Assembly: GCF_003970675.1 (NCBI RefSeq)
Contig: NZ_CP034562.1
Span: 3,501,001 to 3,565,000, forward strand
DNA: 64,000 nt
DNA from: Flammeovirga pectinis
GTDB lineage: Bacteria > Bacteroidota > Bacteroidia > Cytophagales > Flammeovirgaceae
Direction: 5' to 3'
This document shows positions 1 to 64,000 of this stretch, piece by piece. Positions within the stretch are counted from its first letter, which is position 1, and every line of letters begins with the position of its first letter. The position numbers and the translations under genes are program-made. The notes under the pieces are model-generated. The model had not been told where the DNA came from. It saw only the letters and a list, made by a program, of their open reading frames with translations, and searched no databases.

Positions 1-10
1 ATGTATAGAT

Positions 11-50
11 AAAAAGAAAAGAGTTGATAGAAATTTAAATCTATCAACTC
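11..50 (-). terminator. Rho-independent terminator of the 87-512 gene
   Basis: A perfect 10-bp inverted repeat (21-30 with 41-50) has a 10-nt loop. On the minus strand a U-rich run follows (complement of 11-20). It lies 37 nt past the stop of the small membrane protein pair. An A/T run on the other side may let it work in both directions. Confidence 0.75.
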
Positions 51-86
51 TTTTTATTTAAACGAAATATAGTTTTATATCAATAC

Positions 87-512
87 TTAAGCTACAGACA
101 ACTCTGCCACCTGGTCTTTTTGTTTTTGTGCAGAAAATAGATAGATAAAACCACCAATTGTAAACAATGTATCTGCAATTGTCATTGGTAAATAATGCAT
201 TAAAGTTATATCTGGTGACGTAAGCATTAATCCCCATCCTGTTAAGGCCATTATACCTTTTTCAAAATTAGAATATATAACTGCAGACTTTCTATATTTC
301 TTTTTAGTACCTGCCATAAAAAGATAAACTCCTATACAACTTACCATCATAGCCCAATGTCCAAACAATGGTGCTGCAAAAGGTATATTAAGCATATCTA
401 AATGTAAAACCGTATCTGTACCCGAAATAGGATTTAAAATCATAGGAACATTACCTAAAGCAGTAATTAAACCAGTAATCCAAAAATAATATTTTGTTAC
501 TTTCTCGTTCAT
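87..512 (-). CDS. Small integral membrane protein, paralogue of the next gene
   Basis: 141-residue protein with no family I can name. Four hydrophobic segments are visible, near residues 8-27, 45-67, 88-106 and 108-128, separated by short polar loops, so it is predicted to sit in the inner membrane. It shares its layout with the protein encoded just upstream (546-980): an N-terminal K-x-TKY-aromatic start, then a G-x-x-P-x-(M/V)-I segment and an HW-x-x-M motif in the second helix. The two genes are 33 nt apart on the same strand and look like a tandem duplication transcribed together. No catalytic residues are evident. Confidence 0.8.
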   Translation of the reverse strand: MNEKVTKYYFWITGLITALGNVPMILNPISGTDTVLHLDMLNIPFAAPLFGHWAMMVSCIGVYLFMAGTKKKYRKSAVIYSNFEKGIMALTGWGLMLTSPDITLMHYLPMTIADTLFTIGGFIYLFSAQKQKDQVAELSVA

Positions 513-545
513 AATTGTAGTATTTAAAAGGATGCGTATTTTTAA

Positions 546-980
546 TTAAGATATTTGACTTGATGTATCTGAAGAAGGTTTTATCAGATAGATAATTCCT
601 CCAATAGCAAGTAGTGCTTCTAGTACTATTAAAAGCGTATAATTTGCATGTACACCATATTCAGAAATTGATATAGCATTAAAATCACTTGTTAAATACC
701 ATAATGAACATCCTATAATATATAATTTTGATGCTGTTGAGAATAACGCAACCGAAAAACGGACAGTTGAATTAAAACTTGCATAAATTAATAAAGCACC
801 TAAACCCACTGCCATAACTCCCCAATGTCTAATTAATGGCATATAATTCTCTGGAATATTTGCTGTAAAATTAAATAATTCTAAAGTTGCCAATCTTGGG
901 GCAATCATAACTGGTAAACTCCCTAATAGGGTAGCAATTCCTGCAATAAGGAAAAAATATTTTGTTGTTTTCTGGTTCAT
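546..980 (-). CDS. Small integral membrane protein, tandem paralogue
   Basis: 144-residue protein with four predicted membrane helices and the same HW-x-x-M motif as its downstream neighbour. I placed the start at 980 (MNQKTTKYFF) because it aligns with the start of the paralogue; an in-frame upstream extension to 1064 adds 28 residues of poor quality. The gene comes first in the two-gene unit ending at the terminator at 11-50. Function unknown; a small transporter accessory or DoxX-like membrane protein is possible but not shown by any motif. Confidence 0.75.
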   Translation of the reverse strand: MNQKTTKYFFLIAGIATLLGSLPVMIAPRLATLELFNFTANIPENYMPLIRHWGVMAVGLGALLIYASFNSTVRFSVALFSTASKLYIIGCSLWYLTSDFNAISISEYGVHANYTLLIVLEALLAIGGIIYLIKPSSDTSSQIS

Positions 981-1100
981 AATTTTAATGTTTTTGATTG
1001 ATAGAAGAGTTATCAACCTATTCTCTAATTCTGTATGTTGCAAATTTAGTTTGAATTGAAACAATTAAAATTGATCTATGATAAGATTTTAATAGAAAAC

Positions 1101-1140
1101 AAAAAAAGCTGTAAAACCAATAGTAATTAGTTTTACAGCT
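1101..1140 (-). terminator. Rho-independent terminator of the deiodinase-like gene
   Basis: An 11-bp perfect stem (1107-1117 with 1130-1140) is followed on the minus strand by a run of seven U (complement of 1101-1107). It lies 26 nt beyond the stop codon at 1166. Confidence 0.85.
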
Positions 1141-1165
1141 TATTATATATCTAAAATCTAAATAA

Positions 1166-1834
1166 TTAATACCACTCAGATATTTCTTTCAAAGATTTCC
1201 TATCAATATTAGGCACTTTTGAATTCTCTTTCGGATAGCCTACAGGTATTAATAAGAAAGGGCGTTCGTTTGCAGGTCTATTGAGTTCCTTTACTAAAAA
1301 GTTCATTGGAGATGGTGTGTGCGTTAAAGCAACCAACCCTACCTCATGAATTGCATTTAGAAGAAACCCTGTAGCTAATCCTACAGATTCATTTACGTAA
1401 TAATTATTATGACGAATTCCTTCATCATCTATATTATATACCTGCTTAAAAACTACAATTAACCAAGGAGCTGTTTCTAAAAACTCTTTGTGCCAATCTG
1501 TTCCAAACTGCCTTAAGTCTTCAATCCACTCATCACTCATTCTTCCGTGATAACCTTCATACTCTTCCTTTTCAGCAGCCTTTCTAATATTTTTCTTTAC
1601 CTCAGCTGAAGAAACAGCACAGAACATCCATGGTTGTTTATTTGCTCCCGAAGGTGCACAGCTTGCAGCTCTAATAACATTCTCTATAACCTCCTTAGGA
1701 ACCTGTTTATCTGAAAACTCTCTTAATGATCGTCTTTTATTAATTTTAGAGTAATATTTCTTAGAACAAAGTAACATTTCTTCATCAGAAATATTGTCTG
1801 GTATATATGGTATAAAATCTTCTGTAGAGTTCAT
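1166..1834 (-). CDS. Iodotyrosine deiodinase-like nitroreductase-fold flavoprotein
   Basis: 222-residue protein of the nitroreductase superfamily that closely resembles vertebrate iodotyrosine deiodinase (IYD). Visible landmarks are the FMN-phosphate segment RRSLREFS (34-41), APSGANKQPW (60-69), the lid, FKQVY (129-133) and LLIPVGYP (194-201). The IYD lid triad that grips the substrate zwitterion is Glu157-Tyr161-Lys182 in the human enzyme; here Glu91, Tyr95 and Lys116 occupy the same spacing (+4 and +25). Known bacterial members of this subgroup reductively dehalogenate halotyrosines with FMN. Deiodination is therefore the best guess, inferred from the lid. It lies alone, with its own terminator. 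A less specific nitroreductase activity remains possible. Confidence 0.85.
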   Translation of the reverse strand: MNSTEDFIPYIPDNISDEEMLLCSKKYYSKINKRRSLREFSDKQVPKEVIENVIRAASCAPSGANKQPWMFCAVSSAEVKKNIRKAAEKEEYEGYHGRMSDEWIEDLRQFGTDWHKEFLETAPWLIVVFKQVYNIDDEGIRHNNYYVNESVGLATGFLLNAIHEVGLVALTHTPSPMNFLVKELNRPANERPFLLIPVGYPKENSKVPNIDRKSLKEISEWY

Positions 1835-1899
1835 ACTAAAGGGTTAATTTCGTTTACTGTCTTATCTACGCTTAAAAGTACAATAAAAACTTTAAAAAA

Positions 1900-2667
1900 T
1901 TAAAAAACAAACTTATTTATTGCTTCTAATAATTCTTTTGGTTTTTCAGCATGTACCCAATGTCCTGCCCCATCTATCATAACAATATGTACAGAGGCAA
2001 ATTTTTCATTAATTTCTTTTTGGTCAGCTTCTTGAATATAATTAGAACTACTTCCTCCAATAAACAAAGTAGGTACCTCAATTAAATGATTTGATTCTAA
2101 TGCTTTTCCTACTTCTTCAATATTTTCTGTAATTACTTTTAAGTTTGGTCGCCAAGCAAAACCACCTTCTTTTTTACGATATATATTTTTAAGTAAGAAA
2201 GAACGTTCTCCAAAATTTGGAATATATTCAGCCAATGCTTTATCTGCTTCTCCTCTCGTTTTAATGGTTGTTATAGGTAGTGCATTTAACCCTTCTAAAA
2301 TAACTTGATGATGTACAGGATAAAAACGAGGTGCAATATCTACTATAATCATTCTACTTAACATTGAAGGGTAATTTGCTGCAAATTGCATTACAGCCTT
2401 GCCTCCCATAGAATGTCCTAATACAATTGGTTTTTCTATCTCATGTTGTTCAATAAAATCTTTAATATCATCTGCTAGAAATTGATAAGAAAAGTCTTCG
2501 CTGTGTGGAGACTGCCCATGATTACGTTGGTCTATCATGTATACATGAAATTTTTCTGACAACACTTTCCCTAAAGTCATCCAATTATCACACTGTCCAA
2601 ATAAACCATGAAATATTAAGAAAGGAGTATTTCCTTTTTCACCAATTTCTCTATAAAACAAATTCAT
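1900..2667 (-). CDS. Alpha/beta hydrolase, YbfF/ABHD11-like esterase
   Basis: 255-residue alpha/beta hydrolase. Oxyanion-hole HG at residues 20-21, nucleophile elbow GHSMGG with Ser86, acid candidate Asp110 in VDIAP, and catalytic His236 in GAGHWVH. The VDIAP acid position and total length match the YbfF esterase group, which cleaves short acyl esters or thioesters in the cytoplasm. I chose the start at 2667 because the protein then begins directly with the first beta strand; the longer frame to 2769 adds 34 lysine-rich residues and would overlap the divergent lipoprotein gene. Natural substrate unknown. Confidence 0.85.
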   Translation of the reverse strand: MNLFYREIGEKGNTPFLIFHGLFGQCDNWMTLGKVLSEKFHVYMIDQRNHGQSPHSEDFSYQFLADDIKDFIEQHEIEKPIVLGHSMGGKAVMQFAANYPSMLSRMIIVDIAPRFYPVHHQVILEGLNALPITTIKTRGEADKALAEYIPNFGERSFLLKNIYRKKEGGFAWRPNLKVITENIEEVGKALESNHLIEVPTLFIGGSSSNYIQEADQKEINEKFASVHIVMIDGAGHWVHAEKPKELLEAINKFVF

Positions 2668-2748
2668 TGTCTTCTTAATTTTAATTAGAGGTACTAAACA
2701 CTTAATTTTGATGTGCAATTTATAAAATGAAATCCTGTCTTTATAAAA

Positions 2749-3246
2749 ATGAAAAAAATCTCTAAACAATTTTCTCTATTTGTTTTAGTTATTGGTCTAT
2801 TTTTTAGCTGTGGCTTAAAAACTTCGGAGAAAATTAATTCAACTAGTGTAAATAAGCAGATTAAGGAACGTAAAATAAAGCGTATAAAAGAGCCTAACAT
2901 TGTGGAGAAAGGTTATGCTATTGGTACTACAATAAGTACTAGTTTTAATCAAGAAACACCTTGCGGAACAATTGCACTAACTTCGATGCCTGATAGTGTA
3001 TCTCAATTTTTAAATAAAGTATGGATAGCCTGTGCTAGTCCATCTAATGAGATTGAGAAAAGTTTATGGGATGCTTATCATTATAATATTAAAAATGATT
3101 ATGCTTTAAATAGTAATATTCAAAAAATTCACCTCAGTAAAACAGAAGATGCTTACTTGTATTCTTTTCCCTACCTAAGTGATGGAAAATTAAGAATACT
3201 TCAGGTTGAGCTAAATCATAAGGCATTAGTACTCGCTTTATATTAA
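2749..3246 (+). CDS. Hypothetical lipoprotein
   Basis: 165 residues with a typical lipoprotein signal: MKK start, hydrophobic stretch, and lipobox LFFSC with the acylated Cys at 21. A basic linker (about 40-50) follows and then a small mixed domain with two further Cys residues (near 72 and 94) that could pair in the periplasm. I recognise no family. It is divergent from the esterase gene with an 81-nt gap and precedes pth, from which it is separated by 120 nt containing a -7 promoter motif, so it is probably monocistronic. Confidence 0.75.
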   Translation: MKKISKQFSLFVLVIGLFFSCGLKTSEKINSTSVNKQIKERKIKRIKEPNIVEKGYAIGTTISTSFNQETPCGTIALTSMPDSVSQFLNKVWIACASPSNEIEKSLWDAYHYNIKNDYALNSNIQKIHLSKTEDAYLYSFPYLSDGKLRILQVELNHKALVLALY

Positions 3247-3329
3247 AGTTGTTGTTAATAGTTCTGAGTTACTCTTGGATTGTTTTAAAAGATGCAGTAC
3301 CTAAAAGATACTCAACTAAAGAAATAAGT

Positions 3330-3337
3330 TATCTTTG
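3330..3337 (+). promoter_or_regulatory. Candidate -7 promoter element upstream of pth
   Basis: TATCTTTG fits the Bacteroidota -7 consensus TAnnTTTG and sits 29 nt before the pth start codon. No clear TTTG is found at the -33 position, so the call rests on one element. Confidence 0.45.
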
Positions 3338-3366
3338 CAAAAATTATATTTAGACAGATTTAGAAT

Positions 3367-3927
3367 ATGAAATATTTGATTGTAGGCCTTGGTAATATCG
3401 GACCTGAATATGCAAATACCAGACATAATATTGGTTTTATGGTTGCAGACCATTTAGCAAAAGAAAATGGTGCATCTTTTACAATGGATCGATTGGCTTA
3501 TGTTACAGATTTTAAACATAAAGGCAGAAGTATTACAGTAATTAAACCTACTACGTTTATGAACTTAAGTGGTAAGGCTTTAAAGTACTGGGCAAATCAA
3601 TTAAAAATAAAAGCAGAAAATATTCTGGTTATTGTAGATGATCTTGCACTTCCTTACACAACTTTAAGAATGAAAGGTAAAGGTGGAGCTGCCGGACATA
3701 ATGGGCTTAAAGATATAGAAGCTCAGTTACAATCTTCTGCTTACCCAAGATTACGTTTTGGTATTGGTGATAATTACTCTAAAGGTAAACAAGTTGATTT
3801 TGTATTAGGTGAGTTTTCTGAAGATGAAAAAATTGATCTTGATACATTAATTGAAAAATCTGCAGAGATGTCTCTATCTTTCTGCTCTATCGGTCTAGCA
3901 AGAACAATGAACCAATACAACAAATAA
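3367..3927 (+). CDS. pth: Peptidyl-tRNA hydrolase
   Basis: 186 residues, full length for bacterial Pth, which frees tRNA from peptidyl-tRNA dropped by ribosomes. Diagnostic segments are IVGLGNIGPEYANTRHNIGF (5-24) carrying Asn10 and the catalytic His20, PTTFMNLSG (61-69), VDDLALP (90-96) with the catalytic Asp, and GGAAGHNGLKDI (106-117) with the substrate-binding Asn112. It is followed after 3 nt by the SPFH gene and 36 nt later by rimM, so the three are probably one operon linking translation quality control and ribosome maturation. Confidence 0.97.
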   Translation: MKYLIVGLGNIGPEYANTRHNIGFMVADHLAKENGASFTMDRLAYVTDFKHKGRSITVIKPTTFMNLSGKALKYWANQLKIKAENILVIVDDLALPYTTLRMKGKGGAAGHNGLKDIEAQLQSSAYPRLRFGIGDNYSKGKQVDFVLGEFSEDEKIDLDTLIEKSAEMSLSFCSIGLARTMNQYNK

Positions 3928-3930
3928 AAA

Positions 3931-4680
3931 ATGACTGATAAATATATCAAAGGATTTTCTGGATACATTATGATTGTACTCCAAGCTGCCTTATTCGGTT
4001 TAGCTGGGTATGTACTTTCATTGCCCGATTTAGGTGCGGTATCTATGCTTATCCTTTTTATCGACCTCGTTTTAATTAGAGGCTATTTTGTTACTCATCA
4101 AGGAGAAGGTGTATTGCTTTCCTTAATGGGAAAATATAAAGGTACTATTGATGTTGCTGGGTTTTATTGGTCACATCCATTTAGATCTGTAAAAAGAGTT
4201 TCTTTAAAAGACCATGTAAATATGGTTGGCCCTTGGGCTACTTTTGCAAAAGATGGTGTTCAATTAGAAGTGAGTATAGAATTACGTTGGAAAGTAGAAG
4301 ATGCTGCAAAAGCACAGTACGGACTTTCTGATATTCAGGAATCTGTAAGTTCTATTGCAAAAGAAACAGCACAAACGTTAATAGAAATGTATCCGTATGA
4401 GGATTTAGGAAAAGAACGTGTTTCTTTGCGCTTACATTCTAATACTATCTCTAGTGCATATGCTACTGCATTAAAAAAGAAGTTATTAGAAAATGGTTTG
4501 TATTTAGAAAGTGCTCGTTTTAATGGCATAAGGTTATTAAATAAAAAACGCTCTACAGAAGAGGCCGTTTCTTTAGCACAACAAATGGTACAAGAAGTTG
4601 ATGAATTAGATCAACTATCAGAAAGTGAAAAGGCAGATATGAAACTTCAGTTATTAACACTGTTAATGACGGAGAAGTAA
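3931..4680 (+). CDS. SPFH/band 7 domain membrane protein
   Basis: 249 residues. Two hydrophobic segments near the N terminus (about 12-31 and 33-51) are followed by a band 7 domain from about 55 to 230: the GEGVLLSLMGKYKGT strand, a basic segment, the SIELRWKVED core and long helices ending in ESEKADMKLQLLTLLMTEK. The family forms membrane-bound scaffolds similar to stomatin or prohibitin. It begins 3 nt after pth, so the two are translationally close. The partner is not evident. Confidence 0.85.
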   Translation: MTDKYIKGFSGYIMIVLQAALFGLAGYVLSLPDLGAVSMLILFIDLVLIRGYFVTHQGEGVLLSLMGKYKGTIDVAGFYWSHPFRSVKRVSLKDHVNMVGPWATFAKDGVQLEVSIELRWKVEDAAKAQYGLSDIQESVSSIAKETAQTLIEMYPYEDLGKERVSLRLHSNTISSAYATALKKKLLENGLYLESARFNGIRLLNKKRSTEEAVSLAQQMVQEVDELDQLSESEKADMKLQLLTLLMTEK

Positions 4681-4715
4681 AAAAGGCCTATTGATTAAGA
4701 TTATATTCTAGAATT

Positions 4716-5240
4716 ATGCATAAAGATGATTGTTTTGAGTTTGGTAAGATTACAAAAACTCACGGATTAAAAGGAGAGGTATTGTTCTTTCTTGATGTTG
4801 ATGAACCGTCTAAGTATGAAGGTATCGATGCTGTATTTATTGAAAGAAGAGGTAGCCTAGTTCCTTTCTTTTTAGAATACCTATCGCTTCATAACAATAG
4901 ATACATTGCTAAGTTTGAAGAAATAGATTCTATAGAAGATGCTGAAGCATTAAAAGATGCTCAATTGTTTCTTCCAATGTCTGCTTTGCCTAAACTACCA
5001 GAAGGACAATTCTACTATCACGATATTGTTGATTTTACAATAGTAGATAAGAACCTTGGAGAGCTAGGAACTGTAGGTAAAATTTATACAAACTCTGCTC
5101 AAGATCTTCTTGAAATGAATTACAAAGGTAAAGAAGTACTTATCCCTATTAGTGATGATATTATCCTTACTGCTGAGTTAGATAATAAAATACTTAATAC
5201 TGATATCCCTAATGGGCTATTAGATATTTATATGGAATAA
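4716..5240 (+). CDS. rimM: 16S rRNA processing protein RimM
   Basis: 174 residues with the RimM N-terminal barrel (about 5-90, beginning FGKITKTHGLKGEVL) and the C-terminal PRC-barrel (about 98-170, YYHDIVDFTIVD and VLIPISDDII). RimM binds ribosomal protein S19 and helps mature the 30S head. In many bacteria it lies between rpsP and trmD; neither is here, and it instead ends a pth-SPFH-rimM unit closed by the terminator at 5271. Confidence 0.95.
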   Translation: MHKDDCFEFGKITKTHGLKGEVLFFLDVDEPSKYEGIDAVFIERRGSLVPFFLEYLSLHNNRYIAKFEEIDSIEDAEALKDAQLFLPMSALPKLPEGQFYYHDIVDFTIVDKNLGELGTVGKIYTNSAQDLLEMNYKGKEVLIPISDDIILTAELDNKILNTDIPNGLLDIYME

Positions 5241-5270
5241 CATCCCGTATCATTATCAAATTCGTAATAA

Positions 5271-5315
5271 AAAGAGCTCCTTTAATATTTTTTAAATATT
5301 TAGAGGAGCTCTTTT
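5271..5315 (+). terminator. Terminator after rimM
   Basis: Inverted repeat AAAGAGCTCCT with AGGAGCTCTTT around an A/T loop, followed by a short U run, 30 nt past the rimM stop. It closes the pth operon. Confidence 0.8.
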
Positions 5316-5475
5316 ACATTTTCAAATATAACAGTTGTTTATGTTATCAGTCATTAAGTATTTAAACACAAATTCTATTAGACCTACAACTACATTTGTT
5401 CGTATACAAACAGGTAATTAACACGATCTTATTATTGTTTGTAAAAAAACATTATCAATATTTAAACTACTTTAC

Positions 5476-6045
5476 GTGAAAAAGCTACTACTTATTTTCT
5501 GCATGGTTGTTTTGGGGGTCTACTCAAACAATGTTCAAGCACAAACAAGTTTACAATACTACTACGGAATGGGTGGTGTTCAACAATTATCGATATGGCA
5601 AAATATTGATGATACTAATTTATTAAACGTCCGTGTAGGTTACCAAGATTTTGCAGAAGAAAATGTATCTCTTTCTTTAGGTTATGGTCACCTATTTGGA
5701 GAGTTCTTACCCTATTTAGTTTTTAATAAAGATGTTACCTCTGATCTTAATAATTACTCGTTCACAAACGGTTATTATTGGGCTCCTGGTGGTAGATGGG
5801 ATTTTGCTATAGGATGGACACTAAACCAACATGAAACACTTAGAGATGGTACCGGTACTTCTGAAGTTCCTGCAGATACATTCTCATCATGGAGCCAATC
5901 CTATTGGTTTGATGTATATTATAACTTACCAAAGTTAAAAGCTCAAATTGGAGTTGAAACTGGTGTTACTTCTTCTGGACAATGGTTTTGGGGTGTAATG
6001 TTTAGTAAGGCATTTGATTTTAGTAAAAAGAAAAAGATGAAATAA
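5476..6045 (+). CDS. Secreted outer-membrane beta-barrel protein, unknown family
   Basis: 189 residues beginning at a GTG codon. A signal peptide ends in VQAQ (about residue 23). The mature part alternates short amphipathic strands rich in Tyr, Trp and Gly (for example LSLGYGHLFGEFLPYLVF) and ends with an aromatic-rich strand before KKKKMK, consistent with a barrel of about eight strands. Transcribed alone between the rimM terminator and its own terminator at 6067. It could bind a hydrophobic nutrient or be structural; nothing in the sequence decides. Confidence 0.7.
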   Translation: MKKLLLIFCMVVLGVYSNNVQAQTSLQYYYGMGGVQQLSIWQNIDDTNLLNVRVGYQDFAEENVSLSLGYGHLFGEFLPYLVFNKDVTSDLNNYSFTNGYYWAPGGRWDFAIGWTLNQHETLRDGTGTSEVPADTFSSWSQSYWFDVYYNLPKLKAQIGVETGVTSSGQWFWGVMFSKAFDFSKKKKMK

Positions 6046-6066
6046 TTCAACTTAGAAATTATTCAC

Positions 6067-6101
6067 AAAAAGAGCAGCAAAACATTTTGCTGCTCTTTTT
6101 G
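6067..6101 (+). terminator. Terminator after the 5476-6045 gene
   Basis: Stem AGAGCAGCAAAA with TTTTGCTGCTCT and a U-rich tail, 22 nt past the stop. Confidence 0.85.
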
Positions 6102-6173
6102 TATACTCTGATTTATATCTAAATTCGGATATCTAATAAAATATCATTTCAAAGACTAAATTTCCCAAAAACA

Positions 6174-6818
6174 ATGAAACAAATTATCAATCTAACTTTT
6201 TGTATTTTCTTAATTACCTCACTATCAACACATGCCCAGAAATATAATAAAAAGTATAAAATCGATTACTGGGATAAAGGTATTTTTTCTTTTGGTACTA
6301 CAGCTAGTTTGCCAGACTATTCTAACGCAACATCTGATATATATGTAAAACCAGGAGTGACTCTAGGTTTACATTATAGTACTTATTTTTCTAATTATTT
6401 CTTTTTAAATATGGGTGTTGAATTTAATCAACTTCAGACAGCATTTAAAGCACTAAATACAGTAGAAAATAATTATAAATTAAAAGAATCGAATATCTCT
6501 TTTCCTATCACTATAAATCCAATACTACCTATTTTCAAATGGCTTGCCGTAGTTGGTGAAGTTGGAGTAGTATATACACACAGATTAAACTCTACGATAT
6601 ATACTAATGTTACAGAAGAAAGTATTAGTCTTTCTAACAAAGACAAATCTAAGCCTTTTAAGAGGTCTGATATAGCCGTACGATGTGGGGTAGGATTCAG
6701 GTTTGGAAAGCATGTTGAAATTATTGGAGAAGGCAACTTAGGTTTACTAGACATGGATAATTCTGGAAGTCAGATTTATAACAGATATGGAATTCTAAAA
6801 ACAAATTTCATCTTCTAA
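6174..6818 (+). CDS. PorT-like outer-membrane beta-barrel protein
   Basis: 214 residues. Signal peptide 1-21 ends in THAQ. The mature chain shows repeated beta-hairpins typical of the Bacteroidota PorT/OMP_b-brl_2 group: GVTLGLHYSTYFSNYFFLNMGVEF, a long soluble loop, WLAVVGEVGVVYTHR, a charged loop, then VRCGVGFRFG and a final strand ILKTNFIF with terminal Phe. Outer-membrane location is inferred; the role is unknown. The gene has its own terminator and precedes a LytTR regulator. Confidence 0.72.
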   Translation: MKQIINLTFCIFLITSLSTHAQKYNKKYKIDYWDKGIFSFGTTASLPDYSNATSDIYVKPGVTLGLHYSTYFSNYFFLNMGVEFNQLQTAFKALNTVENNYKLKESNISFPITINPILPIFKWLAVVGEVGVVYTHRLNSTIYTNVTEESISLSNKDKSKPFKRSDIAVRCGVGFRFGKHVEIIGEGNLGLLDMDNSGSQIYNRYGILKTNFIF

Positions 6819-6829
6819 ATAAGAATAAG

Positions 6830-6873
6830 AAAGTTGTAATTTTAATCTAAATGATTGGGATTGCAACTTTTTT
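6830..6873 (+). terminator. Terminator after the PorT-like gene
   Basis: Stem AAAGTTGTAAT with ATTGCAACTTT (one G-U pair) and a U run, 11 nt past the stop. Its position argues against starting the next gene at 6851, which would put the start codon inside the terminator. Confidence 0.75.
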
Positions 6874-6931
6874 ATATATTTATGGTTATAAATATATATG
6901 CAAGGCTATACTTACTGCTAAAGTAATGTTT

Positions 6932-7798
6932 ATGAACAACTTAAACGCTCCATTCCCTCTTTTACAAAGTAATAAGGTAAAATTTATTTCTTCTTTCTCT
7001 TTTGGCTTTTTTGTATTTGTATTCCTCTATATTTTCCAGCCATTCGGAATTAATGAAGTTCAATTTTACAAGCCTCTATTTATTGGAGGATATGCTCTAA
7101 TTACGTTTAGTTGTGTTGCGTTTTCTTTCTTTGGCCTTCCTCTCCTTTTTAAAAACACTTTTAATCCAGACAAGTGGACTGTCAAAAAAGCGGCTCTTTA
7201 TACTTCTTTTATAATTTTGATAATATCTGTAGGTAACTGGTATTACACAGCTACAATTGGCCAAGAGGTTATCTCTTTAAAACACTCTTTCTTAAAATTT
7301 ATTGGTATCACATTTTCTGTTGGTATTTTTCCTACAGTCATTTTTTTAATTTTTACAGAAAAAACATTAAGAAAAGTCAACGAGTCTAAAGCAGGAAATA
7401 TAACAAAACAAATACATACTGATTTAGAAATTGAAGAAGAGAAGCAAGAAAATGATATAATACCACAAATTGATTTTTTAGCAGACAACAATAGTATCCC
7501 CCTAAATCAGCTTAATTTCCTATGTATAAAATCTGAGGGAAATTACCTTGAAGTTTTCTTTTTCATAGATGGCAAACTAAACAAAAGTGTTATAAGGTAT
7601 CCTTTAAAAAAAGCATTTGAACAAGTAAACGAGCTTAACAATATTCATCATTGCCATAGATCATTTATAGCAAACTTTGATCAAATTGAAAAGGTTAGTG
7701 GCAATGCTAGAAATTATGAGTTACATCTTAGAAACCTCACATTTACAATACCCGTTTCTAGAGGTTTTTCTAAAGATTTAATAGCTATTTATAAGTAA
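6932..7798 (+). CDS. Membrane-anchored LytTR DNA-binding regulator
   Basis: 288 residues from the chosen start MNNLNAPFPL (an ATG two codons upstream at 6926 is equally possible). Four membrane helices are visible near 18-37, 48-68, 88-107 and 121-141, then a charged linker and a LytTR DNA-binding domain from about 187 to 286 with the family landmarks IKSEGNYLEVFF, HRSFIANFDQIEKV and PVSRGFSKDL. No receiver domain is present, so it is likely a one-component sensor that binds DNA from the membrane. The targets are not known; neighbouring surface barrels are candidates. Confidence 0.88.
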   Translation: MNNLNAPFPLLQSNKVKFISSFSFGFFVFVFLYIFQPFGINEVQFYKPLFIGGYALITFSCVAFSFFGLPLLFKNTFNPDKWTVKKAALYTSFIILIISVGNWYYTATIGQEVISLKHSFLKFIGITFSVGIFPTVIFLIFTEKTLRKVNESKAGNITKQIHTDLEIEEEKQENDIIPQIDFLADNNSIPLNQLNFLCIKSEGNYLEVFFFIDGKLNKSVIRYPLKKAFEQVNELNNIHHCHRSFIANFDQIEKVSGNARNYELHLRNLTFTIPVSRGFSKDLIAIYK

Positions 7799-7955
7799 AA
7801 TCTACTTCTTCACCCGTCCCATTCATCCCAAAATATTCATTTAAAGCTCAAAAATAAGGTTTTAAATACCATTCAATCCCATTGACAACAATTCAGTTTA
7901 AGGTCTCAGAATGATTATATAAATTGCATTATCAGTTAAACAAAATAATGTATTT

Positions 7956-8375
7956 ATGTTTCATCTGTTTATCCTATATTTTTGGTCGTGTATGTTTACA
8001 CCTTCACAAACCTCTACAATAAATTTAATGCTTGATGGTATTGAAAATTCTAAAGGGGAAATTGTAGTGGTATTATATAATAGCGAAGAGACATATACAA
8101 TAAACACGAACCATTATCGTAAAGTTATTTTAAAACCTAATGGTAGAAATTTAACTATTTCTTTTAATGAAATTCCTTGTGGGACTTATGCTATTTCTGC
8201 ATACCATGATGAAGACAGTAATAATAAAATAACCACTAACATTATTGGTATGCCTATCGAAAAATATGGGTATTCTAATAATAAATTTGGAAAACTAATA
8301 GCTCCAAAATATTCTGAAGTGTCTTTTTCTACAGCAAATACTCATGTTACTAGCCTTGTGATTAATTTAAAGTGA
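7956..8375 (+). CDS. DUF2141 domain secreted protein
   Basis: 139 residues. A short hydrophobic N terminus (LFILYFWSCMF) acts as signal peptide or anchor; residue 14 is an alternative start. The remainder is a DUF2141 domain: LMLDGIENSKGEIVVVLYNSEETY, then CGTYAISAYHDEDSNNKI and a GMPIEKYGYSNN segment, which together form the characteristic beta-sandwich motif. Function of the family is unknown; members are periplasmic or secreted. It is followed by an unrelated hypothetical gene 67 nt on. Confidence 0.82.
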   Translation: MFHLFILYFWSCMFTPSQTSTINLMLDGIENSKGEIVVVLYNSEETYTINTNHYRKVILKPNGRNLTISFNEIPCGTYAISAYHDEDSNNKITTNIIGMPIEKYGYSNNKFGKLIAPKYSEVSFSTANTHVTSLVINLK

Positions 8376-8442
8376 TGTAATAATATCACCTTAAAATACC
8401 CGAATTTAAATTGTAATTAACTTTCTCTCAACCGTAAAAGAT

Positions 8443-8901
8443 ATGTTTACAGATTTACACAATCCAGACCTAATTGAAAGATATGAAGTCCTAAATAATT
8501 ACAATAAAAATAATAGTCAGCCTGATAATTTCTCATACAATTACAATAAGGGTTTTGCTATATTTATAGATGAAGATCATATACATAAAGCATTTCCTAT
8601 ACTACAAGAGTTAAAAAATAAGAGGTTTAAAAACCCCATCTATTTGTTTTGGATGAAAAGTAAAAAGTCGACACCTACTTTTCATGAAACATTATTGAAA
8701 GAACATTTTAATAACATTGATGTTTCTAAATGTGATAATCTTAGTAGCTTAACTCCTTTAAGTATTCAAACAAAGTTATTTCAGTTGACTGATTTTCAAT
8801 ATTTCGTAATTGGGCACTCTTCATTTGTAAAAATGATCACTAATCTTTTTGAAGGAAATCATTTAATCCAATCAAAAGATATACATAAAGATACTTACTA
8901 G
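8443..8901 (+). CDS. Hypothetical cytoplasmic protein
   Basis: 152 residues, no signal peptide or membrane helix. Rich in Asn, Lys and Phe, with predicted alternating helix and strand. I recognise no family or catalytic motif. Composition and codon use look like the neighbours, so there is no sign of recent transfer. It is followed by the terminator at 8981. Confidence 0.6.
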   Translation: MFTDLHNPDLIERYEVLNNYNKNNSQPDNFSYNYNKGFAIFIDEDHIHKAFPILQELKNKRFKNPIYLFWMKSKKSTPTFHETLLKEHFNNIDVSKCDNLSSLTPLSIQTKLFQLTDFQYFVIGHSSFVKMITNLFEGNHLIQSKDIHKDTY

Positions 8902-8980
8902 TTGGTTTTTATAGACAATATGCTTCTCTACCCAGAATATTAAAGCGATGTTGAAAATCGCATTTCCTGTTAAACGCATA

Positions 8981-9017
8981 AAAGGTCATCAAATTTAATT
9001 ATTTGATGACCTTTTTA
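8981..9017 (+). terminator. Terminator between the 8443-8901 gene and ffs
   Basis: Perfect 14-bp stem AAAGGTCATCAAAT with ATTTGATGACCTTT and a U run. It faces the convergent SRP RNA gene and may act in both directions. Confidence 0.85.
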
Positions 9018-9032
9018 TCAATTTTTTGACAT

Positions 9033-9127
9033 AAAAAAACAAGCCAGAAACGCATCGCTCAACTACTTACCCTTGCTTACTTCCGTACCTGGGGGATTCG
9101 AAGGAGCAAATCGATCTGACTTGCGAT
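9033..9127 (-). ncRNA. ffs: Signal recognition particle RNA (4.5S-type, small SRP RNA)
   Basis: Read on the minus strand, the apical domain IV signature CAGGTACGGAAGTAAGCA lies at about 9075-9093 and contains the GGAA tetraloop and asymmetric loop bound by Ffh. The flanks pair as a long hairpin closed by GCATCGC at the 5' end and GCGATGC at the 3' end. A run of U ends the transcript (complement of 9033-9039). Length about 95 nt suits the short bacterial form without an Alu domain. The RNA works with Ffh and FtsY in co-translational targeting to the membrane. Confidence 0.93.
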
Positions 9128-9128
9128 G

Positions 9129-9158
9129 CAAAGGTAAGTACATTTTTTAATTTCACAA
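9129..9158 (-). promoter_or_regulatory. Promoter of ffs
   Basis: On the minus strand TTG (9156-9158) is followed after 19 nt by TACCTTTG (9129-9136), an excellent match to the Bacteroidota primary sigma consensus. It places the start of transcription at about 9127, at the base of the SRP RNA hairpin. Confidence 0.85.
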
Positions 9159-9241
9159 TATTATTTTCATAAAAAGTAGATAAAACATCTACAAATAGCA
9201 CTAAATGCAATAGTATCAACCTTTTAAATTTAAAAATTATT

Positions 9242-12163
9242 TTAGGTTAGTAAAGTACTAATATCATCTTGCGTTAATTTCTTCATAAAACTCTCTTCTG
9301 TGGTAATTAAATTATCAGCAAGCTCTTTCTTACTCTGCTGCAAAGCCAATATTTTCTCTTCTACCGTTCCTCTTGTTATAAATTTATATACAAGTACTTT
9401 ATTCTCCTGTCCAATTCTATGTGCTCTATCTATTGCCTGTGCTTCTATAGCAGGGTTCCACCACGGATCTAGGATAAACACATAATCTGCTGCAGTAAGG
9501 TTTAAACCTAAGCCTCCAGCTTTTAATGAAATAAGGAAAACTTGAACATCTTTATCGTTCTGAAATTTGTCTACTTCTGCTTTTCTATCTTTTGTCCCTC
9601 CATCTAAATAAGAATATTTTATTTTCTTACTATCAAGCTCTTTTCTAAAAATAGTAAGGTGCTTTACAAACTGGCTAAACACTAAAATTTTGTGTCCTTC
9701 CTGTGTTGCATTCTCTAAAGTTCTGATTACCTCTTCAAATTTACCTGCAGAATGTTTGTAGCTTTCTTCTGTTAACCTAGGGTGGTTTGCAAGCTGACGT
9801 AGTTCTGTAAGCCCTTTAAGGAGCATAAATTGAGATCCTTTTACACCTGTAGTTTCTATATGTTCTAAAATCTCGTTTCTATAAGACGATTTTACTTCTT
9901 CATACTTCACTTTCTGTTCAGGAGTCATATCAACGTACATCACCTTCTCAATTTTTTCAGGTAATTCTGATGCTACCTGAGATTTATGCCTACGCATAAT
10001 GAAAGGCTTAATCAAACGATAAAGTTTAGCATATTTCGCTTCATCTTTTTTACGCTCAATTGGTGTTAGAAATTCCTTTTTAAAGAAGTTTTGTCCACCT
10101 AAAAGACCTTCATTTGCAAAATTCATCTGCGACCATAAATCCATTGTAGTATTCTCAATTGGAGTACCTGACAATAGTAATCTTTTTCTACTTTTTAGCT
10201 TATTTACAGCCTTTGTAATATTAGAATTTGGGTTCTTTATAGTTTGAGCTTCATCAAGTACTATGTAATTAAAATAATAGCTAGATAATATCTCTGCATC
10301 TATTCTAGCTGTTCCGTAAGAGGTAATTACTATATCGTACCAACCAAAATTTTCGGGATTTTTAGAACGGTTTGTTCCTGTATAATTAAGAATCTTAATT
10401 TTAGGCGTAAACTTCTTCGCTTCCATCTCCCAATTGTATACCAATGATGTTGGCATAATTAAAAGAGAAGTTCCATTTTCTGAAACACGCTCATTTTCTA
10501 AAATTGCTAATGTTTGTACTGTTTTACCAAGTCCCATATCATCAGCTAAACACCCACCAAAATTATATTCTGATAAGAAACGCATCCAGTTGTACCCTGC
10601 CTTCTGATAAGGTCTTAATTTCCCTTTAAATGACTTTGGAAGTTCATAATCTTCAATAGTTTCAAAATCATTTAAACGTTCTAGCTTCTTATTTAAACTT
10701 ACTTTTGCTAAAGAACCTTCTTGTAATTCTTGAACTAAAGCTAAATGATGTTTATGTAAACGAGGTGTCTCGCTATCATTATCTAAGAAATAAAACAACT
10801 CTTGGTATTGTGTAAACCATACATTAGGTATTACAGCAATTTCTCCGTTTGGTAGCTCAAATTCATGCCTCCCTGAAACTATTAATTTTCTGATTTTGAT
10901 GAATGGAATTTCAAACTCTCCAAAAACTACTTTAGTTTTTATATCAAACCAATCTCTATCTTCAGAAACTTCTAAGTTGATTGTAGATTGCCCAATAAAA
11001 TAGATTTTATCTAAATCTTCTCCTTGAGTGATCTCAATATTTAACGCATTTAATTTATCAGAATTTGTTGATATCCAAGAAAACGCATCGTTTTTAGGTA
11101 AAACCACAAATCCTTTTTTTGCAATATCTAAATCTAAATCAATGACATGATTACGGATATCTTTTTCGAATCTTTGATCTCTTCTTGTTTTAGTAAAAAT
11201 GAAATCATCGTTTTCTTCAATATGTTCTAGTGTCACCTGGCTTCTTTTTCCGATAGTAGAAGCATCTACAGTATCACCATTATAGTGATACATTAATCTT
11301 AACTCTACTTCACTTGCAAAAACAGGTGCATCATCTTTATCAAACAATCCTTCTTGCCCTTTAATTTCTTTTAGTAAAATTGACGCTGACGGTTTATCTT
11401 CTTTAGTAATTATATCAAATCCAGATGCTTTAACTTGATAATCTTCTATTAAATGAGAGATGAATTTCTCATAATAACTTGCCTCCATTTTTTTAGGAAC
11501 GGCAATGAAATTTTTAAACAGGAATGGTTTTATTTTTTTACCATCAACCTCTCCATTAAAAGTATATAATTTACCTTCTAATAATAACCACGCAGGCTTA
11601 TTAGAAAGGACTACTGCATTTTTATATTGAAACTCTACCTTCTCATTATCATAATACATAAAAGGACGGTAGTTAGTATGGTCTTCATTTCTCCAAAACC
11701 TAAAGACAATATCCGCTTTATTTTTCTGAACCCGTATAGTTTTATAGGTAGGGTTACCATCTTTACCCATCTCAAAAACCATTTTACTTTGTAGCTTATT
11801 CAGCATTTTAACACGGTGTTCTTCTACAAATTCAAGAATTCGTTCTTGCAATAATTTATCACCTTTCTTTTCATCAAAAACAGTAAGAAAGAACATGTTA
11901 GGTTTCTGACGTTTCTTATTTCCAAATCTATGAGCAATAGACTCCGGCTGAATATCATCCATTAAATGAATTAACTCATAATCAATATCATCTAGCTTAC
12001 TGCTAAACTCATGAGCATTTCTAGACGAAATATTCTGATGTAAAAGTGTAAGCTTATTTTCACTATTTAATTGTACCACAAAAGACTCGAATAAATACCC
12101 GAGATATTGATGCTCAAATAGAGAATAGACTAACTTAAATGGTTCAGAAGTTGATACTTTCAT
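9242..12163 (-). CDS. SNF2-family DEAD/DEAH helicase
   Basis: 973 residues. The N-terminal half (about 1-500) is a poorly conserved accessory region. The SNF2 ATPase begins near 515 with RPYQKAGYNWM; Walker A is ADDMGLGKT (about 535-543), Walker B is DEAQ (about 636-639), and SGTPIEN marks motif III. The C-terminal RecA-like domain carries VFSQFVKH, LISLKAGGLGLNLT and QAIDRAHRIGQ (about 905-920). Bacterial homologues of this size translocate on DNA or remodel RNA polymerase-type complexes, but a specific role is not assigned. It is a stand-alone gene with a divergent neighbour; no methylase or nuclease is adjacent, so a defence role is not indicated. Confidence 0.95.
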   Translation of the reverse strand: MKVSTSEPFKLVYSLFEHQYLGYLFESFVVQLNSENKLTLLHQNISSRNAHEFSSKLDDIDYELIHLMDDIQPESIAHRFGNKKRQKPNMFFLTVFDEKKGDKLLQERILEFVEEHRVKMLNKLQSKMVFEMGKDGNPTYKTIRVQKNKADIVFRFWRNEDHTNYRPFMYYDNEKVEFQYKNAVVLSNKPAWLLLEGKLYTFNGEVDGKKIKPFLFKNFIAVPKKMEASYYEKFISHLIEDYQVKASGFDIITKEDKPSASILLKEIKGQEGLFDKDDAPVFASEVELRLMYHYNGDTVDASTIGKRSQVTLEHIEENDDFIFTKTRRDQRFEKDIRNHVIDLDLDIAKKGFVVLPKNDAFSWISTNSDKLNALNIEITQGEDLDKIYFIGQSTINLEVSEDRDWFDIKTKVVFGEFEIPFIKIRKLIVSGRHEFELPNGEIAVIPNVWFTQYQELFYFLDNDSETPRLHKHHLALVQELQEGSLAKVSLNKKLERLNDFETIEDYELPKSFKGKLRPYQKAGYNWMRFLSEYNFGGCLADDMGLGKTVQTLAILENERVSENGTSLLIMPTSLVYNWEMEAKKFTPKIKILNYTGTNRSKNPENFGWYDIVITSYGTARIDAEILSSYYFNYIVLDEAQTIKNPNSNITKAVNKLKSRKRLLLSGTPIENTTMDLWSQMNFANEGLLGGQNFFKKEFLTPIERKKDEAKYAKLYRLIKPFIMRRHKSQVASELPEKIEKVMYVDMTPEQKVKYEEVKSSYRNEILEHIETTGVKGSQFMLLKGLTELRQLANHPRLTEESYKHSAGKFEEVIRTLENATQEGHKILVFSQFVKHLTIFRKELDSKKIKYSYLDGGTKDRKAEVDKFQNDKDVQVFLISLKAGGLGLNLTAADYVFILDPWWNPAIEAQAIDRAHRIGQENKVLVYKFITRGTVEEKILALQQSKKELADNLITTEESFMKKLTQDDISTLLT

Positions 12164-12380
12164 CGGATCACTTTTACTTTTTAAACCTACAATTTGGTTA
12201 ATATGAAATTATCAAAAGTAGCATATTTCTACATACCTACAAATTGATCTTTTAAAAAGGTTTGAAATAAGTGAGGAAATTAAAAGTTTTAGCATTTTTG
12301 TTAATTTGACTTAAAAATCATTGTGTTCTTAGTTAACTAAAACAAATTATTCAAATAATTGTAAGTCAATCAATTGGTTA

Positions 12381-12412
12381 TTGGTGAATTCGGATTATCA
12401 AACCTATTTTTG
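12381..12412 (+). promoter_or_regulatory. Candidate promoter of the DUF4230 gene
   Basis: TTG (12381-12383) and TATTTTTG (12405-12412) with 21-nt spacing, 32 nt before the start codon. Spacing is slightly long for the consensus. Confidence 0.5.
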
Positions 12413-12444
12413 ACAAGTAATACTAACTCGCTAAAGGAAACAAT

Positions 12445-13059
12445 ATGTCCTCGAAACTGCATACGTCAATTCTAACATTCTTAGCTATACTTATGGCTTC
12501 GTATATAATGTGGGATCTGTTTGAAGAAAATTATAGTGACTCTACTAATGATCAACAGTTAATTGTTGAAGAATTAGAAGGGCTTGGTCGCTTAGAATTA
12601 TATAAAGCTCGTGTAAGAGATGTTGCTGAATATTCTGAAGAAAATGAATATTTAGAAGATATTCCTATTGCTAGTGAATACTTTAAATCTAAAATTCTTG
12701 CTGTAATTGGTGGAGAAATAGTTGCTTACATCAATCTAAATGAAATAAAACAAAGTGATATTCGCATAGCAGACTCCACAGTAATAATAGACCTACCCAA
12801 TCTACATATTGATGGACGTGTAAACCCTAAAGAAGTAAAAATATATTCTTCTGACTATGCCAGTCCTGAAGCAATGAATAAACTTTACATAGAAGCAGAA
12901 AGAAAACTCCGCCAAACAGGTAAAGAAATGCAACTAGAAGCCAAAGCTAAAGAGAATGCTAGGTTATACCTTGCTCCAATCCTTTCTAAGATAAGTGGCA
13001 ACCGCCATGTAAAAATTAACTTTAAAGATAGTGTCAACTTACACTATATTAGACAATAA
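12445..13059 (+). CDS. DUF4230 domain membrane-anchored protein
   Basis: 204 residues. One N-terminal membrane helix (about 7-23) is followed by a DUF4230 domain from about 40 to 195: LEGLGRLELYKARV, then ILAVIGGEIVAYINLNEI, the acidic-strand segment VIIDLPNLHID and the helix AERKLRQTGKEMQLEAKAKENA. The family is common in Bacteroidota and Firmicutes and has no known biochemical role; the topology places the domain outside the cytoplasm. It stands alone between the divergent helicase and the sensor phosphatase. Confidence 0.85.
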   Translation: MSSKLHTSILTFLAILMASYIMWDLFEENYSDSTNDQQLIVEELEGLGRLELYKARVRDVAEYSEENEYLEDIPIASEYFKSKILAVIGGEIVAYINLNEIKQSDIRIADSTVIIDLPNLHIDGRVNPKEVKIYSSDYASPEAMNKLYIEAERKLRQTGKEMQLEAKAKENARLYLAPILSKISGNRHVKINFKDSVNLHYIRQ

Positions 13060-13157
13060 CAGCGTTATAACATTTGAAGACTTCTAGTTTCTGTATTTTA
13101 TTGTTAGTCAAATAACATTAACTACTTATAAATTCGTAATTGTATTATTAGTAGACT

Positions 13158-13196
13158 AAGGCATTTTGATAATTGTATTTTACTACAATTTGCCTT
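13158..13196 (+). repeat. Intergenic inverted repeat after the DUF4230 gene
   Basis: AAGGCA pairs with TGCCTT and an inner AATTGTA pairs with TACAATT, giving an imperfect A/T-rich hairpin about 100 nt past the stop. No clean U run follows, so terminator function is uncertain. Nothing else is seen in this 264-nt gap. Confidence 0.4.
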
Positions 13197-13322
13197 AAGT
13201 AATGTGTTAATAGTTTGATTATTTTAATAAAAAACAGTAATATACAACTAATTACATGGTCTTATTTTTTAATTACTATTCTAAGACTCTTACTAAGGTA
13301 AAGGTATTATTTACTGCATGTT

Positions 13323-16300
13323 ATGATAAAGAACGTACAAGCTAATTTTTTTTATACTAGATTATTAATTACATCTCTATTTCTACTTCTTGGCTCGCAG
13401 AGTTATTCACAAAGTATTTTAGGTACCCATTATTCTAAAGATAACGGACTTAAAGCTGGATATGTAAAAAGTATTGCCAAAGATTCTATTGGATATTTAT
13501 GGCTCGGTAGTGACGACGGACTTATCCGTTACAATGGAAGTAATTTTATTGACTACACAGATAAAAAAATAACTAGTAATTATATAAAGCAACTCCTTAG
13601 AAGAAAGGACGGTTCTCTATATGCTATCACTGATAAAGAAATTGTGAGAATTTTTAGTAAGCCAGATCAAGTTTCGTTTAAGACGATACTGAAATCGAGT
13701 GCTACTGAAAATACTGTAGGAAAACTTAATTACGGTAAATTACTTTTTGAAGACCGTAAAAGTAGACTTTGGGCTGCAGATAATTACCAAATTTTTCAAC
13801 TCCAGAAAAATGGTAAATTCGAAACTATTTTTAATGATTTCACGCTTAATGCAGAAAGCCAAAGTAGATCATTTACAATGGTAGAAGATGCTGATGGAGT
13901 AATTTATGCATTCCATCACTCAGGAGCTGTATATCGATATGCAGAAGCTTTAAATTCTTTTGAGTTAGTTTCTAAAAAATTCGGTTTATCAGAAATACAA
14001 CATGCCGTTTGGTACAATAAGTCTTCGTTCTTAGTTGCTGACTCCAAAAAAGGAGTTTCTTATGTAACTATTAACGGTAATAAAGTAACAAGAAAGCAAA
14101 TTGGCAGAAAATTCGATGCTTCATTTATCCAAGAAATAGGCACAGATTCTTACTTTGTCACTGGATGGGTTTCTGGTATGTATCGTTTAGAATCAACATA
14201 TAAAGGTTTTTCTATACATAGAGCTCCAGAAATTGGTGTTTATAATGGTAGCTCAATGCTCTATGATGATCTAGACTTATGGGTTGCTAGAGATAAAGGT
14301 ATATCACTATTTCAAAAGCTTCCATTTAGTTCATTTGCAACAAGTATAACGAGCTCATATATTCAGCACGTCAACGGTAATGGAGACGATCTCTATTTTA
14401 CCGATGGTGACAACTTATATTTTGGTGGTTTAAACTCTCTTGATCAGTTTAATTTAAAGGATAAAGAGAAAATTGGTTCTACAGGAAACTCATTCTTAAG
14501 AATCTTACCAACAGACCAAGGTGTTTGGACTTCTGATGCTGAAGGGGTTCTGCAACTATGGAGAAATGCACAACCAATTAGAAAAATTGATTTATCGCAT
14601 ATTGGTGGTGCTATTTTTATTTTAGAACAAGATAAGGATGGTAACCTCTGGATTTGTCAGGATGGTATTCAAGGAGCTATTAAAATTGGTAAGGATAATA
14701 AACCAAAAATATATAGTGTAGAGCAAGGTATTACAAGTAGAGCCATTGTTATTAAAACGACAAAAGATGGAGATATCTATGTAGGTGGTACTAATAAAGA
14801 AGGGTTAATATTTAAATACAATGATGTTATTAATGCTTTTGATAACTTATCTGAAGATCTAAATTTTGATTTCGAAGGAAATATTCAAACTAATGATATC
14901 GCTATTCTTAAAAATAATGATGTTGTCTTAGGTACTTCTTATGGTACAATATTACTTTCTGATGAAAAAATGAAGCGTTTGAACTTAGGTGATTTCACTT
15001 CTATTACAAATAATGCCTTAGCACTTGATCCAAATGAGAAGCAATTATGGATTTCGTCTACATCTGGTTTACTTAGATATAACTTCGAACACGATGAATA
15101 TTTACTTTATACCAAAAAAGATGGATTGCCAGATGCTGACCTAAATATAAGAGGACTTCATATTGATGAGTTTGGTAGGTTATTTATATCAACATCAAGA
15201 GGTATTGGTTTTGCAGCCAACTTACAAATACTAATAGAAACTCCTAAACCTTTTATTGAAACTATAAACGTTGGTGGTGATAAACTTTCATTACAAGCTA
15301 AAGCTGATATCCCTTCTGATAGTTATTTAAGAGTTGATTTTCATATTCCTGTTTACCCTACAGAAAATGTCGCTTTCCAAAAGCGTATTCTAGGATACCC
15401 TGGATTAGATGAATGGATGAACTTTGAAAAAGAAAAAGAAGGTTTACTTATAGATCAATTAGAAGCAGGTTCTGCATATACATTAGAAGTTAGAGGACGA
15501 AAAACAGGTAACTTCTCGTGGAGTAGACCACTTTCTTACAGATTCTCGGTTTATACTCCTTTCTACAAACAATGGTGGAGTTATGTTCTGTACATTGTTG
15601 GTACAGTTACTATTGCCATTATTATTGTTCAATTTAACATGTACAGAAGTAGAAGAGAACAAAATAAACTAGAGGAACAAGTAAATATTAGAACAAAAGA
15701 AGTAGAAAAACAATCTTCGGAATTAACCGATAAGAATAATGAATTAGAAAAAGCCTTTAATAGATTGAAAAGATCTGAAGCTATTCTAAATCATAATACT
15801 AAAGAACTAGAAAGAGCAAAGAAAGATGCTGAAAAAGCAGCTTCTAAACTTCTTGATAAAAACAGCGAGCTAGAAGAAACCTCTAGAACAATTCGTGAAC
15901 AACACCACGAAATGAAAAGTCATAGAGAGCAAATCCTCCGTCAGAATGAACTTGTAAAAGAACAAGCCCTTTTACTTTCTCAACATAATGAAAAAGTAAA
16001 AAGCTCAGTAAACTATGCCCGTAGAATGCAAACTGCCGTATTTGGTAAACCGCAGGATATGGAAGAGAAAATGCAAGGTATTGGACAACACTGGGATGGT
16101 TTTGTATATCTAAAGCCAAGAGATATTGTATCTGGTGATTTCCATTGGTTTGGTGAGAAAAATGAAAACTACATTATTGTAGCTGCCGATTGTACGGGTC
16201 ATGGTGTACCGGGTGCCTTCATGTCACTTATTGGTAATGACCTTCTAAATCAAATTGTTTATGAAAGAGGTATTCTTGATCCAGGTCGTATTTTAAAGTT

Positions 16301-16853
16301 GATGAATGATATGATTCGTCAGGCCTTAAATCAGCAAGAAAATGAAGATAGTCGTGACGGTATGGATATCGCTATTTGTGTGGTATCACCTAAACGTAAA
16401 ACATTAACTTTTGCTGGAGCAGGTAGACCTTTATACTATATTTCTAACTCTAACCCAGACGAATTACAACGCTTAAGAGGTGGTAAATCTGGTATTGGTG
16501 GTAAGAAATCTCAAAAGAAGATATTCGAGTCGCACTCATTACCATTAGAAGATATTCATGTAATGTATATCTGTTCTGATGGTTATCAAGATCAATTTGG
16601 TGGTCCTGACGGTAGAAAGCTAATGCAAAGACCGTTTAAAGAGCTTCTATTCAATATTCATAACAAGGACTTAGATCTGCAAAGAAAAGCGCTAAGTCAG
16701 TTTATGGACCAATGGATGAGCCAAGGTAACCAACGACAAATTGATGATATGCTGATTATAGGAATAAGGCCTCACGTTATTATCAATGAAGAAGAAGAAA
16801 AACAACTTCTACTTTTAGACGAAGCGAGTGAGCAAAGACATACTATATTTTAA
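13323..16853 (+). CDS. Two-component-type propeller sensor with SpoIIE (PP2C) phosphatase output
   Basis: 1176 residues. A signal peptide (about 1-30) is followed by a periplasmic beta-propeller of Reg_prop repeats (about 35-650; examples DSIGYLWLGSDDGLIRYNG and DKDGNLWICQDG), a Y_Y_Y domain (about 660-745), a membrane helix (about 755-777), a long coiled coil (about 785-890) and a SpoIIE-type serine phosphatase (about 905-1155) with GDFHWFG, ADCTGHGVPGAFMS and YICSDGYQDQFGG supplying the metal-binding Asp residues. No kinase or receiver domain is present, so an outside signal is passed directly to dephosphorylation, probably of an anti-anti-sigma factor encoded elsewhere. Clear of neighbours and closed by its own terminator. 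Confidence 0.93.
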   Translation: MIKNVQANFFYTRLLITSLFLLLGSQSYSQSILGTHYSKDNGLKAGYVKSIAKDSIGYLWLGSDDGLIRYNGSNFIDYTDKKITSNYIKQLLRRKDGSLYAITDKEIVRIFSKPDQVSFKTILKSSATENTVGKLNYGKLLFEDRKSRLWAADNYQIFQLQKNGKFETIFNDFTLNAESQSRSFTMVEDADGVIYAFHHSGAVYRYAEALNSFELVSKKFGLSEIQHAVWYNKSSFLVADSKKGVSYVTINGNKVTRKQIGRKFDASFIQEIGTDSYFVTGWVSGMYRLESTYKGFSIHRAPEIGVYNGSSMLYDDLDLWVARDKGISLFQKLPFSSFATSITSSYIQHVNGNGDDLYFTDGDNLYFGGLNSLDQFNLKDKEKIGSTGNSFLRILPTDQGVWTSDAEGVLQLWRNAQPIRKIDLSHIGGAIFILEQDKDGNLWICQDGIQGAIKIGKDNKPKIYSVEQGITSRAIVIKTTKDGDIYVGGTNKEGLIFKYNDVINAFDNLSEDLNFDFEGNIQTNDIAILKNNDVVLGTSYGTILLSDEKMKRLNLGDFTSITNNALALDPNEKQLWISSTSGLLRYNFEHDEYLLYTKKDGLPDADLNIRGLHIDEFGRLFISTSRGIGFAANLQILIETPKPFIETINVGGDKLSLQAKADIPSDSYLRVDFHIPVYPTENVAFQKRILGYPGLDEWMNFEKEKEGLLIDQLEAGSAYTLEVRGRKTGNFSWSRPLSYRFSVYTPFYKQWWSYVLYIVGTVTIAIIIVQFNMYRSRREQNKLEEQVNIRTKEVEKQSSELTDKNNELEKAFNRLKRSEAILNHNTKELERAKKDAEKAASKLLDKNSELEETSRTIREQHHEMKSHREQILRQNELVKEQALLLSQHNEKVKSSVNYARRMQTAVFGKPQDMEEKMQGIGQHWDGFVYLKPRDIVSGDFHWFGEKNENYIIVAADCTGHGVPGAFMSLIGNDLLNQIVYERGILDPGRILKLMNDMIRQALNQQENEDSRDGMDIAICVVSPKRKTLTFAGAGRPLYYISNSNPDELQRLRGGKSGIGGKKSQKKIFESHSLPLEDIHVMYICSDGYQDQFGGPDGRKLMQRPFKELLFNIHNKDLDLQRKALSQFMDQWMSQGNQRQIDDMLIIGIRPHVIINEEEEKQLLLLDEASEQRHTIF

Positions 16854-16859
16854 GAACAA

Positions 16860-16889
16860 GGGAAAGATCTACAGGTCTTTCCCTTTTTT
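16860..16889 (+). terminator. Terminator after the SpoIIE sensor gene
   Basis: GGGAAAGA with TCTTTCCC, then six U, immediately beyond the stop codon. Confidence 0.88.
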
Positions 16890-16956
16890 ATTTCCTATTA
16901 CCGAAATTACTTAATAAAGTTCATTATTTTTGTAGTAGATATAGTCAATCATTCAA

Positions 16957-17400
16957 ATGCACAAATTTACATTACTACTACTGTTACTTCTCACTATGGG
17001 ATGCTATACTTTATGTATAGGTCAGCAAAGTAATGTGTCTGTATATACAATATATAAAGTAGGTGATGATGGCCTATTAGACAAGCAAGATATTGCCGAA
17101 AGGAAAATTGTAAAAGTATCCCCTATAAGTTCTCTAGAAGATTGGCATTTCTTTTTTGAAGAAGAAAAAATTATTGCTTACGAATGTACTTATTTAAATT
17201 TACCCTATACAGAACTAATTGGTAGTAAAAACAATACGTATTCAGATTATCGAGGAAGAATAATATTATCTACATCTAAGCGAGAAAAAGACATTCTTCT
17301 TAAGATTAATTATAACAGTTCTGAAAAATTACTCTCTTTCACAAAAGATGAAAATTATGAAGCATCTTCATTTTTTGAGAAAATCATCTCTAGTCAATAA
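16957..17400 (+). CDS. Hypothetical secreted protein
   Basis: 147 residues. The N terminus is a strong signal peptide (eight consecutive Leu-type residues), ending either at TMGC, a poor lipobox, or after CIGQ. The mature part is acidic and Lys-rich with predicted beta strands (FFFEEEKIIAYECTYLNL) and no motif I recognise. A -7-like TATTTTTG occurs at 16925-16932, 25 nt upstream, suggesting its own promoter after the preceding terminator. Confidence 0.65.
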   Translation: MHKFTLLLLLLLTMGCYTLCIGQQSNVSVYTIYKVGDDGLLDKQDIAERKIVKVSPISSLEDWHFFFEEEKIIAYECTYLNLPYTELIGSKNNTYSDYRGRIILSTSKREKDILLKINYNSSEKLLSFTKDENYEASSFFEKIISSQ

Positions 17401-17483
17401 ATTCACAAAGATTGTTTAAACAAGTTTTGGTCTATTATTTGTAGTGTATTCAAAAAAACATTTACATCTCATAAACTACCACT

Positions 17484-18419
17484 ATGAAAATCTATTATCA
17501 AAAACCTAAAAATATTTTATATCTATTTGTATTCATCATTTCTACAATTAGTTTCTCGTTAGATACATTTGCACAAGGGTGTTCTGACGCTGGTGTTTGT
17601 AGTATTGGTCCTATGAAACATACAGACCTTTTTGACGACGTTCCAACCAATGGAGAATTAAGGTTTAAACCTTCTTATGGTTTAGGAGAAAAAGCTGTTA
17701 GCGTTATTAATCTACAAATTGAAGGTGATTACAGCATTGCTGATGTTGTCTATTTCCAATTTCAACTTCCTTATACATTTACTACGGGTAATTTAGGAAG
17801 TGCAAATGGTTTAGGCGATTTAACACTTTCTCTTTCCGCACCAGTTTTTACAAATGATAAAGTTACAACTACTGTATTTGCAGGTACAAAAATACCTTCC
17901 AATGACGGTAACTTAATGCAAGACGGACAAGCATTACCAATGGTTTATCAAACCAGTTTAGGTACTTACGATTTACTTGCTGGAATTGCTGTAAATGTTG
18001 ATAAGTTATTATTTTCTGTTGGTTACCAACAACCACTTACACAAAATAGCAACACTTATATTGAAACAGGAAATGACCCTGATAATGAATATTGGTCTAC
18101 AAACGAATTTGAACGTCAACCTGATGTTGCCATTCGTGCTGAATATGGAAAAAATGCTGAAAAAATTAATTGGAAAGCAGGTCTTTTAGGAATTATACAT
18201 ATTGGAGAAGATTCTTATTTAGACCCTACGGATAACCAACGAAAAAATATTGAAGGATCGAGTGGTCTTACATTAAATATTACAGGTGGAGTGTCTAAAT
18301 CTTGGGGACGTTATTCTCTTGGTTCAGACTTGGGTTTTCCTATAATTGCTAGATCTGCTCGCCCAGATGGGTTAACAAGATCTTTTGTACTGTCTTTATA
18401 TGGTGGATGGAAGTTTTAA
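17484..18419 (+). CDS. Outer-membrane beta-barrel protein
   Basis: 311 residues. Signal peptide 1-31 ends in TFAQ. A short region with two Cys (GCSDAGVCS, about 32-40) opens the mature chain and may form a disulphide. The rest consists of alternating strands with transporter-like pattern (SIADVVYFQFQLPYTF, LLFSVGYQQPL, ITGGVSKSWGRYSLGSDLG) and terminates in SLYGGWKF with the C-terminal Phe typical of outer-membrane barrels. Resembles Bacteroidota barrel proteins of unknown substrate. Separated from the upstream gene by 83 nt. Confidence 0.75.
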   Translation: MKIYYQKPKNILYLFVFIISTISFSLDTFAQGCSDAGVCSIGPMKHTDLFDDVPTNGELRFKPSYGLGEKAVSVINLQIEGDYSIADVVYFQFQLPYTFTTGNLGSANGLGDLTLSLSAPVFTNDKVTTTVFAGTKIPSNDGNLMQDGQALPMVYQTSLGTYDLLAGIAVNVDKLLFSVGYQQPLTQNSNTYIETGNDPDNEYWSTNEFERQPDVAIRAEYGKNAEKINWKAGLLGIIHIGEDSYLDPTDNQRKNIEGSSGLTLNITGGVSKSWGRYSLGSDLGFPIIARSARPDGLTRSFVLSLYGGWKF

Positions 18420-18564
18420 ACAATTTATTCATTTTATAACACCTATATGAACTAGTTATTGCAAGTGAATTAATTCCGTTAATTACTAATAATTAATCTA
18501 CTATTTCGAGTGGTTATTATATAAAATTATCGTAAATTATATTGTATAATTAAACGGTCATATC

Positions 18565-18792
18565 ATGAGCATAGCAAACCAACAGCAGTACTTGTGGGAA
18601 GGTGGGTTTGAAGACACTGACAACCATGAATTAAGTTTCAAAGTTACATTGTATTATGAAGACAACACTTCAGAAACATACTTTGAATCTTCATCAATTG
18701 ATTTATCCGAAGACGAAAATTTTAAACAAGAATTACTTACTCAAGAAGGTGTAATTGATTATTATATCGAAATGAAAGGAGTAATCGCTTAA
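18565..18792 (+). CDS. Small acidic hypothetical protein
   Basis: 75 residues, strongly acidic, without signal peptide or membrane helix. Predicted as a small beta-rich fold (WEGGFEDTDNHELSFKVTLYYEDN). The codon use, the clear terminator 9 nt after the stop and isolation between barrel and lipoprotein genes support a real gene. No family recognised. Confidence 0.65.
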   Translation: MSIANQQQYLWEGGFEDTDNHELSFKVTLYYEDNTSETYFESSSIDLSEDENFKQELLTQEGVIDYYIEMKGVIA

Positions 18793-18800
18793 ACATTAAT

Positions 18801-18840
18801 AATCCCATCAATTTTAAAGATTGATGGGATTTCTTTTTAT
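18801..18840 (+). terminator. Terminator after the 75-residue gene
   Basis: AATCCCATCAA with TTGATGGGATT, then a U-rich tail. Convergent with the lipoprotein gene that ends at 18857. Confidence 0.85.
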
Positions 18841-18856
18841 TAAAATATTTTTCGGT

Positions 18857-21028
18857 CTAATCAGCTAAAGTAATAGCTTCTCCATTTACCTCAGACGTTA
18901 TTACATATTGGTTTGATATCCATTTGTATTTACTAAAATAAGACTCTGCAAGTAATTGCATCCCTTTTAGCATTTCCTGCTTTGGATAAGCCACAGATAC
19001 CATTTTAATTAATGTCTTGTTCTCTGAGCTATGAGAGTATTGGAAAAGCCTCCACATCCCTGCCTCATCTAGTAAGGTTAAAGCCCCATCTATGCCATAT
19101 TGATTTAAAAGTTTATTCTGGAATTCTTGTCCTTTGATTGGTAATAATCTACCCGATTTTACTTCCCTTTCATAAAGTTCTTGCTCTCCAAGTGCATAAA
19201 TATAAGATTGCATAAGTAAAGCATCATAATAATCTAGATCTCCTTTTGGTTGAGAATCTGGACCACTTTCTCTTAATGACAAATAGCTATTTATCCAGCT
19301 TAAATGTTCCCATTCTTCAAATTTTTCAGGGAATTCTACAGCTAAAGTATCTATCATGCCCATATAATGAAGAACTCTTTTTCTTTCTTCAGAAATAGCA
19401 AAGTATTCCAAAGGGTCAACAACTTCTAACTCTTTATTAAAATACTCATTGACCATTGTTTGCTCTTGAATATTGATGCTTTGAATGAGTTCTTTATCAA
19501 TTTCGTGTTTTTGTAATGCTTCTGTAAGATTGATGTTCAATGCTATTCTTGCCTCTGTAATTCTATTTTTAAAGTAAGAATTGATATCAGCAGAATAATA
19601 GGCTTTGTAAAAAGGATTTTGGTTATGACGCATTTCATTTTTAAAATATTCCCCTTTAAAACCAAAACGCTGTTGGAAATTGACATTATTAATCCCCCCA
19701 GAGTGGATAAACGTCATCCAATATTTCATTGCTGATTCTGGGAAAGGAACAGAAACACTTATAGTTACATTAGCTTGTTGATTTTCTACTTTAGACATTC
19801 TATAAGCAATAGAATTTGCTAATTTAGGTATTACAGTTCCTTGTAGATGTTTTGCTAAAGAAACCGAATCTAACATGTTTTGTCTACGAATAACAATAGA
19901 TTGCTCGTTATAAATTGATTCTAAGTCTGTATCATCAAAACCTGGTACTTTAACTGGCTTAGGAGCATGAAGAGCTACCGCATCAAGAAAAACAGGCATA
20001 GTTTCCTGCTTCATAACTATTTCTTTGATAATGTAAGAGTTAATATTAGATACTCTAACACATCCTCCAGATAAAGCAAAACCTAACTGATCTTCTCTAT
20101 TTGTACCATGAATGTATAATTGACGTGTACCAGAATTACTATTATCAATATAAGAAAGATCGTCTGCAGATTTCCTTAAATACTTTGTAGCAGCAACATC
20201 AACGAACTCAGCGCCAAAGTTTTGTCCTATTAAACCAAACTGGTTAGTACATATATAAGCTTTCTCCTCTTTAGTACTCTTTCTATAAATATATTTTGCT
20301 TCACCATCATAAGTCTGTCTATGTAACTTATAAAACATTTTTTTAGGTGTTGCTATTTTTGTACGAGATTGCCATCCGGGTTGTGTATATTTTTTATATA
20401 CTAAAAAGTAACCGATCGGAGTTTTACCAGAATCGTCTTCAAAACCAATTCCTTTCCATGCAGAAGAAATATCAATCTCAATTAAATCACCAGTGGCCAT
20501 ATTAATAATATACCCTTTTTGTCCTCCTACATTTCTATGTGCTAAATTCCCAACAAATGCATATCCAGATTGAATTTCTTTATTTTTTCTTAAGTAGGTA
20601 AATGCTTTTGTCAGCTTATTATGTATCAATGAATATCTTTTAGGATCATTCTTTTTTGATAAAACATTCATCCCACATTTTGCATTTTCTTTTAACATCA
20701 TCTTTTGATGCTCCGTCATTTCGGGATATTTTTCATATAAAGAATTGATAAACCTATCTGTAAGTTCTTTTAAACTTTCGGGCATCAATACTTTAGCTTC
20801 TTCTAACTCTTGCATTGCTACAGACTGGAAAACCTCTTCTTGTATTTTTGTAGATGCACCACCTCTAGAAGTTACATATACAGCTTTACCTGTTAATTCT
20901 TTCCAATTAAAATCGTCTGTAGTAAATAAATCTACAGATGATATACTTGTATTCTGAGTAGGCTGAGTACAAGAACATACTATTATAAAAACTGAAAGTA
21001 TATATATATACCTTTTGTAGCAATTCAT
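18857..21028 (-). CDS. L,D-transpeptidase (YkuD-type) lipoprotein
   Basis: 723 residues. Lipoprotein signal with SCTQ at residues 19-22. A YkuD catalytic core lies between about 165 and 345: GYIINMATGDLIEIDIS, GKTPIGYFLV, and the catalytic His307 (IHGTN) with Cys323 (SGGCVRV). YkuD enzymes form 3-3 peptidoglycan cross-links or attach proteins to the wall. The C-terminal half (about 350-720) is a large helical region without a recognised domain, much longer than in simple enzymes. Outer-membrane anchoring with the catalytic domain in the periplasm is inferred. It is transcribed alone. Confidence 0.85.
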   Translation of the reverse strand: MNCYKRYIYILSVFIIVCSCTQPTQNTSISSVDLFTTDDFNWKELTGKAVYVTSRGGASTKIQEEVFQSVAMQELEEAKVLMPESLKELTDRFINSLYEKYPEMTEHQKMMLKENAKCGMNVLSKKNDPKRYSLIHNKLTKAFTYLRKNKEIQSGYAFVGNLAHRNVGGQKGYIINMATGDLIEIDISSAWKGIGFEDDSGKTPIGYFLVYKKYTQPGWQSRTKIATPKKMFYKLHRQTYDGEAKYIYRKSTKEEKAYICTNQFGLIGQNFGAEFVDVAATKYLRKSADDLSYIDNSNSGTRQLYIHGTNREDQLGFALSGGCVRVSNINSYIIKEIVMKQETMPVFLDAVALHAPKPVKVPGFDDTDLESIYNEQSIVIRRQNMLDSVSLAKHLQGTVIPKLANSIAYRMSKVENQQANVTISVSVPFPESAMKYWMTFIHSGGINNVNFQQRFGFKGEYFKNEMRHNQNPFYKAYYSADINSYFKNRITEARIALNINLTEALQKHEIDKELIQSINIQEQTMVNEYFNKELEVVDPLEYFAISEERKRVLHYMGMIDTLAVEFPEKFEEWEHLSWINSYLSLRESGPDSQPKGDLDYYDALLMQSYIYALGEQELYEREVKSGRLLPIKGQEFQNKLLNQYGIDGALTLLDEAGMWRLFQYSHSSENKTLIKMVSVAYPKQEMLKGMQLLAESYFSKYKWISNQYVITSEVNGEAITLAD

Positions 21029-21111
21029 AATCAGATTGGTTTAGAGTGTTGATATTGATAGTTAGTTGTCAGAATTTAGTTTCTTAATGTAAAAAACGAA
21101 AAATCAGTGAA

Positions 21112-21154
21112 TAAAAAAAAAGTCTAGATGTAAGTTTTACCTTATATCTAGACT
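21112..21154 (-). terminator. Terminator of the fused symporter gene
   Basis: AGTCTAGATGTAAG with CTTATATCTAGACT, a stem with one mismatch, followed on the minus strand by nine U (complement of 21112-21120). It begins 6 nt after the stop. Confidence 0.85.
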
Positions 21155-21159
21155 AATAG

Positions 21160-23352
21160 TTAATCTACCCAGTGTAATACATCTTTGATTACACTCCAAT
21201 GTTCTTCTTTTCTAAGGTGATCATTGCCTAAAATCCAATAATCATAAAAACGAGTTATAGTTCCATCTTTTTTATTGACCTCAATCCAGTTAGTAACAAA
21301 ATTAGCCATATTCTCATCTTTGTTCCCTACGGGATACGCCAATGGAAGTGTAATTTTATATGGTAATGGATTTGCTATCTGATATTCTGGATGAAGTAGC
21401 GTTAATGCTGCACCCCTCTCTGCACTTGTAAGAAGACCATCTAGTTTCAAGCTATCTGTTTGATTAAAAAACTGATTTACGGAATCTAATCGAACAGCCT
21501 TTGCCTGAGGGAAATAATTTAAAAACTTTTGTGCTACATCTTTCCTTTCAAAGTACCCAATTGTAAATGAACTTACTTCAGAAGCTTTATCAAATGTTTT
21601 ATACTGATCTGCTTGATCCCTAACAACTAAAGCCATAGTTACATCTAAATAAGGTTTAGAAAATGATAATTCAGCAGAATATTGACTCGACATAAAAATA
21701 TCAGACATTACAATATCAAAATTATCATTTTTCAATTCCTCTGGCATATGTCCTACTGTTATAGGAACAAACTCAATCTCAACATCTAAAGCAGAGCCTA
21801 ACTCATGCGCCATATCAATTCCAAAACCAACTAATTCTCCTCTAGCATTAAAGTAACTAAATGGTATTTCATCTTCATAAAAACCAACTCTTACAATACC
21901 TCTTCGTTTTATTCTCTCTAAAATACTTTCATATTTTAATAATTTAGTTGGATTAGGCGATGCAGAAGGTAAAACCTTAAAGGGAACAAGCTTATGGATA
22001 AGCTGCATATTTGCAATCACTTTATCATTTTGATAGACATCTTTTAAAGAATAAGATAAAAATAAACGAAGTGGAACTAATGTTACAATAAACAGTATAA
22101 CCGTAACAGCTACCCCCATGGTAATCTTTCTTTTTCTTAATTTAAAAAAGCCATTTGTAGAACTTAATGTAAGTATTGTTAAGGTGATGAGGTGCATTGC
22201 CCCAAGTACAACCCTTACTCTATCTGTAAAAACTGTAGATACCACAAATAGTTGAAACATATCTTTTGGAATCTCTAAGAGATCCAACATAAACGGTATT
22301 CCTGTTACAGGCGCCACAAAACTACTTAGTAATGTTGCTCCAATAAACATTGGTGTATTTGATATTGTAATAGGGTTACCTACAAACCAAGCTGCAAAAG
22401 GAACAAAAACAAAAATAGCTAGTGTTCCTAAATTTGGAAAAGGATAAGCTAATGGCATTAAAATATCTGTTCCTGCTTTATTTTCATCAGTATCTAGATT
22501 GTACTCCGCATACAAAGACTTTAGATCTTCAATTAACTGAGGTAATACAACTATAATTTTACCTGTTGCAAAAATTGTTATCAATGTAGCCTTTGTAAAC
22601 TTAAAAACATCTTTGTATTTAAAAGGAGTACATGCTGTAATTAACATTGGTAACACCCAAAAAGTAAGTATTAAAACAGCCACTAAATAAGTAAGCAGAT
22701 AGGCTTGCATTTTCCCTAACTCATCTAAAGTCATGGTTCCTGCTGTACTAGCAGCAATAGCAAAAACACCTGCAGGAGTTAGCTTGACAACAAGTTTATT
22801 CACTTGATTTAATGCTTTATTAAAAGCATCCAAACTATTTAGTAAAATCTCTTTGTCCTTTCCATTTATCTGCATTACTCCAATACCTACTAGAATACTG
22901 AATAATACAACCGCGGGTACTTTACTTTCTGCTAAAGAAAAGAATGGATTAGAAGGAATATATAATTTTAAAAAATCGACTTCTGGAGGAGGTGTCACAA
23001 AACTAGTACTAAAGAAATTAGCAGATTTCCATTCTGGAAAAGCAAACGGTAATATCATAACAACAGCTATACCTATTGCTAATAATAATGATAGAAACTT
23101 TATACCTTGAGTTATTAACTTACGTCCTTCCTCAAGTGATAAACGGCCAATATTTACAATTAACGAAAACACAATATAGGGTAATACAGTCATCTGTAAT
23201 AAACCAATAAATGCATCTCCAACAATTTCTAAATGCCCTGCATACTCACCTAAAAATAATCCTAATGCTATTCCAGAAAATAGGCCAATTAAAATCTTTG
23301 TTGAAAGAGTCATTGGCTTCTTCTCCTTTGTAGTTGATGTCTGATTTGTCAT
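21160..23352 (-). CDS. Dicarboxylate/amino-acid symporter fused to a periplasmic solute-binding domain
   Basis: 730 residues in two recognisable parts. Residues about 15-415 are a DAACS-family secondary transporter (sodium or proton symport of glutamate, aspartate or C4-dicarboxylates), with family segments such as KVPAVVLFSILVGIGVMQ and VVSTVFTDRVRVVLGAMHLI. After a further membrane helix (about 432-452) residues about 485-715 form a family 3 solute-binding domain (RGIVRVGFYEDEIPFSYFNARGE, then FGIDMAHELG and DNFDIVMSDIFMSSQYSAELSFS). The second domain would face the periplasm and could deliver or sense the substrate. A plain DAACS transporter is encoded 122 nt upstream. Confidence 0.9.
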   Translation of the reverse strand: MTNQTSTTKEKKPMTLSTKILIGLFSGIALGLFLGEYAGHLEIVGDAFIGLLQMTVLPYIVFSLIVNIGRLSLEEGRKLITQGIKFLSLLLAIGIAVVMILPFAFPEWKSANFFSTSFVTPPPEVDFLKLYIPSNPFFSLAESKVPAVVLFSILVGIGVMQINGKDKEILLNSLDAFNKALNQVNKLVVKLTPAGVFAIAASTAGTMTLDELGKMQAYLLTYLVAVLILTFWVLPMLITACTPFKYKDVFKFTKATLITIFATGKIIVVLPQLIEDLKSLYAEYNLDTDENKAGTDILMPLAYPFPNLGTLAIFVFVPFAAWFVGNPITISNTPMFIGATLLSSFVAPVTGIPFMLDLLEIPKDMFQLFVVSTVFTDRVRVVLGAMHLITLTILTLSSTNGFFKLRKRKITMGVAVTVILFIVTLVPLRLFLSYSLKDVYQNDKVIANMQLIHKLVPFKVLPSASPNPTKLLKYESILERIKRRGIVRVGFYEDEIPFSYFNARGELVGFGIDMAHELGSALDVEIEFVPITVGHMPEELKNDNFDIVMSDIFMSSQYSAELSFSKPYLDVTMALVVRDQADQYKTFDKASEVSSFTIGYFERKDVAQKFLNYFPQAKAVRLDSVNQFFNQTDSLKLDGLLTSAERGAALTLLHPEYQIANPLPYKITLPLAYPVGNKDENMANFVTNWIEVNKKDGTITRFYDYWILGNDHLRKEEHWSVIKDVLHWVD

Positions 23353-23415
23353 AAAAAATTGAGCGAATTTTAATATCTGTACATAATTTAATAATGTACC
23401 TATTCAAATATAAAT

Positions 23416-23450
23416 AAAGGTTACCCCTATTGCTATAAGAGTAACCTTTT
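23416..23450 (-). terminator. Candidate terminator of the 23475-24686 gene
   Basis: AAAGGTTAC with GTAACCTTT, an eight to nine bp stem with a long loop, followed on the minus strand by a weak U-rich stretch. It separates the two symporter genes. Confidence 0.6.
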
Positions 23451-23474
23451 ATTTAAATATAATATAAAAAGAAC

Positions 23475-24686
23475 TTAATCTTCTTCTTCAAATCTTTCCA
23501 TAACAACAGCGCAAGAAGCATCTCCTGTAATATTAACTGCTGTACGTAGCATATCAAAAATTCTGTCTACTCCAAAGATTAACGGTAAAGCTTCTACAGG
23601 AACACCTGCAACCATAAATACTGCAACAGCCAATAAAGAAGGGCCTGGAACACCTGCTGTCCCTACAGCTCCAAGTACCGATGTTATCGCGATAGCAATA
23701 TATTGTGACATCCCCAATTCAATACCATACATCTGAGCAAAAAAGATGGTTACTAATGGATTAAATACTGCGTTACCAGCCATATTTACTGTAGCACCTA
23801 AAGGCAATACAAAAGAAGCTACACTTTTCTTAACTCCCATTTTATCTACTGCTTCATAATTTAAAGGCAAAGTAGCCAATGAAGACGCTGTCGATAATGC
23901 AAATATTTGTGGAGTTACCATTTCCTTAAAAAATTTAATAGCTGGTACTTTACTAAAAAATTGAACCATACCACCAAATAATGGAAATGTAACTACTATC
24001 AATGCTAATATGTAAACAATAAAGAGTTTACCAATACTAAACAATATATCGTAACCAAACGTACCTACAGATGATGCCATTAAACACATTACACCAAATG
24101 GAGCAAGCCACATTACTTTAATAATCATCCAAACAAGTACATCATTTATTCCATCTATAAAAGTAGATACTACTTTTTGTTTTTCTTCTGGTAATTTACC
24201 AATACCAATACCAAAAAACATTGAAAATAATATGATCTGTAATACACTACCCTGAGAAAGTGCTTTAAAAGGATTGGAAGGAATAGCCCCTTTTACCGTA
24301 TCCCAGAAACCTGCAATCTCTCCTCTAGAAGCTAAAGAAGCATCTGTAATTCCACCTGCAAGGTCTTGAATATTTAACCCTGTACCTGGTTTAAAAAGCA
24401 CAGTAAATACTATTCCTACAAAAACTGCTACAAATGATGTTGCTCCAAAATAAAGGAACGTCATACCACCTATTTTACTTGCATTCTTTGATTGCCCTAA
24501 TGCTTGCGCTCCCATTATTATAGAGAAGAATACCAATGGTATTACAAGCATAGAAAGTAGTTTTATAAAAACATCTCCGATTGGAGCTATTATGGTAACA
24601 TCTTCACCGAAAATAATTCCAAGAATAATGCCTAGGACCATTGCAATGAGGATAGCGATACCTAAGTCAACCTTAAAGAATTTCAT
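23475..24686 (-). CDS. Dicarboxylate/amino acid:cation symporter (DAACS family)
   Basis: 403 residues, typical length, with about eight membrane helices and two re-entrant loops. Family marks are SIIMGAQALG, SQGSVLQIILFSMFFGIGIG, the HP2-region LPLGATVNMAGNAVFNPL, and the carrier-binding stretch FGVDRIFDMLRTAVNITGDASCAVV with the conserved Asp and Arg of helix 8. Sodium- or proton-coupled uptake of glutamate, aspartate or C4-dicarboxylates in the inner membrane is inferred. Its 3' neighbour is the same type of transporter with an added binding domain. No sensor kinase is nearby. Confidence 0.93.
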   Translation of the reverse strand: MKFFKVDLGIAILIAMVLGIILGIIFGEDVTIIAPIGDVFIKLLSMLVIPLVFFSIIMGAQALGQSKNASKIGGMTFLYFGATSFVAVFVGIVFTVLFKPGTGLNIQDLAGGITDASLASRGEIAGFWDTVKGAIPSNPFKALSQGSVLQIILFSMFFGIGIGKLPEEKQKVVSTFIDGINDVLVWMIIKVMWLAPFGVMCLMASSVGTFGYDILFSIGKLFIVYILALIVVTFPLFGGMVQFFSKVPAIKFFKEMVTPQIFALSTASSLATLPLNYEAVDKMGVKKSVASFVLPLGATVNMAGNAVFNPLVTIFFAQMYGIELGMSQYIAIAITSVLGAVGTAGVPGPSLLAVAVFMVAGVPVEALPLIFGVDRIFDMLRTAVNITGDASCAVVMERFEEED

Positions 24687-24796
24687 ACTTTTAGTTATAG
24701 TTTAAATAATATATTGTCAATTGATAAAGTTAATAGTTACAGCCTAAACATTTAATATTTAGATTGTTATTGCTTTTAAACATTTTAATTTTAAGT

Positions 24797-24829
24797 AAAA
24801 AAAACCCCATCACGTTAACGTAATAGGGT
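24797..24829 (-). terminator. Terminator of the 24869-25294 lipoprotein gene
   Basis: ACCCCATCACGTT with AACGTAATAGGGT pairs almost without loop, followed on the minus strand by a run of seven U. Confidence 0.8.
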
Positions 24830-24868
24830 CTAGTATTTCAAAAGATCTTTACAATCTAAACTACTTAC

Positions 24869-25294
24869 TTATTGCTTGTCAAATACGTAAGTATATTTTG
24901 TATCTGTTTCGAAAGTTCTAGCAGCTGAAGATGGTAAAGTTGTTTCTGTAGCTGTATAAACTAAAGAAATAGCACTACCTGTTCCAGTAATAATTGGAGC
25001 AGAGTCCCAATCTAATGCTAAAAATTCAACAGCCGAATAAGATTTATTCGTGAAACCTGTTGGCATAGGCCAAGCGGTATCATAACCTGTAACAGTTACT
25101 GCACCACTAGTAAGGTTGATCGATAATTTAAAATCAGCTGTTACTTCAGCAGGATTAGTTGAATCGACATTAGCAGCATATACTGCAGTTGTAACTCCTG
25201 GATCAGGATCATCACTACTACCACAACTAGTAGCTAAAGACATTAAGCCGATTAACGACATAAATAAGATTGCGTTTTTCCAAATGTTTTTCAT
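24869..25294 (-). CDS. Hypothetical lipoprotein
   Basis: 141 residues from the chosen start MKNIWKN; the longer frame to 25360 adds 22 residues ahead of the signal sequence. Lipobox SLATSC with Cys24 followed by GSSDDPDPG, an acidic linker common in Bacteroidota surface lipoproteins. The remainder is Thr/Ser/Val-rich and probably a small beta-sandwich. No family recognised. It lies between the symporter unit and the ABC ATPase with its own terminator. Confidence 0.7.
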   Translation of the reverse strand: MKNIWKNAILFMSLIGLMSLATSCGSSDDPDPGVTTAVYAANVDSTNPAEVTADFKLSINLTSGAVTVTGYDTAWPMPTGFTNKSYSAVEFLALDWDSAPIITGTGSAISLVYTATETTLPSSAARTFETDTKYTYVFDKQ

Positions 25295-25375
25295 TACAAT
25301 AGAATTTTTAAGTTTTAGAATGTAATAGAGACAATTGAAATAAGGAGACCGACTTAGCAAATATAATATAACTTA

Positions 25376-25987
25376 TCATTTTTTATAACTTTCTATAGAA
25401 ATTCTTTCGTTACAATATTCATATTCATATACTTGGTTACTGCAAATCACAACAATTTTGCTATCACTCACTAAAGGTAACCAATGCTGATACCACTCAA
25501 TATTTCTCTGGTCTAAGTTAGAAGTTGGTTCATCTAAAAACAAAATTGATGCCTCAGTAAAAAAAGCTAATGATAATTTCAACTTTTGTTTCATTCCTGA
25601 CGAAAAGTCTTGGATTTGCTTATTTTTTGATTTTTCTAAACCTAAAATTTCAATAATTTCGTCTACAGGTTTAGTCATTTTTTTTAATGATGCATGAAAC
25701 TCTAGGTGCTCAATAAGCGTAAATTCTTCAATCAGTTCAGTATATGGGCCAGCCATTACTAAATGCTTCCAAATATCATCTGCTTCAATCTCATTATTAT
25801 CAACATATGTAATTGTACCTTTTGATGGGTGTGAAATCCCTGCCAGTAATTTTAAGAATGTAGACTTACCACTTCCATTACCACCAATTACAGCATATGC
25901 TTTTCCAGACTCTAAAGTGAGGTTTACTCCTTTAAAAATCCATTCTCTAGCATATTTCTTACCTAGCTCTTCTAATTTTATTATCAT
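25376..25987 (-). CDS. ABC transporter ATP-binding protein, CcmA-like
   Basis: 203 residues, a single nucleotide-binding domain. Walker A GGNGSGKST (35-43), Q-loop region about 75-85, signature FSSGMKQKLKLSLAF (about 125-139), Walker B ILFLDEPTSNLD (about 150-161). Unusual point: the switch (H-loop) position reads IVVICSNQ, so the usual His appears replaced by Asn. The start at 25987 (MIIKLEELGK) gives the normal first strand. It begins just below the lpxA terminator. Resembles the heme-export ATPase CcmA in length; no permease partner is adjacent, so the substrate is open. Confidence 0.88.
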   Translation of the reverse strand: MIIKLEELGKKYAREWIFKGVNLTLESGKAYAVIGGNGSGKSTFLKLLAGISHPSKGTITYVDNNEIEADDIWKHLVMAGPYTELIEEFTLIEHLEFHASLKKMTKPVDEIIEILGLEKSKNKQIQDFSSGMKQKLKLSLAFFTEASILFLDEPTSNLDQRNIEWYQHWLPLVSDSKIVVICSNQVYEYEYCNERISIESYKK

Positions 25988-25990
25988 GAT

Positions 25991-26035
25991 AAAAAACAAA
26001 AAACCATCTTCCCTTTAACAAAAAGAAAAGATGGT
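25991..26035 (-). terminator. Terminator of lpxA
   Basis: Eight-bp stem ACCATCTT with AAGATGGT and a U-rich run, 27 nt after the lpxA stop. It sits directly ahead of the ABC ATPase start, so that gene may be partly served by readthrough. Confidence 0.75.
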
Positions 26036-26061
26036 AAATTATATATTTTAAAAAGAATAAA

Positions 26062-26856
26062 TTAATATCCTTTAATAATGCCTCTTTCGGAATTCTTTAA
26101 GAATTGAAGAATAACATCTCGTTCATCTGTTTGCTCTAATTCTTCTTCTAACTGACGAGTTGCCTCTGCCATTGTAAAACCTCTTGTATAAATTAAGCGG
26201 TACATTTCATGTACTTCTTGTAAAGCATCACTGTCAAATCCTCTCCTACGAAGCCCAACAGAATTGATACCACAATAACTTAAAGGCTCTCTTGCTGCCT
26301 TTACATAAGGAGGAACATCTTTACGAACTAAAGAGCCACCTGCAATAAATGCATGCTCACCAATTTTAACAAACTGATGTACTGCTGCTGTTCCTGCAAT
26401 AATTACATGATCTGCAATTTCTACGTGTCCAGCAATTTGTGTTGAATTTGATAAAATACAGTTATCTCCCATAATAACATCATGAGCAATATGAACATAT
26501 GCCATAAGCATACAGTTCTTACCTACAACTGTTTTCATTTTATCTGTAGTACCTCTACTTACAGTAACACATTCTCTTAGCGTTGTATTATCACCAATAA
26601 AGGTAAGTGTATTCTCACCTTGAAATTTCAAATCTTGGGGAATACCTGAAATTACTGCTCCAGGAAAAACTTTTACATTCTTCCCTACACGAGCACCATC
26701 CATAATAACTGCATTCGGCCCAATCCAAGTTCCTTCTCCAATTTCTACATCCCCTTGAATTGTAGCAAAAGGTTCAACCACCACAGTGTCTGCAATTTTT
26801 GCATCCGGGTGGATATTTGTCATTGGATATTTTTCAGTGTAAGGGTTTTTTGACAT
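26062..26856 (-). CDS. lpxA: Acyl-ACP--UDP-N-acetylglucosamine O-acyltransferase
   Basis: 264 residues; first committed enzyme of lipid A synthesis, adding a 3-hydroxyacyl chain to UDP-GlcNAc. Left-handed beta-helix of hexapeptide repeats (IHPDAKIADTVVVEPFATIQ onward) with the catalytic His in AYVHIAHDVIMGD, then the C-terminal helical part with the LRRRGF segment. The annotated start gives 11 extra residues ahead of the canonical MTNIHPDAKI; starting at 26823 is also possible. It is third in the lpxD, lpxC-fabZ, lpxA order typical of Bacteroidota, though hairpins separate the genes. Confidence 0.96.
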   Translation of the reverse strand: MSKNPYTEKYPMTNIHPDAKIADTVVVEPFATIQGDVEIGEGTWIGPNAVIMDGARVGKNVKVFPGAVISGIPQDLKFQGENTLTFIGDNTTLRECVTVSRGTTDKMKTVVGKNCMLMAYVHIAHDVIMGDNCILSNSTQIAGHVEIADHVIIAGTAAVHQFVKIGEHAFIAGGSLVRKDVPPYVKAAREPLSYCGINSVGLRRRGFDSDALQEVHEMYRLIYTRGFTMAEATRQLEEELEQTDERDVILQFLKNSERGIIKGY

Positions 26857-26950
26857 CGTTTGAATTGTGATAATAATATCAATCAGTGTACACCAGAATA
26901 AAAATTAAACAATCTAATTCTGATTTTAACTACGAATATACTGAATAAAA

Positions 26951-26985
26951 GAATAAGTTGATGAAATAAACTTCATCAACTTATT
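26951..26985 (-). terminator. Perfect hairpin between lpxC-fabZ and lpxA
   Basis: A 15-bp perfect stem (GAATAAGTTGATGAA with TTCATCAACTTATTC) and a 5-nt loop, followed on the minus strand by a U-rich stretch. It probably terminates or attenuates between the two lipid A genes. Confidence 0.75.
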
Positions 26986-26997
26986 CTTATCTATTTT

Positions 26998-28395
26998 CTA
27001 GTTATCTTTTTTTACAAGACTAGCAGTCATGATAGCTTCCGTAACAAGTTTTTCACCAACGTAAGCTTGACCTTTCATTTTAGCGATACCTCTACGAATT
27101 GGCTGAATCAACTCACATTTAATGACAAGAGTATCTCCAGGAACAACCATTTTACGGAATTTACATTCCTCAACACCTACAAAGTAAGTCCAATAGTTTT
27201 CAGGATTATCTACGCTATTTAAAACTAAGATACCACCTGTTTGCCCCATTGCTTCAATCTGAAGAACACCTGGCATAACTGGATTACTAGGAAAATGTCC
27301 TGTGAAGAATTCTTCGTTTATAGTCACATTTTTTACACCGATCACATATTTATCTGTAATCTCTGTAATCTTATCCACTAATCTAAATGGATATCTGTGA
27401 GGAAGCATTTCTTCTATTTTATTTACATCATAAACTGGCGGTTGATGAATATCATAAGTTGGTACATTTTTACGTGCCGACTTAAGCATCAAACTTTTTA
27501 ATTTACGAGCAAATGCAACATTAGCCGCATGACCAGGTCTTGCTGCTAAAATTTGACCTTTGATTGGACGACCAACTAATGCTAAATCACCAACCATATC
27601 AAGTAATTTGTGTCGAGCTGGTTCGTTTGGATGACGTAATTTTACGTTATTCAAAATTCCTTCCTCTGCTACTTCAACGCTTGGCAATTCAAATAAATCA
27701 GCCAATTCGTCCAAAGTATCTTTTGATACTACTTGATCAACAACTACAATTGCGTTGTTAAAGTTACCACCTTTAATTAGGTTCGCTTTACGTAAAGCTT
27801 CTACTTCATGTAAGAAACAAAATGTTCTTGAAGAAGCTACTTCACTAGCAAAATCAGCAATATCGTTTAATGCGGCATGCTGACTACCTAATACAGGAGA
27901 ATTATAATCAACCATTACAGTTAAACGGTAATCGTTTAATGGTAATGCTGCTATTTCTACTTTTCTGTCATCTTCTTTGTAAAATACCCCTTCAGGTACT
28001 TCAAAGAAGTTACGTAACATAGATTGTTCTTCAACACCTACTTCCATTAAAGCTTCTACAAACTTAATAGAACTACCTTCCATAATTGGAGGTTCAGGGC
28101 CGTCAATCTGAATTAATACGTTATCAATCTGTAAACCTACCAAAGCAGCTAAAACGTGCTCTACAGTATTTACTCTTGCACCATCCTGCTCAATAGTTGT
28201 ACCTCTCGATACATCTACTACATTGTCCACATCACAATCCACAATAGGCTGACCTTCAATATCAACTCTTTGGAATTTGAATCCGTGATTTACATCTGCA
28301 GGCAAAAAGATCATTTTACTATTTGCCCCTGTATGAATACCAACGCCTTCAACGGTCACTGGTGCTTTGATAGTATGCTGTTTTGTATACATCAT
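26998..28395 (-). CDS. lpxC/fabZ: Bifunctional UDP-3-O-acyl-GlcNAc deacetylase / 3-hydroxyacyl-ACP dehydratase
   Basis: 465 residues, a fusion normal in Bacteroidota. Residues about 1-305 are LpxC, the zinc deacetylase committing lipid A synthesis; metal ligands are seen in the region HVLAAL (His about 79) and ARHKLLDMVGD (His and Asp). Residues about 320-465 are FabZ, the hot-dog dehydratase of fatty acid elongation, with LPHRYPFRLVDKI and catalytic His and Glu in GHFPSNPVMPGVLQIEAMGQ. The fusion couples lipid A and phospholipid acyl supply, which compete for 3-hydroxyacyl-ACP. It follows lpxD by 78 nt on the same strand. Confidence 0.97.
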   Translation of the reverse strand: MMYTKQHTIKAPVTVEGVGIHTGANSKMIFLPADVNHGFKFQRVDIEGQPIVDCDVDNVVDVSRGTTIEQDGARVNTVEHVLAALVGLQIDNVLIQIDGPEPPIMEGSSIKFVEALMEVGVEEQSMLRNFFEVPEGVFYKEDDRKVEIAALPLNDYRLTVMVDYNSPVLGSQHAALNDIADFASEVASSRTFCFLHEVEALRKANLIKGGNFNNAIVVVDQVVSKDTLDELADLFELPSVEVAEEGILNNVKLRHPNEPARHKLLDMVGDLALVGRPIKGQILAARPGHAANVAFARKLKSLMLKSARKNVPTYDIHQPPVYDVNKIEEMLPHRYPFRLVDKITEITDKYVIGVKNVTINEEFFTGHFPSNPVMPGVLQIEAMGQTGGILVLNSVDNPENYWTYFVGVEECKFRKMVVPGDTLVIKCELIQPIRRGIAKMKGQAYVGEKLVTEAIMTASLVKKDN

Positions 28396-28473
28396 AAGAT
28401 AGATTTGGCAATTCTAAAGTTGCCGTACTACTTGGTTATTTTACTTATTATAACAGTTGAAAACTCAACTTGG

Positions 28474-29517
28474 CTACAAACTTAATACTTTTTTCTCCAA
28501 ATCTCTTACAATTCTTTGTAACTCAGGTAGCTTCCTGTAAACTGCAAAAGATTTTAAATGTTCCATAGATGAAATTGCAGGTGATCCCATTACACGGGTA
28601 CCTGTCTCTCTAATTGTTTTAGCAATACCTGATTGTGCTGCAATCATTGTCTTATCTGCTATTTTTATATGTCCAGAAACACCTACTTGACCACCAACCA
28701 TACATTGTGCTCCAATTTCCGAAGAACCAGAAACACCTGTCTGAGAAGCAATCACTGTATTCTCTCCAATAATTACATTGTGTGCAATCTGAATAAGATT
28801 ATCCAATTTCACACCTTGTTTTAATATAGTAGATCCCATTGTAGCTCTATCTACAACAGTATTTGCTCCTACATCAACATTATTTTCAAGAATAACATTC
28901 CCTATTTGAGGAATAGTTTTATATGTACCATCTTTTTGAGGTGCAAAACCAAAGCCATCCGACCCAATTACAGCACCTGCTTGAAGTGTACAATTATTTC
29001 CTAATTTAGAACCATGGCAAATTTTTACACCTGCATAGATTACACAATTATCTCCAATCTCAACTCCTTCTCCAATAAAAACTTGTGGATGAATTTTAGC
29101 ATTTTTACCAATTTTCGCTCCTTGAGAGATATAAGTAAAAGCACCTACATAAGCAGTTGCTTTATCCATCTCTACAGATTCGTGTATAAATGCTGGTTGC
29201 TCAATACCTACTTTTGCTAAACTAAGCATACGTTGGTACTCTGTAAGAAGATCTGTAAAACCTGCATAAGCATCTTCTACAACAATCATTGCACAAGGAA
29301 CTTCTTCCTTCGGTTCAAATCCCTTACTTACAATTACCGCACTAACTCCTGTTTTATAGATAAATTCCTCATATTTCATATTCGCAAGGAAAGAAATAGC
29401 AGATGCATCTCCTTCTTGAATTTTTGCGATTGATGAAATCTTAGCATTTGGATCTCCTCCAACTACTTCACCTTGAAGTAATCCTGCAATTTGTTGTACG
29501 GTAATTTCTAATTTCAT
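28474..29517 (-). CDS. lpxD: UDP-3-O-(3-hydroxyacyl)glucosamine N-acyltransferase
   Basis: 347 residues. N-terminal uridine-binding domain (about 1-100), then a left-handed beta-helix of hexapeptide repeats (IGKNAKIHPQVFIGEGVEIG and following) containing the catalytic His in LIQIAHNVIIGENT, then a C-terminal helix (about 320-347, FAVYRKLPELQRIVRDLEKK). It adds the second acyl chain to the sugar made by LpxA and LpxC. It is the first lipid A gene of the cluster and lies 78 nt downstream of the HD hydrolase gene. Confidence 0.96.
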   Translation of the reverse strand: MKLEITVQQIAGLLQGEVVGGDPNAKISSIAKIQEGDASAISFLANMKYEEFIYKTGVSAVIVSKGFEPKEEVPCAMIVVEDAYAGFTDLLTEYQRMLSLAKVGIEQPAFIHESVEMDKATAYVGAFTYISQGAKIGKNAKIHPQVFIGEGVEIGDNCVIYAGVKICHGSKLGNNCTLQAGAVIGSDGFGFAPQKDGTYKTIPQIGNVILENNVDVGANTVVDRATMGSTILKQGVKLDNLIQIAHNVIIGENTVIASQTGVSGSSEIGAQCMVGGQVGVSGHIKIADKTMIAAQSGIAKTIRETGTRVMGSPAISSMEHLKSFAVYRKLPELQRIVRDLEKKVLSL

Positions 29518-29595
29518 AGTAAGATATGACTATATCCACAAGTTGATTTTGAACAAAAAACGTTTTTGAATGTCTAAAACAAACAAAAAATCACG

Positions 29596-30813
29596 CTAAG
29601 ATACAACTTTGGGTTGGCATAGGTAATGTTTTGTAACAATTTTCGTCAAAACTTCAATATTTGGCAAATCTGATGCTTCAGAAATATCAATCACCTCACC
29701 CGTCTTCATTTTCACCTTAATCCCTTGTTTAGCAGACGTATACGCTGAATTACTCACATCTCCATGAAGGCATAAAAAGGGTAAATCTGAGGGTAAAAAG
29801 CCAATTGATAATAATTCTTTCTCAACAGTTTTTAACTTTTCTGCTTCTATTTTTTCAATTGACATCTCACAATTAAACAATCTTCTTGTTAAGATACCCT
29901 TTGTAAGTACTTCTAAAACTTTATCTCCACTATTCTCCCATGTCTTTATAATATGCCAAATATCAAAGTCGTCAATCTTTAGATATTTATCGATCAGCTC
30001 ATCATTTTGTTCAAAATCTTCTTTTGTAAAAGTATTTTGAAGAAAAAATTTAAGTGTTTCATCACATGGTAATTCTACTCCCTGTGTATATAAGTATTTT
30101 GCTCTTTTTACTATATTTTGAAGCATTAACTCTGCTGCTAACCCCGTTTTATGTAGATATACTTGCCAATACATCATACGTCTAGCATTTAAAAATCTAT
30201 CTATACTGTAGATTCCTTTTTCTAATACAACAATTTCATCATTATGCACATCAAGCATTCTGATTATCCTATCAGCACCAACACTTCCTTCTACTACACC
30301 AGAAAAAAAGCAATCTCGTTGTAAGTAATCCAACCTATCCATATCCAACTGACTAGATACCATTTGATGAAAAAACTTTCTATGGTATTTCCCTGTAAAC
30401 ATTTGGATAGCCATATTAAGCTTACCATCAAACTCTTTATTCATTTTTTCCATTAAAAATAAAGAGAGTTCTTCGTGATGTACATTGATGAGAACATGTT
30501 CTAAAGCATGAGAAAATGGTCCGTGTCCTAAATCATGTAAAAGAATTGCAATCATTGCTGCTTCTTTTTCTTCTTTAGAAATCTCTGTACCTTTTCTTAC
30601 AATAGATTCTATTGCGGATTTCATTAAGTGCATTGCTCCTAATGCATGACTAAAACGAGTATGCATTGCCCCAGGGTATACAACACTTGAGCACCCCATT
30701 TGCTTAATACGTGATAGTCGCAAAAATATCGGGTGATTCACCAATTCTAAAATTAATGGCGAATCAATAGTCACAAACCCATAAATTGGGTCATTAATCA
30801 TTTTATAAGTCAT
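29596..30813 (-). CDS. HD-domain phosphohydrolase (dNTPase-like)
   Basis: 405 residues. HD superfamily metal site: HTRFSHALG (51-59) and LLHDLGHGPFSHALEH (91-106) with the His93-Asp94 pair, plus a further Asp in QLDMDRLDYLQRD. The arrangement matches the SAMHD1/dGTPase-type branch (COG1078), whose members cleave deoxynucleoside triphosphates or nucleotide analogues. The family often sits beside lpx genes in Bacteroidota; direct coupling is not shown. Cytoplasmic, no membrane segment. Stop codon is 19 nt from the start of the porin gene upstream region. Confidence 0.9.
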   Translation of the reverse strand: MTYKMINDPIYGFVTIDSPLILELVNHPIFLRLSRIKQMGCSSVVYPGAMHTRFSHALGAMHLMKSAIESIVRKGTEISKEEKEAAMIAILLHDLGHGPFSHALEHVLINVHHEELSLFLMEKMNKEFDGKLNMAIQMFTGKYHRKFFHQMVSSQLDMDRLDYLQRDCFFSGVVEGSVGADRIIRMLDVHNDEIVVLEKGIYSIDRFLNARRMMYWQVYLHKTGLAAELMLQNIVKRAKYLYTQGVELPCDETLKFFLQNTFTKEDFEQNDELIDKYLKIDDFDIWHIIKTWENSGDKVLEVLTKGILTRRLFNCEMSIEKIEAEKLKTVEKELLSIGFLPSDLPFLCLHGDVSNSAYTSAKQGIKVKMKTGEVIDISEASDLPNIEVLTKIVTKHYLCQPKVVS

Positions 30814-30832
30814 GAGTAGAGAACTTTAAACA

Positions 30833-32626
30833 TTAAAAACGTTTACCTATACTTAATTGTAATTCCGTTCTATTGTAATCAACATCTATTATTGGGTAAA
30901 TTAATACTGTTGAACTATTATCTAGTGAAATATTATCATCTAATTGATAAGGGCTTTCTATACCTTTCCATTTACTATATATTACAGTAAAATCTGCATA
31001 GAATTTATTATTTCTATAACCTAAACCACCAGTATAAAACTGCTTACTTTTATCAACACCCAAATTATATTCTTCTTTCTGTGCATCTTGATAATAAGCA
31101 TAGCCCACTCGAAGCATTAAGCGTTTGCTCATTCTGTATTCACCACCTGCACGTATATTTACAGTATTTCTTAATTCTTCGTTTAGAATATAATTATCTC
31201 CATCAAAATTTAATGGTTGACTAAACTCAGAATAAGTTCCTTCCAAATAATAAGTTGTTCCATCGCTAACGTTAATTGCAGAATTACCAACATATTCTAC
31301 ATCTACAGTTAAAAAGCCTTTCTTACCAAAGAATGTAGAAATACCACCTGAGGCTTTCCAAGGTGTAGTCATGTTATATTTGGTACGGATTCTATCGTGC
31401 GTTGCAGATTTTTTACCATTGTATGTGGCAGATTCTGATGCATTAGGGTTATATAAGTCCTTTCCTTCTGGGTTATAAACATAATCAGGACCTTCTTCGG
31501 GAGGAAAGTTTGCAGAATTAAAATGTTGATTTTGATAGGCAGCATCATCCCAAGCGTAATTATCATACGTTCGTGTTAGATTAGAAGTATAATAATCATT
31601 TAAACCATACCAAGTAGGAGAAGTATAAGTTGCTCCAATACGTAATGCATCAATTGGTCTCCAGATAACACCTGCAGACAAATTTACACCCCAACCAGTA
31701 GTTTCAAACTCTTCAGCCAAACCTAGGTAGGTTAATTCCTGATCTCTAATTTCAACGTACTCACTTGTTTTCGTATAATTGATATTTTGGATACCAATTT
31801 TACCACCAAAATAGAATTTATCATCAAAATTACCACCATAAGCAAGAGTAGTTTCATATTGTCCACCTCTTGTTTTTACCATTTGGGTTCTTTGCTTTAC
31901 ATATGATGTATCAGTTCCATTTACAGTAATCGGAAACCCATATTTATCTCTATCTGAATTATAATAATAATTATAGCTGTTATCGTCATCACTATAAACT
32001 GGTTTAATTAAATCTAAAGCATATGCCATTTCACCAAGAGATAATAAGGTATATCCTCTGGCATAATCTTGTGATGCTAAATCCATATTTGATTTATAGG
32101 TTCCATATGCAGCTTCTTCAAAATAGTTTAACAATGATGTTGGGTTACTTCCATTTTCAGTATAATAGACATCGCTATTATAATCTGCTATTCTATTAAA
32201 AGAAATTGAAAAGGCACCCCCTCTCCATTTCCCACCATTTGATGAAGATTTAGAACTTGCCCAAACTGCACCCAACTGAGGTAAGAAAAATCTTGTTTGC
32301 TCTCCACTACCTTGAACTCCATCTCCAGAAGATGTAGTACCTGTAAAACCTAAACCCATTGATAATTGGTATTCAGATTTACGCATAAAACCCAAACCTG
32401 CAGGATTTAAAATACCATGTGATATATCTCCACCTAAAGACACACCCGCACCTCCTAAAGCTCTAATTCTTGCAGACCCAACAATATTTTGCTGAGAAAA
32501 ACGTGTTGCATCCTTATAATACCCAAAAGCTGGAGGTATGTCTCCATTCTGTGCATTCGAAATTAAGTTAAAGAATGCGATGAATGCTATTAATAAAATT
32601 GGTTTCTTATAATCTCTTTTAAACAT
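30833..32626 (-). CDS. Outer-membrane protein, OmpP1/FadL/TodX family
   Basis: 597 residues from the start MFKRDYKKP; the longer frame to 32725 gives an implausible N-terminal extension. Signal peptide ends in SNAQ (about 24). The conserved family N-terminal hatch is present (RIRALGGAGVSLGGDISHGILNPAGLG with the NPAGL motif), followed by barrel strands with long Tyr/Asn-rich loops and a final strand ELQLSIGKRF. FadL-type channels carry hydrophobic molecules across the outer membrane. Substrate not known. Follows the Gly-rich protein gene and its terminator. Confidence 0.88.
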   Translation of the reverse strand: MFKRDYKKPILLIAFIAFFNLISNAQNGDIPPAFGYYKDATRFSQQNIVGSARIRALGGAGVSLGGDISHGILNPAGLGFMRKSEYQLSMGLGFTGTTSSGDGVQGSGEQTRFFLPQLGAVWASSKSSSNGGKWRGGAFSISFNRIADYNSDVYYTENGSNPTSLLNYFEEAAYGTYKSNMDLASQDYARGYTLLSLGEMAYALDLIKPVYSDDDNSYNYYYNSDRDKYGFPITVNGTDTSYVKQRTQMVKTRGGQYETTLAYGGNFDDKFYFGGKIGIQNINYTKTSEYVEIRDQELTYLGLAEEFETTGWGVNLSAGVIWRPIDALRIGATYTSPTWYGLNDYYTSNLTRTYDNYAWDDAAYQNQHFNSANFPPEEGPDYVYNPEGKDLYNPNASESATYNGKKSATHDRIRTKYNMTTPWKASGGISTFFGKKGFLTVDVEYVGNSAINVSDGTTYYLEGTYSEFSQPLNFDGDNYILNEELRNTVNIRAGGEYRMSKRLMLRVGYAYYQDAQKEEYNLGVDKSKQFYTGGLGYRNNKFYADFTVIYSKWKGIESPYQLDDNISLDNSSTVLIYPIIDVDYNRTELQLSIGKRF

Positions 32627-32697
32627 ATCGTGATTTGATGAATTATTAAAAAATATAAGAGATGAGCTTGATTTGATTGTTAGAAATGTCAAGTTAC

Positions 32698-32729
32698 AAA
32701 AAAAGGATGTCTCGTATAGAAACATCCTT
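32698..32729 (-). terminator. Terminator of the Gly/Tyr-rich protein gene
   Basis: AAGGATGT with ACATCCTT and a run of seven U on the minus strand, 27 nt past the stop. Confidence 0.85.
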
Positions 32730-32755
32730 AAAATATTTTGAGAAACTATTTAATA

Positions 32756-33739
32756 CTATCGTCTTCTTACAGAACGACCAGCAGATCCACTACTTCTACC
32801 TGCTCCTGAAGGTGCAGATCTAAACGAAGATCCTGATGTAGAACTAGGTCTTTGTAATGAATTATTATTAAAAGAGTTTCTAGAATTATTCCAATTATTA
32901 TTTGAAGGACGAGTTGTCGTCGTTCTTGGCGCAGTTGCAGTTCTTGCTACAGAAGATTCTCTGTATCTAGAAGGATACTTAACACCTGCAGCAGGTGCAT
33001 TTGTCACTCTAGATCGAACACTTTGTGCTCTTGCTACTTGTTCACTTGTAGGTGTTCTAGAACGAATAGTAGGGTAATAACCATATCCTGGATAACCTCT
33101 ATATCCGTAACCTGGGTATCCTCCATACATTGGATCATACATTCCGCCACCATAGCCGTAGCCAGGATATCTACCATAACCAGGGTACATTCCACCCATG
33201 CCATAGCCTGGGTACATACCACCCATACCATAACCTGGATACATTCCACCCATGCCCATACCCATTCCGAATCCAATACCTAAGCTAAAAGCTGAATTGT
33301 TTCCAAAACCGATACCAACACTAGTACTTGTTCCATAAGTTCCTGCACTCATTCCTAGAGATACAGATGGGTTAGAGAAAAACCCTCCACTACTGCTTTT
33401 TCCAGATTGCTGTTCGGCAATACTCATGCCTTGAGTAGCATCCATATAAGCAGATCCTGTAGATGGGATTGATGAAGGTATAGCTCCATTTTCTACATTA
33501 TAATATTGATAGCCATAACCAGTACCCACACCATCCGGGTTCGCAAAGCGACTTTGGGGTGCTTGACGATCCGGTGAATCAGGAAAATCATGATTACCAA
33601 TGTTTAACGGCTGCATTGCAGGTTTTGCACTTAATGCTTCTCTGTCTGCCTTAGTAAAATACATGTCATCAAATTCCTGTGCAAATACAGAAGTTACAGT
33701 GAATAGTGTACTTATGGCAGTATATATCCATTTATTCAT
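32756..33739 (-). CDS. Secreted Gly/Tyr/Met-rich repeat protein
   Basis: 327 residues. Signal peptide 1-20 ends in VFAQ. A central low-complexity stretch (about 150-225) contains repeats of the unit GMGGMYPGY and its variants, followed by a Ser/Arg/Asn-rich basic tail ending RSVRRR. The composition resembles structural or self-associating extracellular proteins, possibly envelope or matrix material. I recognise no enzymatic domain. Opposite-strand reading frames over this stretch are shadows of its biased composition. Confidence 0.75.
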   Translation of the reverse strand: MNKWIYTAISTLFTVTSVFAQEFDDMYFTKADREALSAKPAMQPLNIGNHDFPDSPDRQAPQSRFANPDGVGTGYGYQYYNVENGAIPSSIPSTGSAYMDATQGMSIAEQQSGKSSSGGFFSNPSVSLGMSAGTYGTSTSVGIGFGNNSAFSLGIGFGMGMGMGGMYPGYGMGGMYPGYGMGGMYPGYGRYPGYGYGGGMYDPMYGGYPGYGYRGYPGYGYYPTIRSRTPTSEQVARAQSVRSRVTNAPAAGVKYPSRYRESSVARTATAPRTTTTRPSNNNWNNSRNSFNNNSLQRPSSTSGSSFRSAPSGAGRSSGSAGRSVRRR

Positions 33740-33940
33740 AATAAACGTAGTTACATATCTTTAAAGTCTCCAATGGGATTAAAAAACTATTATATTTGTG
33801 CTCCTCTTGGAAACCAAAAAATATTGTTAGTGATAGCTTCTAGACAAATATAAGAATATTAAGCAATATATCATTAACTTTAACACTTCAAGAGGTTTTT
33901 ATATACTTGATTGTAACCACTTTCAGATAGTTTATACATA

Positions 33941-35413
33941 ATGGCAAAAGGCTTACCAAAGAGAGGCAACGATTATTCAGCTTGGTACAACGAGTTGGTA
34001 AAAAAGGCTGATCTAGCTGAGAACTCAGCAGTACGAGGATGTATGGTTATTAAACCATACGGTTATGCAATTTGGGAAAAAATGCAACAAACTTTAGACA
34101 AAATGTTTAAAGATACTGGGCATTCAAATGCTTACTTTCCACTTTTAATTCCAAAATCTTATTTAAGTAAAGAGGCAGACCATGTTGATGGTTTTGCTAA
34201 AGAATGTGCTGTAGTAACACATTACCGCTTAAAAAATGCAGAAGATGGCTCTGGTGTTGTAGTAGACCCCGACGCTAAATTAGACGAAGAATTAATTATT
34301 CGTCCAACGTCTGAAACTGTAATTTGGAGTACTTATAAAAATTGGATCCAATCGTATAGAGATCTTCCTTTAAAAGTAAACCAATGGGCAAATGTTATGC
34401 GCTGGGAAATGCGTACGCGTTTATTCTTACGTACTTCGGAGTTTTTATGGCAAGAAGGACATACTGCTCATTCTACTAAAGGAGAAGCAATAGAAGAAAC
34501 AAAGCAAATGTTAGATGTTTATGCTGATTTTGCTGAAAACTTTATGGCTGTTCCTGTTGTAAAAGGTGTAAAAACTGCTAATGAGCGTTTTGCTGGTGCT
34601 GTAGATACTTTCTGTATCGAAGCAATGATGCAAGATGGCAAAGCATTACAAGCAGGTACTTCTCACTTCTTAGGTCAGAATTTTGCAAAAGCATTTGATG
34701 TAAAATTTTCTGATAAAGACAATAAGTTAGAGCATGTTTGGGGTACATCTTGGGGTGTAAGTACACGTTTAATGGGTGCATTAATTATGGCTCATTCAGA
34801 TGATGAAGGATTAGTTCTTCCTCCAAAATTAGCTCCTATTCAAGTTGTTATTGTACCTATTTACAAAAGTCAAGAACAATTAGATGCTATTTCTGAAAAA
34901 GCAAAAGAGATTCAAAAAGCTTTACAAGCACTCAACATCTCTGTAAAATTTGATGACCGTGATTTACGTCCTGGTTTCAAGTTTGCTGATTGGGAATTAA
35001 AAGGTGTCCCTGTTCGTTTAGCAATGGGACAACGTGATTTAGAGAACGGTACAGTTGAAATTGCTCGTCGTGATACTAAAGAGAAAAATACGTATCAATT
35101 GGATGGTGTTATCGAATCTATTCAAAAATTATTGGATGATGTTCAAGAAAACATCTTCAATAAAGCATTTGATTACCGTGAAGCACATATCACTCCTGTA
35201 GATACTTTTGACGAGTTCAAGGATGTCTTAGAAAATAAAGGTGGTTTCATTGCAGCACATTGGGATGGAACTTCTGAAACAGAAGATAAAATTAAGGACT
35301 TAACGAAAGCTACAATTCGTTGTATTCCTTTAAATAATAAGCAAGAAGAAGGTGCTTGTATCCTTACAGGCAACCCATCTACACAACGTGTACTTTTTGC
35401 TAAAGCATACTAA
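33941..35413 (+). CDS. proS: Prolyl-tRNA synthetase (archaeal/eukaryotic-like form)
   Basis: 490 residues, a class II synthetase lacking the internal editing insert of the E. coli form, so of the type 3 ProRS group. Motif 2 region RPTSETVIW and [26 protein letters not shown], motif 3 region with [20 protein letters not shown], then the anticodon-binding domain (about 290-390) and the C-terminal zinc-like domain ending in AKAY. It charges tRNA-Pro. Stand-alone gene with a clear terminator. Confidence 0.97.
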
Positions 35414-35439
35414 ATAGTTGCTTTAATAAAGTTTTTTAA

Positions 35440-35480
35440 GCGGGTAGTAGTTGTATTTTACAAGTACTATCCGTTTTTTA
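35440..35480 (+). terminator. Terminator after proS
   Basis: CGGGTAGTA with TACTATCCG (one G-U pair) and six U, 27 nt past the stop. Confidence 0.85.
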
Positions 35481-35510
35481 TTCAAAATTTCGTAGATAAT
35501 ATAAAATCTT

Positions 35511-36146
35511 ATGGAAATCAATCCAGTTATCATCATTGGTGCTAGTGGTTTAGGTAAAGCTGCTCTAGATATTTTTAAGAGTCAAGATATTTTAGTGTTT
35601 TGCTTTCTTGATACCAACGAAGAACTGCATGGAGCAGAAATTGGAGAAGTATCCGTTATGGGAGCTCCTTCTAATGATGGATTTTTAAAACATATTGGCA
35701 AAAAGTGTGATGCTTTTGTGGCTATTGAAGATCAAGAGACACGTCAGAAAGTAACACAAATGCTTAAGGAACGTCGTAAATCGATGCCTGTAAATGCTAT
35801 CCACAAAGATGCTAGTATTTCTCCTTCCGCATACCTTGGATATGGTAACTTTATAAATGCAGGCGCTCGTATTGGTTACGACGCTAAAGTTCCCGAAAGT
35901 TGTGTAATTCATAGTAATGCTGTTTTAGAACATAATGCAGAACTAGAAGATTTAGTAACTATTGGATCGGGTGCAATTATAGGTACAGGAGCCAAAATTG
36001 GTAAAGGTGCATTAATTGGATCGGGTGCAATTATCTCATCTAACGTAATTGTTGGAGAAGGTGCTCAAGTTGCTCCTGGATCACTTGTAATGACCGAAGT
36101 GAAAGCCAATGCTACCGTTTTTGGTATGCCTGCTCAAGAAATTTAA
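35511..36146 (+). CDS. NeuD/PglD-type sugar O- or N-acetyltransferase
   Basis: 211 residues. N-terminal Rossmann-like part begins VIIIGASGLGKAALDIF (6-22); the C-terminal half is a left-handed beta-helix of hexapeptide repeats (IGYDAKVPESCVIHSNAVLE, TIGSGAIIGTGAKIGKGALI). This two-part layout belongs to the NeuD/PglD family that acetylates sialic acids or bacillosamine-type sugars with acetyl-CoA. The catalytic His candidate lies in VLEHNAEL. No other surface-sugar genes are adjacent apart from a radical SAM gene. Confidence 0.85.
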   Translation: MEINPVIIIGASGLGKAALDIFKSQDILVFCFLDTNEELHGAEIGEVSVMGAPSNDGFLKHIGKKCDAFVAIEDQETRQKVTQMLKERRKSMPVNAIHKDASISPSAYLGYGNFINAGARIGYDAKVPESCVIHSNAVLEHNAELEDLVTIGSGAIIGTGAKIGKGALIGSGAIISSNVIVGEGAQVAPGSLVMTEVKANATVFGMPAQEI

Positions 36147-36153
36147 TTAAAGT

Positions 36154-36206
36154 ATGAGTTAAGAATTAAACACGGTAGATATACTATCAATTAATTCTTA
36201 ACTCAT
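36154..36206. repeat. 16-bp perfect inverted repeat between the acetyltransferase and radical SAM genes
   Basis: ATGAGTTAAGAATTAA (36154-36169) pairs exactly with TTAATTCTTAACTCAT (36191-36206) across a 21-nt loop. No U run follows on either strand, so it is not a standard terminator; it could stabilise or process a shared transcript. Confidence 0.7.
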
Positions 36207-36228
36207 CATTATACATTCTAATTTTACA

Positions 36229-37218
36229 ATGCGCCTCATTTCACATCCTGTATTATGTAATTACTATGTTACTTACCGTTGTAATGCAAAATGTCATTTT
36301 TGTGATATTTGGGAAAAGCCTTCTCCGTATATCACATTAAAGGATGCAGAAAAAAACCTTATTGATTTAAAAAAATTAGGCGTTAAAGTTATTGATTTCA
36401 CAGGCGGAGAACCTCTATTACATCAACAATTACCCGAATTACTTACTCTTGCTAAAAAATATGGCTTCATAACCACTATTACTACAAATGGATTACTGTA
36501 TCCTAAAAAAGCTCACTTACTAAAAGGGTTAATTGATATGCTTCATTTTTCTTTAGATTCTTTTGATCAAAAGAATCATGATGAAGGAAGAGGCGTTGCT
36601 TGTTATAACAAAGTTCTTGAATCAATTGAAATAGCTAAATCACTTGGCGAAAAACCTGATATATTATTTACTGTTATGAATAATAACATTGAAGATATTT
36701 CAAAAGTATATAATCAAATTACACTCCCCAACAATTTGATTCTTCTACTAAACCCCATCTTCGAATATGGAGAAGTTGGTGGTGGCCTTTCAAAACAATC
36801 AATTGAAAAACTAAGTAAGTGGTCCAATCAAAAATATGTCTTTTTAAATGATGCCTTTTTGACACTTAGACAAGATGGTGGTAATAGTATTGATAACCCT
36901 GTGTGTAAAGCTGCTAGTACTAGTATTGTTATCTCACCTAAAAACTCATTAATACTACCTTGCTACCACCTCGGAAAGCAAGAATTTGATATTAATGGAG
37001 AACTCACATCATTGTATCAATCAAAAAAAATTCAGGCAATCATCGCTCAAGAAGGAAAATTACCTGAATGTGAAGGATGTGCTATAAATTGCTATATGCA
37101 ACCTTCCTTCTCCGTAGAGATCAATAAATATTTTTGGAAAGCTTTACCTAGCACTTTAAAATACAATTATTGGAAAGGTACTTGGAAAAATGCTTTTTTC
37201 ACTAAATCCACACTTTAG
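36229..37218 (+). CDS. Radical SAM protein with SPASM-like C-terminal region
   Basis: 329 residues. The radical SAM motif CNAKCHFC (Cys18, Cys22, Cys25) binds the 4Fe-4S cluster; DFTGGEPLLH (GGE motif) and TITTNGLL follow. The C-terminal half carries further Cys residues in PVCKAAS, LPCYHLG, ECEGC and NCYMQ, resembling an auxiliary-cluster SPASM/twitch domain. It might modify a peptide or sugar, but no precursor peptide is evident nearby. Its stop codon overlaps that of the convergent PagL-like gene by 3-4 nt. Confidence 0.88.
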   Translation: MRLISHPVLCNYYVTYRCNAKCHFCDIWEKPSPYITLKDAEKNLIDLKKLGVKVIDFTGGEPLLHQQLPELLTLAKKYGFITTITTNGLLYPKKAHLLKGLIDMLHFSLDSFDQKNHDEGRGVACYNKVLESIEIAKSLGEKPDILFTVMNNNIEDISKVYNQITLPNNLILLLNPIFEYGEVGGGLSKQSIEKLSKWSNQKYVFLNDAFLTLRQDGGNSIDNPVCKAASTSIVISPKNSLILPCYHLGKQEFDINGELTSLYQSKKIQAIIAQEGKLPECEGCAINCYMQPSFSVEINKYFWKALPSTLKYNYWKGTWKNAFFTKSTL

Positions 37219-38438
37219 ACACCGTTACGCTTACCGTACATTCGGAATCCGACACCCCATTCAATAAAATCAGCAATAAAGCCTCCTGGTGTCTTCAATG
37301 CTACATGAGCAAAGACATTCTTTGTAAAGTCATATCTACCTCCCACTCTTGCGTACCAACCACCACGGCCTTCTACATTCATTAACGGAACACCTACTTG
37401 TGTAACTACAGTAAAGCGATGAATCATTAACTCATGAGAGACATGAATACCTGGATAAAACAATTTACTATTTGGTACTCCATTTGGGTATTGCGATTGA
37501 TACTCTTCTACTAAAGAACCATCATAGAATAAATCGACACCAATACCATATTTTCCTTTACGGCTATAATTTCTTGCTACATCAACTGCCCATGTTGCTG
37601 TACCATAATATTTATTTTGGTCTTCAATATTGTATGGTGATGTACTTACACCTCCCGAGACAAAAGAATAATACTCCCAGAACGGATGAAATTCGGGTAA
37701 ATCATAATGTATATTTCTTTCTCTTGGATCTTTATCTTTTGGAGTATAAACACCTCCCTTTTTAGGGATATATGGATTAAAATAATATTTAACTCCAATG
37801 TTAGCTCCAAATAAATTTACCCCTTTGTTAGGCGTTCTTGTTCTACCATTAGAAAAGTGAGTAAATAATAAACCTGCAGAACCATCTAATCTTCTTGAAA
37901 TTTTAAAATTCCCTTCAACACTAACAGTTAAATAAAAATTAAAATCACTTCCAATAGCCGTCTGATCTGGATTATTTTTAGGGTCATAACCAAAGAAGTC
38001 GTAAGCTAAACCTGCACCTAAATCATAATTTAGACTCCAATTTTTATAGGTTTTAAACGGACCATTAAAAAAACCATATAGTGCACTCGGATTACCCAAA
38101 ATATTTGCTTCTGGAAAAAAGGTAGCTTGGTACAAACCAAAACCATAAGTAGGATAGCCAAAAAGTTGTTGCCATTTCTTACGACCATATCCTTTCCAAC
38201 CAACACGTAATTCTAGAGCACTAAAATAATTATTTTCCACTTCTTCTAAGCCATCTACTCCTGTAGAAAAATGCCCTCCAAAATGAATTTTAGTTTGACC
38301 AAAAATTTGGCGTGGATAAGTTTTATTCGAATCCGTGGTATCTGCTTTTAAAAATTCTAATGACTGAGCATTACTTTTTAAATGGAATATACATAAAAAA
38401 AGCAACCCGAATCCTAGTAAGAGTTTGTTATAGTTCAT
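37215..38438 (-). CDS. PagL-like acyloxyacyl hydrolase (lipid A 3-O-deacylase family)
   Basis: 407 residues. Signal peptide ends in SNAQ (about 25). A beta-barrel region contains LLFTHFSNGRTRTPNKGVNL, in which the H-x-S pair matches the catalytic His and Ser of PagL-type outer-membrane deacylases; the family acid residue cannot be fixed by eye. Homologues remove a 3-O-acyl chain from lipid A. The N-terminal part and the C-terminal extra barrel strands make it longer than PagL. It is convergent with the radical SAM gene. Confidence 0.8.
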   Translation of the reverse strand: MNYNKLLLGFGLLFLCIFHLKSNAQSLEFLKADTTDSNKTYPRQIFGQTKIHFGGHFSTGVDGLEEVENNYFSALELRVGWKGYGRKKWQQLFGYPTYGFGLYQATFFPEANILGNPSALYGFFNGPFKTYKNWSLNYDLGAGLAYDFFGYDPKNNPDQTAIGSDFNFYLTVSVEGNFKISRRLDGSAGLLFTHFSNGRTRTPNKGVNLFGANIGVKYYFNPYIPKKGGVYTPKDKDPRERNIHYDLPEFHPFWEYYSFVSGGVSTSPYNIEDQNKYYGTATWAVDVARNYSRKGKYGIGVDLFYDGSLVEEYQSQYPNGVPNSKLFYPGIHVSHELMIHRFTVVTQVGVPLMNVEGRGGWYARVGGRYDFTKNVFAHVALKTPGGFIADFIEWGVGFRMYGKRNGV

Positions 38439-38500
38439 GTTAATAACTTAGAAGTCTAGTAGTAATATCTTGAACAGTAAAAGATCGATAGTGTAAAAAT

Positions 38501-38533
38501 AAAAAAAGCCAAGATTAATAAATAATCTTGGCT
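38501..38533 (-). terminator. Terminator of rpsT
   Basis: AGCCAAGATTA with TAATCTTGGCT and seven U on the minus strand, 35 nt past the stop. Confidence 0.9.
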
Positions 38534-38568
38534 TCTTAGTTTTTCAAAATTAATTGAAAAAGATCAAA

Positions 38569-38826
38569 TTAAGCTGCAAGTTGGTTAACGTGCTTAGCTA
38601 ATTTAGATTTTTTGTGTGCAGCATTTTTGTTATGAATGATGTTACGCTTTGCTAACTTATCAATCATAGATGCTACTTTAGTATACAACTCAACAGCTTC
38701 AGCGTGATCTTTTGTTTCACGTAGACGTTTAACAAAAGTACGCGTAGATTTTAGTTGATATCTATTTCTTAAGCGTTTCGCTTCGTTAGAGCGAATTCTT
38801 TTCTTTGCTGACTTATGATTTGCCAT
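38569..38826 (-). CDS. rpsT: 30S ribosomal protein S20
   Basis: 85 residues, basic and helical, the usual length. Begins MANHKSAKKRIRSNEAKRLR and ends KSKLAKHVNQL as in S20, which binds 16S rRNA early in 30S assembly. Monocistronic with its own promoter (38898-38928) and terminator. Confidence 0.97.
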   Translation of the reverse strand: MANHKSAKKRIRSNEAKRLRNRYQLKSTRTFVKRLRETKDHAEAVELYTKVASMIDKLAKRNIIHNKNAAHKKSKLAKHVNQLAA

Positions 38827-38897
38827 TATATATAAGTATTAAAATTCTTAGATTAAGTTTGAGTATCAATCCTCACGAATATCTCTCAAACGGAATG

Positions 38898-38928
38898 CAA
38901 AAATATTGTATTTATTATTAATAAACAA
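38898..38928 (-). promoter_or_regulatory. Promoter of rpsT
   Basis: On the minus strand TTG (38926-38928), 20 nt, TATTTTTG (38898-38905). It places the transcript start about 70 nt before the S20 start codon. Confidence 0.65.
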
Positions 38929-38967
38929 GTGGGTTGTACGTTAACAACGATAAATATCTACTATCTA

Positions 38968-40242
38968 TCAGTCAATTATATCAAATCCCGTATATTTCTG
39001 CAGTACTTTAGGTACTAAAACACCTTTTTCTGTTTGATTATTTTCAAGAATTGCGGCTAAAACACGTGGTAAAGCCAAGGCTGAACCGTTCAAAGTATGA
39101 AGAAGAGAAGTTTTTTTGTTATTATCTCTAAATCTTAATTTTAAACGATTTGCTTGGAAGTTTCCGAAGTTACTAATTGAACTAACCTCTAACCAACGCT
39201 CTTGCGCAGCAGAATAAACTTCAAGATCAAAACAAAGGTTTGCGTTAAAACTTAAATCACCGCTACATAAACGTAAACGTCTATAAGGTAATTCTAATTT
39301 TTGAAGTAGCATTTCTACATGCAATACCATTCTTTCATGAGCTTCTGCAGAATCTTCTGCTTTCTGAACCTCAACTATCTCAACTTTATCAAATTGATGT
39401 AACCTGTTCAAACCTCTAACATGAGCACCCCAAGATCCTGCTTCGCGACGGAAACATGGAGTATGCCCTGCCATCTTTTTAGGTAGATCTTTTTCCTGTA
39501 ACAACTCACCTCTAAAGATATTTGTAATAGGCACCTCTGCAGTAGGAATTAAATATAAATCATCTGCAGGCATATAATACATTTGTCCTTCCTTATCTGG
39601 AAGTTGTCCTGTACCATAACCAGATGCTTCATTAATTAATATTGGGGGCTGTACTTCTGTATACCCTGCATCAACTGCTTCGTCTAAAAAGAAACTTATC
39701 AATGCACGTTGCATACGAGCTCCTTTACCTTTATAAAAAGGAAAACCTGCTCCAGCTACTTTATTACCTAATTCGAAATCAATAATATCATACTTCTCTA
39801 TAAGGTCCCAATGTGGTTTTGAACCACCATGTAAAGTAGGTATATCACCTTTCTCATACATTACCTCATTATCTTCATCAGAGTATCCTTCAATTACACT
39901 TGGATGTGGAATATTTGGGATTTGATATAATAAATTTTGTAACTCTTCTTCAAGTTCAGCAACTGTTGAACTTAAATCTTTTGCCTTTTGTTTATTCTCT
40001 GCAGCAGAAGCTTTAGCAGCTTCAGCTTTTTCTTTTTGACCTGATTTCATAAGCATACCAATTTCTTTGGCACTCTTATTCGCTTCTGCTAAAGCATCAT
40101 CACGGTCTTTTTGAGCACGACGTCTTGACTCATCCAATAACAATACTTTATCTATCGTTTCTACTGGATTTTCAAAATGTCTTTTCTGTAACCCTTCGAT
40201 TACTTCTGCTTTATTTTCAGATATATATGAGACTAATAACAT
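38968..40242 (-). CDS. serS: Seryl-tRNA synthetase
   Basis: 424 residues. An N-terminal antiparallel coiled-coil arm (about 30-110), which in SerRS grips the long variable arm of tRNA-Ser, is followed by the class II core: TAEVPITNIFRGE, FRREAGSWGAHVRGLNRLHQF (motif 2) and NGSALALPRVLAAILENNQ (motif 3). Monocistronic. Because SerRS reads the variable arm and not the anticodon, it is a candidate to test with the tRNA-like array at 44.3 kb. Confidence 0.98.
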   Translation of the reverse strand: MLLVSYISENKAEVIEGLQKRHFENPVETIDKVLLLDESRRRAQKDRDDALAEANKSAKEIGMLMKSGQKEKAEAAKASAAENKQKAKDLSSTVAELEEELQNLLYQIPNIPHPSVIEGYSDEDNEVMYEKGDIPTLHGGSKPHWDLIEKYDIIDFELGNKVAGAGFPFYKGKGARMQRALISFFLDEAVDAGYTEVQPPILINEASGYGTGQLPDKEGQMYYMPADDLYLIPTAEVPITNIFRGELLQEKDLPKKMAGHTPCFRREAGSWGAHVRGLNRLHQFDKVEIVEVQKAEDSAEAHERMVLHVEMLLQKLELPYRRLRLCSGDLSFNANLCFDLEVYSAAQERWLEVSSISNFGNFQANRLKLRFRDNNKKTSLLHTLNGSALALPRVLAAILENNQTEKGVLVPKVLQKYTGFDIID

Positions 40243-40344
40243 TTTTGTCTATTTTATTTGAATTTCAAGTACAAATATAGTTAACTTTTAGAACGAGAAC
40301 TCACTTAAAATTGCTAAAAAAGAAATTACCCGTAAAAACTACCC

Positions 40345-41148
40345 ATGGATTCTCATTTATTTGAATATACATCAATCATTGCATACATAATTACTGGAAT
40401 TATAGCTGGAATAGTTAATACATTAGCAGGAGGTGGATCACTATTTACGCTTTCTTTACTAATGTTTCTAGGTATGCCTGTAGGTGTTGCTAATGGAACT
40501 AACCGTTTAGGTATTTTATTCCAAAATGCTACTGGGGCTTATACATTTAAAAAAAGTAATTTACTTGATATTCCTTCTTCACTAAGGTTTGTTATTCCTT
40601 CTCTAATTGGAGCTATTGTTGGTGCAGTGACAGTAGCTGATATAGATGAGCAAACTTTACAATACATTATTGGAACATTAATGATAGGAATGCTTTACCC
40701 AATTCTAAAAAAGAAAAAGCACTCTCCTGCAGTTCAATTTGCTGTTGGACAAAAACCAAAGTACACTGTTTGGAGAGATAATATAATATTCTTTGCTATT
40801 GGTTTTTACGGTGGCTTCGTACAAGCAGGTATAGGTATTATGATATTGGTTAGTGTATCTAACTTAGGAAAAATGACACTTATTAGAGCCAATGCTATAA
40901 AAATGCTTATTATTGCTGTATATACTTTACCTGTTTTCCTTGTTTTTCTTTATAAAGGACAAGTAATGTGGCTTGCGGCTATTCTATTGGCTGTCGGACA
41001 AGTTATAGGCACATGGTTTGCAGGTAAATTTGCATCAGGATCTGAAAAAGCCAACGAAATAATAAAGTGGCTACTCGTTTCTATGGTAGCAATTTCTATT
41101 TTAAAAATGTTTGGATTACTAACATGGCTCGTACATCTGTTTCAATAA
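40345..41148 (+). CDS. Sulfite exporter TauE/SafE family membrane protein
   Basis: 267 residues with about eight membrane helices in two inverted halves, each starting with the family-type G-x-x-x-G-x-x-N-T-x-(A/G)-G pattern (IIAGIVNTLAGGGS and GFYGGFVQAGIGIM). Family members export sulfite, sulfoacetate or related organosulfur anions; the ligand here is open. The last 25 nt overlap the start of the next gene, so translation may be coupled. Confidence 0.88.
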   Translation: MDSHLFEYTSIIAYIITGIIAGIVNTLAGGGSLFTLSLLMFLGMPVGVANGTNRLGILFQNATGAYTFKKSNLLDIPSSLRFVIPSLIGAIVGAVTVADIDEQTLQYIIGTLMIGMLYPILKKKKHSPAVQFAVGQKPKYTVWRDNIIFFAIGFYGGFVQAGIGIMILVSVSNLGKMTLIRANAIKMLIIAVYTLPVFLVFLYKGQVMWLAAILLAVGQVIGTWFAGKFASGSEKANEIIKWLLVSMVAISILKMFGLLTWLVHLFQ

Positions 41149-42050
41149 ATACTTTTTCAATTCTACTTATCATAAGTACTATTTGTCTTTTTAGTGCATT
41201 TAGTACTTCTGCTGTCTATGCTCAAGAAAATAGAGATAAGAATGCGAAGAATATCACGAAGAAAAAACAATCTGGTAAAACGCAAAAACAGAAGAAAAAA
41301 GAAAAATCAAAAAAGCAGAAATCTTACGAGGTGAATAAAGCTACTGCTCCATTAACTCCTAGTCAATCTAAAGAATATGGAGGTAAAAATACCGGAAACA
41401 AACCTTTAGAAGAGCAGAAATCTAAAAGAAAATCAAAGAATGCTGGGAAAGTAAATCCTAATATCAAATTATCTGATAATGCTCGGAAAAATGTCTCTAA
41501 AGACATGAAAAAATTCAAGCCTTATGTAAATAACAATCCTAAGAAAAAGCAAAAAGCAGTAGATGCACATAAAAACACTCCTATATTAGTTACAGTAGAG
41601 AAAAATAAAGGTAGAAAAACAAATAAAGCTGCTGCCAATCAAAAAGGATATGTTATTGTAGAGAAAAATAAAGGACGTAAAGTAGGTCGCGATGCAGCAA
41701 ACCAAAAAGGATATGTTGTTGTTGAAAAAAATAAAGGACGTAAAGTAGGTAAAGAAGCTGCGAAATATAGAGGATATGTAGTTGTAGATAGATCTAGAAA
41801 TAGACGTATTGCAAAACAAGCTGCTAACTTTGAACCTAATTATATTAAAATAAAGCAACGCCTTACTTTAACTAAAATGTATTATGGTAAAGGGCATGGT
41901 AAGAATTCTTATAAGCATGTGCAAAAGAAAAAGTTTGCACCACACTTTAAAACAATTCAAAATGCTCAAATGAAGGGGAAATCAAATTCCATGAAAGAAA
42001 AGCCTTCGAAATATACTTATGATAAAGGCGAAACAGAAATTTGGAATTAA
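41124..42050 (+). CDS. Secreted Lys-rich protein with four 21-residue KNKGRK repeats
   Basis: 308 residues from MARTSVSINTFSILL, a start that overlaps the TauE gene by 25 nt; the longer frame from 41067 lies inside it. Signal peptide ends in VYAQ (about 33). The mature protein is extremely basic. Between about 155 and 238 there are four tandem 21-residue units built on VEKNKGRK-x-x-x-x-A-A-x-x-x-GY, the fourth diverged to VDRSRNRR. Such proteins may bind nucleic acid, polyanionic sugar or the cell surface. No enzymatic motif. Its stop overlaps the convergent transporter gene by 4 nt. Confidence 0.72.
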   Translation: MARTSVSINTFSILLIISTICLFSAFSTSAVYAQENRDKNAKNITKKKQSGKTQKQKKKEKSKKQKSYEVNKATAPLTPSQSKEYGGKNTGNKPLEEQKSKRKSKNAGKVNPNIKLSDNARKNVSKDMKKFKPYVNNNPKKKQKAVDAHKNTPILVTVEKNKGRKTNKAAANQKGYVIVEKNKGRKVGRDAANQKGYVVVEKNKGRKVGKEAAKYRGYVVVDRSRNRRIAKQAANFEPNYIKIKQRLTLTKMYYGKGHGKNSYKHVQKKKFAPHFKTIQNAQMKGKSNSMKEKPSKYTYDKGETEIWN

Positions 42051-43153
42051 GTACTTACCCAAACCAATATAAACGGCAAGACAAAGAATAATGTAAACAA
42101 GTATAGAAAACCAAATATACGCTCTCTTGCAGCCAAATAACCTAATTTTTTAGAGTACCAAACAGGTAATTTCTTTAGTATAGGAATTGTAGTGAAAATT
42201 ATCACCCCAATAACATTAAATAATACGTGAGTTAAAGCAATCTCAACTCCATACTCAGTACCTGTAGCTAAAGCTGCTAATAAGGCTGTAATTGTTGTAC
42301 CTACATTAGCGCCCATAATAAACATAAAAGCCCTTGGTAAACCAATTTTCTTACTTGCAGTTAAAGGAACAATTAAAGATGACGTTATAGAACTAGACTG
42401 AACAACAGCTGTTAAAGATAAACCTGAGATAAGACTCACAAAATCATTTTTGAAAACGAAATCTTCTGCCTTTAATTTACTTTTTGTCATCAATACCTCC
42501 TTAGTCATACCTCCTATTAATTTTAAAGAGAAGATCATCATAAGTATGGCAATACCTAGTAATACGAATGGATGGCCAGTCATTCCAGAAAATAAGTGAT
42601 CTATCATAGTATCAACTCCTATTCCTACTCCTCTAAAGTGGGCATTCTTAATAGGAAGATCAGTAGAGAAAAAACTACTTGCTATTATTTGTGATAAATT
42701 AGAAAGGAAACCTGTTGTTAATTCTAAAGGCATTAAAATTATTGCAACAAAAATATTAAAAAAGTCGTGTAATGCTGCTCCAGATAGGGCGCGCATAAAA
42801 ACACTTTTATTATCTATATAACTTAACGCTACGATTGTACTTGTAACAGTAGTACCAATATTAGCTCCCATCACAACAAATACAGCATCATCTAAAGACA
42901 CTTGTCCTAAACCAACCGCACCTACTAGTATAGAAGTAACAGCAGAGCTACTCTGGAAAATTGCAGCTCCTAGAAGGCCTATAAAAAAATATATAAAAGG
43001 ATTGTGTGCCGCAGTAACTAATTCTTCTGCAAACCCTCCTCCCAATAAAGTGAAAGAGTATTTCATCACTCCAAATGAAATGAACATTAAATAAAATGCA
43101 CAAATCATGAAAAATGACTTCTTTATTATTTCACCATAATCAACATTTCCCAA
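42047..43153 (-). CDS. Sodium/phosphate symporter, NptA/PNaS family
   Basis: 368 residues with eight or so membrane helices arranged as two repeats, each carrying the family QSSS signature (FQSSSAVTSILVG and VQSSSITSSLIVP), flanked by GANIGTTVTS and GANVGTTITA. These repeats define the Na/Pi cotransporter family (PF02690). Phosphate uptake driven by sodium is inferred; the PhoU-like tail found in some homologues is absent. Convergent with the repeat protein gene. Confidence 0.92.
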   Translation of the reverse strand: MGNVDYGEIIKKSFFMICAFYLMFISFGVMKYSFTLLGGGFAEELVTAAHNPFIYFFIGLLGAAIFQSSSAVTSILVGAVGLGQVSLDDAVFVVMGANIGTTVTSTIVALSYIDNKSVFMRALSGAALHDFFNIFVAIILMPLELTTGFLSNLSQIIASSFFSTDLPIKNAHFRGVGIGVDTMIDHLFSGMTGHPFVLLGIAILMMIFSLKLIGGMTKEVLMTKSKLKAEDFVFKNDFVSLISGLSLTAVVQSSSITSSLIVPLTASKKIGLPRAFMFIMGANVGTTITALLAALATGTEYGVEIALTHVLFNVIGVIIFTTIPILKKLPVWYSKKLGYLAARERIFGFLYLFTLFFVLPFILVWVST

Positions 43154-43327
43154 TTTTTTCTTGTTTATCGTGGCTCTTGCTATTTATCAGCACCTAATTC
43201 ATTAAGTTTGTAAAATTAGTAAATAGTAGTGTTCAAATTACACAGAGTATATTAATAAAAAATGAATTAATATAAATTAAGTGATTTTAACATTGTTAAT
43301 GAAATAATCTTTTAAACAATATTTATC

Positions 43328-44026
43328 GTGATTTTATACTTAATTCCAAGTCTTCTTGCTGCAGAACGTTATGATGTACTGCCCGAAGAAACTAAAAAAG
43401 CATTGCAATCAACAAAATACTTTTTTGTTGAAGATCTTAGAACTGCTCGTCGTTTTATCGGAGGATGGAAGATAGAGGGAATTACAGTGCAAGATCTAAA
43501 TATTCAAATCTTAGATAAAAAAACAAAACCAGAACAGGTTCAGAACTTATTCAAATCTGTTCCTAAAGGAGAAAATATAGGTATTATATCTGAAGCAGGA
43601 TGTCCGGGTATTGCAGACCCTGGTGCTTTAGCTGTTCAATACGCACATAAGAAAAATATAAAAGTAAAACCACTTGTTGGTCCATCTTCTATATTACTTG
43701 CTTTAATGGCTTCTGGTTTAAGCGGCCAAAAATTTGCATTTCATGGATACCTGCCAATTCAAAAAGCAGAAAAAATTAAAGCCATGAAAACTCTTGAAAA
43801 AGATTCTGCCAATTTATACCAAGCACAAATATTTATGGAGACTCCTTTTAGAAATGGAGCTATGTTAGAAGATTTATGCAATAACTTAAGTCCAATGACA
43901 AAACTTTGTATTGCATCAAATATTCAAGCAGAAGATGAATATATTAAAACGCTTACTCTAAAAGAATGGAAATTTGAGAAAGTAGATATTCATAAAAAAC
44001 CAACTATCTTCATTCTTCAGTCATAA
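43328..44026 (+). CDS. RsmI-like SAM-dependent methyltransferase (tetrapyrrole methylase fold)
   Basis: 232 residues from a GTG start. Motifs of the RsmI/tetrapyrrole methylase family are present: ISEAGCPGIADPGALAVQYA, VGPSSILLALMASGL, and FHGYLPI. RsmI places a 2'-O-methyl on C1402 of 16S rRNA, but this protein is shorter than RsmI (about 280) and lacks its C-terminal part, so it may be a paralogue with a different RNA or small-molecule target. It sits just upstream of the tRNA-like array on the same strand but a terminator (44073-44104) separates them. Confidence 0.88.
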   Translation: MILYLIPSLLAAERYDVLPEETKKALQSTKYFFVEDLRTARRFIGGWKIEGITVQDLNIQILDKKTKPEQVQNLFKSVPKGENIGIISEAGCPGIADPGALAVQYAHKKNIKVKPLVGPSSILLALMASGLSGQKFAFHGYLPIQKAEKIKAMKTLEKDSANLYQAQIFMETPFRNGAMLEDLCNNLSPMTKLCIASNIQAEDEYIKTLTLKEWKFEKVDIHKKPTIFILQS

Positions 44027-44072
44027 TGTTAGGAGAATAGCATTTATTTAGCTGAAAATTTGAATTTTGACT

Positions 44073-44104
44073 AGACCTTCACTCCAAAAGTGAAGGTCTT
44101 TTTT
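44073..44104 (+). terminator. Terminator after the RsmI-like gene
   Basis: AGACCTTCACT with AGTGAAGGTCT and a run of six U, 46 nt past the stop. It isolates the methyltransferase gene from the RNA array. Confidence 0.92.
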
Positions 44105-44169
44105 ATGTTAAGTGAGCTACTATTATTAATTCACTAATCAACACTTCTAATAATCTAATGTAATTATGA

Positions 44170-44203
44170 ATTTGATAAAAATAAATCTTTATTTTTATCA
44201 AAT
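44170..44203. promoter_or_regulatory. 34-bp palindrome upstream of the tRNA-like array, possible operator
   Basis: ATTTGATAAAAATAAA (44170-44185), a 2-nt centre, then the exact complement TTTATTTTTATCAAAT (44188-44203). It lies 30 nt before the -33 element of the array promoter. The tight symmetry with almost no loop suits a protein-binding site in DNA rather than a terminator. Between 44105 and 44169 I see nothing else. Confidence 0.5.
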
Positions 44204-44233
44204 ATATAAATATTAAGGTATTTCATTAAAAAG

Positions 44234-44265
44234 TTTGCAGTATAAAATAAAATTCCTTTACTTTG
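44234..44265 (+). promoter_or_regulatory. Candidate promoter of the tRNA-like array
   Basis: TTTG (44234-44237), 20 nt, TTACTTTG (44258-44265), one mismatch to the -7 consensus TAnnTTTG. Transcription would start near 44270, giving a leader of about 60 nt before the first RNA. Confidence 0.5.
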
Positions 44266-44329
44266 TATCAACAAGAAAAGGGAAAGGTAAAACGATTATC
44301 TGACTCAGTTAAAGAAAAGATTATTATAC

Positions 44330-44484
44330 TGTAAGGTGATGAAACTGGCAGACATGCCCTCCTGTCTCGAGGGTGGAGGTTCGCGATAAACACTAGGTAA
44401 TGGGTTGACCACTAAACGTGCGATGCACACACGATTTGTCTATTTGCTAAGCACTCCGTGAAGGTTCGACTCCTTCCCTTACAG
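44330..44484 (+). ncRNA. tRNA-like RNA, copy 1, type A (155 nt)
   Basis: Complete cloverleaf by eye. Acceptor stem TGTAAGG (44330-44336) with CCTTACA (44477-44483), unpaired G at the discriminator position and no encoded CCA. D-arm ATG (44339-44341) with CAT (44353-44355) around a leucine-type loop containing GG. Anticodon stem CCCTC (44357-44361) with GAGGG (44369-44373), loop CTGTCTC, anticodon candidate GTC (44364-44366) after U33, with U at 37. T-arm GAAGG, loop TTCGACT, CCTTC (44460-44476). Between anticodon and T stems lie 86 nt: helix V1 GGAG with CTCC, helix V2 TAGGTAA with TTGTCTA, an apical GTG/CAC hairpin and an extra small TGG/CCA hairpin. Confidence 0.85.
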
Positions 44485-44528
44485 CTACTATTTATTATAC
44501 GAATAAGTAGAACTTTGATATAATACAC

Positions 44529-44671
44529 TGTAAGGTGATGAAACTGGCAGACATGCCCTCCTGTCTCGAGGGTGAAGGTTCGCGATAAACATTTAGTAAT
44601 GAAAGTGTGATGCATACACGATTTACTAAAAGGCTAAGCACTTCGTGAAGGTTCGACTCCTTCCCTTACAG
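44529..44671 (+). ncRNA. tRNA-like RNA, copy 2, type B (143 nt)
   Basis: Same acceptor, D, anticodon (GTC at 44563-44565) and T arms as copy 1. The variable region is 74 nt. Helix V1 is GAAG with CTTC instead of GGAG with CTCC. Helix V2 is TTTAGTAA (44592-44599) with TTACTAAA (44623-44630). The apical hairpin is GTGT with ACAC around GATGCAT. The small TGG/CCA hairpin of type A is missing (12-nt difference). Confidence 0.85.
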
Positions 44672-44716
44672 CTACTACTTATTATACGAATAAGTAGACT
44701 TTTGATATAATAACAC

Positions 44717-44859
44717 TGTAAGGTGATGAAACTGGCAGACATGCCCTCCTGTCTCGAGGGTGAAGGTTCGCGATAAACGTTTAGTAATGAAAGTGTGATG
44801 CATACACGATTTACTAGAAGGCTAAGCACTTCGTGAAGGTTCGACTCCTTCCCTTACAG
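44717..44859 (+). ncRNA. tRNA-like RNA, copy 3, type B (143 nt)
   Basis: As copy 2, anticodon candidate GTC at 44751-44753. Differs at the base of V2, where one A-U pair becomes a U-G wobble (3' strand TTACTAGA) and one loop base changes from A to G, leaving every helix intact. Confidence 0.85.
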
Positions 44860-44903
44860 CTACTACTTATTATACGAATAAGTAGACTTTTGATATAATA
44901 CAC

Positions 44904-45046
44904 TGTAAGGTGATGAAACTGGCAGACATGCCCTCCTGTCTCGAGGGTGAAGGTTCGCGATAAACATTTAGTAATGAAAGTGTGATGCATACACGATTTA
45001 CTAGAAGGCTAAGCACTTCGTGAAGGTTCGACTCCTTCCCTTACAG
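44904..45046 (+). ncRNA. tRNA-like RNA, copy 4, type B (143 nt)
   Basis: As copy 3 with the original A in the loop before V2; anticodon candidate GTC at 44938-44940. All helices intact. Confidence 0.85.
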
Positions 45047-45091
45047 CTACTACTTATTATACGAATAAGTAGACTTTTGATATAATAATAC

Positions 45092-45234
45092 TGTAAGGTG
45101 ATGAAACTGGCAGACATGCCCTCCTGTCTCGAGGGTGAAGGTTCGCGATAAACATTTAGTAATGAAAGTGTGATGCATACACGATTTACTAGAAGGCTAA
45201 GCACTTCGTGAAGGTTCGACTCCTTCCCTTACAG
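45092..45234 (+). ncRNA. tRNA-like RNA, copy 5, type B (143 nt)
   Basis: Identical by eye to copy 4 across the RNA; anticodon candidate GTC at 45126-45128. The preceding spacer has one extra A/T change. Confidence 0.85.
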
Positions 45235-45279
45235 CTACTACTTATTATACGAATAAGTAGACTTTTGATATAATAACAC

Positions 45280-45434
45280 TGTAAGGTGATGAAACTGGCA
45301 GACATGCCCTCCTGTCTCGGGGGTGGAGGTTCGCGATAAACACTAGGTAATGGGTTGACCACTAAACGTGCGATGCACACACGATTTGTCTATTTGCTAA
45401 GCACTCCGTGAAGGTTCGACTCCTTCCCTTACAG
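45280..45434 (+). ncRNA. tRNA-like RNA, copy 6, type A (155 nt)
   Basis: Same long arm as copy 1. The only visible change is in the 3' side of the anticodon stem, GAGGG to GGGGG, which turns one U-A pair into U-G and keeps the stem. Anticodon candidate GTC at 45314-45316. The array terminator follows after 8 nt. Confidence 0.85.
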
Positions 45435-45440
45435 CTATAA

Positions 45441-46382
45441 TTAAAGCTTTCTAATTTTTCTTAGAAGGCTTTTTTTATGTCCAATTTTTTCCATAAAAGC
45501 TAATATCATAGCACTAGAATCTACAAAAAAACCAATATTTATACCATCAAAAGTATCAGATGGCCTGTGATAATCTTTATGTTCTTCTACTCCAAAATAG
45601 ATAAATGGTATTCCTTTTTTATGGAATTCACCGTGATCAGAAGCAAATACCCAATTATTTAAGCCTTCATCTCTTCTTCGATCATGACCAAACTTAACAG
45701 TCATGTTTCCTGCTACACTATTTTGAATATCCTTACGGTACTCATTATGATAGTGAACTCCTGTTACAGATAATTCGTTAATATCACTTTTGGAAATCAT
45801 ATCCATATTAACAAACAGCAATATTGAATCTAACTGTATAAGGTTACTTTCAAGAAAATATGCAGAACCTGCACATCTACTTTCTTCAGCATCAAAAGAT
45901 ATAAATACAATTGGTAAATCTGCAGGGTTCTTTACAAATTCTCTCGCTATTTCTATAAGTGCAGCTACTCCTGAAGCATTATCATCTGCTCCATTATAGA
46001 TGTTAGTTCCAAATATACCAAGGTGGTCATAATGAGCTCCAATAATTATACACCCGTCACTAGGGTGAGTCACTTGCTTACCTTCCACATAACCAATCAC
46101 ATTGTGACCCACTTCATGGATATTATAAAGTTTATTATAAAAATCAAAAGTTTGAATATAAGAGTCATCGAAATGTTTTAGGCCTACCTTTTCAAATTTA
46201 TCAACAACGTAATCCCTTGCTAATAAACCTCCTTTTGTATTTGTTTTACGGCCTTCAAAATAATCAGAAGAGAAAATCCTAGTTGTTGTAAGTAAAGACA
46301 CAGGGTCTAACCTACGCTCCTGAGCTATTAGGTGAGTAGAAATAATACTAATTAAAACATAAAAAAATACTCTTAACAACAT
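45441..46382 (-). CDS. M28-family zinc aminopeptidase, secreted
   Basis: 313 residues. Signal peptide 1-20 ends in LIAQ. Co-catalytic zinc ligands follow the M28 pattern: His117 and Asp119 in AHYDHLG, Asp133/Asp134 in GADDNASG, the catalytic Glu166 and ligand Glu167 in FDAEES, Asp194 in NMDMIS, and a final His in DYHRPSDTFD. It likely removes N-terminal residues from peptides in the periplasm. The 3' end of the gene is shared with the terminator of the RNA array. Its start lies 15 nt from the stop of the HhH gene upstream, suggesting one transcript. Confidence 0.93.
   Translation of the reverse strand: MLLRVFFYVLISIISTHLIAQERRLDPVSLLTTTRIFSSDYFEGRKTNTKGGLLARDYVVDKFEKVGLKHFDDSYIQTFDFYNKLYNIHEVGHNVIGYVEGKQVTHPSDGCIIIGAHYDHLGIFGTNIYNGADDNASGVAALIEIAREFVKNPADLPIVFISFDAEESRCAGSAYFLESNLIQLDSILLFVNMDMISKSDINELSVTGVHYHNEYRKDIQNSVAGNMTVKFGHDRRRDEGLNNWVFASDHGEFHKKGIPFIYFGVEEHKDYHRPSDTFDGINIGFFVDSSAMILAFMEKIGHKKSLLRKIRKL
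45443..45476 (+). terminator. Terminator of the tRNA-like array
   Basis: Twelve-bp stem AAAGCTTTCTAA (45443-45454) with TTAGAAGGCTTT (45461-45472), one U-G pair, and seven U. It overlaps the last codons of the convergent M28 peptidase gene, whose stop is at 45441-45443. Confidence 0.9.
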
Positions 46383-46397
46383 TCTCTATTAAAAAAT

Positions 46398-47450
46398 CTA
46401 TTTACGAAATGATAAATATGGAATTATATTCTCCAAATCAGGTTCATTTATGGTCTTAATTTTAAGTAAATCCATTACAGTAGTATAAGGACCGTGTTGC
46501 TTTCTATAATTAATAATCCACCTTGCTTGTTTATAGGAAATATAAGGGTGAGTAGCCAATTTTTCATAGCTAACAGTATTCATCTCTATTTTAATAATAG
46601 TACTACTTTTAAAAACTAATTGAGAAGCTATATCTTTATAAACATCTTTTATTCCATAAATCTCTAAAAGCTGTTCTTTTTTATAAAAACTACCTCCTAA
46701 TTTATTTCTATAGTCAATAATTTTGTTTGCCCTTACTTCCCCTATCCCGTTTAACTTTTTAAAGTCTTCTACAGTTCCTTTATTAATATCAACTGAATAT
46801 ATGACTTTCTTTTTAATTACTAGGTCTTCTGGCAGAAGAATAGAATCATATACCTTTTTATAGAATACAGAATCAACTCCATATAATTTTAAGAAGTCTT
46901 GTTTAATTTTTAAAACTCCTCCTGCTTCTCTATAACCCAATAAAGATTTAATAATTGATGACGGAAAAAACATTTCTTCAAGTTCTTTTCTTTTAACATC
47001 ATTAGGATTAAATAATGAAAGTTGAAGAGGTTTTTTTTCTCTTAATTTTATATTTGGTTTATTTTTTTTATTAAAAAAGCTTTTTGATTTATGTGGAGAT
47101 TTTTCACTTATTTTGAGGTAGGGACTTACCAAAGCAAATAATTCAGTAGTCATGCCATTAATCTTTTTCAGATCAGATTTCTGATAAAACCATCCTCCTT
47201 TTAATCTAAACCTCACAATTCTTTCTCCTAAATAAAAAGGTATGCCATATTTTTTCCAATGTTGTGGAGTAGCAAAATTAGGATCAAAATTATCTTTAGA
47301 GGTTTTCTGTTCCAATAATATGTATGTAAACTCTAACTCATCACTTGGAAAAAACTCTCGATGTAGTTCCTTAAAAATTTGAGGAGAATAAAGACATAAA
47401 ATTAATATTGGAACAAGTAGGAGTAAACTAAAAAATTCGCGAGTTCGCAT
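46398..47450 (-). CDS. Membrane-anchored protein with repeated helix-hairpin-helix motifs
   Basis: 350 residues from MRTREFFSLLL; the frame to 47495 adds 15 residues. One N-terminal membrane helix (about 7-24). Several ComEA-like helix-hairpin-helix modules follow, for example FKKLNGIGEVRANKIIDYRNKLGG and YISYKQARWIINYRKQHGP, each ending in a YR-x-x-x-G-x-(F/Y) turn. Such motifs bind DNA backbone without sequence preference. The anchored topology suggests DNA handling at the envelope, as in ComEA, but no competence genes are adjacent. Confidence 0.82.
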   Translation of the reverse strand: MRTREFFSLLLLVPILILCLYSPQIFKELHREFFPSDELEFTYILLEQKTSKDNFDPNFATPQHWKKYGIPFYLGERIVRFRLKGGWFYQKSDLKKINGMTTELFALVSPYLKISEKSPHKSKSFFNKKNKPNIKLREKKPLQLSLFNPNDVKRKELEEMFFPSSIIKSLLGYREAGGVLKIKQDFLKLYGVDSVFYKKVYDSILLPEDLVIKKKVIYSVDINKGTVEDFKKLNGIGEVRANKIIDYRNKLGGSFYKKEQLLEIYGIKDVYKDIASQLVFKSSTIIKIEMNTVSYEKLATHPYISYKQARWIINYRKQHGPYTTVMDLLKIKTINEPDLENIIPYLSFRK

Positions 47451-47533
47451 ACTTATCTTTTCCTGTAGATAAGCTAAAAGTAGAAAGTTTTTCAAAATTG
47501 TTAGTAGTAGAATCGTTAATACAATAATATTAA

Positions 47534-48193
47534 TTACCGCTTATCCAGTTCATTTAAGCGGTATGTTTCAATTATAGTAATCAGTTTAGATGGATATTTA
47601 GGGTCTGTTGCGTAACCAGCTTTTTTCAAACCTTTTGCCCACCCTTTATAATCAGTAATTCTCAAATCAAATAAAGATGAATACCATGATCTAGTTCTCA
47701 AGAAGTCTCCATGGTCTTCATATGAATCTAATACAGAATCATAAACTCTAAAACACTCATTAGGTCTATCATCATCATATTTATAAGATTCACCACTCCA
47801 ATTACCACCACATTTAATTCCAAAATGGTTATTTGATGCTCTTGATAATTTACTATTCCCATTCCCTGATTCTAATAAACCTTGAGCTAAAGTTATACTA
47901 GCAGGCACCTTCTTTTTATGCATAGATTCTATTGCATAATCCTTGTACATACTAATATATTCTTGAGGTGTAAGTTTCTTTCCTGCAGGTATCTTATCTT
48001 CAACCCCTTTTTTTGGTTTAGCAGTATTATTTTTTGTGGTAGACTGTGCGTTAGAATTACCACCTCCATTCTCTGCTAAAAGTTGTCTATTTCTTCTTTC
48101 TACACGGTTAGAATACGTGTATTTACTTAAAGACTGACAAGATGAAAAAATAAGAGTAAGTAGTATAGGAATTAAAAAATAATACTTCTTCAT
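47534..48193 (-). CDS. N-acetylglucosaminidase (mannosyl-glycoprotein endo-beta-GlcNAc-ase domain) lipoprotein
   Basis: 219 residues from MKKYYFLIP; the frame to 48241 adds 16 residues ahead of the signal. Lipobox LIFSSC with Cys19. A disordered Asn/Lys linker leads to a glucosaminidase domain (about 75-215) with the catalytic Glu108 in TLAQGLLESGNGNSKL, then NNHFGIKC and GYATDPKYPSKLITIIETY. It cleaves peptidoglycan glycan strands during wall remodelling. It lies between glyS and the HhH gene. Confidence 0.9.
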   Translation of the reverse strand: MKKYYFLIPILLTLIFSSCQSLSKYTYSNRVERRNRQLLAENGGGNSNAQSTTKNNTAKPKKGVEDKIPAGKKLTPQEYISMYKDYAIESMHKKKVPASITLAQGLLESGNGNSKLSRASNNHFGIKCGGNWSGESYKYDDDRPNECFRVYDSVLDSYEDHGDFLRTRSWYSSLFDLRITDYKGWAKGLKKAGYATDPKYPSKLITIIETYRLNELDKR

Positions 48194-48212
48194 TTGAAAT
48201 TGGATCAAAAAA

Positions 48213-48257
48213 TTAAAAAGGCTCAAGACTACAGTTGTCACTGCAAATCATGAGCCT
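48213..48257 (-). terminator. Terminator of glyS
   Basis: AGGCTCA with TGAGCCT encloses a second small stem (GCAGT with ACTGT), followed on the minus strand by a U-rich run, 23 nt past the stop. It overlaps the first bases upstream of the glucosaminidase gene. Confidence 0.75.
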
Positions 48258-48279
48258 AAATTTATATCAAATTAGTGGA

Positions 48280-49824
48280 TTATACCAACTGTTTCAACAA
48301 ACTTGTTAACGATACTTTCTCATCCATGAATGCCTTCAATTCTGAAATTGGTAACCTAAATTGTTCCATCGTATCTCTTTCTCTTACAGTTACTGTATTA
48401 TCTTCCAACGTTTGGTGATCAACAGTAATACAATAAGGTGTTCCGATTAAATCTTGGCGTGTATACCTTTTACCAATAGCATCTTTTTCTTCGTAAGTAA
48501 CATTATGATCAAATTTGATCTCGTTCATTACTTCCAATGCTTTATCTGGTAATCCATCTTTTTTAGTTAATGGGAATACTGCCGCTTTAATTGGAGCAAT
48601 ACCAGGGTGGAATTTCAAGAAAGTTCTTGATTTACCATTCTCCTCCGTTTCTGTATATGCACCAGTAAGAATTGATAAGAATAATCTATCTAAACCTACA
48701 GAAGTTTCTACAACATAAGGAACTACATTTTTACCTAACTCGTGGTCAAAGTATTGTAATTTTTTAGTAGAAAGTTCTTGATGAGCATTCAAATCAAAAT
48801 CTGTACGAGAGTGGATACCCTCTAATTCTTTCTGTCCAAATGGGAATTTAAATTCAATATCAACCGCTGCATTTGCATAATGAGCTGTTTTTAAATGATC
48901 ATGGAATACATAGTTTTCTGCTGCTCCAACTGCATGATGGAACTTCATTCTACGTTCTTTCCACAACTCATACCATTTCATTTCTGTACCTGGTTGAACA
49001 AAGAATTGCATTTCCATTTGTTCAAACTCACGCATACGAAAGATAAATTGACGAGCAACGATCTCATTACGGAATGCTTTACCAATTTGAGCAATACCAA
49101 AAGGAGGACGTTGTCTAGACGTATTCATAATGTTCAAGAAGTTCACAAATATACCTTGAGCCGTTTCTGGACGAAGGTAGATTTTTGATGAATCTCCAGC
49201 TACAGCACCTAATTCTGTAGAGAACATTAAGTTAAACTGACGAACATCTGTCCAATTACAAGTACCACTAACTGGGCAAACGATATTGTTACTTTCAATA
49301 ATCGTTTTCAAACCTTCCATATCTTCGTTCTCTAAAGCAGTTTTAAACTCTGCTTCGATCGCGTCAATTTTAGTTTGGTTTCTTAGTACATTTGGATTAG
49401 TAACTAAGAATTGATCTTTATCAAAATCATCTCCAAAACGTTTTTGAGCTTTTAAAACTTCTTTCTCTATCTTGATTTGATATTTAGCCATCAAATCTTC
49501 GATAAGAACGTCTGCTCTATAACGTTTTTTAGAATCTTTATTATCTACTAATGGATCATTGAATGCATCCACGTGACCTGAAGCTTTCCATACCTTCGGA
49601 TCCATAAAGATTGATGCATCAACACCTACAATATTTTCGTGCATTTGCACCATAGATGCCCACCAATATTTTTTAAGGTTGTTTTTTAATTCAACACCAT
49701 TTGATCCATAATCATATACTGCTTGAAGTCCTCCATAAATTTCCGATGATGGAAATACAAAGCCATACTCTTTTGCATGAGATACAACTTTTTGGAACAT
49801 ATTTTCTTTATCTTGTTTTGCCAT
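48280..49824 (-). CDS. glyS: Glycyl-tRNA synthetase (dimeric, archaeal/eukaryotic type)
   Basis: 514 residues, single-chain class II enzyme. Motif 2 FGIAQIGKAFRNEIVARQFIFRMREFEQMEMQFF, motif 3 YVVETSVGLDRLFLSILTGAY, then the anticodon-binding domain (about 410-514). A small zinc-like insertion with Cys-containing CPVSGTCNW lies near 165-175. It charges tRNA-Gly. Monocistronic by its terminator. Confidence 0.97.
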   Translation of the reverse strand: MAKQDKENMFQKVVSHAKEYGFVFPSSEIYGGLQAVYDYGSNGVELKNNLKKYWWASMVQMHENIVGVDASIFMDPKVWKASGHVDAFNDPLVDNKDSKKRYRADVLIEDLMAKYQIKIEKEVLKAQKRFGDDFDKDQFLVTNPNVLRNQTKIDAIEAEFKTALENEDMEGLKTIIESNNIVCPVSGTCNWTDVRQFNLMFSTELGAVAGDSSKIYLRPETAQGIFVNFLNIMNTSRQRPPFGIAQIGKAFRNEIVARQFIFRMREFEQMEMQFFVQPGTEMKWYELWKERRMKFHHAVGAAENYVFHDHLKTAHYANAAVDIEFKFPFGQKELEGIHSRTDFDLNAHQELSTKKLQYFDHELGKNVVPYVVETSVGLDRLFLSILTGAYTETEENGKSRTFLKFHPGIAPIKAAVFPLTKKDGLPDKALEVMNEIKFDHNVTYEEKDAIGKRYTRQDLIGTPYCITVDHQTLEDNTVTVRERDTMEQFRLPISELKAFMDEKVSLTSLLKQLV

Positions 49825-49980
49825 TACTCAATGATCTTTTTTCAAAAATTCAGCTTCAAAATTAGCAAATCAGAAGCATTAAAACACTCTATATTTAATA
49901 TATCCTCCTAATTTTTCTGAAATCAGACAAAAACTTAATTATTATCCTACAATTCATATTATTTTGAAAGCTAGTCAATA

Positions 49981-50013
49981 AAAAAACGCATGAGAATTAA
50001 ATTTTCATGCGTT
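49981..50013 (-). terminator. Terminator of the first NSS transporter gene
   Basis: AACGCATGA with TCATGCGTT and six U on the minus strand, 28 nt past the stop. Confidence 0.85.
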
Positions 50014-50040
50014 GTTATTTTGCAAAAAATCTAACTACAA

Positions 50041-51441
50041 TTAAGCCCCAATTACATCTATTCCAAAGAACTTAAGTAAAATGGTAATTATTGTAATAGA
50101 ACCTAAAATTATAGGAGCTAAGTACTTTAATGCAAAGATTGTATATTTTCCTAAAAGAGAATTTCCAAAGTTTGGATTCCCATTTTCAATTTCTTTTTTA
50201 AAGTTATCTCCTCTCCATACCCATGCAGTATAAAATGATATTAGTAAGCCTCCTAAAGGCATAAAAGTATCAGAAGCTAGATTTTCGATGAAATCCATAA
50301 ATGAGACTGTTTTACCACTACTGTAAGTTATGAACTCTGAAAAGAACTCTACAGTGCCATTTCCTAACATTGAAGGAATACCAAAAAGGAATATTACTAA
50401 TCCTACAATCCAAACAGTACGACTTCTTCTCACTTCAAATTCATCTACTACATAAGCAACTGGAACTTCTAATAAAGCTACAGTTGACGTTAATGCTGCA
50501 AAAGAAAGTAAAACAAAAAACAATCCTCCTATAATTCTTCCCATTACTGGGCCAATAGATTCAAATGCTCCTGGTAATACAGTAAAAATTAATCCTGCTC
50601 CTCCATTACTTGGGTCTAAACCTTGAGAAAAAATAAAAGCAAACATCATTAGTCCTGCAATAAATGCAATTCCTACATCCGTTAATAAGATCATAAAAGT
50701 AGCATGCACCATATTATCTTTTTTCCCTACATAACTACCGTAAGTAATCAATGCTCCCATACCTAGTGATAAAGAGAAAAAGGCTTGTCCCATTGCACCA
50801 TATGCAGTTTCAAAAGTAACTTCACTAAAATCTGGAATCAAATAGTATTTAACACCTTCTAAAGCACCATCCTGAGTAAGAGAATAAGTCATTAATGCTA
50901 AAATCAATACCAATAAAGAAGGCATCAATATCTTAGAAGCCTTTTCTATACCTCCAGAAATACCTCTAGATACTATCACTACTGTTACAACCATAAAAAT
51001 GGATGAGAACAATAAGTTTAGTTGCCAATTTCCTACAAACTCTCCAAAATTTTGACCTAATGAGAAATTACCCGCAAACATTTCTATAGCAAAGCCTAAA
51101 GCCCATCCTGCTACAATGTTATAAAATGATAGAATAAATATTCCAGTAACAACTCCTAATTTACCAACTGCTGACCAAGGCTTATTTCCTTGTGCAGTAA
51201 AAGCACCTACAGCATTTTTATTAGTGTTTCTACCTATTGCAATTTCTGCCAACATAACAGGAAAACATAATAAGAAGCAAAAAGCAAGATACATTACAAC
51301 AAAGGCACCTCCACCTCCATCACTTACTTCGAATGGAAACTTCCATATATTACCTAACCCAACTGCAGAACCAGCTGCAGCAAGTATAAAACCTAATTTG
51401 TTTGAAAAGCCTCCTCGACTAGTTTCTGATACCCCCGCCAT
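50041..51441 (-). CDS. Sodium:neurotransmitter symporter (NSS) family transporter
   Basis: 466 residues with twelve predicted membrane helices of the LeuT fold. The sodium site 1 and substrate signature GSAVGLGNIWKFPFEV lies near 20-35; FFSLSLGMGALITYGSY (helix 6) carries the unwound substrate-binding region. It imports an amino acid or organic amine with sodium. It is strongly similar along its length to the neighbouring gene at 51724-53130, with separate terminators, so the pair arose by tandem duplication and each gene is transcribed alone. Confidence 0.95.
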   Translation of the reverse strand: MAGVSETSRGGFSNKLGFILAAAGSAVGLGNIWKFPFEVSDGGGGAFVVMYLAFCFLLCFPVMLAEIAIGRNTNKNAVGAFTAQGNKPWSAVGKLGVVTGIFILSFYNIVAGWALGFAIEMFAGNFSLGQNFGEFVGNWQLNLLFSSIFMVVTVVIVSRGISGGIEKASKILMPSLLVLILALMTYSLTQDGALEGVKYYLIPDFSEVTFETAYGAMGQAFFSLSLGMGALITYGSYVGKKDNMVHATFMILLTDVGIAFIAGLMMFAFIFSQGLDPSNGGAGLIFTVLPGAFESIGPVMGRIIGGLFFVLLSFAALTSTVALLEVPVAYVVDEFEVRRSRTVWIVGLVIFLFGIPSMLGNGTVEFFSEFITYSSGKTVSFMDFIENLASDTFMPLGGLLISFYTAWVWRGDNFKKEIENGNPNFGNSLLGKYTIFALKYLAPIILGSITIITILLKFFGIDVIGA

Positions 51442-51666
51442 AAATTATAAGAATTCGATAAAGTAATGTTTATTACAATGAGAAATTGTATAGATATATA
51501 AATCAAGATGCAAGAAAATACTTATCTCCTTATGCTACAACATTTAATTTTTATACAAATCAAATATTATCACTTATTATGTTGAAATAACTTAAAAAAT
51601 AATAGCATTTTGTATAGTATTTTCAACTTAAAATTGATGATTATAACTACATAAATTCCTCATAAA

Positions 51667-51700
51667 TAAAAAGGAATTATACCTCATGATATAATTCCTT
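51667..51700 (-). terminator. Terminator of the second NSS transporter gene
   Basis: AAGGAATTATA with TATAATTCCTT, an 11-bp perfect stem, then U-rich on the minus strand. Confidence 0.85.
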
Positions 51701-51723
51701 AAATATATGATTTTCTAAATCTC

Positions 51724-53130
51724 TTAATCAATTAAATGAATACCAAAGAATTTAGAAAGAATTGTAATTATAGTAATTGATCCTAAAATAAATGGAGCTA
51801 AATATTTTAAAGCAAAAATTGTGTATTTACCCATAAAAGAAGTTGCAAACCCTGGGTTTCCACTTTCTATTTCTTCTTTAAACTTGTCTCCTCTCCAAAT
51901 ATAAGCTGTATATACAGATACTAAGAATCCTCCTAAAGGTAGGAATGTATCAGAAGCTAAATCTTCAATAAAATCCATGAAGTTAACCGTTGTATTAGAA
52001 CCATGATAGTGAACAAAATTGGTAAAGAATTCTACCGTACCATTTCCTAACATTGATGGAACTCCTAATAAAAATATCACAGCGCCTACAATCCAAACAG
52101 CTCGACTTCTTCTAATTTCAAACTCATCTACAACATAAGCAACAGGTACTTCTAGTAAAGAAACAGTAGAAGTTAAGGCTGCAAATGATAATAGTACAAA
52201 GAACAAACCTCCTATGCATCTTCCTAAAACAGGACCGATAGATTCAAATGCTCCCGGTAATACTGTGAATATTAAACCTGCTCCTCCACCTTGTCCTTGT
52301 AAACCTTGAGAGAAAATAAAAGCAAACATCATTAAACCTGCAATAAATGCTATACCAACGTCTGCTAATAAGATCATTGCGGTTGCACTTACAATATTAT
52401 CTTTTTTACCTACATAGCTACCATAAGTGATAAGCGCACCCATACCAAGTGATAATGAGAAAAATGCTTGCCCCATTGCACCATAGGCTGTTTTAAAACT
52501 TATTTCACTAAAATCTGGGATTAAATAAAATTTAACTCCATCTATTGCTCCTGGTTGTGTCAGAGAATATGCCATCAAGCCAAATATTAATACTAAAAGT
52601 GTTGGCATTAAGATCTTAGACGCTTTTTCAATTCCTCCAGAAACACCTTTAGCAACAATATATATCGTTACAAACATAAACACAGTCGATACCATTAAAT
52701 TGATATGCCAGTTTCCTACAAACTCCCCAAAGTTATTTCCTACAGCAAAGTTTCCAGAAAACATTTCTACAGCAAACCCTAATGCCCATCCTGCTACTAC
52801 ATTATAGAAAGATAATATTAATGAACCACTCAAAACAGCAAGCATACCAACACCTGCCCATTTTTTATGTCCATTCGCTGCAAATGCCCCTACTGCATTC
52901 TTGTTTGTTTTTCTCCCTAAAGCAATTTCTGCCATCATTACAGGGAAACATAACATAAAACAGAAAGCTAAATACATTACAACAAAGGCTCCTCCACCTC
53001 CATCACTCACTTCAAATGGGAATTTCCAAATATTACCTAGACCAACAGCAGAACCAGCCGCTGCCATAATAAAACCGAATTTATTCGAGAAGCCACCACG
53101 ACTACTTTCAGAATTCTTTATACCTGCCAT
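51724..53130 (-). CDS. Sodium:neurotransmitter symporter (NSS) family transporter, tandem paralogue
   Basis: 468 residues, LeuT fold, same signatures as its neighbour (GSAVGLGNIWKFPFEV and FFSLSLGMGALITYGSY). Differences from the paralogue cluster in loops, the segment around GLQGQGGGAGLIFTVL and the YHGSNTTVNFMDF loop, which may shift substrate choice. The 283-nt gap between the two holds only A/T-rich sequence and the terminator. Upstream (53131-53348) I see nothing apart from A/T-rich DNA. Confidence 0.95.
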   Translation of the reverse strand: MAGIKNSESSRGGFSNKFGFIMAAAGSAVGLGNIWKFPFEVSDGGGGAFVVMYLAFCFMLCFPVMMAEIALGRKTNKNAVGAFAANGHKKWAGVGMLAVLSGSLILSFYNVVAGWALGFAVEMFSGNFAVGNNFGEFVGNWHINLMVSTVFMFVTIYIVAKGVSGGIEKASKILMPTLLVLIFGLMAYSLTQPGAIDGVKFYLIPDFSEISFKTAYGAMGQAFFSLSLGMGALITYGSYVGKKDNIVSATAMILLADVGIAFIAGLMMFAFIFSQGLQGQGGGAGLIFTVLPGAFESIGPVLGRCIGGLFFVLLSFAALTSTVSLLEVPVAYVVDEFEIRRSRAVWIVGAVIFLLGVPSMLGNGTVEFFTNFVHYHGSNTTVNFMDFIEDLASDTFLPLGGFLVSVYTAYIWRGDKFKEEIESGNPGFATSFMGKYTIFALKYLAPFILGSITIITILSKFFGIHLID

Positions 53131-53348
53131 TTTTTATATAATTGAATTGTTTGTCAATGAGATTCTAATTTGTTAGGGATTTAACTAACCGACACGCAAT
53201 AAAATAGTTATAACGAAGTTTGTCAATTTTATATGGATATATTTAATGTTTATCAAAACTACTATCATAAATAACTAATCAATAAAAATTAAAAGTAATA
53301 AAATTGAAAATACACAAAATATAATTCGGATAGCTTAAAATAATAAAC

Positions 53349-53384
53349 AAAAAAAAGACCCAAGTAGCTACAACTACTTGGGTC
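53349..53384 (-). terminator. Terminator of the ribosomal protein operon
   Basis: GACCCAAGTAG with CTACTTGGGTC around 6 nt and eight U-equivalents on the minus strand, 35 nt past rpsC. This shows the ribosomal transcript ends here. Confidence 0.92.
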
Positions 53385-53418
53385 CACCAGAATGCAAGAT
53401 TTTAATTAGTACTACTGC

Positions 53419-54210
53419 TTATTTAGCAGGTGCACCACCTTTGTTACCACCGCTTTTTCTAGCACCACCACGGCCGCCTCTACTGCGACGATCGTTGTTA
53501 TTACGCTTACCACCACGATCGTTACCACCTCTACGGTTATCACGACGTCCAGTTTCAGCTGATGGAGAAAGATCACGACGACCTAAAACTTCACCTTTAA
53601 ATACCCAAACTTTGATACCAATGATACCATAAACAGTTAGAGCTTCAGATAAAGCATAGTCGATATCCGCACGTAAAGTATGCAAAGGAATACGACCTTC
53701 TTTGTATAGTTCAGTACGTGCCATTTCAGCACCTCCTAAACGACCAGAAAGTTTTACCTTGATACCTTGAGCACCATGACGTACCGCGTTAGCGATAGCT
53801 TGTTTCATAGCACGACGGTAAGAAACACGGCTTTTTAATTGTTGAGCGATAGACTCACCAATTAATTTAGCGTCAGTTTCAGGACGTTTAACTTCAGAGA
53901 TGTTGATTTGAACATCTTTTCCAGTTAAACGCTTTAACTCTTCTTTAATTTTATCTACCTCAGCACCTGCTTTACCGATAACAACACCCGGGCGAGCAGT
54001 ATGAATAGTTAAAGTAACGCGCTTAATAGTACGCTCAATAACTATACGTGAAATACCTGCACGAGGGTTCGGTAAACGAACTGCGATATATTTTCTGATC
54101 TTGTTATCCTCTACAAGCTTGTCAGAGAAATCTTTTCCACCATACCAGCTAGATTCCCATCCTCTGATATAGCCTAAACGAAGACCAATTGGATTTATCT
54201 TTTGTCCCAT
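53419..54210 (-). CDS. rpsC: 30S ribosomal protein S3
   Basis: 263 residues, longer than the usual 210-240. N-terminal KH domain region ([20 protein letters not shown] near 60-80) and the C-terminal S3 domain ([24 protein letters not shown]). The extra tail (about 215-263) is Gly/Arg/Asn-rich and probably disordered. S3 binds the 30S head at the mRNA entry. Last gene of a shortened S10 cluster; normally rplP follows directly. Confidence 0.97.
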
Positions 54211-54221
54211 GGAAAATTTTA

Positions 54222-54623
54222 TTAATTATCTGACTCGTTTGATTCTGAAGAACCTTCTGACACTACATCAATAAGGCTTGTGCTGCGAGCATCGATAACC
54301 ACTGTTACGTGGTTAGAACGCTTGCGGATTCTGTGAGCACGCCCTTGTGGAGCTGGACGGAAACGCTTTAATTGGCGTCCACCAGTTACAAAGATTGATT
54401 TCACATATAAATCTGCATCTTCAACAGACTCGTCAGGGTTTTTATTTTCCCAGTTTGCCACTGCAGAAAGAATTAACTTTTCTACTAGAGGAGCACCAGC
54501 TTTTTGAGCATAACGGAGAGTATTCAGTGCATCAATAACCTGCACACCTCTTACTGCGTCCGCTACAAGCATCATCTTGCGTGGAGCGATAGGGCAATTG
54601 TTAAGTTTTGCTACTGCTTCCAT
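54222..54623 (-). CDS. rplV: 50S ribosomal protein L22
   Basis: 133 residues. Typical L22 with [17 protein letters not shown] at the start of helix 1 and the beta-hairpin [20 protein letters not shown] that lines the peptide exit tunnel; a Ser/Glu-rich tail extends it slightly. Its start overlaps the rpsS stop (TAATG), so translation is coupled. Confidence 0.97.
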
Positions 54624-54901
54624 TATTTCTTGCCTTTATCTTTTTTGTTGATATGACCTTTGTAAGTACGTGTTGGAGCAAATTCTCCTAGTTTATGACC
54701 TACCATATTCTCGGTAACATAAACAGGAATAAATTTGTTGCCATTATGTACAGCAAATGTATGACCTATGAAATCTGGAGAGATCATAGATCTACGAGAC
54801 CAAGTCTTGATGACTTGCTTCTTGCCAGACTCATTAGTCGCATCGATTTTCTTTACCAAACGAAAATCAATGTAAGGTCCTTTTTTTAGCGATCTTGCCA
54901 T
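54623..54901 (-). CDS. rpsS: 30S ribosomal protein S19
   Basis: 92 residues. Canonical [19 protein letters not shown] start and [22 protein letters not shown] core. Located in the 30S head. Eight nt downstream of rplB. Confidence 0.98.
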
Positions 54902-54909
54902 GACTTAAA

Positions 54910-55734
54910 TTACTTTTTCCTTCTTGAAACGATCAGCTTACTAGAGTACTTCTTAGTGTTACGCGTTTTCTGACCTTTTGCGTATACACCTGTACGTGAA
55001 CGAGGGTGACCTCCTGAAGATTTACCTTCACCACCACCCATAGGGTGATCAACTGGGTTCATTGCAACACCTCTTACACGTGGTCTACGACCTAACCAAC
55101 GCTTTCTACCAGCCTTACCTAAACGAACGTTCATATGATCGCCGTTAGAAACAGTACCGATAGTTGCTAAGCATTCGATTAATACTAGTCTAGTTTCACC
55201 TGAAGGTAATTTAAGTGTAGCATATCTACCTGTACGACCTAGCAATTGTGCATAAGCACCAGCAGAACGTACCATAGCAGCACCTTTACCTGGCTTCAAT
55301 TCCACATTGTGGATAATTGAACCAACAGGGATTTCAGACAATGGAAGCGCATTTCCAAGATCAGGAGCTACACCTGAACCAGACAAGATTGTCTGTCCAA
55401 CTTGTAATCCTTCTGGAGCAACGATATACGTTTTAGCACCATCTACATAATAGATTAATGCAATACGTGCAGTACGGTTTGGATCGTACTCGATAGATTT
55501 CACGATACCAGGAACGCCATGCTTGTTACGTTTGAAGTCGATCGCACGTAATTTACGCTTATGACCGCCACCAATGTTACGTACAGTCATTTTACCTGAG
55601 TTGTTACGACCACCTGAACGGTGCTTACCAACTGTCAGTGACTTTTCTGGTGTACTTTTCGTGATTTCCTCGAAAGTAGGAGCGACTCTGAATCGCTGTC
55701 CCGGAGTTATGGGCTTTAACTTTTTAACAGCCAT
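54910..55734 (-). CDS. rplB: 50S ribosomal protein L2
   Basis: 274 residues, standard length. Contains [20 protein letters not shown], and the C-terminal conserved [21 protein letters not shown] loop near the peptidyl transferase centre with the catalytic-site-adjacent His. A spacer of 144 nt separates it from rplW upstream. Confidence 0.98.
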
Positions 55735-55878
55735 TTTTCAAACTTTCGTAATTTGCTTTTACAGTAATCAGATAGGTTTTCCTAACTACCATAGACAACA
55801 AATTGGTTAAACTTATACCAGTGCGCAGAACCCAAAAGTTCTGAACCCGGTACTTTTCTTTTTTCTTTAGATCAGATC
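55735..55878 (-). other. 144-nt spacer between rplW and rplB with a small hairpin
   Basis: Unusually long for a ribosomal operon. It contains CAGAAC (55826-55831) with GTTCTG (55838-55843) around CCAAAA. No promoter match was found. It might be a processing or regulatory site. Confidence 0.45.
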
Positions 55879-56166
55879 TTAAAGACCTTCGTAGATGTCA
55901 ATAATCTCACCCTCTACAACTTTCACCATAGCTTTCTTGTATGATGAAGTATGACCGCTTACTACAGCAGCTTTTGTGTAACGAGTTTTTGATTTACCTG
56001 GTAAGATTGCAGTACGAACTGCATCTACAGAAACACCATACTTTGCTTCAACAGCTTGTTTGATCTGTACCTTGTTAGCTCCTTTAGCTACTACGAATGT
56101 GTAAACACCTTTTTCGTGAGCAATTGCAGCCTTTTCTGTCAAGATAGGTTTTACCAATACTTGCAT
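55879..56166 (-). CDS. rplW: 50S ribosomal protein L23
   Basis: 95 residues. L23 start MQVLVKPILTEKA and core YTFVVAKGANKVQIKQAVEAKY; lies at the tunnel exit, the docking site for SRP and trigger factor. Twelve nt after rplD. Confidence 0.97.
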   Translation of the reverse strand: MQVLVKPILTEKAAIAHEKGVYTFVVAKGANKVQIKQAVEAKYGVSVDAVRTAILPGKSKTRYTKAAVVSGHTSSYKKAMVKVVEGEIIDIYEGL

Positions 56167-56178
56167 TATATTAAGGGC

Positions 56179-56796
56179 TTAAAGGTTAGACAATTTTTCA
56201 ACTGCGTCTTGAGCAAGAACTAACTTGTCAGCATGCAAGATATCGTAAGTGTTTAAAGAATTAACCACTACAACATTTGCTTTAGCCAAGTTTCTTGCAG
56301 ACTTGTAAACATTTTCGTTTTGCTCAGCAAGAACAACTAATGTTTTAACACCAGTTAAATTCAAGTTTGCAAGCACTTCTTTAAATGCTTTAGTTTGAGG
56401 AGCATCAAATGATAAACCTTCAAGAGCTATAACATTACTTTCTTGTGCTTTGTAAGCAAGTGCCGAACGACGTGCCAATTGCTTAACTTTTTTGTTAAGT
56501 GATTGACGGTAATCTCTCGGACGAGGTCCAAAAATACGTCCACCTCCACGAAATACTGGAGATTTGATTGAGCCCGAACGAGCCGTACCTGTACCTTTTT
56601 GTTTTTTAAGCTTGCGAGTAGATCCTGCGATCTCAGCACGCTCTTTAGCTTTATGCGTTCCCTGACGTTGTGCTGCCAAGTACGCTTTCACGTCAAGATA
56701 GATAGCGTGATCATTTGGCTCAATGCCAAATACCGCTTCTGGTAAAGTTACTTTACCTGTCTCAACGCCTTTAGAATTCAATACTGCGATTTCCAT
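56179..56796 (-). CDS. rplD: 50S ribosomal protein L4
   Basis: 205 residues from MEIAVLNSKG, the canonical L4 start, 7 nt after rplC; a start at 56814 would overlap rplC and add six residues. Conserved loop STRKLKKQKGTGTARSGSIK and PRDYRQSLNKKVKQLARRSAL extend into the exit tunnel. In other bacteria L4 represses its own operon by binding the leader. Confidence 0.97.
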   Translation of the reverse strand: MEIAVLNSKGVETGKVTLPEAVFGIEPNDHAIYLDVKAYLAAQRQGTHKAKERAEIAGSTRKLKKQKGTGTARSGSIKSPVFRGGGRIFGPRPRDYRQSLNKKVKQLARRSALAYKAQESNVIALEGLSFDAPQTKAFKEVLANLNLTGVKTLVVLAEQNENVYKSARNLAKANVVVVNSLNTYDILHADKLVLAQDAVEKLSNL

Positions 56797-56803
56797 CTTC
56801 CGA

Positions 56804-57424
56804 CTACTTTTCAAGGATTACGTAAGAATTTTTAGCACCTGGGATTGCACCAGAAACAAGGATTAAACCGTCCTCTGGGTACATCTTCATAACGCGTAAG
56901 TTCATAACTTTAACACGTTTTCCACCAGTACGTCCAGCCATACGAAGACCTTTGAAAACACGTGATGGAGTAGCACAAGCACCAATAGCACCTGGAGCTC
57001 TCAAACGGTTATGCTGACCGTGAGTAGCTTGTCCAACACCACCGAAGTTGTGTCTCTTAACTACACCTTGGAAACCTTTACCTTTTGATGTTCCTACGAT
57101 ATCAACAAATTCTCCCTCAGAGAAAATCTCATCCATCTTTAAAACGTCTCCTAATCCACGCTCCATTACTGGGTTACGGAATTCAATTACTTTGCGCTTT
57201 GGCGAAGTACTTGCTTTTGAGAAGTGACCTTTCATAGCAGCGGACGTGCGCTTCTCCTTTTTCTCGTCGAAGCCTACTTGGATAGCAGTGTAACCATCCG
57301 TTTCTTGCGTCTTAACTTGAGTCACAACGTTAGGACCAGTTTGAATCAACGTACAAGCGATATTCTTGCCGTTTTCATCATAAATACTAGTCATACCGAC
57401 TTTTTTTGCAATAAGTCCTGGCAT
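56804..57424 (-). CDS. rplC: 50S ribosomal protein L3
   Basis: 206 residues, canonical [18 protein letters not shown] start and [19 protein letters not shown] core. First gene of the operon here; rpsJ, which usually precedes it, is absent. The leader of about 155 nt precedes the start codon. Confidence 0.97.
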
Positions 57425-57582
57425 TGTTCTATACTTAATTAAATTTTATAAAATACCTGAATGTCAGCTCATAAACATCCAACTCATTGAACAAAAAATA
57501 CGCTTCGAGCTCCCCGTCTGGTCCTTCATTTTGTATCTCTCGTTCGAGCTGATTTGATATAGTACAGCTTTCAAACGGCTTG
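57425..57582 (-). other. Structured leader of the ribosomal operon
   Basis: Transcribed from the promoter at 57583-57613. TCAGCTC near the 5' end (complement of 57546-57552) pairs with GAGCTGA (complement of 57464-57470), closing a long-range helix that contains a G-rich stretch. This could be an autoregulatory r-protein binding site as in other S10 operons. No Rho-independent stem is seen. Confidence 0.5.
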
Positions 57583-57613
57583 CAAAGGTAAGCATTTTAA
57601 ATCACATACCAAA
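57583..57613 (-). promoter_or_regulatory. Promoter of the rplC operon
   Basis: On the minus strand TTTG (57610-57613), 19 nt, TACCTTTG (57583-57590): a full match to the Bacteroidota consensus and nearly identical to the ffs promoter. Confidence 0.85.
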
Positions 57614-57740
57614 TATTTATTCTTATATCGCTAAAAAACAGCAACATAGGTAGCTTTTATTAACAGAAACATTATATTCCCATAATTTTTAAAGTTTACA
57701 GACTTCAATCTCATTTTTTTGCTCTTAGAGCAGGTATACT

Positions 57741-58865
57741 ATGACTAAGAAAAATACTAGACGATCATTCATAAAAAATTTCTCCAAAGTAAGTACTGCT
57801 GCTATAACAGGTGGTATTCTTGCCGCTTGTGATAATTCAACATCAAAAGAAGAAAAGAAAAATAATAGCACTAAGGATAAAGTATTCAATTGGAAGTGTG
57901 TTACCGTTTGGCCTCCTAACTTCCCTATTCTTGGAGAAAGTGTTAATAATTTAGCAAAAGAATTATTTGACCTTTCAGATGGACGTCTAAATATTAAAGT
58001 TTATGGAGGAGGAGAACTAGTACCTGCCTTAGAATCTTTTGATGCTGTACAATTAGGTGGTGTACAAATGATGCATGGTGCGGCATATTATTGGGCTGGA
58101 AAAATCCCTGCTTCAGTATTTTTTACAGCAACTCCTTTTGGCATGAATACTAGAGAGCAAAATGCTTGGTTATTATATGGTGGAGGCAACGAGTTATGGA
58201 AAGAGTTGTATAATAAAATAGGCTTAGAGCCATTTCCGTGTGGAAATACAGGCACACAAATGGGAGGTTGGTTTAACACAAAAATTAACTCAACTGAAGA
58301 TTTAAAGGGAATAAAAATGAGAATTCCTGGTTTAGGGGGTAAGGTGTTTACGAAAGCAGGAGGAACATCAGTTACTGTTCCAGGTGGAGAAATTTACACA
58401 AATCTAGAAAGAGGTGTAATTGATGCTACGGAATGGATTGGTCCTTATCACGACTATTTAATGGGTTTTCATAAAATTGCTAAATACTATTATTACCCTG
58501 GTTGGCATGAACCGTCTGCTACATTAGAGTTAGTTTGTAATAAAAAAGCATATGATAGTTTACCTGAAGATCTCCAAGTATTAATAAAGGCTGTCTCTTT
58601 AAAATACAATGGTATTATGATGTCTGAATTTGAAAAATTTAATACTGAGTATCTACAGAAGATAATCCAAGAAGGTAATAATGAAATTCTCCCCTTTCCA
58701 GAAGATGTAATGAAAGCCTTAAAAGGTTACTCAGAAGATACTTTAAATGAGTTAATTACTAACGACCCATTTGCTAAAAAAGTAAATGATAGCTTCCAAG
58801 CTTTTAAGAAAAATATTAAACAATGGTCAATAATCTCAACAGATGCAATGCAACCTTATTTATAA
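57741..58865 (+). CDS. TRAP transporter substrate-binding protein (DctP family), lipoprotein
   Basis: 374 residues. A twin-arginine-like signal (RRSFIKNF, Arg7-Arg8) leads into a lipobox ILAAC at Cys30, so export by Tat with lipid anchoring is possible. The mature chain is a DctP-type periplasmic binding protein: DLKGIKMRIPGLGGKVF carries the conserved Arg that pairs with the substrate carboxylate, and GVIDATEWIGPYHDYLMGFHKIAKYYYYPGWHEPS. No DctQ or DctM membrane subunit is adjacent. Confidence 0.92.
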   Translation: MTKKNTRRSFIKNFSKVSTAAITGGILAACDNSTSKEEKKNNSTKDKVFNWKCVTVWPPNFPILGESVNNLAKELFDLSDGRLNIKVYGGGELVPALESFDAVQLGGVQMMHGAAYYWAGKIPASVFFTATPFGMNTREQNAWLLYGGGNELWKELYNKIGLEPFPCGNTGTQMGGWFNTKINSTEDLKGIKMRIPGLGGKVFTKAGGTSVTVPGGEIYTNLERGVIDATEWIGPYHDYLMGFHKIAKYYYYPGWHEPSATLELVCNKKAYDSLPEDLQVLIKAVSLKYNGIMMSEFEKFNTEYLQKIIQEGNNEILPFPEDVMKALKGYSEDTLNELITNDPFAKKVNDSFQAFKKNIKQWSIISTDAMQPYL

Positions 58866-58878
58866 CCATAAATTGGTG

Positions 58879-58886
58879 TATCTTTG
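58879..58886 (+). promoter_or_regulatory. Candidate -7 promoter element of the 168-residue gene
   Basis: TATCTTTG, 27 nt before the start at 58914; no good TTTG at -33. Confidence 0.45.
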
Positions 58887-58913
58887 CAGCTTATAAATCA
58901 TTGATTCTCATAG

Positions 58914-59420
58914 ATGAATACAAAATTATTAGCCAAAGTAAAAGATGCTTGCAAGGCTGCAGGTAAATCTTTTGTTTTCACTGCACCTGATGAAAACGAC
59001 GAAAGTCAAGTTCAATTCCAATTTATTGGAACTAGAAATGGAGAAGAAGTAGTAATGGATGCGTTTTTATATACGCTTGAAATGGAATACTTCGCTAAAA
59101 TTCATGAAGAAGCTACACAGCTTGTAATTGAAGAAAATCCAAAATTCAAAGACGCTGACTTTGATGTTATCGACGGTCCACATATCGAAGCGTTAGAAGA
59201 AATTTCTGCTGAAATTGCTAAAAACGACGATTATGATGTAGCTGAATTTGTTGAAGAACGTCCTGAGGATGCAGATGGAAGCGGAGTTCCTTTAGACATC
59301 TGTCTAAATGTCCCTTCTGTTACTAAAGAAGTAATCGCTAAGTTCATCAAAGAATACAATGATAATACATTAAAACTTGATGATACAGTTTTCTCATTCG
59401 ATATTTGGAATGAGCAATAA
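58914..59420 (+). CDS. Acidic cytoplasmic hypothetical protein
   Basis: 168 residues, strongly acidic, no signal or membrane helix. N-terminal alpha/beta portion (KDACKAAGKSFVFTAPDENDE), a Glu-rich middle with a possible helical arm and a C-terminal VTKEVIAKFIKEYNDN segment. No family recognised. It is followed by a strong terminator shared with the convergent DUF4293 gene. Confidence 0.75.
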   Translation: MNTKLLAKVKDACKAAGKSFVFTAPDENDESQVQFQFIGTRNGEEVVMDAFLYTLEMEYFAKIHEEATQLVIEENPKFKDADFDVIDGPHIEALEEISAEIAKNDDYDVAEFVEERPEDADGSGVPLDICLNVPSVTKEVIAKFIKEYNDNTLKLDDTVFSFDIWNEQ

Positions 59421-59435
59421 TAATAGCTAAACAGC

Positions 59436-59475
59436 AAAAAAGGGGTTGATATGAAAACATATCAACCCCTTTTTG
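59436..59475. terminator. Bidirectional terminator between convergent genes
   Basis: AAAAAGGGGTTGATATG with CATATCAACCCCTTTTT around 4 nt; U runs on both strands. Serves the 168-residue gene and the DUF4293 gene. Confidence 0.92.
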
Positions 59476-59492
59476 TATGAAAATCCCTAGAA

Positions 59493-59954
59493 TTAGTCTC
59501 TAAGACGTCCACTTACAGAATCTCTTACTTTTTTCTCATCTCTCTGAATAAATCTATTCGCTAACGAGTTAAATACTATAGAAAACACAGGTAAAAAGAA
59601 ACCGACTGCAAATTTACCTTCGCCACCAACTAATTCTGCACCCATAAAGTATCCATAATAAAAGATTAACCCAATTGTTGCAAATATCAATACACTATTT
59701 AATAAATTCAATTTCATTTGATTCATTCTATTCTTAAAAGAGAATAATGAAATTGCGGCTACAAATGCAGATAGCCCAGATACAATTGCAATTGCAATTG
59801 TATTCACCGTTTCTCCATCTGATACTACTAATTGTAATGCCGTTAAAGTAGCTTCTTTTCCTTCAACATTTGCCGACCAAATTGGAGCAAAAATTACAGC
59901 AGTCATTACAACTGTAATTAATAAAAGAAAGATTGATTGAATTCTTTGAATCAT
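59493..59954 (-). CDS. DUF4293 family membrane protein
   Basis: 153 residues. Starts MIQRIQSIFLLLITVVM, characteristic of DUF4293, with four membrane helices (about 7-25, 50-70, 84-104, 117-137) and a basic C-terminal tail. Found widely in Bacteroidota; function unknown. No partner in the neighbourhood. Confidence 0.9.
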   Translation of the reverse strand: MIQRIQSIFLLLITVVMTAVIFAPIWSANVEGKEATLTALQLVVSDGETVNTIAIAIVSGLSAFVAAISLFSFKNRMNQMKLNLLNSVLIFATIGLIFYYGYFMGAELVGGEGKFAVGFFLPVFSIVFNSLANRFIQRDEKKVRDSVSGRLRD

Positions 59955-60013
59955 TTTCTATTTGATATTTTAATAATATACTCTCTACAAGAATATATTA
60001 ATTCTATATTTAA

Positions 60014-60442
60014 TTATACAGGAATCTTGTCAACTCTATTTTGATGACGTCCTCCTTCAAATTCTGTTGATATAAAAGTATCAACAATCTCAATTGCTCT
60101 TGCAAGTGAAATAAAACGAGCAGGCATTGATAATACATTTGCATTATTATGCTGACGCGTTAATGCTGCTAATACTGGCTCCCAACATAAGCCTGCACGA
60201 ATACCTTTATGCTTATTTGCTACCATAGAAACACCAATTCCACTACCACAAATAGTGATACCAAATTCATACTCACCATTTTCAACAGCTGTTGCTAAAG
60301 GGTGTACGTAATCAGGATAGTCACAAGATGCTGTAGAGAAAGGACCAAAATCCTTTACTTCATGACCATTTGCTTCTAAGTGCTTAATGATTTCGTCTTT
60401 GTATTCGTAACCAGCGTGATCGCCACCAATTGCCAATTTCAT
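60014..60442 (-). CDS. rpiB: Ribose-5-phosphate isomerase B
   Basis: 142 residues. GGDHAGYEYK (6-15) with Asp8 and His9, catalytic Cys65 in ICGSGIGVSMVANKH, and the substrate loop HNNANVLSMPAR (98-109). It interconverts ribose-5-phosphate and ribulose-5-phosphate in the pentose phosphate pathway. Stands alone on the minus strand 59 nt from the DUF4293 gene, which it may precede in one transcript. Confidence 0.96.
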   Translation of the reverse strand: MKLAIGGDHAGYEYKDEIIKHLEANGHEVKDFGPFSTASCDYPDYVHPLATAVENGEYEFGITICGSGIGVSMVANKHKGIRAGLCWEPVLAALTRQHNNANVLSMPARFISLARAIEIVDTFISTEFEGGRHQNRVDKIPV

Positions 60443-60568
60443 TATCTGACTAATTTAATGTTTACTATTATTCTAGATGAAATTTCATCAGAACTGCAAA
60501 GTTATCAATTGTTTTGCGTTGACGACAAGATATTTTAATTTAATCCTATATTTTTTTATATTTTCTTC

Positions 60569-61876
60569 TCAAAGAATACTTTTCAAGGCTTCAGAAAATG
60601 CTTCTGCTATATTTTGAGATTTATATCGTGCGTATGCACTACTTTTTTGAGGTGTAAGTTTTCCATTCTCTTTCCATTCTAAAAACATAGAAGTAATTAA
60701 TTGTTTTACTTCTTTCTTTTGATTGTACTCCAAACATTCTCCCATTCCTGTTTCTGCAATTATTTTAGAAGAATCTCCTTTTGTATTCCCTAAACTAAGT
60801 ATAGTTTTCTCTAGTGCTAGATATTCAAATAGCTTCCCTGGAATACGACCTATTGAGTTATCTGCCTTATTTAATAACATCAACAGAACATCAGAAGATT
60901 TACCTTTTTGCAAAGCTTCTTTTCTAGTTAATTGGGAAACAAAAGAAATCAAATTTTTCTTTTTATGTCTTTCTATAAATTCAATAATTGAATAATCTAC
61001 TTGTCCAATAAATTGTAATTCAAATTGAGTAGAGAACCCTTCCAATTCAACTCCTAATTCTATAATTATATCAAGTAGTTGATATGGAACACGATCTTTA
61101 CCTACTAAACCGAGATGTGTAATTCTCATTTTCTTACTATCTGATCTATTAGATAACATTGAGAAATCTTTAGGATCATATCCCAATGGAACGACAGCTA
61201 CGTTTTTAGCTCCAATAGCATAAAGATCATCTTTCCAAGCATCACTTACAGTCGTAATTATATCTGCTTCTTTAAATATTTGTTGTTCTAATTGATGATG
61301 TTTATTGTTAGCCCAATCCGTTAATATCAGTTCTTTATAATAATCTACTTGAGTCCATGGGTCCTGAAAATCTGCTAACCAAGGTAAATCAAATTGACTT
61401 TTTAAGTGAGCTCCAATCAAATTAACAGAATGTGGTGGCCCTGTAGTTATAATTGCATCAATTTTATTATTAGATAAATATTTTGATACTTCTTTTACAA
61501 CTGGTCCAATCCAAAATTTTCTAGCGTCGGGAATAAAAAAGTTACTTCTAATAAAAACAGCAAGCTTTGCTTTCCAAGATTTACTTTTCTCATCTGATGC
61601 AACTAAAACGTTATTGACATTTTCATCTTTCTTTCTAGAAGTAAACTTTTTATATAAACTATAAGGTTCCCAAATTGGTACTTTTATTCGTTCAATATCT
61701 TGAGGGAAATCTTCTAGCATTTCATTATCAAAAGATGGATAGTGTGCATCTTTAGGGGTAACTAAAACTGGTTCCCAACCAAAATCTCTAATATATTTTA
61801 TTAACTTAAGAGGCCGTATTACAGGTATTCCTCCACAAGGAGGAAAATAATAAGTTATAACAAGTACCTTCTTCAT
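60569..61876 (-). CDS. Glycosyltransferase family 4-type protein
   Basis: 435 residues. N-terminal Rossmann half starts TYYFPPCGGIPVIRPLKLIKYI, a GT4 pattern with the glycine-rich loop, includes WLADFQDPWTQVDYY, and the C-terminal half holds ITHLGLVGKDRVPY and the donor-binding GRIPGKLFEYLALEK with the usual Glu. It probably builds surface polysaccharide or glycolipid. Flanking genes are unrelated, so the acceptor is open. Confidence 0.88.
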   Translation of the reverse strand: MKKVLVITYYFPPCGGIPVIRPLKLIKYIRDFGWEPVLVTPKDAHYPSFDNEMLEDFPQDIERIKVPIWEPYSLYKKFTSRKKDENVNNVLVASDEKSKSWKAKLAVFIRSNFFIPDARKFWIGPVVKEVSKYLSNNKIDAIITTGPPHSVNLIGAHLKSQFDLPWLADFQDPWTQVDYYKELILTDWANNKHHQLEQQIFKEADIITTVSDAWKDDLYAIGAKNVAVVPLGYDPKDFSMLSNRSDSKKMRITHLGLVGKDRVPYQLLDIIIELGVELEGFSTQFELQFIGQVDYSIIEFIERHKKKNLISFVSQLTRKEALQKGKSSDVLLMLLNKADNSIGRIPGKLFEYLALEKTILSLGNTKGDSSKIIAETGMGECLEYNQKKEVKQLITSMFLEWKENGKLTPQKSSAYARYKSQNIAEAFSEALKSIL

Positions 61877-62042
61877 AAGGTTATTATTTATTCAAAAAAT
61901 GATAGGTAACGCCTAAATAAAGATACAAAAATAGGATACTGTTTACTTAAAAAAACTATATATCTTTTGATATTTATTTCGAAGCCTTTAAAAGCCGAAT
62001 TATAAACATTAATTTTGACTTGGTCTCAAATTTAAAGTACAT

Positions 62043-62711
62043 ATGCTCACACTTGCTGAAGTAATCGCGGAACTAATTAATGAATCTCCTTTTCTACAAG
62101 AAGGAATTGCAGAAGGTATTATAAATTATAGTGCTCTTGCTCGAAAATTACACCCTGAAATAGAAAAGAGGTTTGATAAAGAAGTACAGCAAGGAGCAAT
62201 TGTAATGGCACTAAAACGAATGGCACATAAAGTTGACGCCTCTCAATTAGAAGATCAAGCTAAAGATTACATTAGGCATATGGGAGACATTTTAGTTCGC
62301 TCTGATCTTGTCGATTTTGCTTATAAAAATTCTCCAACACTTATTCGTGCTCAAAAAGACTTATTAGAACTAGTTCAAAATAGTAGCAGCGACTTATTTC
62401 ATGCATCATCAAAAGGTATGCATGAAACAAATATTATTACGAGTAAGACATTTGCAGATAAAGTAAAAGAACTTTTTGAGGAAGAAGAAAAACTATCTGA
62501 AATTCAAGAACTTGCTGCAGTTACCATGAGAATGCCTATTTCTTATACCAAAGATGCCCCCGGTGTTTTCTATCATATATTAAAAACTCTTGCTTGGAAT
62601 AAAATAAATGTTGTAGAATTTATCTCAACCAAACATGAGTTTTCAATAATTATTGAGAAAGAAGAGATAAACCACACCTTCAAGTTATTGCATGACATGA
62701 AGAATAGTTAA
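62043..62711 (+). CDS. ACT-domain-containing hypothetical protein
   Basis: 222 residues. N-terminal helical part (about 1-110) with ALARKLHPEIEKRF, then a C-terminal region (about 160-222) with the beta-alpha-beta-beta-alpha pattern of an ACT domain: DAPGVFYHILKTLAWNKINVVEFISTKHEFSIIIE. ACT domains bind amino acids as regulators. No catalytic domain is attached, so it may be a small-molecule sensor. A -7-like TAATTTTG lies at 62010-62017. Confidence 0.75.
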   Translation: MLTLAEVIAELINESPFLQEGIAEGIINYSALARKLHPEIEKRFDKEVQQGAIVMALKRMAHKVDASQLEDQAKDYIRHMGDILVRSDLVDFAYKNSPTLIRAQKDLLELVQNSSSDLFHASSKGMHETNIITSKTFADKVKELFEEEEKLSEIQELAAVTMRMPISYTKDAPGVFYHILKTLAWNKINVVEFISTKHEFSIIIEKEEINHTFKLLHDMKNS

Positions 62712-62763
62712 TCATCCCATTTTCAATATCATTCAGATGAATTACTCTATCCTAGATAAATAA

Positions 62764-62799
62764 GAAAGCCATAAGATATTTAATTATCCTATGGCTTTT
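62764..62799 (+). terminator. Terminator after the ACT-domain gene
   Basis: AAAGCCATAAGATA with TTATCCTATGGCTTT and a run of five U, 52 nt past the stop. Confidence 0.85.
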
Positions 62800-62850
62800 T
62801 AGTTTTGCTATTTTTTTGAGATCTACTTTCTTTAAAAAAGTATAGCCACA

Positions 62851-62887
62851 AAAAAAGGTTAGTCAACATCTTGTGTTAACTAACCTT
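62851..62887 (-). terminator. Terminator of the rRNA operon
   Basis: AAGGTTAGT with ACTAACCTT and an inner AAC/GTT, then seven U on the minus strand, about 15 nt past the 5S 3' end. Confidence 0.9.
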
Positions 62888-62901
62888 CTATATATAATAA
62901 A

Positions 62902-63010
62902 TGTGGCGTCGACCTACTCTCCCGGGGGTTAACCCAGTACCATCAGCACTGTGGGGCTTAACTGCTCTGTTCGGAATGGAAAGAGGTGAACACCCACGTC
63001 ATTGACACCA
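62902..63010 (-). rRNA. rrf: 5S ribosomal RNA
   Basis: About 109 nt. Terminal stem TGGTGTC (minus, from 63010) with GACGCCA (to 62904), and internal 5S segments CCATTCCGAACAG and GGTACTG read on the minus strand. Ends are accurate to a few nt. It follows 23S in the same transcript and ends before the terminator at 62851-62887. Confidence 0.95.
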
Positions 63011-63105
63011 TCAATATCTTAATGTCTTTGATCATCGAATCTAATCACTAATACCAAACAACTCATCTAAATAAGTTATTTGACAGTGAAAAGGAAAAAC
63101 TTTGC

Positions 63106-63129
63106 TAGCACTCTATTACTAGAGTGCTA
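63106..63129 (-). repeat. Perfect inverted repeat in the 23S-5S spacer
   Basis: TAGCACTCTA with TAGAGTGCTA around TTAC, just past the 23S 3' end. No U run follows. It could be a processing or stabilising stem in the rRNA precursor. The rest of the spacer (63011-63105) shows nothing further. Confidence 0.7.
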
Positions 63130-63132
63130 ACC

Positions 63133-64000
<868 letters not shown>

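Follow-up and report, generated by a model that had tools for sequence, protein, structure and literature searches.

The window analysed here is a 64,000-nt stretch of the Flammeovirga pectinis genome (NZ_CP034562.1, positions 3,501,001-3,565,000), and it contains an array of six tandem tRNA-like units with lengths of 155, 143, 143, 143, 143 and 155 nt (Table 1). All six share an acceptor stem of 7 bp (UGUAAGG/CCUUACA), a D arm, an anticodon stem of 5 bp that closes the 7-nt loop CUGUCUC, and a T stem of 5 bp with the T loop UUCGACU. The anticodon and T stems lie 86 nt apart in the 155-nt units and 74 nt apart in the 143-nt units. In unit 1, the arm between them contains a conserved internal loop, GUUCGCGAUAAA..CUAAGCA, and the discriminator G73 is followed by C, CCA not being encoded. 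Folding of single units gave arm structures that differ from unit to unit. Six such cloverleaf units, and a terminator after the array, had already been described in the initial annotation, and both descriptions were confirmed, the former by the sequence and by covariation in the family, the latter by a terminator-like hairpin with a T run. The dedicated promoter claimed there fared less well: the elements given in Table 1 were assigned by eye from the Bacteroidota consensus, and a sigma-70 promoter scan showed no excess (6 found vs 4.3 +/- 2.1 in shuffles). Visual inspection of the sequence preceding the units of some relatives showed similar elements.

Table 1. Coordinates of the array and its parts in the window.
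Feature	Position	Strand	Basis
Unit 1, long arm, 155 nt	44330..44484	+	138.5 bits, model R1 (model built with unit 1)
Unit 2, short arm, 143 nt	44529..44671	+	139.6 bits, model R1 (model built with unit 2)
Unit 3, 143 nt	44717..44859	+	138.1 bits, model R1
Unit 4, 143 nt	44904..45046	+	138.6 bits, model R1
Unit 5, 143 nt	45092..45234	+	138.6 bits, model R1
Unit 6, long arm, 155 nt	45280..45434	+	138.7 bits, model R1
Unit 1 acceptor 5' strand (U1 pairs A72, G2 pairs C71)	44330..44336	+	sequence
Unit 1 D arm, Leu-type, AUG AAACUGGCAGA CAU	44339..44355	+	compared by eye with host tRNA-Leu genes
Unit 1 anticodon arm	44357..44373	+	sequence
Unit 1 anticodon loop CUGUCUC (C32 U33 G34 U35 C36 U37 C38)	44362-44368	+	sequence
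Unit 1 giant variable arm, 86 nt: outer stem UGGAG/CUCCG, variable tip	44374..44459	+	family alignment, covariation
Unit 1 T arm GAAGG UUCGACU CCUUC	44460..44476	+	sequence
Unit 1 acceptor 3' strand and discriminator G73 (44484)	44477..44484	+	sequence
Terminator-like hairpin and T run, 3' of unit 6	45443..45472	+	terminator scan
Likely promoter: TTTG 44234-44237, TTACTTTG 44258-44265	44234..44265	+	read by eye

Database searches agreed with the earlier view that no described RNA family has such a layout. ARAGORN reported 0 tRNAs in the window, no Rfam family, tRNA included, matched the units of the window at gathering score, and a search of the host genome with RF00005 placed none at the array among the 150 of 607 candidates that were scored. 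At the loci of six relatives, Rfam searches with E values up to 5 returned 13 matches, none above gathering score, and the sub-threshold matches that overlap units lie on the opposite strand. No published description of this RNA family was found in the literature search. Likeness to tmRNA, Y RNA or SAM-II found no Rfam support and was rejected, and a mobile origin was also rejected, as a blastn search of phage and plasmid records with unit 1 gave no match at E 1e-5. The bacterial Y RNA YrlA is a tRNA mimic that is not known to have a free acceptor end; the present RNA shares with it the mimicry of tRNA in bacteria, whereas it has a free 7-bp acceptor and G73, and no YrlA match was among the Rfam results.

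Searches of relatives retrieved homologues that keep the arm, so that the absence of such homologues, named earlier as a ground for refutation, does not apply. The family is conserved in Cytophagales, Chitinophagales, Saprospiraceae and other Bacteroidota, with the 7/5 acceptor-T geometry and the D and T loop signatures of a cloverleaf. Strong covariation was observed in an alignment of 120 rows (107 distinct): 99.2% of the cells were paired, and 16 of the 26 pairs change on both sides, with both-sided changes in 252 cells, figures biased toward structure by the fitting of the alignment to the model. When partners were slid by 1-3 columns as a control, at most 61.1% were paired and at most 5 pairs changed on both sides. 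The outer stem and the inner closing pair of the arm are among the covarying parts. The arm is the most variable part of the family rather than a constant core, ranging from 39 to 123 nt in the 118 units without N (unit L073:2052, which has an N run, was excluded), and its internal loop GAUAAA/CUAAC is conserved across the family. One relative has no arm and keeps the rest of the RNA, including the anticodon loop. The possibility that CCUCCU in the anticodon stem mimics the 16S anti-Shine-Dalgarno sequence was rejected, since changes in this stem are compensated (CCGCC/GGCGG, CCCGC/GCGGG).

Conservation was counted in 64 of the loci from DNA or model searches (no unit in L244, L247 and L263), whose 119 units collapsed to 106 distinct ones after a partial match (L072:1692) had been dropped; loci L122-L201 were left out because the pattern that selected them itself fixes U35, C36 and C38. 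These three nucleotides and G73 are invariant in 106/106 distinct units, and U1-A72 and G2-C71 occur in all 106 rows with letters. G34 was found in 87 of the 106 units, including all six in the window, and A, C or U in the other 19, and position 10 is A in at least 84 family units. Position 37 is U in 97 distinct units, C in 9 and a purine in none. U33, which the initial annotation had noted, is indeed present in the six units of the window, but it is absent in 18 of the 106 (present in 88), and the pyrimidine at 37 had been overlooked. The 89 tRNAs listed from the host genome have purine 37 and U33 throughout, a combination that the family lacks; thus, with pyrimidine 37, the RNA is likely unable to read codons.

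The host tRNA-Asp loop is CUGUCAC, from which the commonest loop of the family differs only at position 37 (A37 to U37). The published aspartate identity set, as given in PMC9976931 and PMC6523644, comprises G73, G34, U35, C36 and C38, with G2-C71 as a minor element. G73, U35, C36, C38 and G2-C71 are all present in the family and G34 in most units, as in tRNA-Asp. By contrast, bacterial tRNA-Asp has G1-C72, called crucial in PMC9976931, and G10 (PMC6523644). The family carries U1-A72 and usually A10 instead, together with pyrimidine 37 and a class II, Leu-type body with its 39-123-nt arm; such a body would be an unusual substrate for AspRS. According to PMC9976931 and PMC4206432, GatCAB reads U1-A72 as its mark, and the antideterminants of tRNA-Asp are G1-C72 and U20a. 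Among the 89 listed host tRNAs, U1-A72 was found only in tRNA-Gln (2) and tRNA-Asn (2).

Taken together, these features suggest, with a probability of roughly 0.58, that the six units belong to a widespread Bacteroidota family of dedicated, non-decoding asparagine carriers, for which the sequence predicts aspartate loading by the ordinary AspRS and subsequent amidation by GatCAB. The units would be transcribed, matured at their ends and supplied with CCA, and the RNA would then be aspartylated by AspRS, a step proposed because most aspartate determinants are kept and the commonest loop is the tRNA-Asp loop apart from the change of A37 to U37. Amidation of Asp-RNA to Asn-RNA by GatCAB would follow, as proposed because U1-A72 stands where tRNA-Asp has G1-C72. 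Pyrimidine 37, possibly also the arm, would bar the RNA from the ribosome. This exclusion would be important, since an RNA with a GUC anticodon and asparagine attached would misread aspartate codons. Finally, asparagine would be released from the RNA or used on it; no asparagine-releasing enzyme was found. Tandem copies would raise the capacity of such a pathway, and an Lrp/AsnC-type gene, frequently found upstream in divergent orientation, may tune its expression to amino-acid supply.

Known tRNA-dependent asparagine synthesis by AspRS and GatCAB on tRNA-Asn (Bdellovibrio, Deinococcus, Thermus), described in PMC4206432, resembles this prediction in the loading of aspartate followed by amidation that reads U1-A72, and it likewise occurs beside AsnRS and GlnRS. 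In that system, however, aspartate is carried by the decoding tRNA-Asn and loaded by a non-discriminating AspRS, whereas the present RNA is a separate molecule in which an aspartate loop is combined with pyrimidine 37 and a giant arm. If the prediction is true, this would be, as far as the literature search shows, the first RNA whose dedicated task is amino-acid synthesis and which is barred from decoding, and a living link from metabolism to translation. A more far-reaching version, somewhat short of an even chance, regards the RNA as a coenzyme that left the genetic code: a hybrid of a Leu-type body, an aspartate loop, an amidotransferase mark and a giant arm, tandem-copied and often located beside an Lrp/AsnC regulator, for which alone GatCAB would be kept where GlnRS is present, both having been lost in AsnB-reliant lineages. 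This family, which has a giant arm and lacks an Rfam match, is open to direct testing in laboratory strains.

As U1-A72 is the GatCAB mark, the occurrence of GatB, taken as the marker of GatCAB, was examined across genomes. RNA status was pooled from several searches (that of G006 and G037 coming from another search than the rest), and the family model search scored the best 8 first-look candidates per genome under stricter filters. In accordance with a prediction recorded beforehand, GatB was present in 53/53 RNA-bearing genomes tested (43, the armless one included, plus 10). Among 90 genomes from other orders of the host's class, GatB was found in 25/25 with the RNA vs 4/65 without it, as raw genome counts that ignore kinship and in which families f25 and f26 supply most cases lacking both. 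For host-class genomes with GlnRS, the corresponding figures were 15/15 and 3/20, and GatB was present in all 15 host-class genomes tested that have no GlnRS. GatB without the RNA despite GlnRS was seen in G208, G254 and G432 of the host's class and in G076, G186, G201 and G220 elsewhere, and six genomes of the host's order (G018, G019, G023, G033, G038 and G044) have GatB, no GlnRS and no match to the RNA. AsnRS was present in 46/46 genomes tested; therefore, no usual job for GatCAB is left in RNA-bearing genomes that also have GlnRS. AsnRS, GlnRS and GatCAB occurred together in 68 of the 547 genera surveyed in PMC4206432, which treats the reason as partly open. An asparagine carrier of the predicted kind would give a reason for GatCAB retention in many Bacteroidota with AsnRS and GlnRS.

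Several other readings of the same data were considered. It is possible, at a clearly lower probability, that the RNA is a regulator or decoy that, whether aminoacylated or uncharged, binds AspRS, GatCAB or both and tunes the Asp or Gln/Asn pathways with the arm as a platform and without metabolic flux. The identity elements would be equally expected of such a molecule, the internal loop of the arm is more conserved than charging would require, and linkage to an Lrp/AsnC-type gene is frequent: a regulator gene with an AsnC domain lies 149-223 bp from the RNA in 10 of 19 genomes and is unlinked in the other 9, F. pectinis among them, and in a set of 80 named loci selected by pattern, from at least 120 stretches matched by it, 52 have this type of gene on the opposite strand, 121-243 bp upstream. 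However, a substrate role would be the simpler explanation of the co-occurrence with GatB where GlnRS makes GatCAB unneeded, and the number of copies (six units in the window array, at least seven in genome G012) suggests a bulk need.

Less probable still is that these lineages retain GatCAB to serve tRNA-Asn aspartylated by a non-discriminating AspRS, with the RNA simply following the same clades. Bdellovibrio operates in this way (PMC4206432), and the host tRNA-Asn has U1-A72. On the other side, the RNA and GatB are missing together within two families, f23 and f24, being jointly absent from G059, G397 and G176 and from G074 and G169. The AspRS sequences also speak against it: the residue corresponding to His of the non-discriminating Pseudomonas enzyme was K, L, F or M in all sequences that matched the motif used (26 of 29), in genomes with and without the RNA alike, and a residue switch tied to the RNA was accordingly rejected. 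A dedicated second AspRS was rejected as well, one AspRS above the family cut-off being found in each of 30 genomes.

About as improbable, perhaps slightly more so, is a donor role in which a transferase moves the amino acid of Asp-RNA or Asn-RNA onto a lipid, the cell wall or a peptide. A charged, non-decoding tRNA-Gly of staphylococci serves peptidoglycan synthesis, and in both cases a tRNA gene would be reserved for a metabolic task rather than for decoding; the staphylococcal RNA, however, is not known to have a giant arm or an amidotransferase mark, and it differs in amino acid and purpose. No recurring aminoacyl transferase was found beside the RNA among the 25 most frequent neighbour clusters at the 80 pattern-selected loci (the sequences of nine were viewed), and the one candidate family examined, MprF/DUF2156 (PF09924), was present in 1/22 genomes with the RNA vs 6/24 without it and was rejected as a consumer for lack of co-occurrence. 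Of the three roles offered in the initial annotation, the non-ribosomal aminoacyl donor nevertheless comes nearest to the asparagine carrier favoured here, although the conversion of Asp to Asn on the RNA by GatCAB, to which the evidence points, was not proposed there.

Specialised decoding, another of those roles, and charging of a class II tRNA by SerRS or LeuRS are both very improbable. The D arm and the arm base (U44/G47-U48) look like those of tRNA-Leu by eye, and G73 is shared with tRNA-Ser, in which G73 with a long arm constitutes the serine signal (PMC7609411). Specialised decoding is, however, disfavoured by pyrimidine 37 in all distinct units and by the variability of N33 and N34. 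The arm also far exceeds the 10-24 nt of class II tRNA-Leu and tRNA-Ser and has a conserved internal loop, the aspartate-type loop is invariant, and both loop and discriminator misfit leucine, the host tRNA-Leu genes carrying A73. Neither SerRS nor LeuRS accounts for the invariant U35, C36 and C38 or for U1-A72, and the armless relative retains its anticodon loop. The intron-like insert considered earlier, which would be spliced out to leave ordinary tRNAs, is scarcely credible despite the 11-nt GUGAAGGUUCG at both arm ends of the short units, given that the repeat is not retained in most relatives, the outer stem and inner closing pair of the arm covary, one relative is simply armless, and a loop without the arm would still carry pyrimidine 37.

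With regard to other asparagine routes, the host genome has two AsnB homologues above the cut-off, so the RNA may not be its sole asparagine source. The 633-aa homologue has Cys2 and SGGIDS, lies outside polysaccharide clusters on our reading, and has orthologues in relatives of the host's order both with and without the RNA. A 546-aa AsnB match in the RNA-bearing genome G120 was below the cut-off, with the first part of the profile missing. Matches to AsnB of E. coli size in G391 and G086, the latter from a gene with an in-frame TAA, stand outside the AsnB tree, which was built from 68 sequences, with regions taken for most matches and some copies failing the ORF filter. In this tree, the clade of E. 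coli-size AsnB comprises 12 genomes, all without the RNA; several genomes without the RNA also have no E. coli-size AsnB, and longer AsnB homologues are present in RNA-bearing genomes, including the host.

Six tandem tRNA-like RNAs are encoded in the Flammeovirga pectinis genome (6.68 Mb, three contigs). Each unit has the acceptor stem UGUAAGG/CCUUACA, discriminator G and U8-G9; its D arm reads AUG-AAACUGGCAGA-CAU, its anticodon arm CCCUC-CUGUCUC-G(A/G)GGG and its T arm GAAGG-UUCGACU-CCUUC, and between the latter two stands a variable arm of 86 or 74 nt. A terminator-like hairpin lies 3' of the array, and the neighboring genes encode an M28 peptidase and a tetrapyrrole-methylase-like protein that falls just short of the Pfam cut-off. 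None of the six units was detected by ARAGORN or Rfam, and no description of the family was found in the literature searched, which consisted of published, mostly non-subscription papers. Ordinary tRNA genes are likewise tandem-amplified in this genome (loci L031-L061: Val x8, Glu x7, Asp x7, Met x6, and Lys x6).

Coordinates of RNA features in the window
Feature	Position	Strand	Details
Six tandem units	44330-45434		155, 143, 143, 143, 143, 155 nt
rRNA genes	62901-64000	minus	5S rRNA and 3' part of a 23S rRNA gene

In an alignment of 107 distinct rows, standard pairing was present in 99.2% of pair cells and 16 of the 26 pairs varied on both sides, against at most 61.1% pairing and at most 5 both-side-varying pairs in slid-partner controls; the inner arm closing pair was seen as CG, GC, UA, UG, and AU. 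Within the arm, an outer stem leads to a conserved internal loop (GGAUAAA-like on its 5' side and CUAAC-like on its 3' side); the tip can be as small as a UUCG loop or extend into long hairpins. Across the 118 units without N, the variable region measures 39-123 nt. In both the D arm and the arm base (U44, G47-U48), the tRNA-Leu type is recognizable by eye. The best match in one sampled genome, G029, has a variable region of only 7 nt (UACAAUU) and retains the loop CUAUCUC, UGU..ACA, and G73, while its two sampled congeners (G046 and G418) carry the arm; the arm is thus dispensable and the tRNA body constant. The motif GGGUUGACCAC, in otherwise variable surroundings, is common to the arm tips of the long units of the window and of loci L083, L087, L097, L107, and L111-L113. 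In some relatives (L083, L085, and L251), a 2-nt UU bulge interrupts the T stem (GAG-UU-GG with CC-CUC), an uncommon feature in a tRNA fold.

Searched as DNA, unit 2 found matches in 41 of 58 genomes (own genome counted), and beyond close relatives the match was mainly confined to the tRNA body. The initial annotation described six tRNA-like RNAs with giant arms and offered several possible roles. A covariance model built from 21 units gave matches of at least 90 bits in 42 of 392 genomes of the phylum, own included. Among the matches listed, those below 90 bits reached at most 70.6 bits and, except for the armless G029 match, had ordinary class II tRNA length (about 83-88 nt); five of the sub-threshold matches, read individually, resemble tRNA-Leu. 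Relatives found by pattern (at least 120 loci) include Hymenobacter, Dyadobacter, Spirosoma, Cyclobacterium, Algoriphagus, Pontibacter, Chitinophaga, Niabella, Terrimonas, Flavihumibacter, Portibacter, and Phaeodactylibacter, and one Ignavibacteriales-labeled MAG. G050, a genome of the same order, has two units that recur without a single difference inside Algoriphagus locus L169, which makes Cytophagales the probable order. Unit 1 had no match in phage and plasmid records. Rfam at a permissive threshold returned nothing above gathering score at six loci of relatives; at L101:433-500, near the tRNA-like units of G134, a Flavo-1 RNA match scored 40.7 of 42 bits, just below the Rfam cut-off.

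U35, C36, C38, and G73 are each present in 106 of 106 distinct units, position 37 is U in 97 and C in 9, position 34 is G in 87, A in 9, C in 6, and U in 4, and U33 occurs in 88. By comparison, all 89 ordinary tRNAs listed from the own genome (150 of 607 candidates scored) have U33 and purine 37. Specialized decoding, one of the roles offered initially, is disfavored because pyrimidine 37 is constant and positions 33 and 34 vary; judged from general tRNA knowledge, the family is likely not decoding. The commonest loop, CUGUCUC (54/106), differs from that of the genome's own tRNA-Asp (CUGUCAC) at position 37 alone. Two published sources list G73, G34, U35, C36, and C38 as aspartate determinants, with G2-C71 as a minor one, and G1-C72 as conserved in bacterial tRNA-Asp (PMC9976931, PMC6523644). 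From this set, the family always has G73, U35, C36, C38, and G2-C71, and mostly G34.

All 106 rows that have letters at the acceptor end carry U1-A72, a pair found only in tRNA-Asn and tRNA-Gln among the 89 listed own-genome tRNAs. Co-occurrence with the amidotransferase subunit GatB was predicted from the U1-A72 rule and recorded ahead of the GatB search. According to published work, U1-A72 of tRNA-Asn is a feature recognized by bacterial GatCAB, and G1-C72 together with U20a protects tRNA-Asp from it (PMC9976931, PMC4206432).

GatB (TIGR00133) was present in 22 of 22 RNA-bearing and 7 of 24 RNA-lacking genomes of a chosen set, and in all 43 RNA-bearing genomes of the 392-genome draw, the armless one counted. 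Both sets combined give 53 of 53 distinct genomes, a total confined to RNA-bearing genomes of these two sets. Among 90 genomes from other orders of the same class, 25 had both RNA and GatB, none the RNA without GatB, 4 GatB only, and 61 neither (Fisher, 2e-18, with relatedness of the genomes uncorrected). The pairing recurs within families: both are present in G134, G153, and G400 of f23 and absent from G059, G397, and G176, and both are present in G064, G180, G320, and G421 of f24 and absent from G074 and G169. GlnRS (TIGR00440) was searched in 61 genomes; the seven RNA-lacking, GatB-bearing exceptions of the chosen set are explained by its absence from all of them. Among 35 GlnRS-bearing genomes of the class, GatB occurred in 15 of 15 with the RNA versus 3 of 20 without it, the three (G208, G254, and G432 of f26) having a GatB of lower score (E about 1e-105) that may have been acquired or may reflect contamination. 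Outside this class, GatB is common among sampled genomes that lack the RNA, four of which (G076, G186, G201, and G220) also have GlnRS. AsnRS was found in 46 of 46 genomes tested, including 12 of the 15 RNA- and GlnRS-bearing ones.

The simplest account is a non-decoding carrier, each biochemical step being predicted: AspRS would load aspartate onto the RNA, GatCAB would amidate the aspartyl-RNA, and pyrimidine 37, perhaps also the arm, would bar the resulting Asn-RNA with its aspartate anticodon from the ribosome. In the known form of tRNA-dependent asparagine synthesis the carrier is tRNA-Asn, whereas here a separate, decoding-dead RNA is predicted, which as far as our searches show was not previously known. 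The main weaknesses of the AspRS/GatCAB account are the AsnB homologues of the own genome, the class II body, the 19 of 106 units whose position 34 is not G, and shared ancestry within the genome counts.

At E 1e-40, 54 of 61 genomes had AsnB (TIGR01536) homologues, 53 of them above the family cut-off. A tree was built from 68 sequences and represents each of 25 RNA-bearing genomes at least once; in it, the form of E. coli size (553-563 aa) makes up one clade from 12 genomes, all RNA-lacking; matches above the cut-off in RNA-bearing genomes are open frames of 591-717 aa. By sequence reading, the copy in RNA-bearing G134 is surrounded by genes for polysaccharide export and transferase-like proteins. 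A 633-aa homologue in the own genome carries the catalytic signatures, lies in a context unlike that of the G134 copy and has orthologues in RNA-bearing and RNA-lacking genomes of the order; thus, the RNA cannot be taken as the sole asparagine source. AspRS occurs once per genome above the family cut-off (30/30). The motif around one AspRS residue, a His in the Pseudomonas enzyme that is non-discriminating, was matched by 26 of 29 sequences; these have K, L, F, or M there, with or without the RNA, a pattern that weakly fits an AspRS not using tRNA-Asn.

An Lrp/AsnC-type gene, whose product contains AsnC domains, lies 121-243 bp upstream on the opposite strand in 52 of 80 pattern-selected loci (80 of at least 120). 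Among 19 genomes in which the RNA and an Lrp-type gene were found without the pattern, the two are 149-223 bp apart in 10, and in the remaining 9, own included, they are distant or on separate contigs. No giant-arm RNA diverges from the Lrp gene at L242 (own genome, G000:C1, upstream of the gene at 997196) or at L249, L245, or L244 (three relatives), and in its place these loci have a conserved stretch GTGTTTATTTTATGTGTTGTTTATTGGTTAAGG or a near variant plus a terminator-like hairpin. A small acceptor-plus-T-arm-like hairpin diverges from the Lrp gene at L242 and L245 (clear by eye) and L249 (weaker). The element at these four loci is possibly a decayed relative of the RNA, or another RNA. At L255, L257, and L259, from RNA-lacking G176, G397, and G059, a different short conserved stretch, TTATAATTGGTTRG or a near variant, lies divergent from the Lrp gene together with a terminator-like hairpin.
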